Shown piece by piece: positions 1 through 64,000 of a stretch of DNA of 64,000 bases. Made by a program: the position numbers and the translations under genes. The notes beneath the pieces are model-generated. The model saw nothing but the letters and a program-made list of their open reading frames with translations, did no database searches and had not been told where the DNA came from. The first letter of the stretch is position 1; each line of letters starts with the position of its first letter. Source of the DNA: Candidatus Bathyarchaeota archaeon A05DMB-2 (GTDB lineage: Archaea > Thermoproteota > Bathyarchaeia > Bathyarchaeales > Bathycorpusculaceae); assembly GCA_018475625.1 (NCBI GenBank), contig JAAKEZ010000001.1:186001-250000 (forward strand), written 5' to 3'.

Positions 1-2716
1 TATTGGAATACCAATTCCCATCAGTGTTCGCACACCAGAGACCGTTGTACGGTTCAGAAAAAACAAGCATGAATGGACTAGTTGCATTAACATGAACTAG
101 ATATTTGGTTGGATTTATTTCCGTGTAATTTACTACGAAAGGCAATTTTGCACTGTCTTCAATTACACCACCAGTGTTCTGTCTATCACCAGTCGAGATT
201 AAAACAGTTTTGATGTTAGACGAGGACAAAAGTTCACTGATCTTTGATGTGTAATAATCCATGTCTTGTTGAGGTATTAGAGATACTACGTTAATTGCGT
301 TGAACCCATTATCATTGGTTACAGTAAGAGAGTGCTTTCCTCTAGTCAATGTAATGTTTCCAATATTAACCCATTTGAATCCGTTCAAGGTCTGCGTCTT
401 TGAGTAAGTTGATCCTACTTTTTGGTCATCAACACTTACAGAGATTTTCCCCCCGGAAGGATTTTCCAAAATTCTAACCCAAGTTTCATAAGTTGCCGAT
501 TCATTCAATACCAATGGAATGTTAAAAGCTGCATCGTTTGTAGACGTAAAAACTATCCCTTGATTAAGGTCAAAGTCATATTTGAGTCCTCCCTGAAATT
601 GACTCAAGACCACTTGGCTCCAATAGTAATCAGAAGAAGTCTCTTTACGCCACGATGTTAAAGGATAGGTTTCTGTCAGGATATTAAATGGCGCAACGTA
701 ATACTTCTGACCAATTGTATCTAGAACAAGGTCAGTGAAATCTTTATCACCATAGAATAATAATATAGTCTTTTCACCAGAGAATTTTAAGAAATTATCA
801 AGGTGTTCAAAGCTAAACGGGAATTGTTCAAGAAAAATCCAAGAATAATTGTTAAGCGCATTCTGCATAATTTCACTCAATGCATTTAACGAATCCAACC
901 CACCAACTACTAGTATTGTGCTGTTTAAAGCATAAACATACTGCAAATCTTTATTGTTTTCAAAAAGGAACAGATTGTTTTCATTAAACACAAGATCTAA
1001 ATCTTTCTGTGTCAGAAGATTATTATATAAAGATTGATGTTCTGCGAAATCCCAAGTGTCATTATGAAATACAATGTATCGTACATTAGCTAAAGAAAGC
1101 AAATTACCTATATTTTGAGAACTATTATCAATCAAATAAGTATGAACTAAATTACCAAAAAAGCCCATATTAGTGGAAGGTACAGTTCCCCAGCCATAAG
1201 ACAGCACGGGCGTAGATACAGCAAAGTATTCAGGCTTATTCGTGAAATTACTGCCCCATGTAACAGCCGCGCTTTGAGGGAAAAAAATAGTCCTAAAATC
1301 CCCAGTTTGATTAACAAGAAAGTTATTCATACTCTTATATTGCAATGGCAATTCGGTTGGTGTAACTGAACCATTCATATTCCCAGTAATAAGCGGATAA
1401 CTGCTAACCCCAGCTGAAATAACTAACAAGATGCACAAAACTGCACCATATATTTTTTGCCGCAATAATTTATGTACACCAAAATGTGAAAGAATTTTTT
1501 TCCATGATTGCAATGCTACAGTTGATGCTGGCTTGTCACCCACAGAGACATAAACTAAACCTTGAACTTTACCAAACACGTCCGCGATTACAAGCCCACA
1601 TAAGAGAGAATATGCCAAGCTTACAACAATAACAAATAAACTCGGATATTTTAGTATCATATCGAACAATGACTGCAAGCATATTATTTTTGGGAATTGA
1701 GAAGATAACCATAAATAGAAACCACCGAATGGTGCAGATGTGCCCTTCCCCAAAAAAACTGAAATTATTGAAAGTACCAACAGAGTCTGGACAATTTTAT
1801 CCTCTGGTTTCTTTAAGATGCTCAACAAAGCGACCGCAGGTATTATTATGGCTGCTACCCAAATCGATGCAAAAATGCCTGAAGGCACAAAAAATGGTTG
1901 CGGATACCAAACATTCACTATTATATTAAATAATGACGGACTATTAGCTACAATAGTGCTAGTTGACGTTATTGCCCAATACGCTGATGGTTTGACCTTA
2001 AGATATGTTAAAAGCCAAAAGGCGGAGATTAGCGCTGAGAGAAGAACAACAATAACCGTAGAAACTGTAATTTTCTTAATATATGAAAGAAGTTGAATTT
2101 TGTTTCTCTGGTAAGCTAAATTCCAGAGTATAAGAAAAACGAAAACCAACGCCCCAATAAACATTGCACGGGCATCAGCCATAAAAGGAAAAACGAGACT
2201 GAGAAGGAAAGTGTTTCTCAAAGTCACCTTCATAGATTTGCTATTAACTATTTCAATTGTAAAATTAAAAACAAGAGGAAGAAGCATATAACCCCACAGA
2301 AAAGAGTAATGGAAGAATTGTGGGACTATATTAGAGTTAATTGTATAAATGAGAGATCCTATTGTAGCACCAATATAGGAAGCAAACTCGCCATATTCTC
2401 TTCTCTTTATTTGTGAATAAAATACTGCAAAAGAAAAGAAGTTTGTCAAAAAGAAAACAATAAAGTAGGATATTTTCTGCAAAAACTCAGTACTATTTAC
2501 TAAATAGGCCAAAGCTGAGTAGCCAAATACGCTTAAGAACATACTGTTATCACCGCTCAGGGCAGGATTAAACGTGTGCAATGAGTTTCTGGTCACCTGT
2601 ATATAGTAAGTCCAGATGATATCAATCGACTCCATTTGACCAGGTACAAATAAAACGCCTCTCAGGATGAAAACTGAAATTCCAATAGATTGAAAGATAG
2701 CCAAGAAAATAATCAT
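1..2716 (-). CDS. Large polytopic membrane protein with extracytoplasmic C-terminal region, partial (YfhO/GT-C-like)
   Basis: An uninterrupted frame of about 905 codons runs leftwards from an ATG at 2716 off the window edge, so the C-terminus is missing. The first ~480 residues are a series of hydrophobic segments. The rest is soluble and Asn/Ser/Thr-rich, with a beta-rich stretch (roughly residues 735-815) resembling a carbohydrate-binding sandwich. This layout resembles YfhO-like or GT-C-like proteins that move or modify glycans, but I see no catalytic motif that fixes a reaction. The frame is open for eight more codons before the ATG, and those codons look coding (FFTKKISA before M), so the start may be wrong or the 5' end damaged. 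It is the last gene of the minus-strand glycan cluster. The function is inferred mainly from context. Confidence 0.75.
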   Translation of the reverse strand, partial: MIIFLAIFQSIGISVFILRGVLFVPGQMESIDIIWTYYIQVTRNSLHTFNPALSGDNSMFLSVFGYSALAYLVNSTEFLQKISYFIVFFLTNFFSFAVFYSQIKRREYGEFASYIGATIGSLIYTINSNIVPQFFHYSFLWGYMLLPLVFNFTIEIVNSKSMKVTLRNTFLLSLVFPFMADARAMFIGALVFVFLILWNLAYQRNKIQLLSYIKKITVSTVIVVLLSALISAFWLLTYLKVKPSAYWAITSTSTIVANSPSLFNIIVNVWYPQPFFVPSGIFASIWVAAIIIPAVALLSILKKPEDKIVQTLLVLSIISVFLGKGTSAPFGGFYLWLSSQFPKIICLQSLFDMILKYPSLFVIVVSLAYSLLCGLVIADVFGKVQGLVYVSVGDKPASTVALQSWKKILSHFGVHKLLRQKIYGAVLCILLVISAGVSSYPLITGNMNGSVTPTELPLQYKSMNNFLVNQTGDFRTIFFPQSAAVTWGSNFTNKPEYFAVSTPVLSYGWGTVPSTNMGFFGNLVHTYLIDNSSQNIGNLLSLANVRYIVFHNDTWDFAEHQSLYNNLLTQKDLDLVFNENNLFLFENNKDLQYVYALNSTILVVGGLDSLNALSEIMQNALNNYSWIFLEQFPFSFEHLDNFLKFSGEKTILLFYGDKDFTDLVLDTIGQKYYVAPFNILTETYPLTSWRKETSSDYYWSQVVLSQFQGGLKYDFDLNQGIVFTSTNDAAFNIPLVLNESATYETWVRILENPSGGKISVSVDDQKVGSTYSKTQTLNGFKWVNIGNITLTRGKHSLTVTNDNGFNAINVVSLIPQQDMDYYTSKISELLSSSNIKTVLISTGDRQNTGGVIEDSAKLPFVVNYTEINPTKYLVHVNATSPFMLVFSEPYNGLWCANTDGNWYSN

Positions 2717-2885
2717 AGCACTTATCTTCTTCGTGAAAAATCACCGAAATGCTTCAAATTTTATATTGACGAATTTGTCCATTGCTTGATAAAGTAGTTG
2801 GATGCGCAGTCACCATCTTCACGCGATTCGATCAATGGTGAAAAACTGTAAATTACATCAATCCGACACATGGTGCCCCACAAGC

Positions 2886-3863
2886 TTAGAAATAGTATGT
2901 TCTACCTTTTAAAGTCCTTTTTCTTATGATCCGACCAATCTTCACTATCGGTTTCAAAAATTGTGTATCATACACCAGTTTACATGTCAAAGGATTGGAA
3001 CCAACAATCCGCTCAAAAGTATTTCCTATATCTTTCGTTGGCAAAACAAAATCGCAAGAGACATCGGAAATCTTTTCTCCAGTCAGCGCATATCCCGTCA
3101 AAGGCCCTAGATTATTCTCTGCGGCTAGTTTCACATGCTTGACTCTGTTAACATCAATATTCATTATTTGAAGAGCAGTTGCATCACAGGCAACCACATT
3201 ATCGGAAGTAATAAGCAAGTTCATTTTTTTGGGAAACCCTTTAGCAGGACCGTTCCCTTCAATTGCTGTTATAGCATCCATAACAACAAGCTTAGGCTTC
3301 AATATTAAGTTAATATCTACAATAGCCTCCGCTAAACGAGGATGCAATAACACGCGATTATGCTGAGGATAACACCCAAACTGATTTTTCAAAGCGCCAG
3401 TATACAGAGTCAACTCGTGAGTCTTCATAACAGGCATTGTCACAAACACATCACAATCGCTAAGTGTTTTAGGCATACGATACTTCTTCACATAAAGGGT
3501 CTCCCGAGGTTTTATTAACGAAAAACGATCCCTTGACAAATTGACGAATTCTGCACCAGTTTTTTCAATAAAAGGCAAGAGACCAGTTGCCCTTACTGCA
3601 TAGTCAGCACTATATTGCAACCCATCTGATTCAACAATCTTCACATCCTGCACAAAATTCCTCAGCAACATAATCATACTTTGAAGCAAGTCTTGAGAAG
3701 TTGTGACTCCCGACTTGGGAACGTAATCGCAAAGGTTAATCTTAATCGCAACCTTAGAATTTGGCGGAACAATCTTTCTCCAGTTTACTCTTTCAAGTGC
3801 TTCTTCTAAATTTTCAGTAAGCGAACGCTTGCTATCGATGCGGCATATGTTTACCAAGTACAT
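2886..3863 (-). CDS. DUF362 family protein
   Basis: 325 residues matching the DUF362 fold: an N-terminal KVAIKINLCDY-type segment, a conserved block around residues 130-165 with VTMPVMKTHELT, and a VVMDAITAIEGNGP block near residue 200. Many DUF362 proteins carry a ferredoxin domain, but this one has no Cys-rich cluster and is the short form. The biochemical role of the family is not settled. It lies 7 bp downstream of the GT2 gene that ends at 3871 and is probably co-transcribed with the glycosyltransferases, which suggests a part in surface-glycan metabolism. No strong ribosome binding site is visible before the ATG. Confidence 0.8.
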   Translation of the reverse strand: MYLVNICRIDSKRSLTENLEEALERVNWRKIVPPNSKVAIKINLCDYVPKSGVTTSQDLLQSMIMLLRNFVQDVKIVESDGLQYSADYAVRATGLLPFIEKTGAEFVNLSRDRFSLIKPRETLYVKKYRMPKTLSDCDVFVTMPVMKTHELTLYTGALKNQFGCYPQHNRVLLHPRLAEAIVDINLILKPKLVVMDAITAIEGNGPAKGFPKKMNLLITSDNVVACDATALQIMNIDVNRVKHVKLAAENNLGPLTGYALTGEKISDVSCDFVLPTKDIGNTFERIVGSNPLTCKLVYDTQFLKPIVKIGRIIRKRTLKGRTYYF

Positions 3864-3870
3864 AGTTTTA

Positions 3871-4947
3871 TCATCTTATTATATTGACTCCTGTCGAAAC
3901 CGAGAATTCTTCATAGAGTCGCTGATTGTATATTAAACTTGCCAGATTTACATTTCTCATAAGCCTTGTAACACTCCTGTCTGGTACTCGACGGATTAGA
4001 GTTTGTATAGCTAAACGTTTTATCCAAGTTTGTTTGAAACGAATCAAATTCCATGTAATCGCCTTTAAGATAGCAACTGCCCCTTCGGATCGACCTTTAG
4101 ACAAATGCGACCAAGCTCTAATCAATTCCAGTATGATCAATAAAGGCAAGTAGTGCAACAAATTTGTTAGACTGTAATTTTTGATCAGGGTCATTATACG
4201 GTTTTTGCAATGGTGAAAAATATGTTTGCCTAATTGACGCGAAGTAGTAGTACTTCGTCGATGGTAAACAATAGAGTTGGGTGCTATGACCGTTTTATAA
4301 CCAGCTAATTTCATACGCCAACATAAATCTACATCTTCGTAAGAAAAGAAATAATCAGGGTCGAAAAGTTCACGGCTTGTTCCGCGCCACATATTTTCAA
4401 GAGCGAGTTTCTTTATAGTTACTGCTGCTCCATTCGCATAAAAGACCTCAGCCACATCGCAGTATACCTTGCTGCCCTTAACAAATCCCCGTTCAAACCC
4501 ATATCCGCATTTATCTATAAAAGCACCTGCGCTCTCAAGTATGTGGCGATTGGACAGAAAAAATAATTTGCTTTGAATAATGCCTATTTCTTCGTTTGAT
4601 TCAGCAATTCTTATAACTTCTAATAGCCAATCTTTTTCCACTTCTGTATCGTTGTTTAAGAGGGTAATGTAAGAACCTTTTGATTTCTTCAAGCCTATGT
4701 TATTGCCTTCAGCGAAGCCCATGTTTTCATCATTCCTGAATACACGAAGTCTATTATCGTTACCAAATTTTTCTATGACCGATTCATAACTTCCATCGGT
4801 TGAGGCGTTATCAACAAAAATGATTTCAAAATTGGGATAATTTGTATTTAATACTGAAGTGACGCATTTTTCTACAATATCTTTTCCATTGTAGTTTAGA
4901 ATTACTATAGAAACCAAAGCGTGTGTGACTGTCAATTTATCCCACAT
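3871..4947 (-). CDS. GT2 family glycosyltransferase (rhamnosyltransferase-like)
   Basis: 358 residues. The N-terminal ~230 residues form a GT-A fold typical of GT2: VSIVILNYNG at residues 12-21, VDNASTDGS near 46-54, a LLNNDTEVE nucleotide-sugar/metal motif near 95-103, and a DVDLCWR motif around 205-211. The C-terminus is hydrophobic and basic, suggesting membrane association. It would transfer a sugar from a nucleotide-sugar to a lipid-linked or protein-linked glycan on the cytoplasmic face. Its start overlaps the end of the preceding GT4 gene by 16 bp, which implies translational coupling. The donor and acceptor cannot be read from sequence. Confidence 0.88.
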   Translation of the reverse strand: MWDKLTVTHALVSIVILNYNGKDIVEKCVTSVLNTNYPNFEIIFVDNASTDGSYESVIEKFGNDNRLRVFRNDENMGFAEGNNIGLKKSKGSYITLLNNDTEVEKDWLLEVIRIAESNEEIGIIQSKLFFLSNRHILESAGAFIDKCGYGFERGFVKGSKVYCDVAEVFYANGAAVTIKKLALENMWRGTSRELFDPDYFFSYEDVDLCWRMKLAGYKTVIAPNSIVYHRRSTTTSRQLGKHIFHHCKNRIMTLIKNYSLTNLLHYLPLLIILELIRAWSHLSKGRSEGAVAILKAITWNLIRFKQTWIKRLAIQTLIRRVPDRSVTRLMRNVNLASLIYNQRLYEEFSVSTGVNIIR

Positions 4948-6164
4948 AGTTGCTTCTCATATAGCTTGATTGTCTTCTTACCTGCATTATCCCATGATAA
5001 GGTGAGCATCAGTTTCTGAACGTACAAAAGCACTTTCTGCCTTATCTCAGAGTTTTGAATGATAAATTCAAGTTTCCGCGAAAGACTTTTGGGAGAACTT
5101 TTTTTGAAGAGGGCTTCTTCAACGTCTATCATTTCTTTGAATGGTGCTATTGCTGATAACAGCACAGGCTTCTGATACCCAATTGCATACGCTAAAGGAC
5201 CACTTGCAGACATTGCAACATTATGTGGAAAAACTACCAAATCTGCGGCAGAGAAATAAACTGGCAAGTCTTCATCTCGTACGAATCCAGTAAAAATCAT
5301 TTGATGAGGTGCTAGATTAAATGCTTTCTTTTTAAGTTCCCTGACATAGTTATTGTAGGCAGCGTCTTTTTGCAGGCGGGGATGCTCTCCTCCTCCAATA
5401 ATTAAGGTCCAATCTTTATGCTCTTTAGCAACCTTTCCAAATCCCTCGACAAGCGTATCAAGCCCCTTATAGGGGCTTATGTAACCAAAAAAGAAAACTA
5501 TCGTCCTATTAAGCAATCCTAACTTTCTTTTCGCTTCATCGGGGGTCATTTTGTTATTTGCAACCTCTATCCCGTGAGGAATCATTACAATTTTCTTTGC
5601 ACACTTGTAGTCGTTCTTCAACACTTCAACAAAACATTTCTCATGTACTATTACAGCGTTTGCTAGCAGTAATATTACTTTTATAGAAAAAATAGATCCA
5701 AACTTAAGTAGTGTAGATCGCCCATTCAATTTGTTTTCTTTTAAAAATTGCTTATTGACTTCAGATAAAGGTATCACACCATGAAGAGTCACAACAAGAG
5801 GTATCTGCAAGAATTTGAGAAAGAGGAGTAAAAATGGGAATAATGCTGCTGAAATAGTGCCTCCGTAAAGGAAAAATTCATGTTGTATATGAACCAAATC
5901 TACATTTTTTTCTACAACCCTTTTAAAGATTTGAAAAGGATAAAATAGACCACGACGCCAGCAGACACAGATACTTAAATTTTTAGATTTGCTTAATTCA
6001 CGCCTTGCAGTTTTTTTCCCGTTGGGACTATTTGAAAAAAGAACAACTTCCACCTTGTGGTTTGTGAGAGCTTGAATTAAGTTTTCTGTGTAATGGGCCA
6101 CACCACCGTCGGAAAACGGGTGGGTAGATATCATTCCAATCTTCAGATTAGTCCTACAATCCAT
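4932..6164 (-). CDS. GT4 family glycosyltransferase
   Basis: 410 residues with the GT-B two-domain layout. The N-terminal domain starts IGMISTHPFSDGGVAHY, the glycine-rich acceptor-site start typical of GT4. The C-terminal donor domain contains FFGYISPYKGLDTL near residues 218-231, GFVRDEDLPVYFSAADLVVFP near 300-320 and a final SASGPLAYAIGYQKPVL segment where GT4 enzymes have the EX7E-like motif; here it is SGPLAYAIG rather than the usual EGFGL. It probably adds a hexose to a surface glycan. It is coupled to the downstream GT2 gene by overlap. Confidence 0.87.
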   Translation of the reverse strand: MDCRTNLKIGMISTHPFSDGGVAHYTENLIQALTNHKVEVVLFSNSPNGKKTARRELSKSKNLSICVCWRRGLFYPFQIFKRVVEKNVDLVHIQHEFFLYGGTISAALFPFLLLFLKFLQIPLVVTLHGVIPLSEVNKQFLKENKLNGRSTLLKFGSIFSIKVILLLANAVIVHEKCFVEVLKNDYKCAKKIVMIPHGIEVANNKMTPDEAKRKLGLLNRTIVFFFGYISPYKGLDTLVEGFGKVAKEHKDWTLIIGGGEHPRLQKDAAYNNYVRELKKKAFNLAPHQMIFTGFVRDEDLPVYFSAADLVVFPHNVAMSASGPLAYAIGYQKPVLLSAIAPFKEMIDVEEALFKKSSPKSLSRKLEFIIQNSEIRQKVLLYVQKLMLTLSWDNAGKKTIKLYEKQLCGIN

Positions 6165-6261
6165 TGTTTTTCACCACAAACTCACATTGATAAAACTTGC
6201 TAAGCCAGTGTTATCTCCCATAAACCTCTGATTGAAAATAAAATTTTTAGGCATTAAGTTA

Positions 6262-7023
6262 TCAGACTTGATTATTATACGTTCGCAGGTTGTTTTGAGG
6301 AAAGGCAAATCGTTGATACCAACGAGTTACCTTTAGTCGGTAGGCAACTCCTAACAAATCTACAAACATTCTAAATACTTCCTTAAGCCGGAATGACTCG
6401 CGTATTCTAAGCTGAGTTGGCATCTCTACAATTTTCAAATCATAAAGTCGCGCGACAGCTAGCAATTCAACATCAAAAGCGTAGCGTTTGACGCACAATC
6501 TTGGAAAAATGTCAGCAAAAACACTTTTCTTCAGTACTTTAAGACCAACTTGAGTATCTTTAAGATTAGCGCCTGTCAGAATTCTTACTAAAACATTAAA
6601 GCCGTGACTCATGATTCTGCGTACTATCGGCATCTCTATCCTAGAATCAGGATGCCATTTCGTAGCGACAACAATGTCTCCATGTTTTAAAGCATTAACA
6701 TAGTTTGAAATCATCCTCAAATCAATATCCATATCGCTATCTGCAAAAACCACAATCTCACCATTCGTCTGCATAAATCCTGATTTTATAGCAAATCCCT
6801 TCCCTACATTCTCAGTATAACTTACAACTCGAACATGACCGTTTTTGTTCGCGTATGTTACTGCTTTCAAAAAAGTCTGGTCTTTACTACCGTCGTTAAC
6901 AACAATAATTTCATAAGGTATACTCCGACTCTTTACAGCATCATCCAACGTACCCAGAACATTTTCTATTGAGCTTTCTTCATTATATGCTGGAATCACA
7001 AACGATAATTCAACTTGGCTCAT
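6262..7023 (-). CDS. GT2 glycosyltransferase, dolichyl-phosphate sugar synthase-like
   Basis: About 253 residues resembling dolichyl-phosphate beta-glucosyltransferase (ALG5/AglJ type): SFVIPAYNEESSIE at the N-terminus, VVNDGSKDQT near residue 45, VFADSDMDID (the DxD-type motif) near residue 93 and ATKWHPDSRI near 121-130. There is no C-terminal membrane pair as in ALG5 proteins with TM tails. It likely loads glucose or another hexose onto a polyprenyl phosphate for N-glycan assembly. An upstream in-frame ATG at 7029 exists, but GGAGA lies about 8 bases before the ATG at 7023, so I prefer the latter. It overlaps the preceding small membrane gene by 14 bp. Confidence 0.85.
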   Translation of the reverse strand: MSQVELSFVIPAYNEESSIENVLGTLDDAVKSRSIPYEIIVVNDGSKDQTFLKAVTYANKNGHVRVVSYTENVGKGFAIKSGFMQTNGEIVVFADSDMDIDLRMISNYVNALKHGDIVVATKWHPDSRIEMPIVRRIMSHGFNVLVRILTGANLKDTQVGLKVLKKSVFADIFPRLCVKRYAFDVELLAVARLYDLKIVEMPTQLRIRESFRLKEVFRMFVDLLGVAYRLKVTRWYQRFAFPQNNLRTYNNQV

Positions 7024-7267
7024 TATCATTGTCTCCAGTTTTTTTGTTAAATTTTAGGTAACGGATAAGTTGGCCAGCAACACCAAGGATTAACGAGAAG
7101 TACGCATAAACAGCCGCTTCATTTGACAATGTAGTTAAACTCATCGTCATCAAAGCTGCCGCAATAATTAAAAGCGATACTGACCCGATAATAAAAGGAG
7201 CACCCCAATTTTCTGTAATATATCTTTTGATTCTTGAAGTGCTTTTCTCAGCGGGATTATGGGCCAT
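7010..7267 (-). CDS. Small membrane protein with two predicted TM segments
   Basis: 85 residues. A basic N-terminus (residues 1-27) is followed by two hydrophobic helices at about 26-45 and 49-68, then a polar tail. It overlaps the start of the dolichyl-phosphate-sugar synthase-like gene, and this pairing is common where the membrane anchor is supplied by a separate small protein. It could therefore anchor or partner that GT2. This is inference; I do not recognise the family. Confidence 0.65.
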   Translation of the reverse strand: MAHNPAEKSTSRIKRYITENWGAPFIIGSVSLLIIAAALMTMSLTTLSNEAAVYAYFSLILGVAGQLIRYLKFNKKTGDNDNEPS

Positions 7268-7568
7268 ATTTAGACTGCACCTATCGGTTCTTGTTTATTA
7301 GTATATTACACTTAAATGTTAGGCGTCATTAACGGGAAGCCTAAAGCTTTGCATAGGTAAAGTTTCACTATTTCTTGCGGCCTCATTATTCTCAATTCTT
7401 GCTGTAGCTTAAACCTAACAGTGAGTACATATGATTTACGTATTAAAAATCTTTATGTTGCTTATAGAATGCATAATCTCATTTATGAACATGTCTTCTC
7501 TAAACAAAAAGAGCTTCCCGATGAAGCCTAATTCTTGAGCAAAAATTGGTCATCCTACTAAGGCATCC
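7268..7568. other. Intergenic region, no gene seen
   Basis: AT-rich spacer between two minus-strand genes. I see no convincing reading frame or RNA. It contains an 8-base inverted pair (CGGGAAGC near 7331 and GCTTCCCG near 7513) too far apart to be a simple terminator, and TATA-like runs near 7310 and 7445 that could start transcription of the 7267 gene on the minus strand. Confidence 0.5.
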
Positions 7569-9059
7569 TTAATAAATGTATGTGAAAATGGCTATTTTTC
7601 CGCTTTGATAAACCAGTTTAAAGGCGGAAGAAACTGTTGGCTGACCATACCAACCACTGCCATTAATCCACCAAACCAAATACAATGGATACACTGAACC
7701 ATTTGCTGCAAGTTCTCGCGCAACCGCCTCAGGAGCGTCAAATCCATAGGGGATTAATTGAGTCCCATCAAAAGTTAAAAAAGCCCAGCCATAAAATGCA
7801 TCGTGAACAAGCAAATGCGCGTTGCTAGGCATGTTTTTTCGCGCCCATTGCAATGCATTAACGGTGTCTTTACAGTCACTAAGTGGCACAGTGTTCTGCA
7901 ACATTGATTTTGGTATATATGCAGGAAAAATATTGTAATAAGAAAGCGCATTGAGGTTTGGCAAAACCATAAAACTTACAGTCAATATTACCATAATTAA
8001 TCCCATGCCCAGTTTAAACAGGCGCCATTTGATTATCCAAAAACCTTCTGCTGCGTAAAAAGCCAAGGGAAAAGTTAACAATAAGGTCCAGCGGTAAGGA
8101 AAGACAGTAAAAAGAGCATTCGGAATGATAATAACCGACAATTCCAAAATCAAAATCAAGAAAACCCAAGCCTTCAGTTGCAGATTAGCCTTAAGCCTTT
8201 TAGTGCCGAATACTACCAAGGGCACTAAGGGCAAAAAACAAAAAGCCAAAAAGCCTAAAGTATTGGCAATCAAATCCACATAAGATCTAAAACCAAGAAG
8301 CGCTATAATTCCACTTGTATCTTGCCCGATAAGACTATTCACAACAGAAAAAGGGGAATACACAAAATTGGCATAAACTATTAAAAAAAATAGAAACAAA
8401 GCAGGAGCAGCACATAAAACAATCCCACGAATTTTAACTACTTCATTATCCAGGAACAAACGAATAATTGTGGCAATAATCATGGCGAACATAATAACGG
8501 TAACAAGTTGATGAGCAAAAACGACCGAAAGCGTAGCCAACGCCAGTATTATTCCATTTTTAAAAGTATTTCCTTCTTTCCTAAGAAAGATAAGTGCAGT
8601 AAACAGAAATATAAGCCCAAGTTCGACTCGGAGCATATCCCAAGACGCTCTTAAGGCTACGAAATACAAAGTTGCAAACAAAACCGCGAGCAAGCTCTTC
8701 TTGGATGACCACGTCAGCGTCTTATTGGCGTAAAAGTAAACGGCAAGTCCTAGAAAACCAAGAAGCAACGGAGGCATAACTTTCAGCGTTATTACAATGG
8801 GAACTCCCGTAGAAGTGACAGCCATAAGCAGGACGTAAAGAAACGGCGCAGTCGCAATAAAGGACCAAAAATTCACACCATCTCTCAACCAAGTAAGAGT
8901 GTTTGGAACATAATAAGCGAGAGTATCGAATCCCACAATGTAAGGCCCCATTAGAATCTCCGGTATTGACCGCACAACGAGCGGTATGGCGAACGCCAAT
9001 AAAGGAAAGAGAAAACTCCTATGCACCTTTAGCCGCAACTTTGCTGAAAATGCAGACAA
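7569..9059 (-). CDS. Polytopic membrane protein, GT-C glycosyltransferase-like
   Basis: 496 residues with about 11-12 hydrophobic helices and a C-terminal soluble part of ~110 residues. The first external loop contains VGFDTLAYYVPNT near residues 42-54, an acidic motif in the position where GT-C enzymes place their catalytic Asp. The soluble tail has conserved-looking WARKNMPSNAHLLVHD. It probably uses polyprenyl-phosphate sugars outside the cell. It starts with TTG, preceded by AGGA. It lies 68 bp downstream of the DUF3131 gene on the same strand and is likely in the same transcript. The family is assigned by topology and context, not by a diagnostic motif. Confidence 0.75.
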   Translation of the reverse strand: MSAFSAKLRLKVHRSFLFPLLAFAIPLVVRSIPEILMGPYIVGFDTLAYYVPNTLTWLRDGVNFWSFIATAPFLYVLLMAVTSTGVPIVITLKVMPPLLLGFLGLAVYFYANKTLTWSSKKSLLAVLFATLYFVALRASWDMLRVELGLIFLFTALIFLRKEGNTFKNGIILALATLSVVFAHQLVTVIMFAMIIATIIRLFLDNEVVKIRGIVLCAAPALFLFFLIVYANFVYSPFSVVNSLIGQDTSGIIALLGFRSYVDLIANTLGFLAFCFLPLVPLVVFGTKRLKANLQLKAWVFLILILELSVIIIPNALFTVFPYRWTLLLTFPLAFYAAEGFWIIKWRLFKLGMGLIMVILTVSFMVLPNLNALSYYNIFPAYIPKSMLQNTVPLSDCKDTVNALQWARKNMPSNAHLLVHDAFYGWAFLTFDGTQLIPYGFDAPEAVARELAANGSVYPLYLVWWINGSGWYGQPTVSSAFKLVYQSGKIAIFTYIY

Positions 9060-9127
9060 ACCGCCGTTTCCTAGAAACCCCTGTCTAATGGAAGAGGCAT
9101 TATCAAGATTTATGAGGCATCATCACT

Positions 9128-10969
9128 TTACGGAACTACTTCGACGATTGAGCTATTGCTCGGATGGTTCTCAAGGCGGTCAACATACGACTTCACTATG
9201 ACGGCGCTACCATGCAAGCTCCAAAGGTCATAATCTCTCAAAACCTGGCACGCACCCAGCGTTCCGTTGGCTCCTAACCCGTAGACCATGACGATGTAGT
9301 GCTGAAACTGATCCTGAAATATCATAATAACACCGTAGTCAGCTACCGGATTACCTTGGGCATCGGACTCCGTCGTATAGATGGATCCGGATGATGGAAC
9401 ATAGAGATAATTGAATCCTCCAGTAGAATCTATGACGAATATGACAGGCACCAACGGTTCCGCAAATTGATTCCTTAAACTATTATAATAATAGCTTAAA
9501 GCATTAACTTCGGGACTCCCAACCACTATCATATTTGTTGTGCTATCGAGAAAAGTAACATTTCCTGTACCTGAATCGAACTTTATCAACCAACTATCCA
9601 GTGCGGAAGTCAATGTACTTTTTGGGGTTTGTCGAGCAAGCCTTTCCATAATCATCATACCCCCAATGGCATCAATCGTTTGAGCAGCGCCTACTGGACC
9701 ATGCGGATTGCTGTCGCCTATTACTATGGCTGAATTGTTTGTTACGCCACTTTGAATGAGAACGTGCGGAAAGTTACTTAAATCGCTTTTTTGCATCAGA
9801 GGAGTGCTGAAACTACTGTTGTCAACAGCATATCTTGCCGCGGACAGTATTATTCCGTTTGTTCTATCGATAATGACATCCACGACCCTTCCACTCTCGT
9901 CAACACCCTCTTGATATCCATTTGAGGGTGCTGGAAGCACGCTCAAGATGTAATCCACTAAGGCGTTAGTATACGGCGTGTTAAAGATGACGTCAAACCC
10001 CACAGCAACTTTGAGATAAGCTATTGGCGTTATGGCACCCTGCGTATAGAAGGTGCTTCCATCATAATCAACAATGAACTCATAAACATAGGTCGGGTCG
10101 CCTAATCCGGTATTTCCTTCACTGAAGGCGGTGTAGTGTCCTGTGGCGTTGTAGCGTGCTTCTTGAGCCAGATTAACCTGGCTTAATAACCACATGAATT
10201 TTGAGTCTCGAGGTTTCACCTCAAAGAAAGTAAGTAACAGAGGTTCGTTGCAAATGTGCGCTGTGGGTAGTTCTACGCCGTATGCAGTAACGTTCGGTTG
10301 AGATACGATTGTGTTTATGATTGATGATGGAACGTTGTCCCATCCTTCGAATCCAAAAGCCTTGAAAGCACTAGCCACGTAGTAGCAATAAAAGTCGGTG
10401 GCGCTAAGCCATGAATTGGGGTCCGGGAGAAGTGCCGTGTTATTGTTTCTGGTTTTTACTATGTAGTCTATGTCCTGCGTTAAATCGGGTCGGAGAAGTT
10501 TAAGGTTGTAAAGTGCCAAGTACAATTTTCCCTCATCAATGCTAAAGGTAGGAGCATCTCCGTATGGCTGCCCAGTCCTTGAGTCATAAGTCAAGTATGG
10601 CAAACCATCGCTTGTTAGATTGCGTGTCTTCAGGAAGTAGAGTATCTTTGCAACGCGGTCGTCGAAACCCCACGGACCATCTTTTTGCAGTAGCCCCAGT
10701 TCTCTTGCGTCTATTAATGCTTGAATGTACGTACCCAAATCCCACGACGTGAAATAGGGATAGTTTAGGCCTGCGCCGTGAAGCCCGGTCTGTGGGTTCA
10801 CGCCTTTACCTGGTTGATAGTACTCCCATGCGTTCTCAGCCATTGCCATCCAGTACGTTTTGCTGCCCCGTATTGTTTTAACTTGATTGTTGCCCAATTG
10901 GAAGTAGAAGGGTGACGCTATCAATAGGGCTAACAGGATTGCTACCACTATGAAGTATCCTGTCTTCAA
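9128..10969 (-). CDS. DUF3131-like exported protein (putative glycoside-active alpha/alpha toroid)
   Basis: 613 residues. There is a single N-terminal membrane anchor (residues 5-24) and then a long extracellular region. Residues ~40-160 contain AWEYYQPGKGVNPQTGLHG, TSWDLGTYIQALIDARELGLL and PTFSIDEGKLYLALYNL, which fit the DUF3131/glucoamylase-like (alpha/alpha)6 pattern found near exopolysaccharide genes. It may trim or bind the surface glycan. It starts with TTG and has a GGAGG ribosome binding site 7 bases upstream. It is encoded between processive GT2 and GT-C-like genes, which supports a role in glycan processing. Enzymatic activity is not established by the sequence. Confidence 0.72.
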   Translation of the reverse strand: MKTGYFIVVAILLALLIASPFYFQLGNNQVKTIRGSKTYWMAMAENAWEYYQPGKGVNPQTGLHGAGLNYPYFTSWDLGTYIQALIDARELGLLQKDGPWGFDDRVAKILYFLKTRNLTSDGLPYLTYDSRTGQPYGDAPTFSIDEGKLYLALYNLKLLRPDLTQDIDYIVKTRNNNTALLPDPNSWLSATDFYCYYVASAFKAFGFEGWDNVPSSIINTIVSQPNVTAYGVELPTAHICNEPLLLTFFEVKPRDSKFMWLLSQVNLAQEARYNATGHYTAFSEGNTGLGDPTYVYEFIVDYDGSTFYTQGAITPIAYLKVAVGFDVIFNTPYTNALVDYILSVLPAPSNGYQEGVDESGRVVDVIIDRTNGIILSAARYAVDNSSFSTPLMQKSDLSNFPHVLIQSGVTNNSAIVIGDSNPHGPVGAAQTIDAIGGMMIMERLARQTPKSTLTSALDSWLIKFDSGTGNVTFLDSTTNMIVVGSPEVNALSYYYNSLRNQFAEPLVPVIFVIDSTGGFNYLYVPSSGSIYTTESDAQGNPVADYGVIMIFQDQFQHYIVMVYGLGANGTLGACQVLRDYDLWSLHGSAVIVKSYVDRLENHPSNSSIVEVVP

Positions 10970-11227
10970 TTACAAACCTCCAAAATAATAACGGGCAACG
11001 CAGACCAGCAAAGGCAGGCGACTACTTTATTTTCTGTGTCACAGGCAGTACCGCCTATGGCTATGACAACATTGCGCAAGGAGCGGTCAATCGCAGATGA
11101 TTGCAACACGCTCACATTTCCCCTCATTGATAACCATTCACGATGAAGCTAATACGCTAGCTTAATCCAAGAATTGCATTTAAGAGTATATGTTTAAAAT
11201 CGATATGTGCTAACATGCAACAATGCA
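10970..11227. promoter_or_regulatory. Spacer with likely promoter for the DUF3131 gene
   Basis: 258 bp between two minus-strand genes. No gene is seen. A T-rich TATA-like stretch (near 11023-11030 on the plus strand) could serve the minus-strand gene starting at 10969, and GGAGG immediately upstream of its TTG decides the start. Base composition is mixed and there is no strong repeat. Confidence 0.3.
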
Positions 11228-12481
11228 CTATTTCACGCTCAACGCAGTGTCAGACGCGCCTTTCTTATCCGTCTTTGTCCACTGTCGTGGACGGCGCAGG
11301 AAAATCAGCAGTGCAGCATACAAAGCAATAAACGCTTGCAGACTCCAGTAACAGTAAACAAACGGTAGCCACAGGATGTTCTTCACGCTACGAGGTTTTG
11401 TTATGTAAACCATGGCGAGCCCGCAAACAAACAGAGACAAAGCTAAAGTCAACGTTGCAAACTGTACAGCGAGAGTCCATATGACGTTGAAAGGTAAGGC
11501 TTGGAAGAACGCCCAGAACATGGCGGTGTAAGGCACCAGCGAAGCGATGAGTATGAAAGGTCCCCAGAGCGTTGTTTCAGCGTCGAAGTTTTTCAAGCTG
11601 GGTCGCGACATAAGTCTGCCGTATTTGAAAGCAACTTCCATCGTGCCCCTGAACCATCTTGTGCGTTGCTTGAACAGGGTTTTTAGGTCTGAAGGGCTTT
11701 CTTGCCAGGCAACAACGTCTGACGCGTATCTGATTTTGAAGTTGTTTTCTGTTAGTTTGGCAGATATCTCCATGTCCTCTGACAGCGCGGTTTCGTTGAA
11801 ACCTTTCAGTTTGTTTAGAACGTCGCGTCGTATGAATTGGCAGCTTCCTTTTAGGTGAACGAACAGGTTCAGTACGTCCTTGCCTCTGAGGTAAGCTTCG
11901 CACCACACGGCCTCTTCGTATGAAATGAACTGGGTCAGCATGTTCTCTTTGGAGTTTATGGACATGGTTCTGCCTTGCACAGCGGCAACTGCTGGGTCTT
12001 GAAAGTATTCAAGCACGGTCATTAAGGCGTTGGGATCTGGAACGTTGTCTGCGTCAAAAATGGCGATGAGCTCTCCTTTTGCATGCGCAAGCCCATAGTT
12101 CAAGGCTGAAGGCTTACCGTTAGAGAAGGACCGATGCAGAATTTTCACGTTCGGATGTTCCCTGGCGTAATTCATGCAAATCTCGGGAGTTGAGTCTGTG
12201 GACCCGTCTTCGATGATGAGTATTTCCTGCTTGTCAGAGGGGTAGGCAAGTTTGGAAAGGGCGGTTAATAGTCTGCCTATTACTTTTTCTTCGTTTTTAA
12301 CGGGCACGACGATTGAAAAGGTAGGTAAGAATTTATGAGAAAGCGCTTTTCTCTGCGCTTTGTGACGTTTTTTGCAGTAGTCTTTTATGCCCGTGGCTAG
12401 GATTGGGACGTTATAAAGACTCCAAAGGCTGATTATTAGGAGCACCGCGATGATTGTAACTCCGACAAAATCCAGTATCAT
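11228..12481 (-). CDS. Processive GT2 glycosyltransferase (cellulose/hyaluronan synthase-like)
   Basis: 417 residues. One N-terminal TM is followed by a GT2 domain with VPVKNEEKVIGRL near residue 60, IEDGSTDST near 90, FDADNVPDP near 138 (DxD), SEDMEIS near 234 and QRTRW near 271. The QxxRW signature marks processive beta-glycosyltransferases. Two to three TM helices follow at the C-terminus. It would polymerise a beta-linked polysaccharide and export it through its membrane part. The start has a GGGGG-type ribosome binding site. The gene ending 14 bp upstream (142-residue protein) is in the same operon. Confidence 0.88.
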   Translation of the reverse strand: MILDFVGVTIIAVLLIISLWSLYNVPILATGIKDYCKKRHKAQRKALSHKFLPTFSIVVPVKNEEKVIGRLLTALSKLAYPSDKQEILIIEDGSTDSTPEICMNYAREHPNVKILHRSFSNGKPSALNYGLAHAKGELIAIFDADNVPDPNALMTVLEYFQDPAVAAVQGRTMSINSKENMLTQFISYEEAVWCEAYLRGKDVLNLFVHLKGSCQFIRRDVLNKLKGFNETALSEDMEISAKLTENNFKIRYASDVVAWQESPSDLKTLFKQRTRWFRGTMEVAFKYGRLMSRPSLKNFDAETTLWGPFILIASLVPYTAMFWAFFQALPFNVIWTLAVQFATLTLALSLFVCGLAMVYITKPRSVKNILWLPFVYCYWSLQAFIALYAALLIFLRRPRQWTKTDKKGASDTALSVK

Positions 12482-12495
12482 CCATGTGCCCCCAG

Positions 12496-12909
12496 TTAAC
12501 AGTTAATTGTAGATTGCATTTTAAAGAGCTTGTGCTGGTTTATATGCATTACACTCAAGAATTTTACGAAGGCAGGGTCAGACGACCAGTTTTTAGCTGA
12601 AACATTGCCCCATTTCTGAGCTATCAAGCTGATTTTCTGGGCAAGTTGGAGACCTATTCCTCTCATTACCCGCAGTAGGTTGCTTTCCAAAAAAGTTTCC
12701 AGTTTCTCTACTATGGCGCGGATGTTGTTTGCCAATGTAACGCTACGAATGCTGTCTGCGACCATTATTGTTAAATCGAAAAGAACTCTGTCTATTCTGG
12801 GCAGATTTTTGAACCATACTCCCGCGCGCATGGCTTTTAGCTTAAGCTTCAATAGCTGTTGCTTGTTAAAGAAGCTGGAAACGCTTTTTTGTAACGCGGT
12901 CTTAAGCAT
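12496..12909 (-). CDS. Conserved hypothetical protein
   Basis: 137 residues (142 if the in-frame ATG at 12924 is used). It is basic and mostly helical, with no Cys cluster except a final Cys, no clear TM and no recognised motif. It is rich in Lys, Leu and Arg with a repeating hydrophobic pattern, consistent with a helical bundle or peripheral membrane protein. It directly precedes the processive GT2 gene by 14 bp, so it is probably its operon partner. I do not recognise its function. Confidence 0.6.
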   Translation of the reverse strand: MLKTALQKSVSSFFNKQQLLKLKLKAMRAGVWFKNLPRIDRVLFDLTIMVADSIRSVTLANNIRAIVEKLETFLESNLLRVMRGIGLQLAQKISLIAQKWGNVSAKNWSSDPAFVKFLSVMHINQHKLFKMQSTINC

Positions 12910-13161
12910 ACTGTTTGGTCCCACTTAATTCTTGTTTCTCAATTCTTATTTTACATTCACACATTAACAGACCATTATCTCCAGTAAGGTAAATAAAAAA
13001 TTTTCTTAATTGTCAATTCATATTTGGGATAGCTGTTCAAGATTGTTTTATTGGGTTGATGGATTCTGAGCATTTTTCTGTTCACCTGCTGAGGTTAATG
13101 GCGTCAGTTTACTTTATTTCTATGCGTCAGAACACTTTGTTCTAACGTTTGGAACATAGGG

Positions 13162-13803
13162 TTATGGCTGTCTCATAAAGTTTATGAACTCCGCCAAGGT
13201 TCTCGGCTGTAGCGTGTAGTTTGACCGCTTTTCCTCACCAATGGTTGAAGAAGGCTTAGGTCCGTAGTCGTGTCCTGGATAAACCTCCACGTCATCGCTG
13301 AGCTTCATGAGTTTGCTGAAGAGGCTGTCGTACATGCTTCTGGCGTTGCCGCCGGGCAGGTCGGTTCTGCCGCATTCACCCACGAAGAGCGTGTCACCCG
13401 TCAACAGCTTTCCGTCCGCCAACAGGCATATACTGTCGGGAGTATGCCCAGGAGTGTGGATTATTTTAATTCTGATGGTGCCGAGGGTTAATGTGTCACC
13501 GTCGTTTACTGGTATGTCTGGGCGGGTTTTGGAGAGGGCGTGAGCGACTGTTTTGGCTCTGAAAAGGCTGCGTAGTTCTTCGTTGCCTGCGGTGTGGTCG
13601 GAGTGGCTGTGAGTGCTTATGATGTACTTCAAGTTGAGACGCTCTGACCGCAGAACCCGCGTGAGTTCGCCGGCGTTGTAGCTTGAGTCAACCACTGCTG
13701 CTTCGCGGGTGTTTTCGTCTGCGATGATGTATGAGAAGTTGTCGCTATGCTGCTGGATTTGTCTGAAGAGCATGTGTTTCAGCCCAGAAGATTCCGTGCC
13801 CAT
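13162..13803 (-). CDS. MBL-fold metallo-hydrolase (glyoxalase II / persulfide dioxygenase-like)
   Basis: 213 residues with the complete metal-binding set of the glyoxalase II group: THSHSDH at residues 64-70 (H65, H67, D69, H70), HTPGHTPDS near 115-123, TGDTLFVGECGRTD near 134-147 and YPGHDYG near 174-180. The GECGRTD motif is typical of ETHE1/persulfide-dioxygenase-like and polysulfide-related members rather than classical glyoxalase II, but the substrate cannot be fixed. An alternative start is M11 at 13773, which aligns better with family N-termini. It is monocistronic, divergent from the DUF5518-like gene and separated from it by ~50 bp. Confidence 0.85.
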   Translation of the reverse strand: MGTESSGLKHMLFRQIQQHSDNFSYIIADENTREAAVVDSSYNAGELTRVLRSERLNLKYIISTHSHSDHTAGNEELRSLFRAKTVAHALSKTRPDIPVNDGDTLTLGTIRIKIIHTPGHTPDSICLLADGKLLTGDTLFVGECGRTDLPGGNARSMYDSLFSKLMKLSDDVEVYPGHDYGPKPSSTIGEEKRSNYTLQPRTLAEFINFMRQP

Positions 13804-13856
13804 GGAATAAAAATCTTCCCTGAAGCAGGTGTTATGCGAAGGAAAACGGGAGTGTC

Positions 13857-14297
13857 TTGCGATTCCTCTGGCTTTTCAAAAAAGCTTTTGTGCTAATCGT
13901 AACTGTCTTAGGGATGGAGTGCGGTTGTATGGGTAGTTTGTGGTTGGGAGCCTTCGTGGGCTTTCTCATAACGGTGGTTTTGGGTTTGGCGTTCCCTTTC
14001 TTCGGACACTTGGCAGGCGGGTTCATCGGAGGCTTAGTCGCAGGGCTCATAGCCAAGGGTGGTATGATTCGCGGGGCGGTGGCTGGGTTTCTCGCGGGGA
14101 TTTTCGGCGGCATCCTAATCGCCATATTCGCTTTCATAGGTCTCGCTTTGGTGGGCGGGATTGCTGGAGGAATCGGAGGCGGGCTTTTAGGCGGTCTGAC
14201 AGGATTAGCCATCGGCATTGTGGCGATTGTGTTGGCTGTTTTTGGAGCTGTAGCGTCAACGATTGGTGGCTTCATAGGCGGATTAATTTCAAGATAA
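13857..14297 (+). CDS. Glycine-rich hydrophobic membrane protein (DUF5518-like)
   Basis: 146 residues, dominated by Gly/Ala/Ile/Leu/Val with repeated GG.IGG and GxxxG patterns across four or more hydrophobic stretches, typical of the archaeal DUF5518-type membrane proteins. It probably packs as tight TM helices. It starts with TTG preceded by GGGAG 6 bases upstream. The function is unknown. A long proline-rich frame on the opposite strand is a consequence of the GG-rich codons and is not a gene. Confidence 0.7.
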   Translation: MRFLWLFKKAFVLIVTVLGMECGCMGSLWLGAFVGFLITVVLGLAFPFFGHLAGGFIGGLVAGLIAKGGMIRGAVAGFLAGIFGGILIAIFAFIGLALVGGIAGGIGGGLLGGLTGLAIGIVAIVLAVFGAVASTIGGFIGGLISR

Positions 14298-14475
14298 ATC
14301 ACGATGCCTGGCTCGCGTTATTGAAAAAGTGACAGAACCATTTCTGGCGACTATCTTAGATTTTAGTTATCCATAGTGCAAGACGAAGACAACGAGAGGA
14401 TGCGCTCATAGTTTAGCAAGCGGTTTGAGGTTTTGAAAGCTTCTCCTTTTCTTTTTAGTGTTTTGCAGTGTGGGT

Positions 14476-14649
14476 TCAGGTGCAGGTAGCCAGCAAAGCG
14501 TTATATTTCTTGTATATCCATGGGGGAACATGCCCGAAGTTTTCCTTGTTCCTTATTATGGTGAGGCTCGTCTTTTTAGGGTCAATGCTCCATGCTCGTG
14601 AACGCCACTTTTTGACGGCTTTGCTTTTTCTGCTGAAGAGTTTTAACAT
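14476..14649 (-). CDS. Small basic protein, 57 residues
   Basis: A short frame with a good ribosome binding site (AGGAG 8 bases before the ATG). The product begins MLKLFSRKSKAVKKWRSRAW and ends NALLATCT. It is strongly basic in the first half, which suggests nucleic-acid or membrane-surface binding. I do not recognise it. Support is the ribosome binding site, the plausible codon use and the absence of a better gene in this stretch. It lies convergent to the DUF5518-like gene. Confidence 0.45.
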   Translation of the reverse strand: MLKLFSRKSKAVKKWRSRAWSIDPKKTSLTIIRNKENFGHVPPWIYKKYNALLATCT

Positions 14650-14804
14650 TCCGCTTACTCCTGAGAAGTGTTATGTCGTGTCTTAATAAAGCGGTTATTC
14701 TTAAATTCGCATGCTTGATTTGTATGATATATTACGATACAGAAATACTGCTTTAAAACAATGCCTACATGCTCTACTCCCAGAGAAAGGAGAAGGCACT
14801 CATC

Positions 14805-14909
14805 ATGAACATGTGGATAAACCTCTTCAACGTCGGGCTGTACTTTCTAGTATTTTTGCTAATAGCTGTCGTGGTTTTCGGGTTCATCTGGACTAAATAC
14901 TGCAAATAA
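14805..14909 (+). CDS. Single-TM micropeptide, 34 residues
   Basis: The frame begins MNMWINLFNVGLYF and continues as an uninterrupted hydrophobic helix, ending with the charged tail WTKYCK. AAGGAG lies ~14 bases upstream. It is a bitopic membrane micropeptide by pattern. Its neighbour at 15086 is also a tiny membrane protein on the same strand, so these may form a small-membrane-protein group. The function is unknown. Confidence 0.4.
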   Translation: MNMWINLFNVGLYFLVFLLIAVVVFGFIWTKYCK

Positions 14910-15085
14910 CCTCCCAACGCAATTGTTGTCGCGCTTTTCGCGAGCCACTGAAAAGCCAAAAAAGAAGGGAGGCTCTACTGTAATGTATTTCGGTGACGCT
15001 GGAGGGTGCGGACTAAAATCTTGTACTCGCTTGAGACCGAAAGTGTGATTAGCATCGTTGTAGAGTAAGAAAAGAGAAAGAAACT

Positions 15086-15262
15086 ATGAATAAACAGATG
15101 CAGACAGTTCTTGTGGCAGTCGTCATAGCGACCCTGTTCTTTTTGGTGGTTTACTACGGGTTTGCTGTGTTTGTTACAGTGACGACGGTGGGTTTTGTTG
15201 TTTTCTTGCTGATTGAAGAAGCATACCGAAGGAAAAAAAGAGAAAGTGGCAAACAGAGTTGA
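15086..15262 (+). CDS. Small membrane protein, 58 residues
   Basis: Begins MNKQMQTVLVAVVIATLF, with two hydrophobic helices (about residues 6-24 and 26-43) separated by a short turn, then a basic tail EEAYRRKKRESGKQS. The purine-rich sequence just upstream (GAGAAAGAAA) can serve as a ribosome binding site. By the positive-inside rule the tail is cytoplasmic. No family is recognised. Confidence 0.5.
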   Translation: MNKQMQTVLVAVVIATLFFLVVYYGFAVFVTVTTVGFVVFLLIEEAYRRKKRESGKQS

Positions 15263-15509
15263 GCTGTCTTATTCTACGCATCTAATTCCATAGACATCGT
15301 TACATTGAAAAATCAACGATCCTATGTAGTGACATGGACAAGTTGCTGAGGTAGAGTTTATCCAACCAGTTAGATTTACTACTCCAAGCTAAGAGAAGGC
15401 TTGGTTCCGATAAAATGGGTTTGCCCCGTACATAGATAGTATTGAAACATGTAAACATATGAAAAATACGGAGTAAAAAAGAGATAAAAACGATCCTCAG
15501 AATTTTTGG
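15263..15509. other. Intergenic spacer, no gene supported
   Basis: The stretch between the 58-residue gene and the hairpin element. A minus-strand frame of 94 codons spans 15300-15584 but overlaps the conserved hairpin element, has no ribosome binding site and has low-quality composition, so I do not call it. Confidence 0.4.
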
Positions 15510-15617
15510 GGGTTTGCTGGGGCTCTGGGTTCGCATACTATAGGAGAAAGAGAATGAAAAATCCGCGATGACCGCTACAGCCATCGTGACATTTCAGCCC
15601 AGAGCCCACTCAGCCCC
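15510..15617. repeat. Hairpin repeat element, copy A
   Basis: 108 bp beginning GGGTTTGCTGGGG and ending CCACTCAGCCCC. It shares both ends and an internal purine-rich AGGAGAAA segment with copy B at 18354-18459, in the same orientation. The arms GGGCTCTGGG (15520-15529) and CCCAGAGCCC (15598-15607) pair perfectly over 10 bp. It lies downstream of the 842-residue PQQ-repeat protein gene. It could be a structured RNA, a non-autonomous repeat or a DNA-binding site; the sequence alone does not decide. Confidence 0.6.
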
Positions 15618-15686
15618 TATCCTCTTTCTCTTTTGCGATGATAGCTCACTAAAAAAAGGGGAAGATGTTTGCTGAATGCTTACAGC

Positions 15687-18215
15687 TTATGGTCGTTTTC
15701 TCAGCATCAGCACTATTACGACTGTAGCCACAGCGATTGCGACAATTATACCGATTACCGAGGGCACAAGGTACACGTCTGCTATCGATGCTGGCGTCGG
15801 TGTGGGTTCAGAAGTAGGCGCAGGTGCTTCGACTGCAGTTAGATAAGTTGATGCGGTTGAGCTGCCATAGGATTCAGAGCCTTCAAAGGTGGCGATGATT
15901 TGGTACAATCCTGGAACTTCAGGAGCCCAAGTGAAACCGTACACGCCGTTTAAGTCGCTTGTAGCTTCGCCGATGTCAATCCAGTTGTTGTTAGGATCAA
16001 GAGCTGCCAACTTCACGGTAACACCTTTCGCGTCCGTAGGCTTCGGCTTCTGCATATGCAAGTACTCCATCCATTCACTCATGTACTCGTCAGAGACGGC
16101 GGCAGTGCCCGCCTGAGCCGGAGACATATCAAGAACCGTGCCAGTTATAGTAAAGCTTTGACCACACTGAACCTCTGTCAAAGGTACTGTGACAGTAGTT
16201 TTGCTTCGACCTTTACCGAAGACGTACGTATACCCGTCATAGGTGTTGGAGGCTACGAGATACCCGTCGGCTACGGCACCAGGACTCATGGATCCTGTTA
16301 TGTTCCATATTCCATTGCCAGTAGTAGCGTTAATGCAGTGAAGTTTCCAGCCTCTGGTTATGGGCTGGGTTGGTGTATGCTCAGTATTGCAATAGTACAC
16401 TTTTCCACCTGCAATCCATGGAGAACCTGCAAAGAATGGGTAATTGCCTTCGTAGGAGCTTTCGTACGGGTATGGTGCCGGCGCCTGGTATAGCCAAGAC
16501 ACTTTTCCAGTATCCCAGTCGTAAGCGGCTACACCGTCGTATTGTCCTACAATTATGTTTCCGCCGTATGATGAGATGCCGTAAGCTCCGAAAACACCCC
16601 AAGGCCAACTTGAAACCTCACTTGTCCACAATTTCTGCCCTGACCTTAAATCCCAGCAATAGATGCGCCCATCCTCAAAGCGTACAGCTACTTTTCCGTG
16701 ATCTGCTATGGTTTCGCTGGGCCAAACGTTAAAGGGAACTCCAGCCATGACGCTCCACAGCACGTTTCCTGTGTCTAGTTTGACCGCCGTTATGTTCGCG
16801 TCTATGTTCGCGCCTACGCCAGCATTGTAAGGTGACACCACGCTGACAGCTATGCCAGCTTCATAATCTACAGCAGCGCTTAAGCTACTAAAGGGCCAAG
16901 TTATGTTATTCATCACACGCAAACCAACGTTAACGACGCTAAACATGGTGCTTACATCTCCTTTCACTGTCCAGTTGATCAGGCGGTATCTGTTTGGGGC
17001 TGCCGATGCACCTAGGTCTTGCACGCTCAGGAAATAGGGAAAGTCCAAGTTAGCGTATAAGGTGCCTGTCGTCAACGGAGCAATCGAAACATTGTAGGTT
17101 GCAGCACCAGTATAGGGGTCATAGTATATCAGTCGTCCACCGCCTACATATGTTAGATACACTGCTCTTCCGAACTGGGGCGCGCCGCCGGGAGTTTCCG
17201 GATAGCCTTCAGTGTAAGTTACTAACGAAGGTACCTGCGTAACGCCTGTCCGTTCCCAGTACACTTCTCCGGTTCGCAGGTCATAGCATTGCCAAACACT
17301 AGTAGGCGCTCCGTCCACCACTTTCGTCAAAGTTTGGTAGCATCTTCCAGCATAGATTATCGACGGATTACCGCCACCAGAAGTCCATGACAGATCTTCC
17401 AGTGGTCCACCGATTAAGCCGCCTATGGCACCCTGCCGTTTCCATACAACGTGAGCGGAGTTTGGTCCCTGAACGTATGGAATGTATCTATAGTTGCTCA
17501 TGTACGTGTTTGTCTCCTCTGGCCAGTACGCGCCTTCTTCACCCACAACACCAGTAGATGGAAAGTAGCCTAGAATGGGCCACCATTCCCTGTTTTCCGG
17601 TGAGACTGGACGTGTCCAATAGTCTGTGGGAAGGGGCGAAGCAGGCCAAGAAGCTACCGGTTCCTCCTGCACAGTAAGGTTATATGGTCCATCATGACTT
17701 GGCGCGTAATAGACTGATTCAGCAAAGCTGACGACTCCTGCGGAAACAGTCGCCGTTGCTCTTGTAACTGTGTAGTTTCCTGCTGGGAAGTAGCCTCCTG
17801 GAAATTCAAATTCGATTTTCCACACGCCGGTTTTGTCAGGTGCAAACTGTAGCCATGAAGTTGCGTCTCCGTAGTAGCTTGGTTTCGAGATAACTTTGCG
17901 AGTTCCGTCTGGGTCTGTTATTATCGCGGTGAAGTTGCTGAAGTATCTGCTTACGTGAGTTGGAGGCGCCAGCCACATGATAACTGTGACAGTTTGTCCG
18001 ACGCCCACTGGATTAGGGTTAAAGCTTAGATGTGCTTCGGTTTTGACTGTGTAGTCAGGGGTAACACCTGCTGGCAGTGATGTTGAACCGCCCTCCTGCA
18101 TATTCGTGTACGTTTGAGCACTAGTAATAGGTAAGGCAACAAGCGAGACAGCCATAGCAAACATCAGAAGCAAAGCAATCGCGATAGCTTTAGTTTTGTT
18201 TTTAGCATTGTACAT
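15687..18215 (-). CDS. Exported, membrane-anchored PQQ-like beta-propeller protein
   Basis: 842 residues. It has a signal peptide (residues 1-34, ending ITSAQT), a beta-sandwich Ig-like region (~60-180), then PQQ/BamB-like propeller repeats (~200-650) recognisable by recurring G.vlW.... and dtGk..W elements, for example DLRSGQKLWTS and DWDTGKVSWLY. A second Ig-like domain (~660-795) follows, then a Pro/Thr/Ser linker, and a C-terminal TM helix (~815-837) ending RKRP. The protein is therefore held on the outer face of the membrane. Such proteins are common archaeal surface proteins with scaffolding or substrate-binding roles; no enzyme is indicated. AAGGAG precedes the ATG. The gene sits between two copies of a hairpin repeat. 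Confidence 0.85.
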   Translation of the reverse strand: MYNAKNKTKAIAIALLLMFAMAVSLVALPITSAQTYTNMQEGGSTSLPAGVTPDYTVKTEAHLSFNPNPVGVGQTVTVIMWLAPPTHVSRYFSNFTAIITDPDGTRKVISKPSYYGDATSWLQFAPDKTGVWKIEFEFPGGYFPAGNYTVTRATATVSAGVVSFAESVYYAPSHDGPYNLTVQEEPVASWPASPLPTDYWTRPVSPENREWWPILGYFPSTGVVGEEGAYWPEETNTYMSNYRYIPYVQGPNSAHVVWKRQGAIGGLIGGPLEDLSWTSGGGNPSIIYAGRCYQTLTKVVDGAPTSVWQCYDLRTGEVYWERTGVTQVPSLVTYTEGYPETPGGAPQFGRAVYLTYVGGGRLIYYDPYTGAATYNVSIAPLTTGTLYANLDFPYFLSVQDLGASAAPNRYRLINWTVKGDVSTMFSVVNVGLRVMNNITWPFSSLSAAVDYEAGIAVSVVSPYNAGVGANIDANITAVKLDTGNVLWSVMAGVPFNVWPSETIADHGKVAVRFEDGRIYCWDLRSGQKLWTSEVSSWPWGVFGAYGISSYGGNIIVGQYDGVAAYDWDTGKVSWLYQAPAPYPYESSYEGNYPFFAGSPWIAGGKVYYCNTEHTPTQPITRGWKLHCINATTGNGIWNITGSMSPGAVADGYLVASNTYDGYTYVFGKGRSKTTVTVPLTEVQCGQSFTITGTVLDMSPAQAGTAAVSDEYMSEWMEYLHMQKPKPTDAKGVTVKLAALDPNNNWIDIGEATSDLNGVYGFTWAPEVPGLYQIIATFEGSESYGSSTASTYLTAVEAPAPTSEPTPTPASIADVYLVPSVIGIIVAIAVATVVIVLMLRKRP

Positions 18216-18353
18216 TTTTTACTCTCCTTTTTTGGAGTCTCTAACAGTAGCATAGAGGATTTAAAACCTAGCAAGAAGTACCACTTGTAACTGAACACCG
18301 TCGATTAGACCTTAAAAACTGGCGATGACGTGTTTAGGCATAAACCGGCTAAA

Positions 18354-18459
18354 GGGTTTGCTGGGGTTCTGGGCATGAAATTAAAGGAGAAAAGAACGAA
18401 AATGTAAACCACAGCTACTGCGATTATATTATTCATTTGCCCAGAATCCACTCAGCCCC
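18354..18459. repeat. Hairpin repeat element, copy B
   Basis: 106 bp with the same ends as copy A. The arms GGGTTCTGGGC (18364-18374) and GCCCAGAATCC (18439-18449) pair over 11 bp, including one G-T. Relative to copy A, one stem pair has changed from C-G to T-A and another from G-C to G-T, so pairing is preserved. It lies 138 bp upstream of the PQQ-repeat gene (minus strand) and 158 bp upstream of the divergent trmB-like gene. Confidence 0.6.
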
Positions 18460-18616
18460 ATCTACTCTCTGACCGCATTTCCTTTTTTGGTTTCCATATT
18501 AGCTGTTTTAGATACCTATAAGCATGTTTAATAAGTGCCTCTTCTGACAACTTGGCAAAATTGGGGAAAAACTAATAAACACTAACAATAAGGAGTGCAC
18601 GTTTGGAGGGGTTTCC

Positions 18617-19405
18617 ATGAGTCAGAATGACGAATACACTCAAACGCTCACAGACTTAGGACTCACGCTTTTGCAGGCAAAGATCTACCTAAGTCTTGCT
18701 AATCTGGGAAAAGCAAACGTACAGACAATTTCAAAGGCTTCAAAAGTTGCTCGACAAGACATCTACCGAATAATGCCCACACTTCAAAAACTGGGGCTTG
18801 CAGAAAAAATCATAACTACACCGACCCTGTATGAAGGCACCCCACTGAAAGAGGGTCTCTCGATTCTACTTCGAAACAGAAAAGAGGAATATGCTAAATT
18901 ACAAAAGAAAACAACCTCGCTGATTAATAAGTCTCCCGCGAACATCGGCAAAATAGATCTTCAGCACGAAGAAGACTCACAGTTCAAAATTACTTCAGAA
19001 AGAACTCTTTTTCTCAAAATGCACAAAAGCCTACATCAGAAGGCTCAAATGAGTATAGATTCTATTATTCCGTTGATCCCTGCTTCACCGAAACTCGTTG
19101 ATAGCTGTTCAAACTTTAAAAGGGCAATAAAGCGAGACGTAAAAATTCAATTAATTCTACAAAAAACTGAAAAATTAATGCTAAGAGAGCTACAAGCTTT
19201 AGAGAAAAATCCCCTTTTTAAACTCAAATACTTAGCCCCTCCTATACCTTTTGGGATGCACATATTTGACAAGAAAGAGGTGACTCTATCCGTATCTGAG
19301 AAAAATGGCCTACCCAGCTTATGGTCAAATAACCCCAACCTTGTAAAACTAGCCGCAAATTACTTTGATGAGATGTGGAATAAAGCAGAAGATAATCCCA
19401 ACTGA
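18617..19405 (+). CDS. TrmB family transcriptional regulator
   Basis: 262 residues. The N-terminal winged helix-turn-helix (residues ~8-75) has LTLLQAKIYLSLANLGKANVQ followed by ISKASKVARQDIYRIMPTLQKLGL, the classic TrmB pattern. A coiled-coil segment (~85-105) and a C-terminal effector domain follow. TrmB proteins usually sense sugars; the C-terminal domain here is short and its ligand is unknown. It diverges from the PQQ-repeat surface protein gene, with hairpin copy B between them, so it may control that gene. GGAGGGG lies upstream of the ATG. Confidence 0.85.
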   Translation: MSQNDEYTQTLTDLGLTLLQAKIYLSLANLGKANVQTISKASKVARQDIYRIMPTLQKLGLAEKIITTPTLYEGTPLKEGLSILLRNRKEEYAKLQKKTTSLINKSPANIGKIDLQHEEDSQFKITSERTLFLKMHKSLHQKAQMSIDSIIPLIPASPKLVDSCSNFKRAIKRDVKIQLILQKTEKLMLRELQALEKNPLFKLKYLAPPIPFGMHIFDKKEVTLSVSEKNGLPSLWSNNPNLVKLAANYFDEMWNKAEDNPN

Positions 19406-19659
19406 CTCAAGCCTGCACAAAACTTAAAAGAAGACTTGTTTATAAAAGATCAGAGCTGAAACAACTATAGACTGCCAACCTACAGCAATTTTAATCCACT
19501 TCCACGCCTTATAATAAGAGAGGGGCTACAGTCTGTGACAGTTCCGCAGACTATACAACTCTCAGAAACTAAAAATTGATAACAGCGGGAATTGGACAAA
19601 ACATATAATTACAAAAGCCTCATTCCTTCTCTGCATTTGGTCGCTGGTGCAGAAACCGC

Positions 19660-20736
19660 ATGGAGTCACCGAAGCCGAAAGTAACGTGGAAAACGGTGCT
19701 GTTTCCACTAATAGGCTTAGCCGCGTTCTTCCTGTACATCTACCTTTTCCAAGTGGATATTCCAGCCATAATCGCCACCGCCACACGCGCAGATCCGATT
19801 CCGTACGCCCTAGCTGTAGCAGTCAGCTTGGTGGAAGTGCTCTTTTTCTCCGCGTCATGGCGGGTTTTGGTGAACTTCCTCAAAATCAAACTCTCGTTGG
19901 TGAGATCTTATCTCTTCGTGTGGTACGGAATATTCGTGGATACCATAATCCCAGCGGAATCCATCAGCGGAGAAGCCTTACGCGTTTACTTGATAACGAA
20001 GGAGCAGGGCGACCAGACGTGCGGAAGAGCGGTTGCTTCTCTTGTGGCGCACAGGCTCTTGGGCATGGGCATGAACGTTGCGGTCCTGATAACGGGCATG
20101 GCGTTGCTTTTCACTGAAACCCAGATTAACCCGATAATTTTCAACCTTATACTGTTCTTGGCGGCAGGCATCACCGTCACGCTCCTCATCATAATGCTCT
20201 TCTCATTCAAAGAACAGTGGAGCCTAAAAGTAATCGACTGGCTGGTGCGAGCTGGAAAGTTCATAACGCGAGGCAGATGGCACTTGAAGCTGACAAAAAT
20301 CAAAGAAGACGCGTGCAGAATAGCCACAAGCTTTCACGATTCGATGAAAGAGTTCAAGCGTAGCCCCAAAGCGCTCGCTTCTTCCCTCTTCTATCTCGCG
20401 TTAACATGGGTTTTCAGCTTAAGCATACCCTACTTGGTTTTCATGTCACTGAAGCTTCCAGTTTCATGGAGCGTAATCCTCATAACCTCAGCAATAGTCT
20501 TGGCCGTAAAATCCATACCTTTAGGTATCCCGTTTGAAGTGGGCCTTCCAGAAATCACGATGACAACCCTCTACACGTCACTAGGCGTCCCAGCGGGAAT
20601 AAGCGCTACAGCAACCATCTTGACGAGGCTCATAACGCTCTGGTTTCGCTTCTTCGTGGGGTTCATAGCACAGCAGTGGCTCGAACTGAAGCCCATAATA
20701 GCCTCGGCGAACAGCCCCAGCGTGGAAAAAGCCTAA
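19660..20736 (+). CDS. Flippase-like membrane protein (UPF0104 / lysylphosphatidylglycerol synthase TM region)
   Basis: 358 residues with about eight TM helices. Family hallmarks include the first helix KTVLFPLIGLAAFFLYIY, DTIIPAESISGEALRVYLI near residues 93-112, and GLPEITMTTLYTSLGVP near 294-310. Members include AglD-type proteins and bacterial MprF TM regions, thought to move or modify lipid-linked substrates. A second paralogue lies at 26361-27404. The rimI gene follows after 36 bp on the same strand. Confidence 0.83.
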   Translation: MESPKPKVTWKTVLFPLIGLAAFFLYIYLFQVDIPAIIATATRADPIPYALAVAVSLVEVLFFSASWRVLVNFLKIKLSLVRSYLFVWYGIFVDTIIPAESISGEALRVYLITKEQGDQTCGRAVASLVAHRLLGMGMNVAVLITGMALLFTETQINPIIFNLILFLAAGITVTLLIIMLFSFKEQWSLKVIDWLVRAGKFITRGRWHLKLTKIKEDACRIATSFHDSMKEFKRSPKALASSLFYLALTWVFSLSIPYLVFMSLKLPVSWSVILITSAIVLAVKSIPLGIPFEVGLPEITMTTLYTSLGVPAGISATATILTRLITLWFRFFVGFIAQQWLELKPIIASANSPSVEKA

Positions 20737-20772
20737 AATCACTCGGCACCCTTCATTTTCCTGCGGAACCAC

Positions 20773-21225
20773 ATGGAAATAACCATTGAAGACCTGTCCA
20801 TCAGGATGTTGGACAAGCTTTACGAGATAGAGAAACAATGCTTTGAGAAAGAAGCGTTCACAAAGCAGCAAATAGCCTACTTGGTGGGTGACTACAACTC
20901 CATCGGACTTGCGACACGTGCCGACGGCGAAATTGTGGGGTTCGCGATAGCACGGGTGGACATTAGAAGAAACATGCGGTTCGGGCACATACTAACCGTG
21001 GATGTGGTTCCTGCATATCGTCGGAAAGGGATAGCGCGGAAACTGCTCACCCAAATCGAAAACATTCTTAAGCAAAAGGGCGCCAGCGAATGCCGTCTGG
21101 AAGTGAGGGAAAACAACACCGCCGCTTTAAGCCTCTACCAGAAACTTGGATACAAGAAGGTTGGCAAGCTTGAACGATACTACGGTGACGCACATGGCTT
21201 ATACCTGAGAAAAATCCTGCAGTGA
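20773..21225 (+). CDS. rimI: GNAT N-acetyltransferase, RimI-type
   Basis: 150 residues. The GNAT fold carries the acetyl-CoA binding motif VVPAYRRKGIARKLL (R/Q-x-x-G-x-G/A) near residues 77-91, LEVRENNTAALSLYQKLGYKKVG near 112-134 and a YY..D..G end typical of RimI/archaeal Ard1 proteins. It acetylates protein N-termini, in archaea usually after Met removal or on ribosomal proteins. It follows the flippase-like gene by 36 bp and may be co-transcribed. Confidence 0.87.
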   Translation: MEITIEDLSIRMLDKLYEIEKQCFEKEAFTKQQIAYLVGDYNSIGLATRADGEIVGFAIARVDIRRNMRFGHILTVDVVPAYRRKGIARKLLTQIENILKQKGASECRLEVRENNTAALSLYQKLGYKKVGKLERYYGDAHGLYLRKILQ

Positions 21226-21382
21226 CCAGCAACCTCCGGGCGGAGACGACAAAGACATGACTGCTAAACGTGGATTTGACATTGAGCGCGAACTCGGTCC
21301 ATGCGGTAAAATGGCACATTACAGCTTTCGACATAAACGTTTAAAAATCATGATGTAACTAGGTTATGTTGGTGGGGGAGAA

Positions 21383-21652
21383 ATGGGGGCATCCCGACTC
21401 AGAAAAAACAGCGAACAGACGCTGGTTCGAACACTTGTTGTCCTCATCCGCAACACCACATGGCGATGTGGCAAACTTGAAAAATCCATCGTCCACCACC
21501 TCTATAAACGGCACATGACTCTTGGAAAAATAGGCGTATCCGTCAGAGACATCATGCAAAACCTGAACCTCGGCGGAGAGAAAAAAGACGAGTGCCTAGA
21601 CGCGCTTAAGAGGCTTGAAAAAAGAAATATTGTGAAGCTGATGCTGCTGTAA
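21383..21652 (+). CDS. Small hypothetical protein, winged-helix-like
   Basis: 89 residues. The second half reads like a wHTH: VSVRDIMQNLNLGG followed by DECLDALKRLEKRNIVKLMLL, with a recognition-helix-like stretch. The N-terminus is basic. A TATA-like GTTTAAAAATC lies ~35 bp upstream and GGGGGAG just before the ATG. It may be a small DNA-binding regulator, but no family match is recognised. Confidence 0.55.
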   Translation: MGASRLRKNSEQTLVRTLVVLIRNTTWRCGKLEKSIVHHLYKRHMTLGKIGVSVRDIMQNLNLGGEKKDECLDALKRLEKRNIVKLMLL

Positions 21653-21682
21653 GCTCAGTTGTTTTGGTGCATAACCAAGCTT

Positions 21683-22243
21683 TTATTTTGCAAACTCTTT
21701 CGAACCGGCAATCCACTTGTCAACGATTTTCGGCGATATTTTCAGTTTCTTAGCAATGTCTTCCGCGGAAGCTTTGGCTAATTCGTCAACGTTACTTATT
21801 CCTATGGCTTTCAATTGTTCAGCTCTCTTTTCGCCAATGCCCTTCACTTCGGTAAGTTCCAACTTTGGAACCGCCACCGTTTCGGAAGGTGTTGGAGTGA
21901 GCACTGGCATTGGAGCAATCACAGGCGCTGGAATCGATGTTGACGACTGGGGCAAAATCGGCGTCTGCGCAGCGATTTCAGGGTTCTCCGCCCTGTAAGC
22001 CTCTCTTTCATGAACGTCTCCGGTGACTGGATGCTGAGGCGGCGGCATGGTGACTGCAGGTTGAGCTGCCACTGTTTTGGTTTTAGGTCTCACGTAGTAG
22101 CCTAAGCCGAGAGAGAATAAGCCTAGGATGACGGTTGACACCACCCAGAGGTCTCTTTCCGTCTCCATAACCATGAGTGCAGAGACTATTGTTATGAAGA
22201 AAAATATTACAGCTAACACATAAAGAGCATAGTCTAAACGCAT
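21683..22243 (-). CDS. Membrane protein with C-terminal helix-hairpin-helix domain
   Basis: 186 residues. There are two TM helices at ~5-24 and ~33-49, then a Pro/Thr-rich linker (~52-120), and a helix-hairpin-helix domain (~128-186) with LTEVKGIGEKRAEQLKAIG followed by a second hairpin AEDIAKKLKISPKIVDKW. Such HhH domains bind DNA or act as protein-interaction modules. The layout tethers the domain to the membrane on a flexible arm. The role is unknown. Confidence 0.72.
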   Translation of the reverse strand: MRLDYALYVLAVIFFFITIVSALMVMETERDLWVVSTVILGLFSLGLGYYVRPKTKTVAAQPAVTMPPPQHPVTGDVHEREAYRAENPEIAAQTPILPQSSTSIPAPVIAPMPVLTPTPSETVAVPKLELTEVKGIGEKRAEQLKAIGISNVDELAKASAEDIAKKLKISPKIVDKWIAGSKEFAK

Positions 22244-22338
22244 CTTTTTATCCCTAGCATACCTATGCTGTAAAAGACCATTTAAATAATTTTCTCCGCT
22301 TTCTGGAAGTCTTACTGTTTTCTGTGGCTCCGCACGGT

Positions 22339-23712
22339 TTATTTCAAAAGTTGCTCCTCGGTTGGAGGCTGCTTTATTAAATCGTGCTTCATAAGAAGCT
22401 CCGTTGATTGTCTGGCATTCTGGATTATTGCTGAAGCGCGCTCATAAAGTTCCTGCCTGCTCGGCTTCACTCTCGCCAATCCCTGTTCTATGGATTTCAG
22501 CGCGCAGGCAACTGCTTCTCGAGGATAAACTTCCCACTCCTCCATACGAGGCAAGATGTCTTTCTCATGCATGCCTCTTTCCTCCGCGAACTTCGCCAGC
22601 TCCTGTGCCGCTGCGATGCACATGTCATCCGTAACCGTTCGTGCTTTGACGTCGAGGACTCCGCGGAAGATTGCTGGAAACCCCAAGCTGTTGTTGACTT
22701 GGTTGGGGAAGTCGCTTCTGCCCGTTGCCACTATTAATGCGCCAGCTTCCTCAGCTTCCCATGGCCAGATTTCAGGTATCGGGTTGGCACACGCGAACAC
22801 CACAGCCTTGTCCGCCATGGTTCGAACCCACTCAGGTTTTATGGTGCCTGGTCCCGGTTTTGAGGCGGCAACCACGGCGTCTGCGCCCTTGAACGCTTCA
22901 GGAATGCCGCCTGTTCTGCCCTCACCGTTGGTTTTCTGGGCTAAATCGTATTTCCACGGGTCTTCCTCACGAGTGATGTCCTCTCTGCCACGGTAGATTA
23001 CGCCTTTTGTGTCTGCCATTATAATGTTGCCCGGCTTGACGCCCCACCGCATAAGCACGTAAGCAGTGCGCATGTTAGCTGCGCCTGCGCCGACCAGAGT
23101 TATCAGCGCTTCATGCGGGTTTTTGCCTGCGATTTTGAACGCGTTTATCAGCCCCGCCAAGATTACAGTGGCGGTTCCCTGCTGGTCGTCATGCCACACT
23201 GGGATTTGCAAGCGTGCCCTGGCGTTTTCGAGGACGCTGAAGCACTTGGGCTTCTCTATGTCTTCAAGGTTTATGCCCCCGAACGACGGCTCCAGCAACT
23301 CGCAGGCGCGGACGATTTCGTCGGGGTCTTTGGTTTTGAGGCATATGGGGAAAGCGTCTACACCGCCGAGGTACTTGAACAGGAGCGCTTTGCCTTCCAT
23401 GACGGGCATGGCTGCTTCTGGTCCGATGTCGCCTAAGCCGAGGACTCGGGTGCCGTCCGTGACGACTGCCACGTAGTTCCAGCGGTTGGTAAGCTCAAAG
23501 GACTTGTCGGGGTTGCCTTGGATGTCCCTGCATGGCGCGGCGACCCCCGGCGTGTACCATACTGCGAAGTCTCCCGTGTTCCGTATGGCGCATTTGGGCA
23601 TGACTTGGACTTTTCCCTCGTAGAACCTGTGCATGGCTGGCGAGAGCAATGCGGGTTTTTTAGCTTTAGCCAACAACTCTTCCACGGTGGGCTTTTTTTT
23701 CTCGGCAACCAA
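22339..23712 (-). CDS. NAD(P)-dependent malic enzyme
   Basis: 457 residues, the short malic-enzyme form without a phosphotransacetylase domain. Visible are YTPGVAAPC near residue 53, VVTDGTRVLGLGDIGP near 83-98 (malic signature), PVMEGKALLFKY near 102-113, WHDDQQGTATV near 175-185 (metal and substrate) and a Rossmann motif VGAGAANMRTA near 211-221. It converts malate to pyruvate and CO2 with NAD(P) reduction, linking C4 acids to acetate and glycolytic pools. It starts with TTG preceded by AGGAG. The C-terminal ~60 residues are helical and specific to this subgroup. Confidence 0.88.
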   Translation of the reverse strand: MVAEKKKPTVEELLAKAKKPALLSPAMHRFYEGKVQVMPKCAIRNTGDFAVWYTPGVAAPCRDIQGNPDKSFELTNRWNYVAVVTDGTRVLGLGDIGPEAAMPVMEGKALLFKYLGGVDAFPICLKTKDPDEIVRACELLEPSFGGINLEDIEKPKCFSVLENARARLQIPVWHDDQQGTATVILAGLINAFKIAGKNPHEALITLVGAGAANMRTAYVLMRWGVKPGNIIMADTKGVIYRGREDITREEDPWKYDLAQKTNGEGRTGGIPEAFKGADAVVAASKPGPGTIKPEWVRTMADKAVVFACANPIPEIWPWEAEEAGALIVATGRSDFPNQVNNSLGFPAIFRGVLDVKARTVTDDMCIAAAQELAKFAEERGMHEKDILPRMEEWEVYPREAVACALKSIEQGLARVKPSRQELYERASAIIQNARQSTELLMKHDLIKQPPTEEQLLK

Positions 23713-23900
23713 AACGATTTATCTCCTTTCGATCAAGAGAGGTTACCTGACCTGTTTTTAACCTTTTGGCATATAAAAAGTGCAACAAGCAACCAGCAGC
23801 AACAGACAGCAACTAAAAAGACCCAAATTACAAAACCAACAGCTTTAGATTTAGATTGAAAAATAAAAAGCGAAGAAAAAGGCACTTCTAACGCTTGAGG

Positions 23901-24425
23901 CTAATATGACCTTTGCCTATCCCTGTCTCTGTAACCGCCGCCGCCACGTCGGTCTCTTCCGCCGTAGCTGCCGCCCCCGCCGCGTCTGCCGCCGTATCCA
24001 CCGCCGCCACGCCTGAATGGTCTGCGCTGCTGCTCGTATGTCTTGCTGGACATGTTGTTTTCAGTGTTAACTTCGCCTTCGAATGGAGTTTCAGCCATTC
24101 CCAGTTTGCCGTACTTGCCAATGTTCAGCCGCATGTTGCCCTTGAAAAGCGTTACGTAACCGTTCTCAACGCGTATAGTGTCGTTCTCGTTGACTTTCTC
24201 GATGTTGTCGTCCCACAGCGTCAAGTAAATGCTGCCTGTCTCATCACCGACCAAGGCATCACAAACTTTGTGCGGTGACCCATCTCTTCCCAAAGGAATC
24301 TCACGAACTTCGCTCTTGCTGACAACTTTAGCAGTGACGTTAACTGCTCGCGATTGAGGAGTTAACGCGCCGACTTTAGCTTCAACTGGTTGCCTTTTGT
24401 TTTCGAAAAAACCTTCAACAGCCAA
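23901..24425 (-). CDS. RPA-like single-stranded DNA-binding protein with Gly/Arg-rich tail
   Basis: 174 residues. A single OB fold (~10-115), recognisable as the archaeal RPA/SOSS-B type by VTAKVVSKSEVREI, a VGDETGSIYLTLWDD core and IRVENGYVTLFKGNMRLNIGKYG. The last ~45 residues are GGG/RGG repeats (RRGGGGYGGRRGGGG), a disordered nucleic-acid-binding tail. It likely coats ssDNA in replication and repair and may also bind RNA. It is monocistronic. The tail is unusually long for a single-OB archaeal SSB. Confidence 0.82.
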   Translation of the reverse strand: MAVEGFFENKRQPVEAKVGALTPQSRAVNVTAKVVSKSEVREIPLGRDGSPHKVCDALVGDETGSIYLTLWDDNIEKVNENDTIRVENGYVTLFKGNMRLNIGKYGKLGMAETPFEGEVNTENNMSSKTYEQQRRPFRRGGGGYGGRRGGGGSYGGRDRRGGGGYRDRDRQRSY

Positions 24426-24494
24426 TCTGATTCAACACCTATTTTTCATTAATCACACAGAGTAGAAACCCAGCCACACTTAAGGCTTTCGGGT

Positions 24495-24887
24495 CTAACA
24501 TAGCCCCTGCTTATCCACTTTTCGGATGAAGTCGTCACGCACAGGATAGAAAATGTCAAGCATAATGAACGGTTCTCCGCCAATACACGTGTCGCTGTGC
24601 GGCACGTTGGCAGGGATGCAGTAAAAATCGCCTTTTCCCACGACCCGCTCTTCCTCGCCGATTTTCAAAACCGCCTTCCCACTATAGACCATGCCTACTT
24701 GTTCGTGCCGATGGGAATGGACAGGAACGCTGTGACCCGGCAACGTGGCGTTCAGAACCATCATCAGCTGCTCGCCATGCAGCCCTGTTAGAATAGTGGT
24801 TTCTAAACCCTCCATTGGCCGTATCTTTACGGCATTTTCTAAGTCGATAAAATGCGACGTTGGCTTCAAACTTTCATCTCCCAACAA
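24495..24887 (-). CDS. Cupin-domain protein
   Basis: 130 residues forming a single cupin barrel. Motif 1 is PGHSVPVHSHRHEQVGMVYSG (residues ~51-71), giving H-x-H-x(3)E-type metal ligands, and motif 2 is IPANVPHSDTC near residues 92-102. Small cupins of this type bind a metal and act as sugar-binding proteins, dioxygenases or sensors. The specific role cannot be told. Confidence 0.8.
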   Translation of the reverse strand: MLGDESLKPTSHFIDLENAVKIRPMEGLETTILTGLHGEQLMMVLNATLPGHSVPVHSHRHEQVGMVYSGKAVLKIGEEERVVGKGDFYCIPANVPHSDTCIGGEPFIMLDIFYPVRDDFIRKVDKQGLC

Positions 24888-24985
24888 CTCTTAGGACGCC
24901 CACTGCTCTTAAGCTTATACACGTGCCTCATAGTGTTCAGCAACCTAATTTAGTCACGTGTACATTTTAAACTTGTACAAAGCGG

Positions 24986-25168
24986 ATGACTAGAGAAATG
25001 GCGGAAAAAGACAGCGACCAAATGCCCAAGATGGTGACATTGCCATGCGGTTGCGTGTACCAAGATAAGGGATGGCTTTTGACTCGAATCAAAGAGTGCG
25101 AACACCACCGGCGGAAAAGAACGCAGAAACGACTCTACAAGCCCAAAGCCGAATGCGTAAGACCCTGA
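24986..25168 (+). CDS. Small Cys/His-containing protein
   Basis: 60 residues beginning MTREMAEKDSDQMPK. It contains PCGCVY, ECEHHRRK and a late Cys (C57), a pattern compatible with a small zinc ribbon, although spacing is irregular. The C-terminal half is strongly basic. A TATA-like ATTTTAAACTT lies ~18 bp upstream, so the mRNA may be nearly leaderless. The gene ends 10 bp from the convergent ion-channel gene. The function is unknown. Confidence 0.5.
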   Translation: MTREMAEKDSDQMPKMVTLPCGCVYQDKGWLLTRIKECEHHRRKRTQKRLYKPKAECVRP

Positions 25169-25177
25169 AGGCACCTG

Positions 25178-26104
25178 TCACAGAACTGCTTGAAGTATCA
25201 ATATGGCAACTATCAGCACCGGCAGGAACTTCAATGCTTTACTTTTCACTCGTGCAGCGTCGTCAACCCTTTTCAAATCAACCAGCCGCATAATGTAAAC
25301 AGAACATGCCAAATTGTACAGGAAAATTACGTACACAGAAATCATCATTCTATCCGCAAACGTCAAGTAACCAGTCGGCGGAATACCGCTCAGCAGCGAC
25401 AGGTGAAAAGTCGTAGCAGCCAAAAGAGTAGTGACTCCCAACGTGATTCGCTGCGCAAAATTCTGGGGCGCCATGAAAAACGAAAGCAAAGAAATAACCG
25501 TGATAACCGCAATAGGCAAAACGCTTTTTATGAACGCTGAAACCGCAGGTCTCGCCAAGTTGACGCTGAACACAAAACGCGAATATGTCGTATCACCATA
25601 CGAATGCAAAGTGTTCGAGGTCTGGAAACCTCCAAGGTCCCATCCGGCCACGTTCGCAGTCGGCTCAATAGCTGATTCTTGGTCCTCACTGTAAACTAGG
25701 CTGGAAGCGTCAAGGCTCTTGTGCTCTAACTCAACCGAGAGTTCATGGCTCTCAAACGGGTATCGCGTGAAATCGAAAGAAGTGATAAAATCACCTCGCA
25801 CTCGATACTCCAGATAACCCTGTGTCGCATTCGCATATACCTCATACTTCGTCGGTGCTCCGTTAATGAACTCGAAGTTCCGCACTTCATCGATGCTTAT
25901 CTCAGAAGGATTAAACCTGAACCATAAGTAAAAATCAAGACGGTAGCTGTTCGCGGATAAATCCACTTTTTCAACATTCACCAGCCACGTTCCAACCTGG
26001 ACGTTCACAGGCGCAGAAGCACCCTGAGCTTTAACACTCTGTGTAGCCAAAGCCAGAAAGATAACGGCGAAAACCGCTACAACTACTGCGGCTCTTTTAA
26101 TCAT
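25178..26104 (-). CDS. Pentameric ligand-gated ion channel homologue (Cys-loop family, prokaryotic type)
   Basis: About 308 residues from ATG 26104 (AGGAG ~12 bases upstream); in-frame ATGs up to 26191 exist. Numbering from 26191: signal peptide ~30-55; extracellular beta-sandwich 60-215 with DFTRYPFESHEL (140-151), the FxxYPF signature of loop 7, and AGWDLGGF (182-189); M1 ~220-240 with the conserved Pro in SVLPIAV; M2 pore helix ~246-267; M2-M3 loop GIPPTGYLTFADR (269-281); M3 ~281-302; M4 ~319-337. It lacks the Cys pair, as bacterial GLIC and ELIC do. Archaeal members are known but few. It should form a homopentameric channel; ion selectivity and ligand are unknown. Confidence 0.85.
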   Translation of the reverse strand: MIKRAAVVVAVFAVIFLALATQSVKAQGASAPVNVQVGTWLVNVEKVDLSANSYRLDFYLWFRFNPSEISIDEVRNFEFINGAPTKYEVYANATQGYLEYRVRGDFITSFDFTRYPFESHELSVELEHKSLDASSLVYSEDQESAIEPTANVAGWDLGGFQTSNTLHSYGDTTYSRFVFSVNLARPAVSAFIKSVLPIAVITVISLLSFFMAPQNFAQRITLGVTTLLAATTFHLSLLSGIPPTGYLTFADRMMISVYVIFLYNLACSVYIMRLVDLKRVDDAARVKSKALKFLPVLIVAILILQAVL

Positions 26105-26360
26105 TTTTCGGGCATCTCCTATTGAATGGTCGGGCATTTTATTTACCATTTTGATATTTAAAATTATCTGGGCATACACTTTGAAATCCAACAGGAGAAA
26201 CTAATCAGCGCATGCTAAACCAAACTTCCCACAGCAAACATCCCTTATCGTTAGTGTCCTTTCAGTCAACAGGTTCCGTCAGAACAGGGTTTTTCCACAA
26301 AGGATTTAACTGAAACCGTGAATGTTGAATAACACAAAACCATTCTAGGAAGAAACAGAC

Positions 26361-27404
26361 GTGAAACGGGACTCACGGCGAATCACACGCATCCTGCTGC
26401 AGATAATAATAATGGTTGCGATATTTGCCGCTCTGCTATGGTACGTGGGATTAGGCTCGCTCTACACCGCGCTGCTAAACATCAAACTGGAATACTTGCT
26501 CCTAGCTTTTTTGGCCTATTTCGGAATCAACCTGTTGTTCACCGTGAGGCTCAGAATAGTCCTGAAAAAAGACGGCGTCAAAACATCATTCGGCAAAACC
26601 CTACTCGCTCAATACGCAGGCATGTTAACCAGCGACGTAACCCCTGGGCGCTCAGGATACGTGTTGACCCCGCTTTACCTCAGAGACCAAGAAGTGCCAA
26701 CCTCAAAAAGCCTGTCAGGAATCCTCGGCATACAGACCATCGAGTTCCTAGCCAAAGTCATCGGCGGAATAGGCGCAGTAATATTTCTCATAAACGTAGT
26801 ACCGCCACAGAACTGGGAGCAATTCGGAACCTTCGCTGGCATAAACTTGGGCCTTTTCATCGCGGGTTTAGGAATAGCACTGATGCTTACAGGCGCAATC
26901 TTGCTGGCAGCGTTCACATGGTCTCACCGGGCAATATCCATCTTCGACCGCATCGCAAACTCCAGATACCTCAAAAGGTTCGCGGGCGGATTAATGGGGC
27001 GACTCGAAGAATACAAGGAAAGCGCCCACAAAACCCGCAAAGCAATCCCCGAAATAGTGCTCTTAACGATGGCCTGCTGGGTACTGAAAGGTTTCGAATG
27101 GTACTTTCTAGGCTTAGCCTTAGGAATAACTCAGATACCCTGGATAGGATACTTCCTCATTCACCCGCTCGCAACCGCGTTAGGCTTTGTGCCAATAACG
27201 CCAGCAGGCGCAGGCTTCCAAGAATTCGGCATAGTCGGCATTTTTGCCCTACTTGGCATAGCCAGCGTTCCCGCAGCAGCATTCGCGCTACTCTCACGGG
27301 GCTTGCTAATTCTCGAAGACCTTGCAGGAGTACCGCAAATCGCAAAATCAACCTCAATCTTAATCTTTTCCCGAAAGACACCTAACAAACCAGCCCTCGA
27401 ATAA
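26361..27404 (+). CDS. Flippase-like membrane protein (UPF0104 / lysylphosphatidylglycerol synthase TM region)
   Basis: 347 residues with ~8 TM helices, paralogous to the protein at 19660-20736. Conserved elements include LLAQYAGMLTSDVTPGRSGYVLTPLYL near residues 85-111, where TPGR replaces the usual TPG.AG substrate-site region, and a PLATALGFVPITPAGAGFQEFG block near 268-289. It starts with GTG preceded by AGGAAG. It likely moves a lipid-linked intermediate across the membrane. Its end overlaps the convergent GT87-like gene by 45 bp. Confidence 0.83.
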   Translation: MKRDSRRITRILLQIIIMVAIFAALLWYVGLGSLYTALLNIKLEYLLLAFLAYFGINLLFTVRLRIVLKKDGVKTSFGKTLLAQYAGMLTSDVTPGRSGYVLTPLYLRDQEVPTSKSLSGILGIQTIEFLAKVIGGIGAVIFLINVVPPQNWEQFGTFAGINLGLFIAGLGIALMLTGAILLAAFTWSHRAISIFDRIANSRYLKRFAGGLMGRLEEYKESAHKTRKAIPEIVLLTMACWVLKGFEWYFLGLALGITQIPWIGYFLIHPLATALGFVPITPAGAGFQEFGIVGIFALLGIASVPAAAFALLSRGLLILEDLAGVPQIAKSTSILIFSRKTPNKPALE

Positions 27405-28394
27405 CCGCAAACGGAAAAACGAAATAACATTTCTAAACTTTATTTCCAAGCTGGTCTCGAGTTTCCAGTCACTCTGGCTAAGCAACGTGAACACTTCGGT
27501 TATACCCAACACCAAAACTGCGTATAACGGAATCCAATCGTACGCGTACATCTGCGAAAGAACGTCACCACTTGCATTCGCACGAAGTAACTCAAAGCCT
27601 ATCCCGTGATAAAAGAAGAACGGCAAATTCATCGCCGACAAGAAAACAGCAGAGCCCGCAACGAAACGCAAAAGGGTTTTCCTGTTGTACCAAGCAATCA
27701 GCGGAAGCGCCAACAGCGCGAACCGCGGGTCAAACGCGCTGAGCGCAAACATCAACCCAGACAGCCACGGCTTTTTGACAAACCCAAAATACATCGCTCC
27801 CACTAGGAAAACAGGTTGAAGGACATGGGCGTTTCCGCAAACGTAACCCCAGTAGTAGCTCCACGAAAAAGTCTGCGGGTTAATAGACGTGAAGCGGTAA
27901 TACAGCGTACGCGAAGCGGCTTGAGTTAACGGCAGAGAAGGCAAAGGATTAATCAAGACTACAATACACGCCAAGATTGCAAGCGCCAGGTTTTTGTCCT
28001 CGACAAGCTTGTAAACGAAGAAAGCCAACACAGGCATCAGAGCCAACTGCACGAGGTTGAACGCGATAAACGCGTCTTGGTAGCTTAACAGCAGGAACGG
28101 TGAGATGAGAAGCAGGAAGGATGGAACGTACTTGAAGGTTTGAGCCCTTAGCTCAAATGGGTAATCTCCAGGCAGGGGACCAGAAACATAAATTTTGGAC
28201 GGGTTGTTATACAATCGCCATCCAGCGTTGTAGTAGGCTGAAAAGTCCCTTTCCAAAGTAGGATTCGAAGGCTCAAACATACCGGGGTACGCTAAAGCAA
28301 ATGTGATTGCGTTTAGCGCTAAAGCTACGGCGATGACTACTATAATGATTCTTTTTTCCCTATTGGTTGGCAGTAATTTCTTAACAGTCTCCAT
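27360..28394 (-). CDS. GT87-like (DUF2029) polyprenyl-phosphate mannosyltransferase-like membrane protein
   Basis: About 344 residues from the ATG at 28394; a longer frame from 28457 adds a hydrophobic, unlikely N-terminus. There are ~8 TM helices. The first external loop holds ERDFSAYYNAGWRLYNNPSKIY, the acidic DxxxYY pattern typical of GT87/DUF2029 mannosyltransferases (catalytic Asp region). Further on are FDPRFALLALPLIAWYNRK and other family-like blocks. It would transfer mannose from polyprenyl-phosphate-mannose to a glycolipid or glycan outside the membrane. It overlaps the flippase-like gene tail to tail by 45 bp. Confidence 0.77.
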   Translation of the reverse strand: METVKKLLPTNREKRIIIVVIAVALALNAITFALAYPGMFEPSNPTLERDFSAYYNAGWRLYNNPSKIYVSGPLPGDYPFELRAQTFKYVPSFLLLISPFLLLSYQDAFIAFNLVQLALMPVLAFFVYKLVEDKNLALAILACIVVLINPLPSLPLTQAASRTLYYRFTSINPQTFSWSYYWGYVCGNAHVLQPVFLVGAMYFGFVKKPWLSGLMFALSAFDPRFALLALPLIAWYNRKTLLRFVAGSAVFLSAMNLPFFFYHGIGFELLRANASGDVLSQMYAYDWIPLYAVLVLGITEVFTLLSQSDWKLETSLEIKFRNVISFFRLRLFEGWFVRCLSGKD

Positions 28395-28520
28395 GCTGCT
28401 CTGTCTAACACCTTCCGAATATAAATCTTGTAAAATAAATCTTGTAAAAAATAACACATTCCCGTTTCGACCAAAAAATATTGGTCGGGCGAGCAGGATT
28501 TGAACCTGCGACAGCTCGGT

Positions 28521-28567
28521 GACTGTGGCCTGGGCAGGCTAGAATGAAGCCCACCATGGGTAGACCT
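28521..28567 (-). other. tRNA-Tyr intron 2, canonical position 37/38 (47 nt)
   Basis: Canonical bulge-helix-bulge: exon CTGT pairs with intron ACAG (4 bp), with three-base bulges AG|A and TC|A at the two splice sites, and intron GGTC/GGCC extending the helix on the inner side. The outer helix is CTCGG/CCGAG, which forms only once intron 1 is gone (or bridges it), so splicing order may matter. Confidence 0.85.
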
Positions 28568-28574
28568 CTACAGC

Positions 28575-28603
28575 GTCTCCGTCCGCCCCGCTTGGAGCAG
28601 GCT
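28575..28603 (-). other. tRNA-Tyr intron 1, non-canonical position 30/31 (29 nt)
   Basis: The intron starts after CTCG and ends before GCTGTAG. It forms a hairpin with a nine-pair helix interrupted by one C-A mismatch and an AAGC loop. The splice sites fit three-base bulges CG|A and AC|G separated by the four-pair helix CTCT/GGAG. The outer helix is short, a relaxed BHB form as in other non-canonical archaeal introns. Confidence 0.8.
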
Positions 28604-28790
28604 CGAGAGCTCTGCCAGGCTGAGCTACCGCCCGACATCCGACAAAAACCATTAGGATAAAACCTAAGAATTTATGTGTTTTGGCACCTCACACGCAGGT
28701 TTTGCCGTGGGCGGATTAGGCAAGTTTTTATGTTTGGAAAAAGCTTAAGGCTTGAAACATGTTTTAGGAATCAAAGGGAAGTGTTGACGT

Positions 28791-29753
28791 TTGAAGACTA
28801 TAGGTGTTGTCACGTCGGGCGGCGACGCGCCGGGAATGAACGCCGCCATCCGAGCCATCACGCGAATTGCCCACTCAAAAGGACTTGAAGTCTTAGGATT
28901 TGAAAGGGGCTGGGATGGCTTGTTAACCAACACTTATAAGCGGTTGACGCCGCGCAACGTGGGCGGCATAATCCAGTTGGGCGGCACCATGCTTCACACC
29001 TTGAGGTGCCCCGAGTTCGAGAAGCCCGAAGGCGTGGAGCAGGCTGCTGAAACCTTGGAGCTGAACGATGTGGAGGGGTTGATAGTTATCGGCGGCGACG
29101 GCTCGTTCAGGGGCGCCTTAGACCTCAGCAGGAAAAGCGAAACGCTAATGGTGGGTATTCCCGCTACCATAGACAATGATGTTTATGGAACTGACGAAAC
29201 GGTGGGTTTTGACACGGCGGTTAACACGGCTGTGTCCTCAATCGACAAGATTAGGGATACGGCGGTTTCCCATGAACGAATCTTCATCGTGGAAGTTATG
29301 GGTCGGAAACGAGGATTCCTCGCTTTAGAGGTGGGAATAAGCGTCGGCGCCGAGGTGATTCTTGTTCCCGAGAACGAGTGCAAACTAGAAGAAATCATCG
29401 CCATCGTCAAAGAAAACACACGCAAAGGAAAAAGAGCAGGAATAATAGTTGCCGCGGAAGGCGTCGGAGACACGGGCGCAATCGGTCAAGAAATCGAGAA
29501 ACAGACGGGTTCCGAAGTTAGACGCTCCATTCTGGGGTACGCTCAGCGCGGCGGAAGCCCAACTGCACGGAGCCGAATGTTGGCTGGCTTGTTCGCGGAA
29601 AAAGCCGTGGACCTACTGTGCCAAGATCAGGGGAACAGGGTTGTCGGACTGTTGCACGGCGCGATCATAAGTACTGACCTGGAGGAAACATGCAAAAAAC
29701 AGAAGCCGCTTGATATGCGTTTGATGAAGCTTGCAGAAATGTTAGCCATTTAG
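28791..29753 (+). CDS. pfkA: ATP-dependent 6-phosphofructokinase (PfkA family)
   Basis: 320 residues matching the bacterial PFKA family along its length. SGGDAPGMNAAIR (residues 9-21) is the phosphate loop. GGDGS (101-105) has Gly at the position that is Asp in pyrophosphate-dependent enzymes, so ATP is the expected donor. PATIDND (124-130) holds the catalytic Asp, and VEVMGRKRG (~161-169) and GYAQRGG (~248-254) are the substrate sites. It phosphorylates fructose 6-phosphate. Archaea usually use ADP-dependent or PfkB-type kinases, so transfer from bacteria is likely. It starts with TTG, GGGAAGTG upstream and a TATA-like GTTTTTATG ~65 bp upstream. Confidence 0.9.
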   Translation: MKTIGVVTSGGDAPGMNAAIRAITRIAHSKGLEVLGFERGWDGLLTNTYKRLTPRNVGGIIQLGGTMLHTLRCPEFEKPEGVEQAAETLELNDVEGLIVIGGDGSFRGALDLSRKSETLMVGIPATIDNDVYGTDETVGFDTAVNTAVSSIDKIRDTAVSHERIFIVEVMGRKRGFLALEVGISVGAEVILVPENECKLEEIIAIVKENTRKGKRAGIIVAAEGVGDTGAIGQEIEKQTGSEVRRSILGYAQRGGSPTARSRMLAGLFAEKAVDLLCQDQGNRVVGLLHGAIISTDLEETCKKQKPLDMRLMKLAEMLAI

Positions 29754-29762
29754 CAGCGCGTG

Positions 29763-31004
29763 TTATAGGAGTGACTCATAAATCTTTAGTGTTTCTTCAG
29801 CCACTTTCCGCCAGGTGAAGTACTCGAGTACTCTTTTGCGCCCGTTTTCACCCCAGTTGCGGGCTTTTTCAGGGTTCCGCAGCACTTCTTTTATTCCCCA
29901 CGCTATGTCTGAGGGGTCTTCGCCGTTTATGTGCACGCCGTTCTGGTCGGGTCCTGAGCTTATCACTTGTTCTCTGAAGCCGACTACGCCGCGTGCGCCG
30001 ACTACGACTGGCTTCTCCATCGCCATGGCTTCCAGGCTTACTATGCCGAAAGGTTCGTAGATTGAGGGGAACACGCAGACGTCTGCAGCAGCATAATGCT
30101 GGATTCTTTCGGTTTCCTGGACGAAGTCGAAGCGGTAGATTATTTTGTCTTTGATACCGAGGCGGCTGGCTGTTTCCACGATGTCTGTTTGTTCTTCTCC
30201 TTTGCCGAGGATTACGAGTTTGGTGTTTGGATACTCTCTCAGGACGGTGGGCATTGCTTGCAGGAGGTTTCTTACGCTTTTAACCCATGTGAGTCTTCCG
30301 ATGAAAAGAATCATGTTCCAATCTTTCGGGATGCCGTATTTTTCACGGATTTTCATGATGTCTTCTTTGGGGCACTGATATGGGTCGTAGCGTTTTGGGT
30401 CAACGCCGTTCCAGACCACGCTGATTTTTGACTGCGGCCAACCATGCTTTATCAGGTCTTCTTGCATGGCGTAGCTGACGGTTACGATTCTGTCGGCGTT
30501 TTGAGCCATAGCTTCTTCAAAGTGCGAGACCACTTCTGAGCCTGTTCCGCCGCTTCTGCCCCATTCGGTGCTGTGGGCGTGGAAAACTACTGGGAGTTTC
30601 TGGATTTCGTTCTTGATTACGAGCCCTGCGACGCTGCTTAGCCAGTCGTGGACACAGATCACGTCGAAATTGTATTTTTCTTTTTTTATGAGCCCGTTGA
30701 TGAATTTGGTGGCGCTGAGGATGTTGTAGATGAAGATGTCGTTGAAGAGTTTGATGTTGGTGCCCCATTTTTTCAGGTTGTCAACGACGAAGAAGGGCCA
30801 GACGTTGCTTGCATCCGCAATCAGAGGGCGATGCACTTCTACGCCCTGGAGGATTTCTCGTGTTTTCAGGGTGCCGTCGTTGAGTGTGAAGACTGAAACG
30901 TCGTGTCCTATGTCCACGAACTCGTGCGTTATGTACTCAGCGTACGTGCCTAAGCCGCCGACAAGTTTGGGCGGGTATTCCCAGACAAAAAATCCGATTC
31001 TCAA
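29763..31004 (-). CDS. GT4/GT5 glycosyltransferase, archaeal glycogen-synthase-like
   Basis: About 413 residues. The N-terminus LRIGFFVWEYPPKLVGGLGTYA is the glycogen/starch-synthase type (P.x.GGLG acceptor site). The C-terminal Rossmann domain has FIGRLTWVKSVRNLL (~245-259), a CVFPSIYEPFGIVSLEAMAMEKP block (EX7E motif, ~332-354) and GENGRKRVLEYFTW near the end. It may make glycogen from UDP- or ADP-glucose, or an oligosaccharide. I choose a TTG start at 31004, preceded by GAGGTGA; a longer frame reaches 31034. Its end is 9 bp from the end of convergent pfkA. Confidence 0.83.
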   Translation of the reverse strand: MRIGFFVWEYPPKLVGGLGTYAEYITHEFVDIGHDVSVFTLNDGTLKTREILQGVEVHRPLIADASNVWPFFVVDNLKKWGTNIKLFNDIFIYNILSATKFINGLIKKEKYNFDVICVHDWLSSVAGLVIKNEIQKLPVVFHAHSTEWGRSGGTGSEVVSHFEEAMAQNADRIVTVSYAMQEDLIKHGWPQSKISVVWNGVDPKRYDPYQCPKEDIMKIREKYGIPKDWNMILFIGRLTWVKSVRNLLQAMPTVLREYPNTKLVILGKGEEQTDIVETASRLGIKDKIIYRFDFVQETERIQHYAAADVCVFPSIYEPFGIVSLEAMAMEKPVVVGARGVVGFREQVISSGPDQNGVHINGEDPSDIAWGIKEVLRNPEKARNWGENGRKRVLEYFTWRKVAEETLKIYESLL

Positions 31005-31225
31005 AAACTTCACCTCAGCTCTAATGCATAACATGAGGGAAGCGTATTTATAGCTTGTCTCATTGATGTGAACTGCGAATCTGTTGCACGGTTTTCGACT
31101 TATATCTCCTCACTCAATAGCGTGAAGTACGCTTTTTTGGTTGGCTACGGAAAAGATTATAATCACATAGAGACCAATAGTGAAGCTAACATCACAGTCA
31201 CTTTGAACTTAAGGAGACGAGGAAT

Positions 31226-34105
<2,880 letters not shown>

Positions 34106-34173
34106 ATCCACAGAAAAGCTAATATGCAAACGCTGGTCAACAAAGCAATTCCCTGACAAAAAGATGTGAAAAA

Positions 34174-34764
34174 ATGACTGAAAAACTGGCGAATCCTGCA
34201 CCTCTCGGGCTATTGGGTTTCGGATTGACAACAGTCTTGTTAAATTTGCATAACGCTGGCTTTTACGGGCTTAACAGCATGATTCTCGCCATGGGCTTAG
34301 CTTACGGCGGACTCGCACAGATAATCGCTGGAATAATGGAGTACAGAAAAGGCAACACTTTCGGCACGACTGCTTTCACGTCGTATGGGCTTTTCTGGTG
34401 GTCGCTTGTGGCTTTGCTGGTTCTTCCAAATATGCCGTTTTTTGGAGCAATAAACCTCACTGAAGGCGCCGCAATGGGGGCTTATTTCTTCATGTGGGGG
34501 CTATTCACTTTGGCTATGTTCTTTGGAACGCTTAACAAGAACAGGGCACTTCAATTCGTCTTCGCGAGCTTGGCGCTTCTATTCTTCTTACTGGCCATAA
34601 GAGACTTGACAGGAAACCCGACGCTGTTCGGCAACGTAACGATAGGCATGATAGCTGGCTTCGAGGGCATCATCTGTGGCTTAAGCGCAGTCTACCTAGC
34701 CATCGCAGAAGTGCTGAACGAGTCTCACGGAAGAACTGTACTGCCCATCTGCCCTACAAGCTAA
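34174..34764 (+). CDS. satP: Acetate transporter, GPR1/FUN34/SatP family
   Basis: 196 residues with six TM helices. The signature [14 protein letters not shown] (residues 6-19; NPAPLGL) is characteristic of the AceTr family, and [24 protein letters not shown] near 49-72 is the second conserved block. It carries acetate or succinate with protons. It lies 103 bp upstream of acs on the same strand, which ties uptake to activation. Confidence 0.9.
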
Positions 34765-34867
34765 AAACTCTTCAATTCTTTTTCTATTCTTCCAGAAATC
34801 GCTGAAAAACTTTATATTCTCTGAATTAAACTGTTCCCAGAGCGAAAATAGGGTAGGAACAAAAAGC

Positions 34868-36826
34868 ATGTCTGAAACAAGCTTGCCGTTCAATGAAAAA
34901 TATTATCCAAGTAACGAAAAAATCTCCTCAGGAGAAAAAAGGAAACAAGAATGGGAAAAATCGCTCAGCAACCCCGAAGAGTTCTGGGCTGAAAAGGCAA
35001 AAGCTATTGACTGGTTCAAAAAATGGGACAAGGTGCTTGACGACTCCGACGCACCGTTCTACAAGTGGTTCCAAGGCGCAGAACTTAACATAAGCTATAA
35101 CGCGCTGGACAGGCATGTGAAAACTCAACGCAAAAACAAGCTGGCCTACATTTGGGAAGGCGAAATGGGTGAAGTCCGAACCTACACTTATTATCAGCTT
35201 TACAGGGAAGTAAACAAACTCGCCAAAGTCTTCAAAGACCTCGGGCTCAAAAAAGGCGACCGCATCGCAGTCTACCTGCCCGTAATCCCTGAATTGCCCA
35301 TAACGCTTCTCGCATCAGCCCGAATTGGCGCAATCCACGCCGTCGTCTTCTCAGGCTTCAGCGCCGACGCACTAGCAGACCGCATAAACGACAGCGGAGC
35401 CAAACTCCTCGTAACCGCCGACGGTTCTTACAGGCGAGGCAAAACAGTAGCCATCAAAGACAACGCAGATCGCGCCTTGGAGAGCACGCCAACCGTTGAA
35501 AAAGTCATAGTCGTAAAAAGAACAGGACAACCCATTCAGATGAAGGAAGGACGAGACATCTGGTACCATGACGCCCTCGCCGCAGCAGGAGCCAACGTTT
35601 ACGTTGAGCCTGAACGCATGCAAGCCACCGACCCCCTGTTCATCCTGTACACTTCAGGCACCACAGGTAAACCCAAAGGCGTCCAACACGGCACAGGCGG
35701 CTACCTCGTCTGGGCGTACTGGACACTCAAATGGGCTTTCAACCCGACTGAAGAGGATATTTACTGGTGCACCGCAGACATCGGCTGGATAACCGGGCAC
35801 ACGTACAACGTTTATTCGCCCTTATCCGTGGGCGTGACCTCGCTGCTTTTTGAGGGAACCCCTGACTACCCAGCTCAAGACCGCTGGTGGGACATCATCG
35901 AAAGACACGGCGTCACCATACTCTACTCCACGCCGACGGCTGTCCGTATGTTCATGAAGTTCGGTGAAGAATGGTTAAACAAGCACGACCTCAACTCTCT
36001 CCGCATTCTGGGCACAGTCGGCGAACCCATAAACCCCGAAGCCTGGAAATGGTACTACCGCGTAATCGGAAAAGAACGCTTAGCCATAATCGATACCTGG
36101 TGGCAAACCGAAACAGGCGGGTTCATGATTGCGCCGCTCTCAGGAATTGAGCTTACGCCGCTGAAACCAGGTTCAGCCACGTTCCCCTTGCCCAGCGTCA
36201 AAGCCGAAGTCTACGACGAAAAAGGACAACCCACACCAGCAGGAACCAAAGGCTTCCTCGTCATAAAATCGCCGTGGCCAGGCATGCTGCAAACCCTCTG
36301 GAAAGACCCCGAAAGATTCAAACAAACCTACTTCGGAAGATGGCAAAACACCTATTACACAGGCGACTACGCGGTCAAAGACCCTGAAGGCTACTTCTGG
36401 CTCCTCGGCAGAGCAGATGAAGTGTTGAAAGTCGCGGGACACCGCATCGGCACAGTCGAGCTTGAAAGCGCCCTGGTCTCGCACCCAGCCGTTTCAGAAG
36501 CAGCAGTCATGGGCAAAGAGGACGCGGTTAAAGGCGAGGTGCCCGTGGCTTTCGTGACGCTGCGAAGCGGCTTCCAGCCGTCAGACGAACTACGCGCCGA
36601 ACTCATCAAGCACATACGAAACACCATAGGCCCAATCGCCACCCCAGACGCCATCATCATGGTCAACAAACTGCCGAAGACACGCAGTGGAAAAATCATG
36701 CGCAGAGTGCTCAAAGCCGTGATAGTTGGCGCGCCGTTAGGTGACCTGTCCACGATTGAAGACGAAGCTTCGGTGGAAGACATAAAAGCCACGTACGAAG
36801 ACTTGCGAAAACAGCTTACGAAGTAG
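34868..36826 (+). CDS. acs: Acetyl-CoA synthetase (AMP-forming)
   Basis: 652 residues, the full length of the Acs family. The adenylate-forming motif YTSGTTGKPKGV is at 261-272, WWQTETGG near 415-422, TGDYAVKDPEGYFWLLGRADEVLKVAGHRI near 498-527 and the C-terminal PKTRSGKIMRR near 607-617, whose Lys is the adenylation-half catalytic residue and the usual acetylation target. It makes acetyl-CoA from acetate, ATP and CoA in the cytoplasm. It pairs with the upstream satP gene. A T-rich run directly after the stop looks like the terminator. Confidence 0.93.
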   Translation: MSETSLPFNEKYYPSNEKISSGEKRKQEWEKSLSNPEEFWAEKAKAIDWFKKWDKVLDDSDAPFYKWFQGAELNISYNALDRHVKTQRKNKLAYIWEGEMGEVRTYTYYQLYREVNKLAKVFKDLGLKKGDRIAVYLPVIPELPITLLASARIGAIHAVVFSGFSADALADRINDSGAKLLVTADGSYRRGKTVAIKDNADRALESTPTVEKVIVVKRTGQPIQMKEGRDIWYHDALAAAGANVYVEPERMQATDPLFILYTSGTTGKPKGVQHGTGGYLVWAYWTLKWAFNPTEEDIYWCTADIGWITGHTYNVYSPLSVGVTSLLFEGTPDYPAQDRWWDIIERHGVTILYSTPTAVRMFMKFGEEWLNKHDLNSLRILGTVGEPINPEAWKWYYRVIGKERLAIIDTWWQTETGGFMIAPLSGIELTPLKPGSATFPLPSVKAEVYDEKGQPTPAGTKGFLVIKSPWPGMLQTLWKDPERFKQTYFGRWQNTYYTGDYAVKDPEGYFWLLGRADEVLKVAGHRIGTVELESALVSHPAVSEAAVMGKEDAVKGEVPVAFVTLRSGFQPSDELRAELIKHIRNTIGPIATPDAIIMVNKLPKTRSGKIMRRVLKAVIVGAPLGDLSTIEDEASVEDIKATYEDLRKQLTK

Positions 36827-36829
36827 CTT

Positions 36830-36856
36830 CCTTTTTTATTTCCTCTTTGTTTTCCA
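36830..36856 (+). terminator. Poly-T terminator after acs
   Basis: Immediately after the acs stop codon the plus strand has several T tracts (36832-36837, 36845-36853) without a stable hairpin, as expected for archaeal oligo-T termination. Confidence 0.4.
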
Positions 36857-36914
36857 CATTTAGACGTATTTAAGTCGTGGAAAAAGAAAGAGGAGAAATG
36901 TTTTTTCTTATGTA

Positions 36915-37286
36915 TTAAATGTAGAGTCCGCCGCCGATTATGGCAAGTCCCAGTATTATCCCGATTATTACAGCTATCACTATCCATATCACTATGGCCA
37001 CTATGGCTATTGCAAGCGCCTTTAACCAACCTGTGTCGAAGAAGTGCTTTACTAACGCAAGCCATATGAGCAACACTATTATGCTTGCGATGATGCCTGA
37101 AAATAGGTATTGGAAGAATGCGCCGATTATGGTTCCAAGAACCACAATCCAGAGTGCATCTGTGAATTTCGCTTTGTTGCTGCCTGCCAGAAGTCTGCCT
37201 GAAATCCAAAGAACCGGCGCTAATATGATGATGTTGACGATTATCTGTATTATCAGGTTTATTATCGCCGAATCAAGGTTAATCAT
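36915..37286 (-). CDS. Small polytopic membrane protein
   Basis: 123 residues with four hydrophobic helices (about 8-28, 41-62, 62-80 and 90-117), rich in Ile and Val. The only charged loop is SGRLLAGSNKAKFTD between helices 1 and 2. No family motif is recognised. It is monocistronic, convergent with acs on one side and downstream of dnaJ on the other. Confidence 0.6.
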   Translation of the reverse strand: MINLDSAIINLIIQIIVNIIILAPVLWISGRLLAGSNKAKFTDALWIVVLGTIIGAFFQYLFSGIIASIIVLLIWLALVKHFFDTGWLKALAIAIVAIVIWIVIAVIIGIILGLAIIGGGLYI

Positions 37287-37386
37287 CCAATCGTCTCCCC
37301 ATGTTAGTATATTCGCGTGCTCTTCGGTTTAAAATCTTTCTATGGCTAAAAACTGAGTGCGGGATTCGTACTTGAATTTATCGGTT

Positions 37387-38520
37387 CTATAAGCCGAATC
37401 TGCCTTTTTTAGGCTTAACGTCCTGATTGAACTCTTCTGCCAGCTGCTCCAACAGCGCTCGCTGTCTGGGCGTCAACTTTTCGGGGACAGAGATGGCAAC
37501 GCGGAGTAGCAGGTCGCCTTTTCCGTAGCCCCTGAACCGTGGCATGCCCCTCCCCTTCAGCCGGATGACTTCGCCTGCTTGTGTTCCTGGCTGAATCTTC
37601 ACGGTTGTTGGTCCATCCAGCGTGGGCACAGTGACTTCTGCGCCGAGTGCCGCTTGTGGATATCCAAGGACTAGGACGTGCCAGAGGTCGTCGCCTTCCC
37701 TCGTGAAAAGCTCGTTGGGATGGATGTGCACGAGAACGTAGAGGTCGCCGGGTTCTCCGCCGTTGGGCGCCGCCTCGCCTTCTCCTCGGAGCCTAAGCTG
37801 GTAGCCTTCGTCTATGCCCACTGGGATTTTCACGCTTATCTTCCGCCGCTTCTTCACCATCCCTGTGCCGTGGCAGTTCTTGCAGGGCGAATCTATCAGG
37901 ACGCCTTTTCCTCCGCATCGTGGACACGGCGTGATTTGCACGAAGGTGGCGAAGCTGCTTCGGCGCATCTGGCGGATTTTGCCTGCTCCGTTGCATCGGG
38001 GGCAAGTTGTGGGTGACGTGCCTGGGGCTGCGCCTGAACCGCCGCAGACTTCGCATTTCTCGGTTCTAGGAACCTCGATTTCCTTTTCAGTGCCTGTGGC
38101 TGCTTCTTTCAGGGTTATTTCCAGGTCGTAGACGATGTCTTGTCCCCTGTTGATTCTTTCGCCGAAGCCTCCTCCGAAGCCGCCGCCGAAGATGGTTCGG
38201 AAAATGTCGCCGAAACCGCCGAAGCCGAAGCCTAAGTCGCGGAATATGGATTCGAAGTCTGCGCCGCGGAAAATATCCTCTGGAGAGTACCGCTGGTCAA
38301 AACCTGCATGGCCCAGTGTGTCGTATTGCTGCCGCTTCTCATCGTCTGACAAAACCGCGTAAGCTTCGCTTATTTCCTTGAACTTTTCTTCCGCGTCTGG
38401 CGCCTTGTTCCTGTCGGGGTGATACTGCATCGCCAGTTTTCTGTAGGCGTCTTTGATTTCCTCTTTGGAAGCGTTCTTGGATACACCTAGTATTTCGTAG
38501 TAATCCCTTTTTTCAGCCAT
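37387..38520 (-). CDS. dnaJ: Chaperone protein DnaJ
   Basis: About 377 residues. A J domain with HPD (YHPDRNK near residue 32-38), a G/F-rich linker (~80-120), and four CxxCxGxG zinc-binding repeats ([32 protein letters not shown]) between ~145 and 210, then the C-terminal substrate domains. This is a complete type I DnaJ. It stimulates DnaK ATPase and delivers substrates. The start is the ATG of [12 protein letters not shown] at 38520, not the upstream in-frame ATG at 38547. It is the third gene of the grpE-dnaK-dnaJ operon, 54 bp after dnaK. Archaeal Hsp70 systems derive from bacteria. Confidence 0.94.
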
Positions 38521-38574
38521 GCACTTTACCGCTAAACCGAAATGCAATCACTTAATCAAAACTGTTTCGGCTGA

Positions 38575-40458
38575 TCACTTTACTTTGTAATCTTCCGAGT
38601 CAACTACTTTCTCGCCGCCAGCGCCCGCTTGCCCAGAAGGTGGAGGCTGTTGACTTTGTCCCGCTTGCGCCTGCTGTTTCGCCTGTTCAGCCGCCGCTTG
38701 CTGGTAGATGACGGTGCCAACTTCCTGCAGAACCTTCTGCAACTCTTCAGATTTAGTTTTGACCTGTGTCATGTTGCTGCTGGCTAACGCGTCTTTCAAC
38801 GCCGCGACTGCCGCATCTATTTTGCTGTTCTGCTCCTGAGTCAGCTTGCCCGCTAGATCCTTCTTGGTTCGCTCTGCGGTGTAGATGAGGCTGTCCGCGT
38901 TGTTCCGCAGTTCCGCTTCTTCCCGTTTCTTTCTGTCCTGCTCAGCGAATTGTTCGGCTTCTTTGATCATGCGTTCCTTCTCTTCTTTCGACAGTTTCGT
39001 GGATGCCGTTATGGTTATTTTTGCCTGTTTTCCGGTGCCGAGGTCTTTGGCGGTTACGTTCAGAATGCCGTTGGCGTCTATGTCGAAAGTGACTTCTATC
39101 TGCGGCACGCCTCTCGGCGCAGGCGGCAGGTCCACGAGGTTGAAGGTGCCGAGGGAAACGTTGTCCGCTGCCATGGCGCGTTCGCCCTGAAGCACGTGAA
39201 TGGTGACGGCTGTTTGGAAGTCCGCTGCGGTTGTGAAAATTTGGCTACGTCTTGTTGGAATGGTCGTGTTCCTCTCAATTATCTTCGTGAACACGCCGCC
39301 CAAGGTCTCCACACCTAATGACAGTGGCGTAACATCCAGCAAGAGCAAGTCAGTTACTTCACCGGTGATGACAGCGCCCTGTATCGCTGCACCAACAGCA
39401 ACACACTCCATGGGGTCAACGCCGCGTTCCACAGATCTGCCCATTATCTGCTCCACAAACCGCTGCACGAGCGGCATCCGCGTCATACCGCCAATTAGAA
39501 TTATTTTGTCAATGTCTTTCGGCGTTAGCTTGGCGTCTTCCAACGCTTTCATAATTGTGCTACCTGTTTTCTCAATCACCGGCTGCGCCAATGCTTCAAG
39601 CTTGGTGCGAGTAAGGGTTAGATGCAAGTGTTTCGGTCCTGTGCTGTCTGAGGTGATGAAGGGCAAATCGATGTCCGTGCTAATCAGCGTGGATAATTCA
39701 ATTTTTGCTTTTTCCGACGCTTCCTTCAGTCTGGACATGGCCATTTTGTCGCCAGTGACATCCACGCCTGTCTGCCGTTTAAACTCGTCAATAATGTAGT
39801 TCATCACCGCGTTGTCCACGTCGGTGCCGCCTAACTGCGTGTCGCCGCTGGTGCTGAGCACTTGAAAGACTCCTTTGCCGAAGTCCATAACGGTGACGTC
39901 ATGTGTTCCGCCGCCGAAGCTGAACACCAAGATTTTCATTTCTTTCTCCAGCTTGTCGATTCCGTAAGCTAGACACGCAGCTGTGGGCTCATTGATTATG
40001 CGCATGACTTCGAAGCCTGCAATTTCACCGGCGTCTTTGGTGGCTTGGCGCTGATTGTCATTGAAGTGTGCTGGAACAGTTATGACCGCCTTGCGTATCG
40101 TGGTGCCAAGGTAGGTTTCGGCGTCTTTCTTGATTTTCTGCAGGATGAAAGCGGATATCTGCTGTGGCGTGTAAGTTTTTCCGTACACGTTTACAGTGTA
40201 GTTGGTCCCCATTTTCCGTTTTATCTCAAAAATTGTTCCTTCTGGATTCGCAGTTGCTTGACGTTTTGCGGGTTCACCTATCAAGAGCTGACCATCTTTC
40301 GTGAAGGCGACGACTGAAGGAAACATTTTCCCAGCCATGGTGGGACCTTCCGCGCTCGGTATGACTGTGGCGCGTCCGCCTTCATAGATGGCGGCTGCTG
40401 AGTTGGTGGTTCCCAAGTCTATGCCAAGCACTTTTTCGCCTGTTTTTACGTTACTCAT
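38575..40458 (-). CDS. dnaK: Chaperone protein DnaK (Hsp70)
   Basis: 627 residues. GIDLGTTNS at the N-terminus is phosphate loop 1, then [17 protein letters not shown] near 139-155, [12 protein letters not shown] near 165-176, an [14 protein letters not shown] block near 188-201 and [13 protein letters not shown] near 327-339. The substrate domain follows, then a helical lid and a Gln/Ala-rich tail. FSFGGGTHD departs slightly from the usual DLGGGTFD. It works with DnaJ and GrpE in protein folding. Its start overlaps the end of grpE by 8 bp. Confidence 0.95.
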
Positions 40459-40972
40459 TTTTCTTGCTCTCCTTTTGTAACTTTGAAGGTTTAACGGAGA
40501 CCTTGACGATGCTGGGTCTAATCACCTTACCCTTCATCATGTAGCCTTTTCTGACCTCTTCCACCACAATGCAGTCGTCAACGTCATCCCGTTCTACTGT
40601 AGCAACAGCATTATGGCGTGAGGGGTCAAAAACCTTTCCCTCACTTTCAATCGGAGTGACGCCCTCTTCCTCAAGAACTTTTTTGAGCTTTTTAAGGGTC
40701 ATCTTCACGCCCTCAACGAGAGATTGAGCTTCTGCGGGCTGGCCGTTCTTAAGAGCCAGCTCCAACTCGTCAACAACATCCAACAGTTTGATGATTAAGC
40801 TTTCGGTGCAGTGATTCTTCACCTGCTCAATTTGGCGGTCAAAACGCTTCGTCAAATTCTCAAAGTCTGCCTGCAGGTACTTCAATCGTGTCAAGTACTC
40901 TTCTGACCGCTTCTTCTCCGCTTCTAACAACTGTTCAAGACTTGGAGTTTGTTCCTTTTGCTCTTCGCTCAT
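40451..40972 (-). CDS. grpE: Nucleotide exchange factor GrpE
   Basis: 173 residues. A long N-terminal coiled coil (~10-75) precedes the four-helix/beta domain with [11 protein letters not shown] near 67-77, [24 protein letters not shown] near 105-128 and [19 protein letters not shown] near 140-158, the GrpE signature. It ejects ADP from DnaK. It is first in the operon, with a clear TATA element upstream. Confidence 0.93.
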
Positions 40973-41014
40973 TGAAGTCTCTGCCTCTTGTGGGATTACA
41001 GTTTTTGTGCAAGA

Positions 41015-41024
41015 TTAAAATATA
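41015..41024 (-). promoter_or_regulatory. TATA box of the grpE-dnaK-dnaJ operon
   Basis: TATATTTTAA on the minus strand, ~43-52 bp upstream of the grpE ATG, preceded by a purine-rich GAAATG that may be a BRE. Transcription would start about 25 bp downstream, leaving a short leader. I see no clear heat-shock operator palindrome. Confidence 0.5.
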
Positions 41025-41069
41025 CATTTCGCCGTTCAAAAGCGCACGGTAATGTTGTTTTAACGCGTG

Positions 41070-43028
41070 TTACTTGACTTTTTGAAGGCGTAGTGTGTTC
41101 AAAAGCAGTAGCATGGTGACGCCGTCGTCGCCTGAAGCCACAGTGAACCATAAAGGAGTTAACCCCATAAGCCCTAATGCACCCAGAATTAACTTAACCA
41201 CCAGCGACGCAGCAATGTTCTGCTTTGCTATCCCCATCGTTTTCCCGCTCAGCTTCACCAAGTAAGGCACCTGTGCAAGTTCATCCCTAACCAACACCAC
41301 ATCCGCCGATTCCAACGCAACATCCACACCTGCGGAGCCCATGGCAATTCCTACATCAGACGCGGCGAGCGCTGGAGCGTCGTTAACGCCATCTCCCACC
41401 ATCACCACCAAGCCGTCTTTGCCCTTCATCCCCTCCACAAGCCTCAGCTTATCCTCAGGGAAAAGCTCCGCATGCACCTCATCAATTTTCAATGCCTGCG
41501 CGGTCTCTTTCGCTATTTCCACTCTGTCACCAGTCAGCATGGCTGTTTTGACTCCAATTTCCTTAAGAGATTTAACCGCTCTGAGGGCATCCTCTCTGAC
41601 TTCGTCCACAACGCAGACCGACGCCATTCCCTCTTTGCCAACGGAAACGCAGACCGCGGTGTGAATATCTTTTTCGCTGATTTCGTATGCTTGTTTGCAG
41701 TCGCAGCCGAATTCCTCCATCAGTTCAGGGTTGCCCACAGCCACGAAGTCTCCGTTTACGTAGCCTATGATGCCCTTGCCGGGGATTTCTGTTACATCTG
41801 TAACTTTGAGCTTGGTGAGGTCTATGCCTTTTTCCGCGGCTCTTCTGACGATGGCTTGAGCCACTGGATGGTTTGAGTATTGGTCCAGCGCGGCGGCGTA
41901 AGCTAAAGCTTCTTTCTCGGTTTTCTCCACGGAACGGACTTCGTGGACTATTGGTCTACCCAGCGTTAACGTGCCGGTCTTGTCGAACACCACGGTTTTC
42001 ACGCGTGCCAGTTTCTCAACGAAGATTCCGCCTTTGATTATTACGCCTCTCCTGGCGGCTATCGTTATGGCTACGAAGACCGTGGCTGGGACAGAGATTA
42101 TGAAGGCGCTTGGGCAAGAAACCACAAGAAGAATGAGTGAACGGTACAGCCACGTTTGAAAGGGGTCACCCGTTATATGGGGCAAGGCTGCTGCGGTGAA
42201 AACCGCAAGCCCTATCACAATTGGCACGTAGACTTTGGCGAACCTGTCAACCAGCTTTTCTATAGATGCCTTTCTCTTTCCAGACTCAATGACGAGCTTC
42301 ACGATTTTCGACACAAGAGTCTCATCAGCCATTTTTGTCACAGCTATTTTCAGAACACCGCTCGTGTTCACTGTGCCGGCGAAGACACAGTCGTTCACCG
42401 TTTTCAGAACTGGTTCTGACTCGCCTGTAACGAGTGCCTGGTCAACGTAAGCGAAACCTTCAACCACGGTGCCGTCCAGCGGGATTCTTTCTCCAGGCTT
42501 CACCAGAATGACCGAGTTCACTTCGACTTCATTCACGTTAACGTTTGCTTCGGAACCGTTGATCAAGATTCTGGCTTGGTCGGGCATGAACTTTGAAAGC
42601 TTCTCCACTGTGCGGCGTGCCCTGTCTTGAATGTAGCCTTCAAAGTACTCCGCAAGCGAGTAAAGGAAGAGCACGGTGGCGGCTTCGAAAAAGTAATTTA
42701 GGTATAGCGCTCCCAGAGCAGCGACAGCCATCAGGAATTCCACAGAAAACCTGCGCTCGATGCAAAGTTCCTTTAATCCGATGACTCCGATGTACGTGGC
42801 TGCTGTTACCACAGCGACATAATACATGATTGTGGATATAGTTGCGTCCACGTTAAGGATGGGTATGGCGAAGCCGAGTGGAACTCCATTGGCGAGAAGG
42901 CTCAGCAACCCGGCGACGAGTATTATTGCGCCCAGCGAGGCAGCGAGCAAAATCATTATTCGCTTGTTTCTTTCCTCTTCTGCTTCTCTTGGTTGTTCGG
43001 GTTTTTCTTCGCAGGTCAAGTTTCTCAT
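41070..43028 (-). CDS. P1B-type heavy-metal ATPase with CPS motif
   Basis: 652 residues, no N-terminal HMA domain. TGES is at 201-204, the TM6 metal motif is CPS at 305-307 (CPSAFIISVP) where Cu and Zn/Cd pumps have CPC, the phosphorylation site is DKTGTLT at 349-355, HP is in SNHPVAQ near 381-387, and the hinge is GDGVNDAPALAASD near 545-560. The last helices end with NTLRL, as in Zn/Cd/Pb-type pumps. It exports or imports a soft or transition metal at ATP cost. Loss of the second Cys should alter specificity, so the substrate is uncertain; ZntA-like overall. Confidence 0.87.
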   Translation of the reverse strand: MRNLTCEEKPEQPREAEEERNKRIMILLAASLGAIILVAGLLSLLANGVPLGFAIPILNVDATISTIMYYVAVVTAATYIGVIGLKELCIERRFSVEFLMAVAALGALYLNYFFEAATVLFLYSLAEYFEGYIQDRARRTVEKLSKFMPDQARILINGSEANVNVNEVEVNSVILVKPGERIPLDGTVVEGFAYVDQALVTGESEPVLKTVNDCVFAGTVNTSGVLKIAVTKMADETLVSKIVKLVIESGKRKASIEKLVDRFAKVYVPIVIGLAVFTAAALPHITGDPFQTWLYRSLILLVVSCPSAFIISVPATVFVAITIAARRGVIIKGGIFVEKLARVKTVVFDKTGTLTLGRPIVHEVRSVEKTEKEALAYAAALDQYSNHPVAQAIVRRAAEKGIDLTKLKVTDVTEIPGKGIIGYVNGDFVAVGNPELMEEFGCDCKQAYEISEKDIHTAVCVSVGKEGMASVCVVDEVREDALRAVKSLKEIGVKTAMLTGDRVEIAKETAQALKIDEVHAELFPEDKLRLVEGMKGKDGLVVMVGDGVNDAPALAASDVGIAMGSAGVDVALESADVVLVRDELAQVPYLVKLSGKTMGIAKQNIAASLVVKLILGALGLMGLTPLWFTVASGDDGVTMLLLLNTLRLQKVK

Positions 43029-43127
43029 ATAAGCTTTGGTGTAGTGATGATATTAAGATAGTGCTGAGCTTGCGAGGGTTCGGATAAAAAGTGATGCGGG
43101 TTTTTAGCCTTCGGTGCTTGACGGTTT

Positions 43128-44117
43128 TTACGGTTGCATGAACTGCTTGTAAACAGGGTGTCCTTTGAAGCGCAACATTGTTTCAGACCTTTCCACAGTT
43201 CCACTTGGCAACCGCATGCAAATCGAATGTACGACCGCACCGTTTGGGATTAAGCGCACTCCGTCTAGCAGTTCGCCTTTTGTAACGCCTGAGGCGGCGA
43301 ACACGAGTTCATTGCCCTTTGCCAGTTCGTCTTGGTTGTATGTTTTTTCAACGTCAACACCAGACTGTTTCAGGCGATTGAGGCGGTTTGGGTCGTCTTT
43401 TGGGTCTTTCCAGACTTTGACGAGCATGGTTCCGCCGAGGCATTTTACGGCTGTGGCTGCGATGGTGGCTTCTGGTCCTGCTCCTGCGCCGAGGAGGAGG
43501 TCAACGCCTGAGTTTGGGATGCAGCTTACGACTGCGGCGGCGATGTCGCCGTCTGGGATGAGTATGATGCGTACTCCGAGTTTTCTTAGTGTTGTGAGCA
43601 TTTGGGTGTGGCGTTCGCGGTCGAGCATTATGACAGTGAAGTTTGAGAGTGGGACGTTTTTGTTTTTGGCGACTGTGCGGACGATTTGTTCTATGGTCAT
43701 GTCGGCGCTGATTTTGCCTAAGCTGTGGTTGCTGGTGGCAATTTTGAAGTAGTAGCCGTCATCTGGGAGGACTTGGAAGCATCCTGCGGGTGCGCATGCA
43801 AGTGCGCTGATGGCGTCTTTTCTGCCTTTGCTGGCTGCTGTGGTGCCGTCGACTGGGTCGATGACGAATTCGACTTTGGGTCCTTTGCCTGTGCCGACTT
43901 TTTCGCGGTATGAGAAGCTGGGTGCGTTGTCTTTGGGTCCTTCGCAGCAGATGACTTCACCTTCGACATCGGTTTGGTGGAGTACTGCACGGCTGAATTC
44001 CACGGCTTGATCGTCGATGAGGTTGCAGTTTCCTTGTCCGATGTGGAGTGCTGCGCCGACAGCGGCTGCGACTGTTATGCGAGTGAGCGAGGGTGCTAAT
44101 GCTCTAAGGGTGACCAT
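43128..44117 (-). CDS. glpX: Fructose-1,6-bisphosphatase class II (GlpX)
   Basis: 329 residues aligned to GlpX through FSRAVLHQTDVEGEVICCEG (Glu pair at the metal site), FVIDPVDGTTAASKGRKDAISAL near residues 85-106 (DPVDGT, metal-binding Asp) and IPDGDIAAAVVSCIP near 186-200, then the GAGAGPEATIAATAVKCLGG block. It removes phosphate from fructose 1,6-bisphosphate in gluconeogenesis. Most archaea use the bifunctional FBP aldolase/phosphatase, so GlpX here is notable and complements the bacterial-type PfkA at 28.8 kb. Confidence 0.9.
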   Translation of the reverse strand: MVTLRALAPSLTRITVAAAVGAALHIGQGNCNLIDDQAVEFSRAVLHQTDVEGEVICCEGPKDNAPSFSYREKVGTGKGPKVEFVIDPVDGTTAASKGRKDAISALACAPAGCFQVLPDDGYYFKIATSNHSLGKISADMTIEQIVRTVAKNKNVPLSNFTVIMLDRERHTQMLTTLRKLGVRIILIPDGDIAAAVVSCIPNSGVDLLLGAGAGPEATIAATAVKCLGGTMLVKVWKDPKDDPNRLNRLKQSGVDVEKTYNQDELAKGNELVFAASGVTKGELLDGVRLIPNGAVVHSICMRLPSGTVERSETMLRFKGHPVYKQFMQP

Positions 44118-44330
44118 ATGTTTTGTTTCTCCGTGTTACGGGGTTATTATTGTGGCATTTCGGCTAATTAAAATGTGCGCATGTATTCTTAAGGGACTGT
44201 GCCATTTTTGTCTATAGCCCCTTGTCTATGGCGCTGCTGCTCTACGGGGTAGCCCCCTCCTCTCCATCATTCCTGCAACGAATCACTAACAGGCTCCAAA
44301 TAGATTTCTGCGCTATCAGGTTTTGCAAGG

Positions 44331-44627
44331 CTATTTTTGTTGCTGCTGTTTTTCCCATTCAAGTTTGGTCTGCTTAATTATCGCGTCAATGCTTTTTGGC
44401 TCCGAAACGTCCGCTATCGCATTCGTCACCTCGTATTTCACCAATTGGATTATCTCAGCGGGTCTTAGTGGTTCGTTCCTTGCGGCTTGATACGTTTTAA
44501 GCGCCCGCATGCCGAACCTTACCATCAGGTCTTGCAATTCCGCCCTTAACCTTTGCAGCTCATCACGGCTTTCCTGCATTTTCTTGTCAAAATTTTCTGA
44601 ATTCCATGTTTTCTTTTCTTCCGACAT
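44331..44627 (-). CDS. Hypothetical helical protein
   Basis: 98 residues, almost entirely charged helix. A coiled-coil-like heptad pattern covers residues ~10-40 (QESRDELQRLRAELQDLM) and the C-terminus ends in a Gln/Lys run. No TM, signal or Cys. The family is not recognised. It lies in its own transcript between glpX and the UPF0282 gene. Confidence 0.6.
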   Translation of the reverse strand: MSEEKKTWNSENFDKKMQESRDELQRLRAELQDLMVRFGMRALKTYQAARNEPLRPAEIIQLVKYEVTNAIADVSEPKSIDAIIKQTKLEWEKQQQQK

Positions 44628-44704
44628 GCTGTAATCTCACATTAAGTTTGTCTGTATCTGCTCTCAAGCTTCATTATTAGCCTTTTCCATTTTCAGGGCT
44701 TCAG

Positions 44705-45697
44705 CTAATCAATTGGTGGCTTGGTGGCGATTTTGCTTGTTGAGGTCTCGCGCATCCACTTCTCAAACTCTTTTGAAGGCGGGTTGTCACGGTACAGTTG
44801 GCGCCGTCTGGACTCCAGAAGAACGTTTTCTACACCCAGGAATTCAGCGGCAGTCAACACGTTGTGCCCCGTCCGAAGCGCGGCGTCGTGGACAGGCTTA
44901 ATTTTTTCCCGCCAAGCCTCGTCTCTTAAAGCATGATGTTCCAGAACGGTTAAGGGCACGTTTTCAACCACGCCCGCAAGGTTCTCCACCCCTAGCTTTA
45001 GCTGAGCGTCGGTGACCTTGAAGCCCCCAAGATAAAACGGTGGTCCACCCACCATAACCGCTTGCGGCTTAACTGCTTTAATCAGGTCAACGGTGTATGT
45101 GGACATAGGACCCTGAACGTCAGGTGCAAACATGAACCGTTCATCCTCAAACTCCACGGTTGCCATTATGACCCAACCGAGCATGGAGTCGTCTGGTCCA
45201 TGGGGAACCGGCTCCGAAAAGCGCAGAGCAGTCGTTCCGAACGTGAATTTTTTGCCGTCTGCGGACTCCAAGGCTTTGGCGTGCTTGCCACCTGTTTTCT
45301 GGAAGAGCCACGCACGATGCCTCTGGCTGGGGTTGATTTTTTCTTTAGGGTTCTTCATGAAAACCGTTTTGTCTTGGTAGATCAGCCGTGCGGTCTCGTC
45401 TGCCTCTGTCCAGTTAACCATCCAATCCTGGTACGAGGGCGTGTGGTGGTCAAAATGATAATGGCTTATAGTTACCACTTCAGCCCTGTCGGCAGCTTCC
45501 GCGATACGCGTGCGGAGCTTAGCAATGGTCTGAAATTCGAATGGATGAGGCGGCAAGCCAAAGCGGTAAGGGCACAGCGAGACACCAGCGTCCAAGAGTA
45601 GCGTAACATCAGGTGTCTCAACCAGCGTACACATGGACCTGACCCCCAAGCTTTCCGCCGCCAGCGGCGTCACCTTAATCTTGTTCAGTTTAAACAT
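44705..45697 (-). CDS. UPF0282 family MBL-fold protein
   Basis: 330 residues matching the archaeal UPF0282 group: KVTPLAAESLGVRSMCTLVET at the N-terminus, LLDAGVSLCPYRFGLPPHP near 31-49 and SHYHFDHHTPS near 98-108 for the metal site. It also has the conserved FAPDVQGP (~194-201) and VLEHHALRDEAWREKI near 254-269. The fold predicts a metal-dependent hydrolase; the substrate is unknown. It is divergent from msrA, with a palindrome in the spacer. Confidence 0.88.
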   Translation of the reverse strand: MFKLNKIKVTPLAAESLGVRSMCTLVETPDVTLLLDAGVSLCPYRFGLPPHPFEFQTIAKLRTRIAEAADRAEVVTISHYHFDHHTPSYQDWMVNWTEADETARLIYQDKTVFMKNPKEKINPSQRHRAWLFQKTGGKHAKALESADGKKFTFGTTALRFSEPVPHGPDDSMLGWVIMATVEFEDERFMFAPDVQGPMSTYTVDLIKAVKPQAVMVGGPPFYLGGFKVTDAQLKLGVENLAGVVENVPLTVLEHHALRDEAWREKIKPVHDAALRTGHNVLTAAEFLGVENVLLESRRRQLYRDNPPSKEFEKWMRETSTSKIATKPPID

Positions 45698-45767
45698 GCC
45701 CTTGCCAACTACCGCTAAAACGCCGTGACAAGTAAAAACGTTCCGCTAAAGGACCCCTCGTATCGAC

Positions 45768-45788
45768 CTTGACATGATAAGTGTCAAG
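45768..45788. promoter_or_regulatory. Perfect 7-bp palindrome in the UPF0282/msrA divergent spacer
   Basis: CTTGACA-N7-TGTCAAG, dyad-symmetric and placed between the divergent starts at 45697 and 45880. This is the shape of a dimeric repressor site. It could also form a hairpin. No TATA overlap can be shown with certainty. Confidence 0.4.
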
Positions 45789-45879
45789 ATGCACACTTCA
45801 GTAGTTAACTTCGCAGCTCCAAACATTATTAGTCACGACTAAGCATAGTTCACTACAGCAGAGGAAAGGACGGAGTTTT

Positions 45880-46443
45880 ATGAGTAAAGAACCCGCGAAA
45901 AACAAAGCAAACGAGGTCGCCACCCTCGCAGGCGGCTGCTTCTGGTGCACCGAAGCAGTTTTCAGCATAGTGAAGGGAGTCGAGAAAGTGGAACCCGGCT
46001 ACGCTGGCGGTTATGTGCCGAACCCGACTTATGAGCAGGTGTCCACGGGGAAAACTGGGCACGCGGAGACCGCGCAGATAACCTTCGACCCCAACGTAAT
46101 CTCTTACCGCGAGGTTCTGGAGATATTTTTTGCCACTCACGACCCGACAACGCTGAACCGCCAAGGTCCAGACGTTGGCACGCAGTACCGCTCAGTAATC
46201 TTCTACCACAACGAAGAGCAGAAGACAATTGCCAAACAGGTTATTGACGAACTCACCAGAGAAGAAATCTGGGATGCGCCCATAGTCACGCAGGTAGAAC
46301 CGCTGAAAGCTTTCTATCCCGCGGAAACGTACCATAAGGACTATTACAAGAAGCATCCGAACGAGCCTTACTGCCAAGCCATAATAACCCCGAAAATCGC
46401 CAAACTGCAAAAAAGATTCTTCAACAAGCTTAAAACGCCCTAA
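45880..46443 (+). CDS. msrA: Peptide methionine sulfoxide reductase MsrA
   Basis: 187 residues. GGCFWCTE (residues 18-25) holds the catalytic Cys20. [23 protein letters not shown] near 42-64 and the [25 protein letters not shown] block (86-110) are classical MsrA sequence. It reduces methionine-S-sulfoxide in proteins and repairs oxidative damage with thioredoxin as electron donor. It is followed after 14 bp by a methyltransferase gene and preceded by a palindrome. Confidence 0.94.
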
Positions 46444-46457
46444 AGGAGCCAAGCCAC

Positions 46458-47009
46458 TTGAGCAACGCCGACCAAGTCCTGAAAGAAATCGAGGAAAAAG
46501 CAGAAACCGAGTTCCTGCCCATCGTTGGACCAGAACGAGGCAAAATCTTAGCCGAAGAAGTCCGAAAAGCCGAACCCAAACGAGTTCTGGAAGTCGGCAC
46601 GCTGATAGGCTACTCAGCCATCCTCATGGGAAGAAAGCTGAGCAAAAAAGCCCGCATAATCACCATCGAAAACCACGCAGACGAAGCAAAGGCAGCCGAA
46701 GAAAACATCCGCAGAGCCAACATATCCCCAAAAATCCAAGTAATCACCGGCGACGCCGTCCAAGTCATACCCGAACTGCGGGAAAACTTCGACTTCGTCT
46801 TCATCGACGCTGACAAAACTCAGTACTTCACCTATCTGCGGCTAGCCGAGGACAAACTGAAGAAAGGCACCGTCATAGTCGCCGATAACGCCGGCATGTT
46901 CGCCAGACAAATGCAGGACTACTTGGACTACGTCAGAAACTCAGGCAAATACACGAGCAGGTACGTGCAGGTGGGCGACGACGGCTTAGAAATAAGCATC
47001 AAACTTTAA
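46458..47009 (+). CDS. SAM-dependent O-methyltransferase-like protein
   Basis: 183 residues, class I SAM fold. Motif I is VLEVGTLIGYSAILMG (~40-55), the acidic SAM-ribose motif is ITIENHADEAKAA near 70-82, and DFVFIDADKTQYFTYL near 112-127 is the caffeoyl-CoA O-methyltransferase-like metal/substrate block. It starts with TTG 14 bp after msrA and has AAAGGAG. The substrate is unknown; the family includes catechol-type O-methyltransferases. Confidence 0.82.
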   Translation: MSNADQVLKEIEEKAETEFLPIVGPERGKILAEEVRKAEPKRVLEVGTLIGYSAILMGRKLSKKARIITIENHADEAKAAEENIRRANISPKIQVITGDAVQVIPELRENFDFVFIDADKTQYFTYLRLAEDKLKKGTVIVADNAGMFARQMQDYLDYVRNSGKYTSRYVQVGDDGLEISIKL

Positions 47010-47060
47010 ACGCCACCGCAAGCCTCAAAGTTTTAATGCCCGACAGAGCTATTTGGCTTG

Positions 47061-47180
47061 GTGGGCGATGACGACTCTGGCCCCGAAGACCTTGAGGATG
47101 ATTTGGATCTTGAGTGCGAAGTCTGTACTTGGCTGAAAAATTGCCAAGTACACACAAAAGAGCCCACTACTTCACATTAA
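47061..47180 (+). CDS. Small acidic Cys-containing protein, 39 residues
   Basis: A frame from GTG (or the preceding TTG at 47058) beginning VGDDDSGPEDLEDDLDL, then CEVC...C within ECEVCTWLKNCQ. A TATA-like AGTTTTAATG ~26 bp upstream points to a leaderless transcript starting at the start codon. It is strongly acidic with three Cys. It might bind a metal, but it is too short for a firm call. Confidence 0.4.
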   Translation: MGDDDSGPEDLEDDLDLECEVCTWLKNCQVHTKEPTTSH

Positions 47181-47210
47181 CTAAGCCTTTGGCTGAACAA
47201 AAAGGTTCAA

Positions 47211-47220
47211 ACTATAAATA
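47211..47220 (+). promoter_or_regulatory. TATA box upstream of the Lrp-domain-like gene
   Basis: ACTATAAATA, ~28-38 bp before the ATG at 47249, consistent with a short leader that includes GAAAGG as ribosome binding site. Confidence 0.5.
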
Positions 47221-47248
47221 GAGGGGCTATAGCCTATCTGAAAGGCCA

Positions 47249-47434
47249 ATGGAAGGCGTAAGAATCAACTCAGCCTACAATGTCTTCGGAGAATGGGACT
47301 TCGCATTGTGGTTTGAAGCCGACAGCAACGATAACGCTCTGCACTTTGTAGGAGACAAGATACGCCCCATAGAATGCATAATGGAAACCCACACCATGCC
47401 CACAACAGTCATCAAAGAATACAGAATGCGATAA
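47249..47434 (+). CDS. Short Lrp/AsnC ligand-binding (RAM)-domain-like protein
   Basis: 61 residues. The pattern YNVFGEWDFALWFEADSNDN, followed by a short loop and VGDKIRPIECIMETHTMPT, resembles the beta-alpha-beta RAM/SAM domain of Lrp/AsnC proteins without the DNA-binding half. Stand-alone RAM proteins bind amino acids and can dock on full-length Lrp regulators. It is short for the family (~75) and may be truncated at its N-terminus. Confidence 0.6.
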   Translation: MEGVRINSAYNVFGEWDFALWFEADSNDNALHFVGDKIRPIECIMETHTMPTTVIKEYRMR

Positions 47435-47765
47435 AAACGTCCACACCTCTCCTCTTTTTTATCCGCCTAAAAATGTTGTTGCATGCCAACAGTCACAAGT
47501 TATTTTATACCAGAAACTCCGTAATTACTAACGCCGAGGCAGCCATCAGGAGATACACCAACACTTGGCGGATCACCAGTCAAACAAGGCGCGAACCACG
47601 CCCCTCCAAACCTAAAGGGATAAAAAATTTTTAACCGCGCCTCCTTGATTGGACGGACCCGCCAAGCTGCTGTTTTTGAAAATTTTAACAGAAGCAGCAT
47701 CCATGCGCTTCAGATTACCTTAAAAACAAAGTTATTAAGGATAAAAGCAACTCTACAGGGAACCG
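47435..47765. other. Intergenic region, no gene seen
   Basis: 331 bp. It holds an AT-rich palindrome-like core near 47620-47632 and a stretch (47500-47700) that is open on the minus strand for 66 codons without a convincing ribosome binding site or family. GGCGCG and GGAGGGG stretches suggest local secondary structure, but I cannot assign an RNA. Confidence 0.4.
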
Positions 47766-48134
47766 TTGGAGTTGCTTGGATTGAGCTTCAAAAGGCAGAT
47801 GCACCCGAAAGTCAGCAAAGCTGAAGTAGAAGTCTTCAAGGCATTAAGCGCCGCTGGATTAACCCGCAACATGGTGACGCAGAAAACAATCATCCTGAAA
47901 TCCACAGTCCCAGATTTCTGCTGGCTGAACAAACGAAAAATCGTCTATCTTGACGGTGTACAAGCGCACCTAAGCGACAAACAGCAGAAACGCGACGAGG
48001 AAATCCAAGAACTCCTCACAGAGCAAGGGTGGGAAGTGCTGCGGATTCCATACGAACCGCCGTTAAGCGAGAAGAACTTAAAGGAAATCATAGAGACCAT
48101 AAAAAAATTCGTAGGCACTTTAGACGAAGAGTAA
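47766..48134 (+). CDS. DUF559/Vsr-like endonuclease-fold protein
   Basis: 122 residues. VPDFCWLNKRKIVYLDGVQAH (residues ~48-68) has the PD-(D/E)xK-type layout (VPDF...YLDG) of very-short-patch-repair and DUF559 proteins, and EQGWEVLRIPYEPP near 87-100 fits the terminal strand of that fold. It would bind or cut DNA, perhaps in repair. It starts with TTG; an in-frame internal TTG or ATG is possible. There is no partner methylase nearby. Its end is 2 bp from the end of the convergent PP-loop gene. Confidence 0.65.
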   Translation: MELLGLSFKRQMHPKVSKAEVEVFKALSAAGLTRNMVTQKTIILKSTVPDFCWLNKRKIVYLDGVQAHLSDKQQKRDEEIQELLTEQGWEVLRIPYEPPLSEKNLKEIIETIKKFVGTLDEE

Positions 48135-48136
48135 CC

Positions 48137-49135
48137 TCAAGACTTGCCAACTCTGAGGCGTGCAACTTCATCTTGACTTGGAACAGACACGACCACTTGC
48201 TTGTCAAGTTTGTTTCTTCCATACTTCACTGTAACTCTATCGCTTTTTGCGTCCGAGTAAAACGCAGTTAACGCCGCTGCAGCTTCCACCGCTTTCTTGG
48301 TTTTTGACCCCTGGAGAATCGTTACAGGACCAACAACATCCGCCACCTCGAAAAAGTAGTCCGATGCCGCTTTCGTCTCTGCTAAAACCTTGTTTTCCGC
48401 CTCGTTTCTGCCCACAATAATTTTGTTTTTGCCAAGCCTGAAGTGTCTGCCGACTCTCAGCAGAGCCGCATCCGCCATCGAAATCCGCTTCTTGTGCTGG
48501 AACAGGTCGCGTAGTTTGTCCGCGTACTCTTTGCAAGTGAGCAAGCATCCGCCTGCAGGCGTCATGTAACTGGTGATGCCGTATTCTTTAGCCAACTTAA
48601 TCTGTGGCTTCCTTGACCTGCCGCGAATGGCGAGCAACTTTTCCCTGTCAACTAAGCCTTTTTTTTCAATTTCTGTTTCAGGTAGCAGTTTCGCTGAAAG
48701 CGGTCTCAACAGCTTGCCCTTCAAGCCAGATTCCTCTTCAACCAGTTTCATGGCTTTATAGTGCTGCGACATAGGTCTCTCATCGAGAACTTCGCCCGTG
48801 AAGATGAAAGAAGCGCCAGCTTTCCGTGCGTATTTTTTGGCTTTTTTAAGCAGGAAAATGCGGCAGTCAACACAGGGGTTCACGTTCTTGCCGTAGCCGT
48901 ACTTGGGATTCCGAATCACCCTCAGATAATCGTTTCCGACACTTATGTTGGTGAGCGGTATGCCAAGTTGTTTGGCGGTTTCCGCAACAATATCGTCTTT
49001 GCCTTTTTCGTGCACGCTGAAGGGGCTGACAAAATGTACGGCTTCCACCTCTATGCCTTGGTCAAGAATCAGTTTGGCAGCGAGTGTGCTGTCTAAGCCG
49101 CCTGAAAACATGCAGATAGCCTTTACACGCATCAT
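48137..49135 (-). CDS. PP-loop ATPase, tRNA thiolation (ThiI/MnmA)-like
   Basis: About 332 residues from ATG 49135 (MMRVKAICMFSGG; another ATG at 49132). The PP-loop is SGGLDST, and NPCVDCR has the CxxC of thiolases of this kind. GGCLLTCKEYA adds two further Cys. It adenylates a tRNA base and transfers sulfur. It lacks a THUMP domain, so it is not classical ThiI. The last ~80 residues are a separate small domain seen in archaeal relatives. The frame can be read from 49210, but the upstream part is not conserved-looking. The exact modification (s4U8 or s2U34) is not decided. Confidence 0.75.
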   Translation of the reverse strand: MMRVKAICMFSGGLDSTLAAKLILDQGIEVEAVHFVSPFSVHEKGKDDIVAETAKQLGIPLTNISVGNDYLRVIRNPKYGYGKNVNPCVDCRIFLLKKAKKYARKAGASFIFTGEVLDERPMSQHYKAMKLVEEESGLKGKLLRPLSAKLLPETEIEKKGLVDREKLLAIRGRSRKPQIKLAKEYGITSYMTPAGGCLLTCKEYADKLRDLFQHKKRISMADAALLRVGRHFRLGKNKIIVGRNEAENKVLAETKAASDYFFEVADVVGPVTILQGSKTKKAVEAAAALTAFYSDAKSDRVTVKYGRNKLDKQVVVSVPSQDEVARLRVGKS

Positions 49136-49288
49136 AACGTCACTAAACAGGTCGCTCTTGAATAAGAATATACTGTTTTTAATCGACAACTTCGGGTTTG
49201 ACCCGTTCAATAGATTTTTTCAGAAAATTAATAAATAGTTGCCTCCAAATATGGAAAAAGCCGAAAGCCAAATCTAAGATGATCCAGT

Positions 49289-50395
49289 GTGACAGACATC
49301 AGTATCTTTATCCCTGTCTACAAAGAGTCAGACCAGTTACCCAACATGCTAACCAAGCTGGCTTCGCAGTCTGTTTCAAAAGAAATTTTCGTGACAGTTG
49401 ATGCGCCCACTGAAGAATTTCTGAAGCAAACAAAGCATCTTGCCAAAAACGTGCAGTTCATTGTTAATAAAGAACGCATTGGAAAAGCAAATGCGCTGAA
49501 CAATTCGGTTAAGCTTTCAACCGGCAAAGTGCTGCTCTTTTTGGACGCTGACATCCAAGTTCCAGATGACTCGGATTTCTTGAAGAAGATAGTCATGGAG
49601 ATGCAGCACACCGACATTCTCGACATAAAAAAGAGAGTCATAGGCAAGAATTCATTTCTGTCCAAGATGGCTTACTACGAATATTTTACGTTCAATGTGA
49701 GCGCTTGGCTGGCTTCAAAATACCTGCGAAAATGCCCAGCTGTGAATGGCGCAGCTTTTGCCATTAAGCGGGAAACGTTTGATTCGGTTGGCGGTTTCAG
49801 GAAAGTCGTGGCAGAAGACATCGACATCGCAACGCGAGCTTTTTTAAACAATCACAGTTTCACCTATACCACAAACGTGGAAGTGGAAAACGTGGTTTAT
49901 TCGAACTGGCGAAGCTGGTTCAGGCAAAGAAAAAGATGGGGCATTGGCCAAGCGTTGTGGCTTAAGGATTGGTACAAAGCCTTAGCCAAAAAATGCCTGC
50001 GGAAACCGCAGATTTTCCTTCCAGGCTTGTTCTTCCTTTATCCATCCCTTGCCGTATTCTTCCTAAGCGTGATGGTTCCCAGCACGTGGATGCGTGATTC
50101 GCTTCTTGTAGCCTCCCTTTTTCTGTCAGTAAAGTTCAACATAGCTCTGCCAGTCTTCCTCGTGTCCATCTTCACCGCGGACCTACTGAAAACCCTGATA
50201 ATATCACTCGGCAGTTTTGCCATCACCGCAACCACCTTCTATATTCTCTCCAAAAAACTGGGCTTCGAGATTAAATTGCACGAACTCTTTGTCTACTACT
50301 TCTTTTACTCAATCCTATGGATAGCAATTATAATTATAGGCTACATTCAAGTCATAGCCTTCAGAAAAAAAGCAGCACCAGACTGGGTAATATAG
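49289..50395 (+). CDS. Membrane GT2 glycosyltransferase (processive type)
   Basis: 368 residues. SIFIPVYKESDQLPNML at the N-terminus, VTVDAPTEEF near 37-46, LFLDADIQVPD near 86-96 (DxD), VVAEDIDIATRAF near 168-180 and QRKRWGIGQ near 210-218 (QxxRW), followed by four to five TM helices. The layout equals that of processive GT2 enzymes (cellulose synthase, DPM-like). It starts with GTG. It stands apart from the main glycan cluster. The acceptor is unknown. Confidence 0.85.
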   Translation: MTDISIFIPVYKESDQLPNMLTKLASQSVSKEIFVTVDAPTEEFLKQTKHLAKNVQFIVNKERIGKANALNNSVKLSTGKVLLFLDADIQVPDDSDFLKKIVMEMQHTDILDIKKRVIGKNSFLSKMAYYEYFTFNVSAWLASKYLRKCPAVNGAAFAIKRETFDSVGGFRKVVAEDIDIATRAFLNNHSFTYTTNVEVENVVYSNWRSWFRQRKRWGIGQALWLKDWYKALAKKCLRKPQIFLPGLFFLYPSLAVFFLSVMVPSTWMRDSLLVASLFLSVKFNIALPVFLVSIFTADLLKTLIISLGSFAITATTFYILSKKLGFEIKLHELFVYYFFYSILWIAIIIIGYIQVIAFRKKAAPDWVI

Positions 50396-50757
50396 CCTCT
50401 CAGACTGGAACAACCACAACCGATTCGGCGCCCATTGGTGGTTTGTTGCAGAAACCTATAGAGGGGTAGATCCGTATTGGCGTTTTCAGACGCCAAAACC
50501 ATGTTAAAAACAGGCGAGGGGAGAGGTCTGTTAGCAAAGCTATCAAGTCTATTTTAGTTTCTTTAAATAAAAGGGCTAAAGACTGTTTCTCACGCATTCG
50601 CAGGAAGCTGAATCTCAGTCCCTTAAAGCCGAAAGAGCTTGGTGCGTGGCTGTTTCCTTCGAAAACGTGCTAAACGTTTTTATATGGGAATCTCTGCTTC
50701 TGAGGTGTCACATTAACTCATGTAACCTAACGAAGCTCCTGAAGCTTTTGGAAAAGC
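50396..50757 (+). other. Gene-free spacer with hairpin and long leader of the helicase gene
   Basis: 362 bp without a supported gene. A perfect stem TTGGCGT/ACGCCAA with a six-base loop lies at 50477-50496. A TATA-like GTTTTTATAT at 50676-50685 lies ~72 bp upstream of the helicase ATG, which would give a leader of about 47 nt, long for this genome. DEAD-box helicase leaders are often cold-regulated in other organisms; that is only a suggestion here. Confidence 0.4.
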
Positions 50758-51945
50758 ATGAAAAAGTTTTGTGGCAGGAGAAACAAGAATAAATTGGAAA
50801 TACAGTCGTTTAAAGACTTGCCGCTAAGTGTGGGAGTCTTAAGAAGCATTAAAGAACTTGGGTTTGAAGCTCTTTTTCCGATTCAAGCTCAAGCCATAAC
50901 GCCGTTGCTCAAAGGCAAAGACGTCATCGGGCAAGCGCAAACCGGAACAGGCAAAACCGCCGCGTTCGGAGTTCCAATGGTGGAACGCCTCGACCCGCAA
51001 GTCAAGAAGATTCAAGGTTTAATCCTTGTGCCGACACGCGAACTCGCCGTGCAAGTTGCACACAACATGAGCCTGTTTGCCAAGTACGCCAAGCTCAAGG
51101 TCCTTGCAGTTTACGGTGGGGCCTCAATCGAAAGGCAAATTCGCGAGTTGCAGAGTGGCGTTCAAATCGTGGTCGGCACACCAGGCAGAATAATCGACCT
51201 TCTTGAAAGGCATGTCTTGAACCTGGCGTACGTGAAAGTGGTCGTGTTGGACGAGGCAGACCGAATGCTTGACATGGGGTTCATCGACGACATTAACTTC
51301 ATACTTTCGAAAGCGCCGGCGGACAGGCAGACAAGCCTCTTCAGTGCAACCATCGACCAGACAGTTATGGGCGTCTGCAACCGATATATGCGGAATCCCG
51401 TTAAAGTCCTCGTAAGCAAAGACGAAATTGGACTCACGCAGATGAAGCAGTACTACACGGTTGTAAGCCAGCACGGCAAATTCGAAACCCTCTTGGACGT
51501 GCTTAAGGAAAAGCGTGTGGAGAAAGCCATTATTTTCTGCAGGACACGCCGCGAAACAAGTAAAGTAGCAGAAAGGCTATACAAGAAAGGCTACAACGCG
51601 CAGGCACTTCACGCAGGCTTCACGCAAGCCCAGCGAGACCACGTCATCCACGCGTTCAGGCAGGGCAGACTGAACCTGCTCGTGGCAACAGACGTTGCTG
51701 CGCGAGGCTTAGATATTCAGGGCATCACGCACATAATCAACTATGATGTCCCAGCGGAGCCGCAGGTGTACTTCCACAGGGTCGGCAGAACATGCCGCAT
51801 GGGCGGAGACGGCACAGCTATCACGCTGGTGAGCTACGGGGAAATCAGCGACTTCAACAACATCAAAGCCCTAACCAAAACCACCATAGAAGAGATACGT
51901 TCTCCCCAGCAGGACTCAGACTCACCCATACTCAGCTTCTACTAA
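50758..51945 (+). CDS. DEAD-box RNA helicase
   Basis: 395 residues. The Q motif region (IQSFKDLPLSVGVLRSIKELG) and FPIQ near 40-43, motif I AQTGTGKT (60-67), PTRELA (Ia), GTPGR (Ib), DEAD (motif II), SAT (motif III), a TDVAARGLDI block (motif V) and HRVGRTCRMG (motif VI). Complete core, no long C-terminal extension. It unwinds RNA duplexes; likely roles are ribosome biogenesis or cold adaptation. Confidence 0.93.
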   Translation: MKKFCGRRNKNKLEIQSFKDLPLSVGVLRSIKELGFEALFPIQAQAITPLLKGKDVIGQAQTGTGKTAAFGVPMVERLDPQVKKIQGLILVPTRELAVQVAHNMSLFAKYAKLKVLAVYGGASIERQIRELQSGVQIVVGTPGRIIDLLERHVLNLAYVKVVVLDEADRMLDMGFIDDINFILSKAPADRQTSLFSATIDQTVMGVCNRYMRNPVKVLVSKDEIGLTQMKQYYTVVSQHGKFETLLDVLKEKRVEKAIIFCRTRRETSKVAERLYKKGYNAQALHAGFTQAQRDHVIHAFRQGRLNLLVATDVAARGLDIQGITHIINYDVPAEPQVYFHRVGRTCRMGGDGTAITLVSYGEISDFNNIKALTKTTIEEIRSPQQDSDSPILSFY

Positions 51946-51983
51946 GCAGCTATACTGAATATCCTCAACCCTTCCCCTATTTT

Positions 51984-53404
51984 TCAAAAAGCATTCTTGA
52001 CCGACCGCGCCTCAGCACGGTTATTACGCCTCCTGAAATACAACAGCAAGCCCAAGCCGACAACAGCGACCGAAGCGCCGGAAGCGGTTGCCACGAGTGT
52101 TGTCGGAAAAGGCTCAGGGTCAGCTATCGTGAAAATAATAGTTTCTGACGAGCCGATATTTCCAGAACTATCCTGAGCAAAAACCGTTAGACTATGCACG
52201 CCGTAAGATAATCCAGAAAGAGTCGTATTTCCACTAATCGTAACGTTTACTCCGTCAAGACAGTATTTCGTCTCCAAAGTCTCTTCATTCACGGCGAAAG
52301 CTAATGTGACGTTAGTTGTGTAGTAAGTGGTGTTTTGCGGTGAAAACAAGGTCAATTCCGGCGGTGTATTATCATAGGACGGGTCTGGAGTGCCATACCC
52401 AAGGGGCGTGTACTGCTCGTTTACTGGTGTAGGTGCGAAATCGCCGGGAAAAGTGTATGTGTGTCCTCCAATCACGTAGAAAGTGTCGTTCACCGCTGTC
52501 ACACCGAAACAATAACGGTCGGTTGGGCTGTCGGCGCCGTAAGTCCATTGATTATCAAGCGGATTGTAAACTCGAACAAATCCTGGATTTTCACCTTGCT
52601 CAATAGTAGCTTTCTCGCCAAAAACGTAGATTCGCCTAGCAGACATGACACCTGTCGTCGCGCCCGCTTGTCCTCGAGCATGACTGGACGGAGGAGGTGT
52701 TCCTACACTCCACATGTCAGTCACACTATTGTAAATGAAGAGCTGTTTGGAGTTCACCGTGAATATCTTGTTGTCGAGGACTGCTGATGCATAACCATCG
52801 AACGCTGGGCTGGCACGGGAGCTTTGGTTGTCCACGTATCCGTTGCGGTGTCGTAGACGTAGGTCGTTCCAGAATAGTCCATCACATATATTCTATTTTC
52901 TAAGACACTTGCGACTATCCAACTGGCAGAGGCTGGAAGGGGTGCTTTAGTTTCCCAGTTATCGGTTTCTGGATTGTAGACCTCGTTTATTACGGTATAG
53001 CCGTCTACGCTCCCTGCAGCATCGGTTCTTCCGCCGATGCAATAGATTTTACTCTGCACCACAGCTATCGCAAAGGACATTCTTGGTGTGGGCATGGATG
53101 TCTTGTAAGTCCAAGTGTCCGTTGCGGGATTGTATTCTTCATTTGTCCCTACAAACCCGCGAATGCTTGCCTCGCTATAGGCGACATAGGGCGGTATGCT
53201 GGGCGCAAAACCGCTATCAGTAGAGCCTCCGATGGCGTAAATTTTGCCATTCACAGCAGCAACGCCTAAGCCGCTTCTAGCCACATGCATTGGCGCTTTT
53301 GTTGTCCAAGAATTCTCGGCAGCATGCGCTGATAATGTTAGTGGAGCTACTACTGGAAACAGAAGGGCTAACATGATTATTATCGCGAACGTTTTGTTTT
53401 TCAT
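51984..53404 (-). pseudogene. Kelch-repeat surface protein, interrupted by one frameshift
   Basis: Two overlapping frames make one gene. The upstream part (start 53404) has a signal peptide MKNKTFAIIIMLALLFPV and Kelch blades (AVNGKIYAIGG, VVQSKIYCIGG, VLENRIYVMD). Blades then continue in the downstream frame (VLDNKIFTVNS, SARRIYVFG, AVNDTFYVIGG), followed by an Ig-like domain and a C-terminal TM ending FRRRNNRAEARSVKNAF. The switch falls near 52800, between WTTKAPVPA and FDGYASAV, and needs a -1 shift (a one-base loss or two-base gain). No slippery heptamer is visible, so a mutation or assembly error is likelier than programmed frameshifting. The restored protein would be ~455 residues, anchored outside the cell. 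Confidence 0.75.
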
Positions 53405-53605
53405 GTCAGCGTCAATTTATAACTCTTCAAACGCGTATTTAGCTCTCCCAGAAGAACACTCTGTTCCATCAGAAGAACCATAGCCATTCTTATGTAAAAC
53501 ATGGTCTGTTCTATCAAAGAATAACGTGCAGAAACAGGGCTTAGCGGGTAAAAACATATATCTTCTCCCATGCTCTTTAAGCGCCTACACTCTAAGGCGC
53601 AAACC

Positions 53606-54526
53606 ATGAACAAAGTCAAGCTAACCGACAAAATCCTCCAACTTAAAAAAGAGAAAAAAGCCCTAATCTTAGCACATAATTATCAGCGTCCAGAAATCCA
53701 AGACATAGCCGACTACATCGGCGACAGCATCGAGCTAAGCCGCAAAGCCATGCTGGAGAAAGATGCGGAAACCCTTGTCTTCTGTGCAGTGGATTTTATG
53801 GCGGAATCCGCCGCGATTCTGAACCCCGAAAAAAAAGTGCTTCTGCCCACGCTGGGCGCACGTTGCCCAATGGCGCAGATGCTTACGGTTGACGAGATAA
53901 AACGCGCCAAAACCCATTACCCAGACGCGCCTGTGGTGCTTTACGTGAACACTTTAGCCACGTCTAAGGCTTACTGCGACATCTGCTGCACCAGCGCCAA
54001 CGTCGTGGAAGTCATCAACTCATTGGATGCTGACACCATATTGTTCGGTCCCGACCGCAACCTCGCGGAGTACGCTGCGGAAAAGACCGGAAAAACACTC
54101 ATCCCAATCCCCGAGTGGGGCTTCTGCCCAACTCATGTGCTCTTTCAGCCTGAAGATATAGCCGTGCTCAAACAGCAGTATCCCGACGCAGTCGTGATGG
54201 TTCACCCCGAATGCAGCGCCGAAACGCGGAGGGCAGCGGATTTCGTGGGTAGCACATCCAAGATGTGCCATTACGCGCGCGAAAGCACCGCCGAAACAAT
54301 CATCGTCGGCACTGAAGAAGGGCTTCTGCACCGATTGCGCAAAGAGAATCCTGAGAAACGGTTTATCGTGGCATATGAGGGCGCTGTGTGTCCCAACATG
54401 AAGTTGACCACGCTTGAAAGACTATATGCCGCATTGAAAGAGGAAAAACACGTGATCAAGGTTCCAGAAGCCACAGCCAAACACGCCAGAACCGCACTGG
54501 AAAAGATGTTTCTCGTGAAGAGCTAA
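53606..54526 (+). CDS. nadA: Quinolinate synthase NadA
   Basis: About 306 residues from ATG 53606 (a longer frame opens at 53570). HNYQRPEIQDIADYIGDSIELSRKA near the N-terminus, a GARCPMAQ block near 86-93, YVNTLATSKAYCDICCTSANV near 112-132, GPDRNLAEYAA near 144-154, HPECSAETRRAADFVGSTSKM near 197-217 and EGAVCPNMKLTTLERLYAALK near 261-281 are NadA signatures. They include the [4Fe-4S]-ligand Cys residues. It condenses iminoaspartate with DHAP to quinolinate for NAD. No nadB or nadC is adjacent. Its end overlaps nikR tail to tail by 4 bp. Confidence 0.93.
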   Translation: MNKVKLTDKILQLKKEKKALILAHNYQRPEIQDIADYIGDSIELSRKAMLEKDAETLVFCAVDFMAESAAILNPEKKVLLPTLGARCPMAQMLTVDEIKRAKTHYPDAPVVLYVNTLATSKAYCDICCTSANVVEVINSLDADTILFGPDRNLAEYAAEKTGKTLIPIPEWGFCPTHVLFQPEDIAVLKQQYPDAVVMVHPECSAETRRAADFVGSTSKMCHYARESTAETIIVGTEEGLLHRLRKENPEKRFIVAYEGAVCPNMKLTTLERLYAALKEEKHVIKVPEATAKHARTALEKMFLVKS

Positions 54527-54927
54527 ACTGAAACTATCATTGCTTTGAGAATTTTCACGCCTCTTTTAGTGGTTAACTCGTCGCTTAGCTTCCGAATCTC
54601 AGAAGCTTTGCCCTTCACCGCAATCGCCTCTAAACAGTCTCGTTCGCTAAGGTGGATGTGCAGGGTGGATGAGACTAAATTGCTGTGGTGATGCTGCGCC
54701 TCGGTTAACTCGTGCTCCAAGCCTCTGGCTTCGTGGTCGTACACCATCAGCAAAACGCCTGTCTGGTTGCCTTCTTCTTTCAGCCACTTACGTTCGGAAA
54801 CGTACATGCGCACAGCGTCTTGGATGGCTTTGCTGCGGCTTTCGTAGCCCATTTCGTGGATGATTTCGTCGAATTCTTTCAGTAGGTCTGGCGGAAACGT
54901 TACGCCTACACGGATGATTTTTGACAT
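54523..54927 (-). CDS. nikR: Nickel-responsive regulator NikR
   Basis: About 134 residues from the ATG of MSKIIRVGVTFPPDLL (a GTG nine bases upstream is also in frame). The N-terminal ribbon-helix-helix (residues 2-45) has IIRVGVTFPPDLLKEFDEII and YESRSKAIQDAVR. The C-terminal ACT-like domain carries the high-affinity nickel set with E. coli spacing: H79, H90, H92 and C98 (TLHIHLSERDC), equivalent to H76, H87, H89 and C95. It is a nickel-loaded repressor or activator. It lies next to the lar genes and near the operator-like palindromes at 58.3-59.3 kb. Confidence 0.92.
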   Translation of the reverse strand: MSKIIRVGVTFPPDLLKEFDEIIHEMGYESRSKAIQDAVRMYVSERKWLKEEGNQTGVLLMVYDHEARGLEHELTEAQHHHSNLVSSTLHIHLSERDCLEAIAVKGKASEIRKLSDELTTKRGVKILKAMIVSV

Positions 54928-54977
54928 AAGGCTCACGGGTAAAAATGGATTAATGCACCTAAAAGCTTTTATGTGCT

Positions 54978-55009
54978 AAGTAGCATTAAAATACACAAAA
55001 GTGTTACCA
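54978..55009. promoter_or_regulatory. Weak candidate NikR operator upstream of nikR
   Basis: AAGTAGCAT-N14-GTGTTACCA, with the same 32-bp frame as the three stronger sites downstream but only about half of the half-site positions symmetrical. It sits in the promoter region of nikR, so autoregulation is possible. It could be chance. Confidence 0.3.
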
Positions 55010-55045
55010 GAAAAGTGGAACTGCATCTCACAATAAACTACAACT

Positions 55046-55891
55046 TTAGCGAGAGTCCGCGGTATCTATTGTAAGAAGCATACTTCCTGTTCGGTATCCC
55101 TCCAAGTCAAGCGTCACATATTTAAAACCTATCCTTTTCAAGTCATCGGCTATCCTGTCCAGAATTTCAACGGTGAAAACGAGTTTTCTCTCATTTTTTC
55201 CAACTTCTATTCTGGCCAACCCATTATGGTCTCTAACTCGAAGTTGCTGGGCCCCCGTTATTTTCTTCACTGCTTGCTCTGCTTTCCCAATTCTGTCCAA
55301 TTTCTCGGCTGTAATCCGTTCATAGTATGGTAACCTTGAGGCTAAACATGCTAAAGGCGGTTTGTTCTGAATAGAAAGCCCCATGCTTCTAGCTATTGCC
55401 CGAATCTCCTCTTTTGAGAATCGAGTGTCAACCCACGGGCTATATACGTTTTCCATTTCTTTGACAGCTTTAAAGCCTGGTCTATGATCAGTTAAATCGC
55501 TGATGTTTGTGCCCTCAAAAACCACTTTGAACCCAAGTTCCTTTGCTATTTTTTGTAAGCGCTCCAGAAGTTCTTTTTTGCAGTAATAACACCGGTTTTC
55601 AGGGTTTTTAATGAAATTTTCATTTGACAGTTCATCAGTCTCTACTACGTATAGTTTGATGCCTATTTCCTTCGCCACCTTTTTTGCTTCCTCCAACTCT
55701 TCAGGTGGATACGTCGGAGATGTTGCAGTTACAGCTACCACTCTATCTCCTAAAATATTGTAACTTACAGCCGCTAGTGTTGAACTATCGAGACCGCCGG
55801 AAAAGGCAATCACTACGCCGTCTTTTCCTTTTGTCTCGATGTAGCGTTTCAACTTTTCGTATTTTCTTTTTTGGGAGTTCATGAGAATCAC
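55046..55891 (-). CDS. larE: Pyridinium-3,5-biscarboxylic acid mononucleotide sulfurtransferase LarE
   Basis: 281 residues from a GTG whose last bases overlap the larC stop (GTGA); an ATG at 55882 is also possible. PP-loop SGGLDSS (31-37), CYYC (C101 and C104) and PPLACLASRLPYY with C182. C182 matches the sacrificial Cys of the Lactiplantibacillus enzyme, while C101 and C104 add the pair found in the [4Fe-4S]-type LarE that can act catalytically. It converts the carboxylates of the P2CMN intermediate to thiocarboxylates. Together with larC it forms an operon transcribed away from larB. Confidence 0.92.
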   Translation of the reverse strand: MILMNSQKRKYEKLKRYIETKGKDGVVIAFSGGLDSSTLAAVSYNILGDRVVAVTATSPTYPPEELEEAKKVAKEIGIKLYVVETDELSNENFIKNPENRCYYCKKELLERLQKIAKELGFKVVFEGTNISDLTDHRPGFKAVKEMENVYSPWVDTRFSKEEIRAIARSMGLSIQNKPPLACLASRLPYYERITAEKLDRIGKAEQAVKKITGAQQLRVRDHNGLARIEVGKNERKLVFTVEILDRIADDLKRIGFKYVTLDLEGYRTGSMLLTIDTADSR

Positions 55892-57138
55892 TCTCTCAAC
55901 AAAATCTCTCTAGCTCGCAGTTTAACCAATTCTGTAATTTCCCTCAGAGGCTTGCCTGTTTTATCTGCCAGTCTCTTCATTTCATCATATTCAGGTTTGA
56001 TATGAACAATCTTGCCTCTCCTGTCTTTAGCAACTTTCACCTTCACAATCTCTTTTGCATTATTGATTTGCACAGTTACCGAAAACAATTCACGACTAAG
56101 GATGTATCTTTTGCACGGGTACATCCTAACTCCTAAAGTGCCTGTTTCTTCAATAACGACCCGCAAAAGGCGTTTGGCGTCTTTTTGATCCGCCACTATT
56201 TTGATAATTTGACCAGGTCTATTCTTTTTTGTGAACATTGGAATAATGTTCACGTCCTTGGCACCTTCCTGCAAAAGCCTATCAACCAAGTACCCAATGA
56301 TTTCTCCTGTTACGTCGTCGACGTTTGTTTCTAAAATAACGATTTCATCTGTTAGAAGCCAATTGTCCACAGGCTTACCTACTGTAATACGCAAAACATT
56401 AGGCATTTCTTTGAAATCCTTGTTTCCTGCCCCATAACCCACCTTTAGCGGGGTTATCTCTGGATAGAACCGACTAACTTCATCAGCTAAGTTAACCAAA
56501 ATGGATGCTCCTGTTGGTGTAGTTAGTTCTGATTCGATGGGCCCGCCCATCATTGGAAAATTCTTCGATGCCAGTATCTCTAAGGTTGCTGGTGCTGGGC
56601 TACACACTGTGCCATGCGAGAACGTGAATAAGCCGCCGCCAACTGAAACAGGCGTTGCATATATTTTAGCATTGAACATCTGAAGATTGTCCAAAGCAAC
56701 TGCAGCACCGACAATTTCTGCTATTGTGTCCACAAATCCTACTTCATGTAGATGTGTTTCGGATGAATCACTTGCATGAAGCTTCGCCTCGGAATTAACT
56801 AAAGTGCGGATAACCTTGGACGCGAATTGCCTCGCCTTCTCAGAAAGCTCCAAGTGCTTTGCGCTTTTTTCAACGATATCTATGAGTTCGCTACCTGTTT
56901 TTCTAGAAGCACTTTCAGCTGTGACATCAATTTTAGTCGCCTTGAACTCTCTTCGCATTACTTGTTTTATGTCGATTTTGATGTTTTTGTAGCCGTAAGC
57001 CTGTTTTTCCAAAGATTTTATGGCAGAAGTAATCTTGTTGACATCAGCGCCTAAGTCTATTAGCGCGCCAAGGAACATGTCTCCAGAAATTCCAGCGACT
57101 TGGCAATCAATAACAAGTATTTTATCAAATTCCGACAT
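55888..57138 (-). CDS. larC: Nickel insertion protein LarC
   Basis: 416 residues from the ATG of MSEFDKILVIDCQVAGISGDM at 57138 (AGGTGG 8 bases upstream); a longer in-frame start at 57180 is not supported. VAGISGDMFLGALIDLGAD near 14-32, HLHEVGFVDTIAEIVGAA, TPVSVGGG, FSHGTVCSPAPATLEIL and ELTTPTGASIL are LarC blocks. ILETNVDDVTGEIIGYL is the nickel-insertase core. LarC is one continuous frame here, unlike the split LarC1/LarC2 of Lactiplantibacillus. It inserts Ni into the pincer nucleotide using CTP. Confidence 0.93.
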   Translation of the reverse strand: MSEFDKILVIDCQVAGISGDMFLGALIDLGADVNKITSAIKSLEKQAYGYKNIKIDIKQVMRREFKATKIDVTAESASRKTGSELIDIVEKSAKHLELSEKARQFASKVIRTLVNSEAKLHASDSSETHLHEVGFVDTIAEIVGAAVALDNLQMFNAKIYATPVSVGGGLFTFSHGTVCSPAPATLEILASKNFPMMGGPIESELTTPTGASILVNLADEVSRFYPEITPLKVGYGAGNKDFKEMPNVLRITVGKPVDNWLLTDEIVILETNVDDVTGEIIGYLVDRLLQEGAKDVNIIPMFTKKNRPGQIIKIVADQKDAKRLLRVVIEETGTLGVRMYPCKRYILSRELFSVTVQINNAKEIVKVKVAKDRRGKIVHIKPEYDEMKRLADKTGKPLREITELVKLRAREILLRE

Positions 57139-57221
57139 TACATTGCCACCTGATAATTTGGTATGGAAAAGCAAGCACAAATGATATATTGGTTGTGGTC
57201 TTCAGAAAATAGAGTAGAAAA

Positions 57222-58010
57222 ATGTACACTTTGAAGGAAATCTTTGAGAAGCTTTTGAAAAGCGAGATAACGGTTGCTGAAGCTGAAAAGTCGGTGAAAC
57301 TGCTGGCGATAGATGAAGTTCAAAACATGACGAAAATTGACACTAACAGAGAATGTAGAAAGGGCATACCTGAAATCATTCTCGCTGAAGGTAAAACTAC
57401 CGCAGATCTTGTAAACATATCGCTTCGGATATTGTCAGAGAAAGGCAGGGTAATAATAAGCCGATGTGACGCAAAACAGCTGCGCGCCCTGAAGAAAGCT
57501 GCTCCGAAAGAGGCTGTTCTGCAAGTTTACGACAAAGCCAAGATGATTGTTATAAAAACGAAAACTTTTGTCATCAGATCTAATGGTGGAAAGATCGGGC
57601 TTTTAACTGCTGGAACATCCGATATTCCTGTGGCTGAAGAGGCAAAGGTACTTGCTGAAGAGATGGGCTGTACAGTTTTCGCTGCATATGATGTGGGTGT
57701 AGCGGGAATCCACAGGGTAATGCAGCCCCTGAAAGAATTTATAGAGAAAGATGTTGACGTTATCATAGTGGTTGCAGGCAGAGAAGGCGCATTATCCTCG
57801 GTTGTAGCTGGCATGGTTGATGTGCCCGTGATTGCAGTTCCAACTTCGAATAGTTACGGCTTCGGTGAGAAAGGAGTAAGCACGCTAATGGCAATGCTTC
57901 AGTCTTGCTCATTGGGCTCGGCTGTTGTTAACATTGATGGTGGAGTTGCAGCAGGTGCAATAGCTACTTTAATTGCCAACCGCGCAGCAAAATTCAGAAA
58001 CACGGCATAA
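57222..58010 (+). CDS. larB: Nicotinic acid adenine dinucleotide carboxylase/hydrolase LarB
   Basis: 262 residues. The N-terminal ~80 residues are helical and specific to LarB. The C-terminal domain is PurE-like, with LTAGTSDIPVAEEA near 127-140, VVAGREGALSSVVAGMVDVPVIAVPTSNSYG near 184-214 and NIDGGVAAGAIATLIANRAA near 237-256. It carboxylates NaAD and splits it, the first step to the nickel-pincer cofactor. It is divergent from larC with ~80 bp between starts and a TATA-like ATATATTGG in the spacer. Confidence 0.93.
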   Translation: MYTLKEIFEKLLKSEITVAEAEKSVKLLAIDEVQNMTKIDTNRECRKGIPEIILAEGKTTADLVNISLRILSEKGRVIISRCDAKQLRALKKAAPKEAVLQVYDKAKMIVIKTKTFVIRSNGGKIGLLTAGTSDIPVAEEAKVLAEEMGCTVFAAYDVGVAGIHRVMQPLKEFIEKDVDVIIVVAGREGALSSVVAGMVDVPVIAVPTSNSYGFGEKGVSTLMAMLQSCSLGSAVVNIDGGVAAGAIATLIANRAAKFRNTA

Positions 58011-58020
58011 CTCGACGTTT

Positions 58021-58263
58021 TTAACTTATGCTTTCCGATAAAAAAATTAATCGAGACCTCAACAAGTCAACAAGCTTTCCTGTATCTTCAATGTAGGCGA
58101 GTATGATATTCAAATCTTTTTCACTGGTTTTTCGTATTGCGAAATTGAATTTCGCGCTTGCGGTTATTAGTGCAAGCTCTTCTTTAATGTTCTCGAACAT
58201 CTTCGTTAGTTCTCTTTCTTTTAATTGTGCGCGTTCAAACCAAGCGTTATCCTTTTCTATCAT
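58021..58263 (-). CDS. Small helical protein under a candidate NikR operator
   Basis: 80 residues, all charged or amphipathic helix with no TM and no Cys. There is one His-free core, AWFERAQLKERELTKMFENIKEELALITASAKFN, followed by a Leu-rich second half. The start ATG lies 10 bp from a 32-bp palindrome that overlaps the TATA-like ATTATTAAAA of its promoter. The family is not recognised. Its position in the nickel locus suggests a regulated accessory protein; the function is unknown. Confidence 0.6.
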   Translation of the reverse strand: MIEKDNAWFERAQLKERELTKMFENIKEELALITASAKFNFAIRKTSEKDLNIILAYIEDTGKLVDLLRSRLIFLSESIS

Positions 58264-58272
58264 TCAATATCA

Positions 58273-58304
58273 CAGTAACACGATTTTTAATAATAGTATT
58301 ACTC
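58273..58304. promoter_or_regulatory. Candidate NikR operator, site 1
   Basis: CAGTAACAC-N14-GTATTACTC. The outer halves match GAGTAATAC in 7 of 9 positions. The central spacer (TTTTTAATAATA-rich) is the TATA region of the minus-strand gene starting at 58263. The 32-bp span and N14 spacing equal those of sites 2 and 3. Confidence 0.6.
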
Positions 58305-58446
58305 GACTTATTTAAGCTTTGCAACACACCTCTCACTAACACTATTTTCACCTTTTACTGCCGCTTGATATGCTTAAATCAGATCAACTGCAGCAGCATA
58401 ATACCAAAAAAGAAGAAAAGAAACTGAAATTAACTTCTAATCGCAA

Positions 58447-58746
58447 CTATGGTCGATTTCGCTTAAATATAATGTGTTTAGGGTCTTTGAGTAACAAAGC
58501 ACCCTCCCACACTGCAAGTCCAACGACGACCATAATGCCGCTGAGAACTGCTGCTTCAGTTGACACTTCAAAGAATTCTCCGCCACCTTCCATCAAGAAA
58601 GGCACTACGTGATCAACAAGCACCATTATTGTTGTTCCCCAGAATATTAGGCTGAGATACTTCAGTAGGTACTTGTCGTTCTCAGCTTGAGTATACCATA
58701 TTGCAGTAGCGATTGTCGCAGCGAATGCAAGCATTATCAACCACAT
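58447..58746 (-). CDS. Small membrane protein A of a divergent pair in the nickel locus
   Basis: 99 residues. There are TM helices at ~2-18, 28-47 and 66-87. The motif FWGTTIMVLVDHVVPF (residues 35-50) has W36, G37, D45 and H46, the same arrangement as in the divergent neighbour (W40, G41, E49, H50), so the two look homologous. The acidic-His pair inside a helix could bind a metal ion. GGAGG lies 7 bases upstream of the ATG. It is transcribed divergently from 58823 across candidate site 2. I do not recognise the family. A role in nickel transport or sensing is inference from location. Confidence 0.65.
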   Translation of the reverse strand: MWLIMLAFAATIATAIWYTQAENDKYLLKYLSLIFWGTTIMVLVDHVVPFLMEGGGEFFEVSTEAAVLSGIMVVVGLAVWEGALLLKDPKHIIFKRNRP

Positions 58747-58773
58747 ATGTTTGCCTCCGGCATGCTTATTAGT

Positions 58774-58805
58774 GAGTGTTACGATATTTAAATTTAGTGA
58801 TACTC
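58774..58805. promoter_or_regulatory. Candidate NikR operator, site 2 (shared by a divergent pair)
   Basis: GAGTGTTAC-N14-GTGATACTC, symmetrical in 7 of 9 positions, with a central TATTTAAATTTA that contains a TATA-like core usable on both strands. It lies between the ribosome binding sites of the divergent genes starting at 58746 and 58823. Confidence 0.65.
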
Positions 58806-58822
58806 GAAGGAGGTTAGACGAA

Positions 58823-59200
58823 ATGGCTTGTTTCCTGTTACCAATGGCTATAGGAATAGTGACGACAATTTTGCAACTAGCAACTAGACACAGTGGTTTA
58901 TCTGAAAAACTGAAACTGAACTGGTTAAATGCAATGTTGTGGGGCGGAGTTGCGTTGCTTGCTGCTGAACATGTCTTTCACGGCGAAATAACCGCTTTCC
59001 CACCGTACCTGACCGCTATGGCTTCACCTGCTGATACAGCTGTTATGCTGGCTGAGATCGCCAGTATTGGTGGGTCAATGAGTTTGGCTATAGCTGGCAC
59101 TTGGGTAGGAATGCTTGCAGTGTCCACACTGATGACAAAGAAACTCGCATTCAAAGATCAGTTAAGCCCACTCAGCAAACCACTAACAACAAGAACATAA
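58823..59200 (+). CDS. Small membrane protein B of a divergent pair in the nickel locus
   Basis: 125 residues from ATG 58823, with a very strong AAGGAGG nine bases upstream; the frame is open from 58751 but crosses the operator. There are TM helices at ~3-20, 36-52 and 74-104. LWGGVALLAAEHVFHGEI (39-56) carries W40, G41, E49, H50 and H53, matching the WG-x7-[DE]H motif of protein A. The C-terminal tail is polar and basic. The pair may form a heteromeric complex. The function is unknown; nickel regulation is inferred from site 2. Confidence 0.65.
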   Translation: MACFLLPMAIGIVTTILQLATRHSGLSEKLKLNWLNAMLWGGVALLAAEHVFHGEITAFPPYLTAMASPADTAVMLAEIASIGGSMSLAIAGTWVGMLAVSTLMTKKLAFKDQLSPLSKPLTTRT

Positions 59201-59264
59201 ACCGTCAAAAAATGAAGGACGATTCAAATCGCCCTTTTTTCGCCAATCTGGAAACCTTTAATAA

Positions 59265-59296
59265 TTGTAATACTCACAATCTAAAAAGTATTACTT
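59265..59296. promoter_or_regulatory. Candidate NikR operator, site 3
   Basis: TTGTAATAC-N14-GTATTACTT, the most symmetrical copy (7 core bases GTAATAC/GTATTAC perfect). It lies 11 bp before the ATG of the decayed cbiM gene, where a repressor of nickel uptake would be expected. Confidence 0.65.
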
Positions 59297-59306
59297 AGGC
59301 ATAAAC

Positions 59307-59695
59307 ATGCACAATCCAGACGGACTAATAAACCCACAAAACCCAGCAAACATCGCAACCGCCGCAACTATGTGGCTTATATCCATCCCATTCTTCGTCT
59401 GGTCTTGGAAAAAGCCAAAGGCACCTATTCCAGCTCCATAACCGCGTTGCTCGCAGTTCCAAGCGCCTTTGTATTTGTTGCACAAATCCTCAATTTCCCC
59501 ATTGCATTCGGCACAAGTGGGCACTTAGTTGGCGGCACTTTCCTACCCGTGCTTCTGGGACCTTACACAGCTATTCTCAGCATACCATCGTGCTGCTGAT
59601 GCAGGCGTTTTTCTTTCACTGAAGGCGGTATAGCCGCTTTCGGCATGAACGTCTTCAACACGGCGATAATCGGTGGACTAAGCTTCTTCCTGTAG
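59307..59695 (+). pseudogene. cbiM: Decayed CbiM/NikM nickel-cobalt transporter component
   Basis: The first frame starts MHNPDGLINPQ, the metal-binding N-terminus of CbiM/NikM (MHxPDG), and stops at 59441. Family sequence continues in a second frame (ALLAVPSAFVFVAQILNFP, GTSGHLVGGTFLPVLLGPY, up to ~59580), then a third (TIVLLMQAFFFH, 59584-59619) and back again (EGGIAAFGMNVFNTAIIGG, to a stop at 59693-59695). At least three frame changes, and the C-terminal helices are missing. The ATPase and CbiQ partners are not adjacent. It is probably a relic of an ECF nickel transporter whose promoter site persists. Confidence 0.8.
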
Positions 59696-59810
59696 CTACC
59701 TCTTTTTCTGATTTTGCTAAACACCCCTCCGCCTTATTTAAAGGCGGGAAAATGCCGTTTAGGATGCAATAGTATTTTTAGAAGTGGCGCAGTTTACTCT
59801 ATGAACTGTC

Positions 59811-60242
59811 ATGAGCGACTTGGACATAGCCAAAAACGAGCTTTACGAGGAAAACCTAACCTTAGCCATAGTGAAAAATGGCACGGTCCTTTTTGAAACG
59901 CGGTCTCACAGGATTTCAGGTTTTCTGGACGCCGTTGAAACTCTTGGCAGCACGCTTGCAGGCGCCGCGGTAGCTGACCGAGTGGTAGGAAAAGCCGTTG
60001 CCTTCTTATGCGTTTACGCTAAGATAAAAGCGGTTTACGCGGCGGTTCTCAGCAGAAGCGCGCATGCGGTTCTTAAAAATAACCGGATAAGTTGCGAGTG
60101 GAATGAGCTCGTGGAGAACGTTCTCGACGCGAACAAGACGGGCGTTTGTCCCTTTGAGAAGGCGGCAGCAGACATATCTGACGCTGAGGAAGCTTACCGC
60201 GCGTTTAAGCATCTGCGTGAGAACCTGAAGTCGTACAGGTGA
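59811..60242 (+). CDS. DUF1893 family protein
   Basis: 143 residues. LTLAIVKNGTVLFETRSHRISGFLDAVETLG near 16-46, a VADRVVGKAVAFLCVYAKIKAVYAAVLS block near 55-82 and KNNRISCEWNELVENVLDANKTGVCPFEKAAADISDAEEAY near 89-129 are characteristic of DUF1893. There are three Cys (C67, C95, C113), some perhaps metal-binding or redox. The function of the family is unsettled. No strong ribosome binding site; a TATA-like run lies ~30 bp upstream, so the mRNA may be leaderless. Confidence 0.83.
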   Translation: MSDLDIAKNELYEENLTLAIVKNGTVLFETRSHRISGFLDAVETLGSTLAGAAVADRVVGKAVAFLCVYAKIKAVYAAVLSRSAHAVLKNNRISCEWNELVENVLDANKTGVCPFEKAAADISDAEEAYRAFKHLRENLKSYR

Positions 60243-60311
60243 CTGCTCGCGAACGGTTTATATCAAGGCATGCGGATGAATTAAGATGTTAATTTAAGGA
60301 GAACAAACTAA

Positions 60312-60635
60312 ATGGGTAATGAACCTTTTCATGTGACTGACGCGAATTTTGATGAAACCATTAAAAACAATAAGTTGGTTCTGGTGGATTTCTGGGCGGG
60401 GTGGTGCGGGCCATGCAGAGCTTTAGCGCCTACAATCGAGGAGTTAGCCAAGGAGTACGCGGGCAGGGTTCTCGTTAGCAAACTTGACGTTGATGAGAAT
60501 CCTCAAACAGCCGAGCAGTTTCAGGTTTACAGCATCCCAACGCTAGTGCTAATCAAGGACTGTTGTGAAGTTGAGCGGCTTGTGGGACTCTGTCCGAAGA
60601 AGAACATCGACGCGTTGATACAGAAGCACTTATAG
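60312..60635 (+). CDS. trxA: Thioredoxin
   Basis: 107 residues, the classic length. VDFWAGWCGPCRALAPTIEELA with the WCGPC active site (31-35), DVDENPQTAEQFQVYSIPTLVLI with the cis-Pro of SIPT, and a C-terminal helix. AAGGAG precedes the ATG. Two unusual Cys (DCCEV) follow the cis-Pro strand and one more is near the end. It reduces disulphides and could serve MsrA at 45.9 kb. Confidence 0.93.
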   Translation: MGNEPFHVTDANFDETIKNNKLVLVDFWAGWCGPCRALAPTIEELAKEYAGRVLVSKLDVDENPQTAEQFQVYSIPTLVLIKDCCEVERLVGLCPKKNIDALIQKHL

Positions 60636-60646
60636 TGGCTTTTGCT

Positions 60647-61300
60647 TCATCCCTTCGTTTTCTCGAACATTTTTTCCAGCGTCCAGCGAATGCTCGACTT
60701 CAGTTCCTTCAAGCGCTCTTCATCCACGTTTCTGATGACTATTTCACGGATTAGGTCGCCTTCGCGGACGATGTTGTAAGCAAACATCTTGTCAGGTGTC
60801 AACTGCCCCATTCGGACGAGTTCGTTGTCTTTCTCCTGCATCTTCGCCAGAACCCTCTCCACCAAGAAGTGGCTGAAGGGCGGCGTGTTCACGTTGAAGT
60901 TCTTCCTCTCATCCGGTAGGACATGGATCGACTGTTTGTCAACGTAAATTATCGCCAGCGGCTCGTCATCCAAAGTTTTCAACGGTATGACACTCTCGGG
61001 TTCCGCGGCAAGCGGCGGCGCATGCTCTGCTTCTTTAGCCCCTGAAGGTTTCACGACAAGCTCTTCGGGCGCAGGCGCAGGGATTTCCGCTGGTGTTGGC
61101 AGCGCCTCCTCTTTGGGCGCGGGCGGTGGCGAAACCTGTTTGATGTCTCCACGTTTGAATCCCTTTTCCAGCAGAATAGAGTTCACCGCGTCTAGCATGG
61201 CTTGGAACTCTTTAGTTTCTGCATCCAATTTTTCCAGCCTCTCCTCAAGCCTCTTCTTGAACGCGACAAGAGCTTTCATCTTATCAGAATCTTGAGCCAT
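60647..61300 (-). CDS. Conserved hypothetical protein with coiled coil and Pro-rich linker
   Basis: 217 residues. The N-terminal coiled coil (~5-45) is followed by a Pro/Ala/Glu-rich linker (~55-105) and a C-terminal alpha/beta domain (~105-217) with LDDEPLAIIYVDKQSIHVLPDERKNF and REGDLIREIVIRNVDEERLKELKSSIRWTLEKMFE. The domain resembles archaeal conserved proteins found near replication or repair genes, but I cannot name it. It is encoded upstream-to-downstream with the DNA ligase gene on the same strand (66 bp away), so a shared transcript is possible. Confidence 0.6.
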   Translation of the reverse strand: MAQDSDKMKALVAFKKRLEERLEKLDAETKEFQAMLDAVNSILLEKGFKRGDIKQVSPPPAPKEEALPTPAEIPAPAPEELVVKPSGAKEAEHAPPLAAEPESVIPLKTLDDEPLAIIYVDKQSIHVLPDERKNFNVNTPPFSHFLVERVLAKMQEKDNELVRMGQLTPDKMFAYNIVREGDLIREIVIRNVDEERLKELKSSIRWTLEKMFEKTKG

Positions 61301-61365
61301 CTCTCCTCCTCATCCTCTATTTTGGCGCTTAGTGCTTATCAACCTTTGGAACTTGAGCAGCCCGC

Positions 61366-63132
61366 TTAGGCTTCGCTGATTTTCTTAAGCTGCCCGCGGT
61401 ACATCTCCACCACTTCCGCCGAGGTGGTTGCGTCCTCTGCCGCCTTGTCTTTCCTGTAATTTCCCGTGAATCGTGGAAAGCGAATCGCCAATCCGCTTCC
61501 TTTGCGTATGGAGTCCATGGCACACGTGTGAATCGGGCTCAGCGTGATTTCGGCACCAAGAATCTCCAGCACCACGGCGGGCTCAAACCAGACATCAGCC
61601 TCCAGCGTTGACTGCACACGCGAGTGTTTCCGAGGAATCTCGTGCTTTCCCAGCATCTCAGGCAAGCTTTCCAGGTCCTTGTCGGTGAAGCCAGTGCCGC
61701 ACTTGGTAACCGTTTCAAACGTGTCCGCCTCGGGGTTGTACGTGGCAAGAAGCAAGGCGCCGTATGTTCCCGCGCGTTTTCCCCTGCCGTGGAAAGCGCC
61801 CACCACCACGAGGTCCACGGTGTCCGTCATCTCGCTCTTGTAGTCGCGTTTGTACTTTATCCAGAGCCACCCGCGGGCACCAGCCTGATAGACCGAGTCT
61901 TTCCCCATAGCTTTGCACATTAAGCCTTCGCAGCCGTTCTCTATAGCTTCCTCGAAAAACGCCTCAAGCTGCTTTACGTTGCGTGCGATTATGTGCTTGG
62001 CGGGTCTAACGCGAATGCTTTCCTTGAGGGTGTTCTCCATCGCCTTGCGCCGCACTGGGTAAGGCTCAAGCGTTAAGTCTTTGCCGTCGATGTAGAGCGC
62101 GTCAAACATAAAAAGCGACACAGGGTACTCAACCATAGCTGCTTCGACACCGTACTTGCGTCTGCGGTGCATCAACTCTTGGAAGGGTAGCATCTCGTCG
62201 GTTTCAAGGTCCATAGCCACGCATTCCGCCTCAACGATGGCTTCTTCCGCTTTCACGTTGTCTCTTACGAGTTCAATCGCGTCCGGGTACTGGTCAGAAA
62301 TGTTCTCCAACCGCCTGGAGAACAGGACAACCTTGTCGCCTTTTTTGTGAGCTTGGATGCGCTCGCCATCGTACTTGTACTCGGCGATGCATTTCCCTCC
62401 GAGTTTCTCCAGGATCTCCTCAGGAGACCCCAACCGCTCCGCCAACATCGGTCTAATCGGTTCAAAAACCACCACCTGGAACTTCTTTATCCCCTCCAAG
62501 CCCCTTTCAACCACAACACTCGCGACTCTGCCAAGGTCAGAAGAGATGTTGTAAGCCCGCTCAATCAGTTCACGGTTTTCCTTGCCGCCGCCATACGCAA
62601 TCGCCAAAGCATCCAGCACCGTCATGTCCGCGATGCCTAACCGCAAGTTGCCAGTCACCGTGCGCATAATGTACTTAGCCTCTTTCGGCGACGCGTCCGA
62701 CAAAAGCCCAGCCAGAAGCGACATCTTGGAATCGACGGCGCCGGAACCCGTGGTCTTCGCCATCTTATCGAGAACTTCGTAAACGTGCTCTGCCGTGAGG
62801 GTTTTCTGGAAGAAAGTAACCTGCTTCTTCTTGGCGAGCAGTTTCTGGGCGGTTTCGCCGATGTCCCCGCTCTTCTTCAGGTCCTCCTCGATTTCGCTTT
62901 CCTTTCGCCCAGAAGCCCGAGCCAAAGCCTTGATGGCGAGCTTCTCAGCCACACCTGTCTCAAGCCCGACGAAGTCGGGGTAAATCTTGCCCTGAGTCAA
63001 ATAAACCACCTTGCCGATGATGTTCTTCGGCGTCTTTTTCAGCAGGTCAACGAGCAGGTCGGTCATTTCAAGCCGTTTCGTGGTGGCTTCGATTTTCTCG
63101 TACGCGTCAGCGATTACAGCATAATCCAACAA
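61366..63132 (-). CDS. lig: ATP-dependent DNA ligase (archaeal/eukaryotic type)
   Basis: 588 residues, the full archaeal length. The N-terminal DNA-binding domain covers 1-~215. Motif I EYKYDGERIQAH (251-262) has the catalytic K253. Motif III LFSRRLENIS is near 269-278, motif IIIa MFDALYIDG near 344-352, motif IV EGLMCKAMG near 399-407 and motif V WLWIKYKRDY near 418-427. The OB fold ends with AIRFPRFTGNYRKDKAAEDATT. It seals nicks in replication and repair. Confidence 0.95.
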   Translation of the reverse strand: MLDYAVIADAYEKIEATTKRLEMTDLLVDLLKKTPKNIIGKVVYLTQGKIYPDFVGLETGVAEKLAIKALARASGRKESEIEEDLKKSGDIGETAQKLLAKKKQVTFFQKTLTAEHVYEVLDKMAKTTGSGAVDSKMSLLAGLLSDASPKEAKYIMRTVTGNLRLGIADMTVLDALAIAYGGGKENRELIERAYNISSDLGRVASVVVERGLEGIKKFQVVVFEPIRPMLAERLGSPEEILEKLGGKCIAEYKYDGERIQAHKKGDKVVLFSRRLENISDQYPDAIELVRDNVKAEEAIVEAECVAMDLETDEMLPFQELMHRRRKYGVEAAMVEYPVSLFMFDALYIDGKDLTLEPYPVRRKAMENTLKESIRVRPAKHIIARNVKQLEAFFEEAIENGCEGLMCKAMGKDSVYQAGARGWLWIKYKRDYKSEMTDTVDLVVVGAFHGRGKRAGTYGALLLATYNPEADTFETVTKCGTGFTDKDLESLPEMLGKHEIPRKHSRVQSTLEADVWFEPAVVLEILGAEITLSPIHTCAMDSIRKGSGLAIRFPRFTGNYRKDKAAEDATTSAEVVEMYRGQLKKISEA

Positions 63133-63247
63133 GCATACCTCAAGGATTATACTGCCGAGACCCGCTATTAAGATTTCATTTTCCTAAAAAATGATATACC
63201 ACCGCCTCACATACAAGTAAACTCGACGCAAAAATGAGGTGCAAAGC

Positions 63248-63493
63248 ATGAGTATGGAGCTCATAGTCATAGTCAGCAACACTCTGGTCGTGTTCGCCAC
63301 TTTTCTGGCGACGCTTTATAGGATAAAGATAGAGCGTGACCAGATACGCGCAATAAAGCAGGATGTGAAAGCCAAAGAATGTTTAGAGGCTTTGCGCAAG
63401 TACGTAAAAGCGGAACGTAGCTCGCTGAGCAACATGAATAGGGAAGAACTGAAAAGCTTCTTGGAGTATCTGGAGAAACTCGGCGAATGCTAA
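63248..63493 (+). CDS. Small single-TM protein
   Basis: 81 residues from ATG 63248, chosen because GAGGTG lies just upstream; the frame could start at the GTG at 63239. One TM helix (~3-20) is followed by a charged cytoplasmic region predicted as two helices. No recognised family. Convergent neighbours: none; it precedes rps10 on the same strand by 127 bp. Confidence 0.55.
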   Translation: MSMELIVIVSNTLVVFATFLATLYRIKIERDQIRAIKQDVKAKECLEALRKYVKAERSSLSNMNREELKSFLEYLEKLGEC

Positions 63494-63550
63494 TCAACTT
63501 GTCGTTTCCTGCTGATGGGAGCAAAATAAACTCAAAACAGGCGTCGATAG

Positions 63551-63560
63551 GTTTTTATGT
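63551..63560 (+). promoter_or_regulatory. Putative TATA box of the rps10 gene
   Basis: GTTTTTATGT, ~61-70 bp upstream of the ATG of rps10, which would leave a leader of about 40 nt. No strong Shine-Dalgarno is visible immediately before the ATG. Confidence 0.35.
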
Positions 63561-63620
63561 ACGGCTTAAATGTCTAAGGTAGCACTTGAAAACGACAAGT
63601 AACGGATTGATGGGCTAAAA

Positions 63621-63929
63621 ATGGTAAGAAAAGCGCGAATCCGCTTGACAAGCACCGACTACCAGAAACTCGAAGAGGTATGCAACGAACTGAAAAGCAT
63701 CGCCCAGAAAACAGGAGTAAAATTCAACGGTCCCGTTCCACTGCCCACAAAACGGCTTAAAGTGCCAGTTTTGAAATCACCTTGCGGTGAAGGCACAGCC
63801 ACATGGGACAGGTGGGAGATGCGCATCCACAAGCGCCTCATCGAAATCGACTCCGAAGAACGCGTCATGCGGCGCATCATGCGCATCCGCGTGCCAGAAG
63901 AAGTCCACGTGACAATCGAGCTTATATAA
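63621..63929 (+). CDS. rps10: Small ribosomal subunit protein S10 (archaeal uS10)
   Basis: 102 residues. [72 protein letters not shown] is the uS10 core with the PLPTK.....SP.G.GT..WDR.EMR pattern and the archaeal [14 protein letters not shown] end. Part of the 30S head. In many archaea uS10 follows EF-1 alpha; here no EF-1 alpha is upstream. It gives a secure archaeal marker. Confidence 0.95.
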
Positions 63930-64000
63930 CTTTTAGAGGCAGAATCTCCAAGCGGTTTGGTAAACGCTACATTGTAGCAAAGAAATAGGCTATTGCGGTC
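63930..64000. other. Right edge, nothing assignable
   Basis: 71 bp after rps10. A short stretch translates to RISKRFGKRYIVAKK, but it has no start and ends at once, so I assign no gene. Confidence 0.3.

Follow-up and report, generated by a model that had tools for sequence, protein, structure and literature searches.

The window analysed here, a stretch of 64,000 nucleotides from the genome of Candidatus Bathyarchaeota archaeon A05DMB-2, carries three similar repeats, each made of two half-sites separated by 14 bp, and raises the question of which regulator recognises them and which genes are thereby placed under its control. An earlier note on this DNA had read them as matching palindromes serving as operators of the nickel regulator NikR. 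To our knowledge, metal regulation in uncultured archaea such as the Bathyarchaeia is almost unknown. The present analysis supports the NikR-operator reading: the sites track NikR across genomes, sit in the promoters of one class of nikR genes (type A) and match a published half-site. The three repeats are predicted with high confidence to be the sites of a nickel-responsive repressor NikR, encoded 3.3-4.3 kb away.

The repeats were found exactly where the earlier note had placed them. The scores given below are those of a weight matrix trained only on sites from other genomes and applied to the 64-kb window, in which the three repeats occupy the top three ranks.

58273-58304, unstranded: predicted NikR operator 1, CAGTAACAC-N14-GTATTACTC, ahead of the gene for an 80-residue protein; matrix score 23.6; orthologous site in a genome of the same genus (L099:6469).
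58774-58805, unstranded: predicted NikR operator 2, GAGTGTTAC-N14-GTGATACTC, between divergent membrane-protein genes; matrix score 20.6; of 14 loci compared in four archaeal lineages, 13 have a site at this place.
59265-59296, unstranded: predicted NikR operator 3, TTGTAATAC-N14-GTATTACTT, ahead of a cbiM remnant; matrix score 25.1; the same site precedes an intact cbiM (223 aa) in the same-genus genome (L099).

All three share an architecture of 9 bp, 14 bp and 9 bp, and their core, GTRWYAC-N14-GTRWYAC, begins at 58275, 58776 and 59267, respectively. The 7-bp half-site GTRWYAC is its own reverse complement, and the half-site centres are 21 bp, or two helical turns, apart, a distance that fits a NikR tetramer whose two ribbon-helix-helix dimers occupy one half-site each. 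The consensus proposed earlier, GTAAyAC-N14-GTrTTAC, was right in its spacer and too narrow in its half-sites, operator 2 departing from it at three positions, and GTRWYAC is the better notation. The three sequences are indeed repeats, of which operator 2 is an imperfect palindrome.

The candidate regulator and the genes around the operators are as follows.

54523-54936, minus strand: nikR (type A), ribbon-helix-helix and NikR_C domains, complete His3-Cys nickel site.
54980-55007, unstranded: weaker predicted NikR operator in the nikR promoter, GTAGCAT-N14-GTGTTAC, two mismatches; matrix score 10.5.
55046-55891, minus strand: larE, sulfur transferase of the nickel-pincer cofactor (TIGR00268, 294 bits).
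55888-57138, minus strand: larC, nickel insertion (PF01969; LarC1 and LarC2).
57222-58010, plus strand: larB (NF033503, 235 bits).
58021-58263, minus strand: gene of the 80-residue protein, a family recurring behind NikR operators.
58447-58746, minus strand: 99-residue membrane protein of the divergent pair, conserved D45-H46.
58823-59200, plus strand: 125-residue membrane protein of the divergent pair, conserved E-H-V-x-H motif.
59307-59696, plus strand: cbiM remnant, with two 1-nt deletions and one insertion against a relative, and its 3' part lost.

The cluster runs in the order nadA (plus strand), nikR, larE and larC (minus), larB (plus), the 80-residue gene (minus), the divergent membrane pair and the cbiM remnant. 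The window NikR matched PF08753 (E=7.7e-27) and, also above cut-off, PF01402 and the NCBIfam models NF002169 and NF003381 (nickel responsive regulator). The earlier claim of a complete nickel site is borne out by alignment with 1q5v, in which all four residues of the square-planar His3-Cys site of the E. coli protein (H76, H87, H89 and C95) are matched; the nearest solved structure is that of Pyrococcus horikoshii NikR (PDB 2bj1). The site in the promoter of nikR itself had been missed by the first reading; its counterpart is kept in the same-genus genome (L099:3179), and its position points to autoregulation.

The nickel-pincer cofactor is the product of the lar genes; for those adjoining nikR, no NikR site of their own was found in the 64-kb window with either the pattern or the matrix. 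Together with a Lar_N (LarA-type) protein encoded elsewhere in the genome (C37:289365), [NiFe]-hydrogenase-type large subunits and a second, intact CbiM, these genes indicate that the organism needs nickel. As a separate observation, the presence of nikR beside larE, larC and larB (54523-58010) and of the Lar_N protein elsewhere suggests synthesis of the nickel-pincer cofactor in a Bathyarchaeon.

The placement of the repeats between a promoter and a start codon, as supposed earlier, was confirmed, an archaeal TATA box preceding each of the three.

58307-58320, minus strand: AAAGCTTAAATAAG, BRE/TATA box for the 80-residue gene, immediately ahead of operator 1.
58764-58772, plus strand: GCTTATTAG, TATA-like sequence for the membrane gene on the plus strand, ahead of operator 2.
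59252-59264, plus strand: AAACCTTTAATAA, BRE/TATA box for cbiM, immediately ahead of operator 3.

Of the 53 promoters in which no more than 20 bp separate site and start codon, 72% have a BRE/TATA box of the type AAAGYTTTTATA at a distance of 10-20 bp ahead of the site, compared with 4% of shuffled upstream sequences. With the box just upstream, the operator covers the region of the predicted transcription start. Conservation extends to the spacer of operator 2, TATTTAAATTTA, in which the TATA box of the minus-strand membrane gene probably lies. A TATA box within the operator spacer was also considered as a general rule and ruled out by the upstream position of the box in the majority given above; the minus-strand gene of the membrane pair is the only one with an apparent in-spacer box.

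The genes behind the operators include families that have so far carried no name. The 80-residue protein is helical with a conserved YIEDT motif, and its nine homologs, in nine genomes, each lie directly behind a site. The two proteins of the divergent pair are small, homologous and served by one shared operator; neither the 99-residue nor the 125-residue protein had a match in Pfam or NCBIfam, and their predicted structures are helical at low confidence (pLDDT 62 and 59). The 99-residue protein was detected by a scan in Bathyarchaeota, Candidatus Hecatella, Caldarchaeales/Aigarchaeota (Terraquivivens) and Methanomethylicota, a result that also assigns the window to Bathyarchaeota. Of its 14 loci, 12 carry the operator upstream at the expected place as a perfect N14 site and one with a single mismatch, the last having none. 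The earlier naming of cbiM as a target holds in the family, where a site precedes this gene in 24 genomes, and requires correction in the window, where cbiM is a frameshifted remnant. Operator 3 itself is intact ahead of the remnant, whose state may reflect recent decay or, as regards the indels, errors of assembly.

Elsewhere in the genome, the other perfect site (contig C102:5511-5538) lies 67 bp ahead of a CooC-like ATPase gene, in an operon that continues with a FecB binding protein, an O-methyltransferase, a FecCD permease and an ABC ATPase (L005:594-5443), and a one-mismatch site (C43:16616-16643) precedes an S-component-like membrane gene. The O-methyltransferase in the CooC-like/Fec operon hints at a metallophore. 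The predicted regulon of this organism would comprise nikR, the 80-residue gene, the membrane pair, the cbiM remnant, the CooC-like/Fec-type ABC operon and the S-component-like membrane gene.

By analogy with the NikR family, control of these genes would take the form of nickel-dependent repression. When nickel is plentiful, the NikR tetramer would bind four Ni(II) and swing its two ribbon-helix-helix dimers to one side, one for each half-site, and the operator-bound protein would block the recruitment or the start of RNA polymerase; when nickel is scarce, the sites would be free and the uptake genes transcribed. It is unlikely, though worth weighing, that this NikR acts partly as an activator, or for cobalt, rather than as a plain repressor of nickel uptake. 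Some genes are activated by Helicobacter pylori NikR (PMC9860126), and cobalt or cobalamin are also possible cargoes of CbiM and the Fec-type transporters; however, a site that lies past the TATA box and over the region of the predicted start suits repression, the targets include the NicO nickel permease and the CooC-like gene, and the nickel-cofactor genes of the lar cluster adjoin nikR.

The distribution of the sites was surveyed in 91 genomes of the family to which the window belongs, 77 with NikR_C and 14 without. In the NikR-bearing genomes the sites numbered 152 and the matches to a control pattern 36, whereas the NikR-less genomes gave four and eight, respectively (Fisher p=8e-4 for the association of site and NikR); by spacer length, there were 156 sites with N14, 11 with N13 and eight with N15. 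Gene context was counted for 150 distinct sites read in their loci: 22 lie inside genes of at least 150 aa and 104 ahead of ten recurring gene families, most of them for nickel or metal uptake, an outcome of the proposed scan of relatives that favours the NikR reading. Besides cbiM, these families are nikR (28 genomes), S-component-like proteins (18), the binding proteins and ATPases of Fec type (about 15 and 10, respectively), the families of the 80-residue protein (9) and of the membrane pair (7), cooC-like genes and the NicO high-affinity nickel permease (4 each) and a methyltransferase (2); conservation ahead of nickel-uptake genes in relatives is thus seen for cbiM, NicO and the Fec-type genes. 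Other families of the same order had 30 sites in 20 genomes against three control matches. Beyond the order the signal is patchy, many NikR-bearing genomes having no motif although NikR_C is common.

The symmetry of the half-sites lets them be arranged outward, inward or directly, and all three arrangements are seen. Their use varies with the target: Fec-type binding-protein promoters have inward sites in 22 of 25 cases and cbiM, nikR and NicO never do, for which lineage may be the reason. In divergent promoters of Fec-type binding-protein and ABC-ATPase genes, two NikR operators were observed exactly 37 bp apart (L108:3800-3864, L114:2552-2616, L116, L147, L150 and L153).

Several NikR types, A, B, C and D, exist in this family. 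The DNA-reading strand of type A is R-V-G-V-T; its Arg corresponds to Arg3 of E. coli NikR, where NikR-B has Ile. A perfect site was present in 31 of 62 type-A nikR promoters and a site with one or two mismatches in four more, about half being without a clear site. None of the 47 promoters of types B, C and D had a perfect GTRWYAC site, and the best match in 27 NikR-B promoters had 3-5 mismatches. Type B has instead a motif of its own, TTATTAA-N14-TTAATAA, perfect in 21 of the 27 promoters and with one mismatch in two more, and four of five type D promoters carry it as well; across the family it gave 29 matches against 10 for the control, 25 of the 29 being in type B or D promoters. The placement of this motif between nikR-B and a divergently transcribed gene for ZIP or ZnuA suggests that types B and D regulate the uptake of zinc; a NikR homolog beside ZnuABC/ZupT in Methanothermobacter was already suspected to be zinc-responsive (PMC3087415). 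Type C nikR promoters (L184-L196) show a different recurring signal, roughly TTAGTGCTAA followed by ATATTAAT.

The genome studied here has a NikR-B of its own, on contig C43.

L006:10635-10662: candidate operator of NikR-B, TTATTAA-N14-TTAATAA, separating its gene from the divergent one.
L006:10699-11085: NikR-B gene; the divergent gene encodes a ZIP transporter.

This protein has a NikR_C domain whose ligand set is intact, a one-mismatch site accompanies an S-component-like gene 2 kb from it (L006), and inward-facing sites are commoner in NikR-B genomes (27:24 vs 4:47, p=9e-7), all of which could make it, and not the window NikR, the binder of operators 1-3. We consider this very improbable, as the 27 NikR-B promoters use their own motif, GTRWYAC sites are present in many genomes having type A alone, and the Arg3-equivalent residue differs between the two proteins. 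The separate motif of NikR-B tells the paralogs apart and allows the window operators to be assigned to the window NikR. Inward half-sites as the binding code of NikR-B had been suggested by the co-occurrence and were ruled out by the motif of the NikR-B promoters.

Perfect matches to GTRWYAC-N14-GTRWYAC number four in the 2.48-Mb genome, against one for the reversed control pattern; all four lie ahead of recurring genes instead of being spread at random, and three of them, operators 1-3, are clustered within 1.02 kb. The matrix places the nikR-promoter site fourth in the 64-kb window, the fifth-ranked site scoring only 3.8, and none of 20 Markov-shuffled windows gave a score of 10.5 or more. 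When two mismatches or fewer are allowed, matches to the pattern in the whole genome do not outnumber those to the control (131 vs 256); the evidence was therefore limited to perfect or contextually supported sites, the weaker site of the nikR promoter being admitted on its position and conservation. Operators 1-3 are not chance occurrences. That the repeats arose by chance or as a by-product of AT-rich archaeal promoters, as the AT-rich spacers and the count with mismatches might suggest, is refuted by the spacing and co-occurrence tests and hardly deserves credence, since the roughly fourfold excess of perfect sites over control is found exclusively at N14 and exclusively in NikR-bearing genomes, and the sites recur at homologous promoters.

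For the operator word there is a precedent in bacterial NikR. Delta-proteobacterial operators have the form GTGTTAC-[N13/14]-GTAACAC, reversed in Desulfotalea psychrophila as GTAACAC-[N13]-GTGTTAC (PMC545781). They share with the present set the 7-bp half-site, the spacing class, both of these half-site orientations and the position ahead of nikMQO-type nickel transporters, but belong to bacterial promoters and use N13 more often, whereas the archaeal sites stand with BRE/TATA boxes at strictly N14, include direct orientations and serve different targets. The H. pylori consensus (PMC5385501) is a TRWYA dyad with a 15-nt spacer and a centre-to-centre distance of 20 nt; GTRWYAC contains TRWYA as its core and the centres are likewise two helical turns apart, while in the archaeon the outer G and C are fixed, the centres are 21 bp apart and the targets are far fewer. 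The E. coli operator, GTATGA-N16-TCATAC (PMC7055735), shares the outer GT...AC bases and two widely spaced half-sites, and differs in the inner half-site bases and in serving one target operon; the nickel-dependent repression of uptake by E. coli NikR is the behaviour to which that predicted from sequence in the archaeon is likened. In the literature searched, no description of a Bathyarchaeia NikR regulon was found (a study of methanogen NikR sites from 2006 exists), and, as far as searched, novelty lies in the regulon of the archaeon, with its unnamed members, and in the strict geometry and deep conservation that it shows.

On balance, we favour a broader picture in which the Bathyarchaeia possess parallel metal sensors of the NikR family that share one operator geometry, two half-sites with a 14-bp spacer, and use different half-site words: type A would read GTRWYAC for nickel uptake, and types B and D would read TTATTAA/TTAATAA for zinc uptake (ZIP, ZnuA) as zinc-responsive NikR, the specificity coming from three residues of the DNA-reading strand (Arg-x-Gly/Ser-x-Thr vs Ile-x-Ser-x-Ser). 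Two families without a name until now would belong to the nickel regulon: that of the 80-residue protein and that of the divergent membrane pair, the latter with an operator kept from Bathyarchaeia through to Caldarchaeales and Methanomethylicota. Dozens of related archaea have the same predicted switch ahead of their nickel genes, and a reliable operator allows nickel genes to be called from sequence alone; it names the membrane pair, the 80-residue protein and the S-component-like protein as new candidate nickel proteins. Types A and B further provide a test case of how one repressor fold may be re-aimed by a few residues from nickel to apparent zinc operators.
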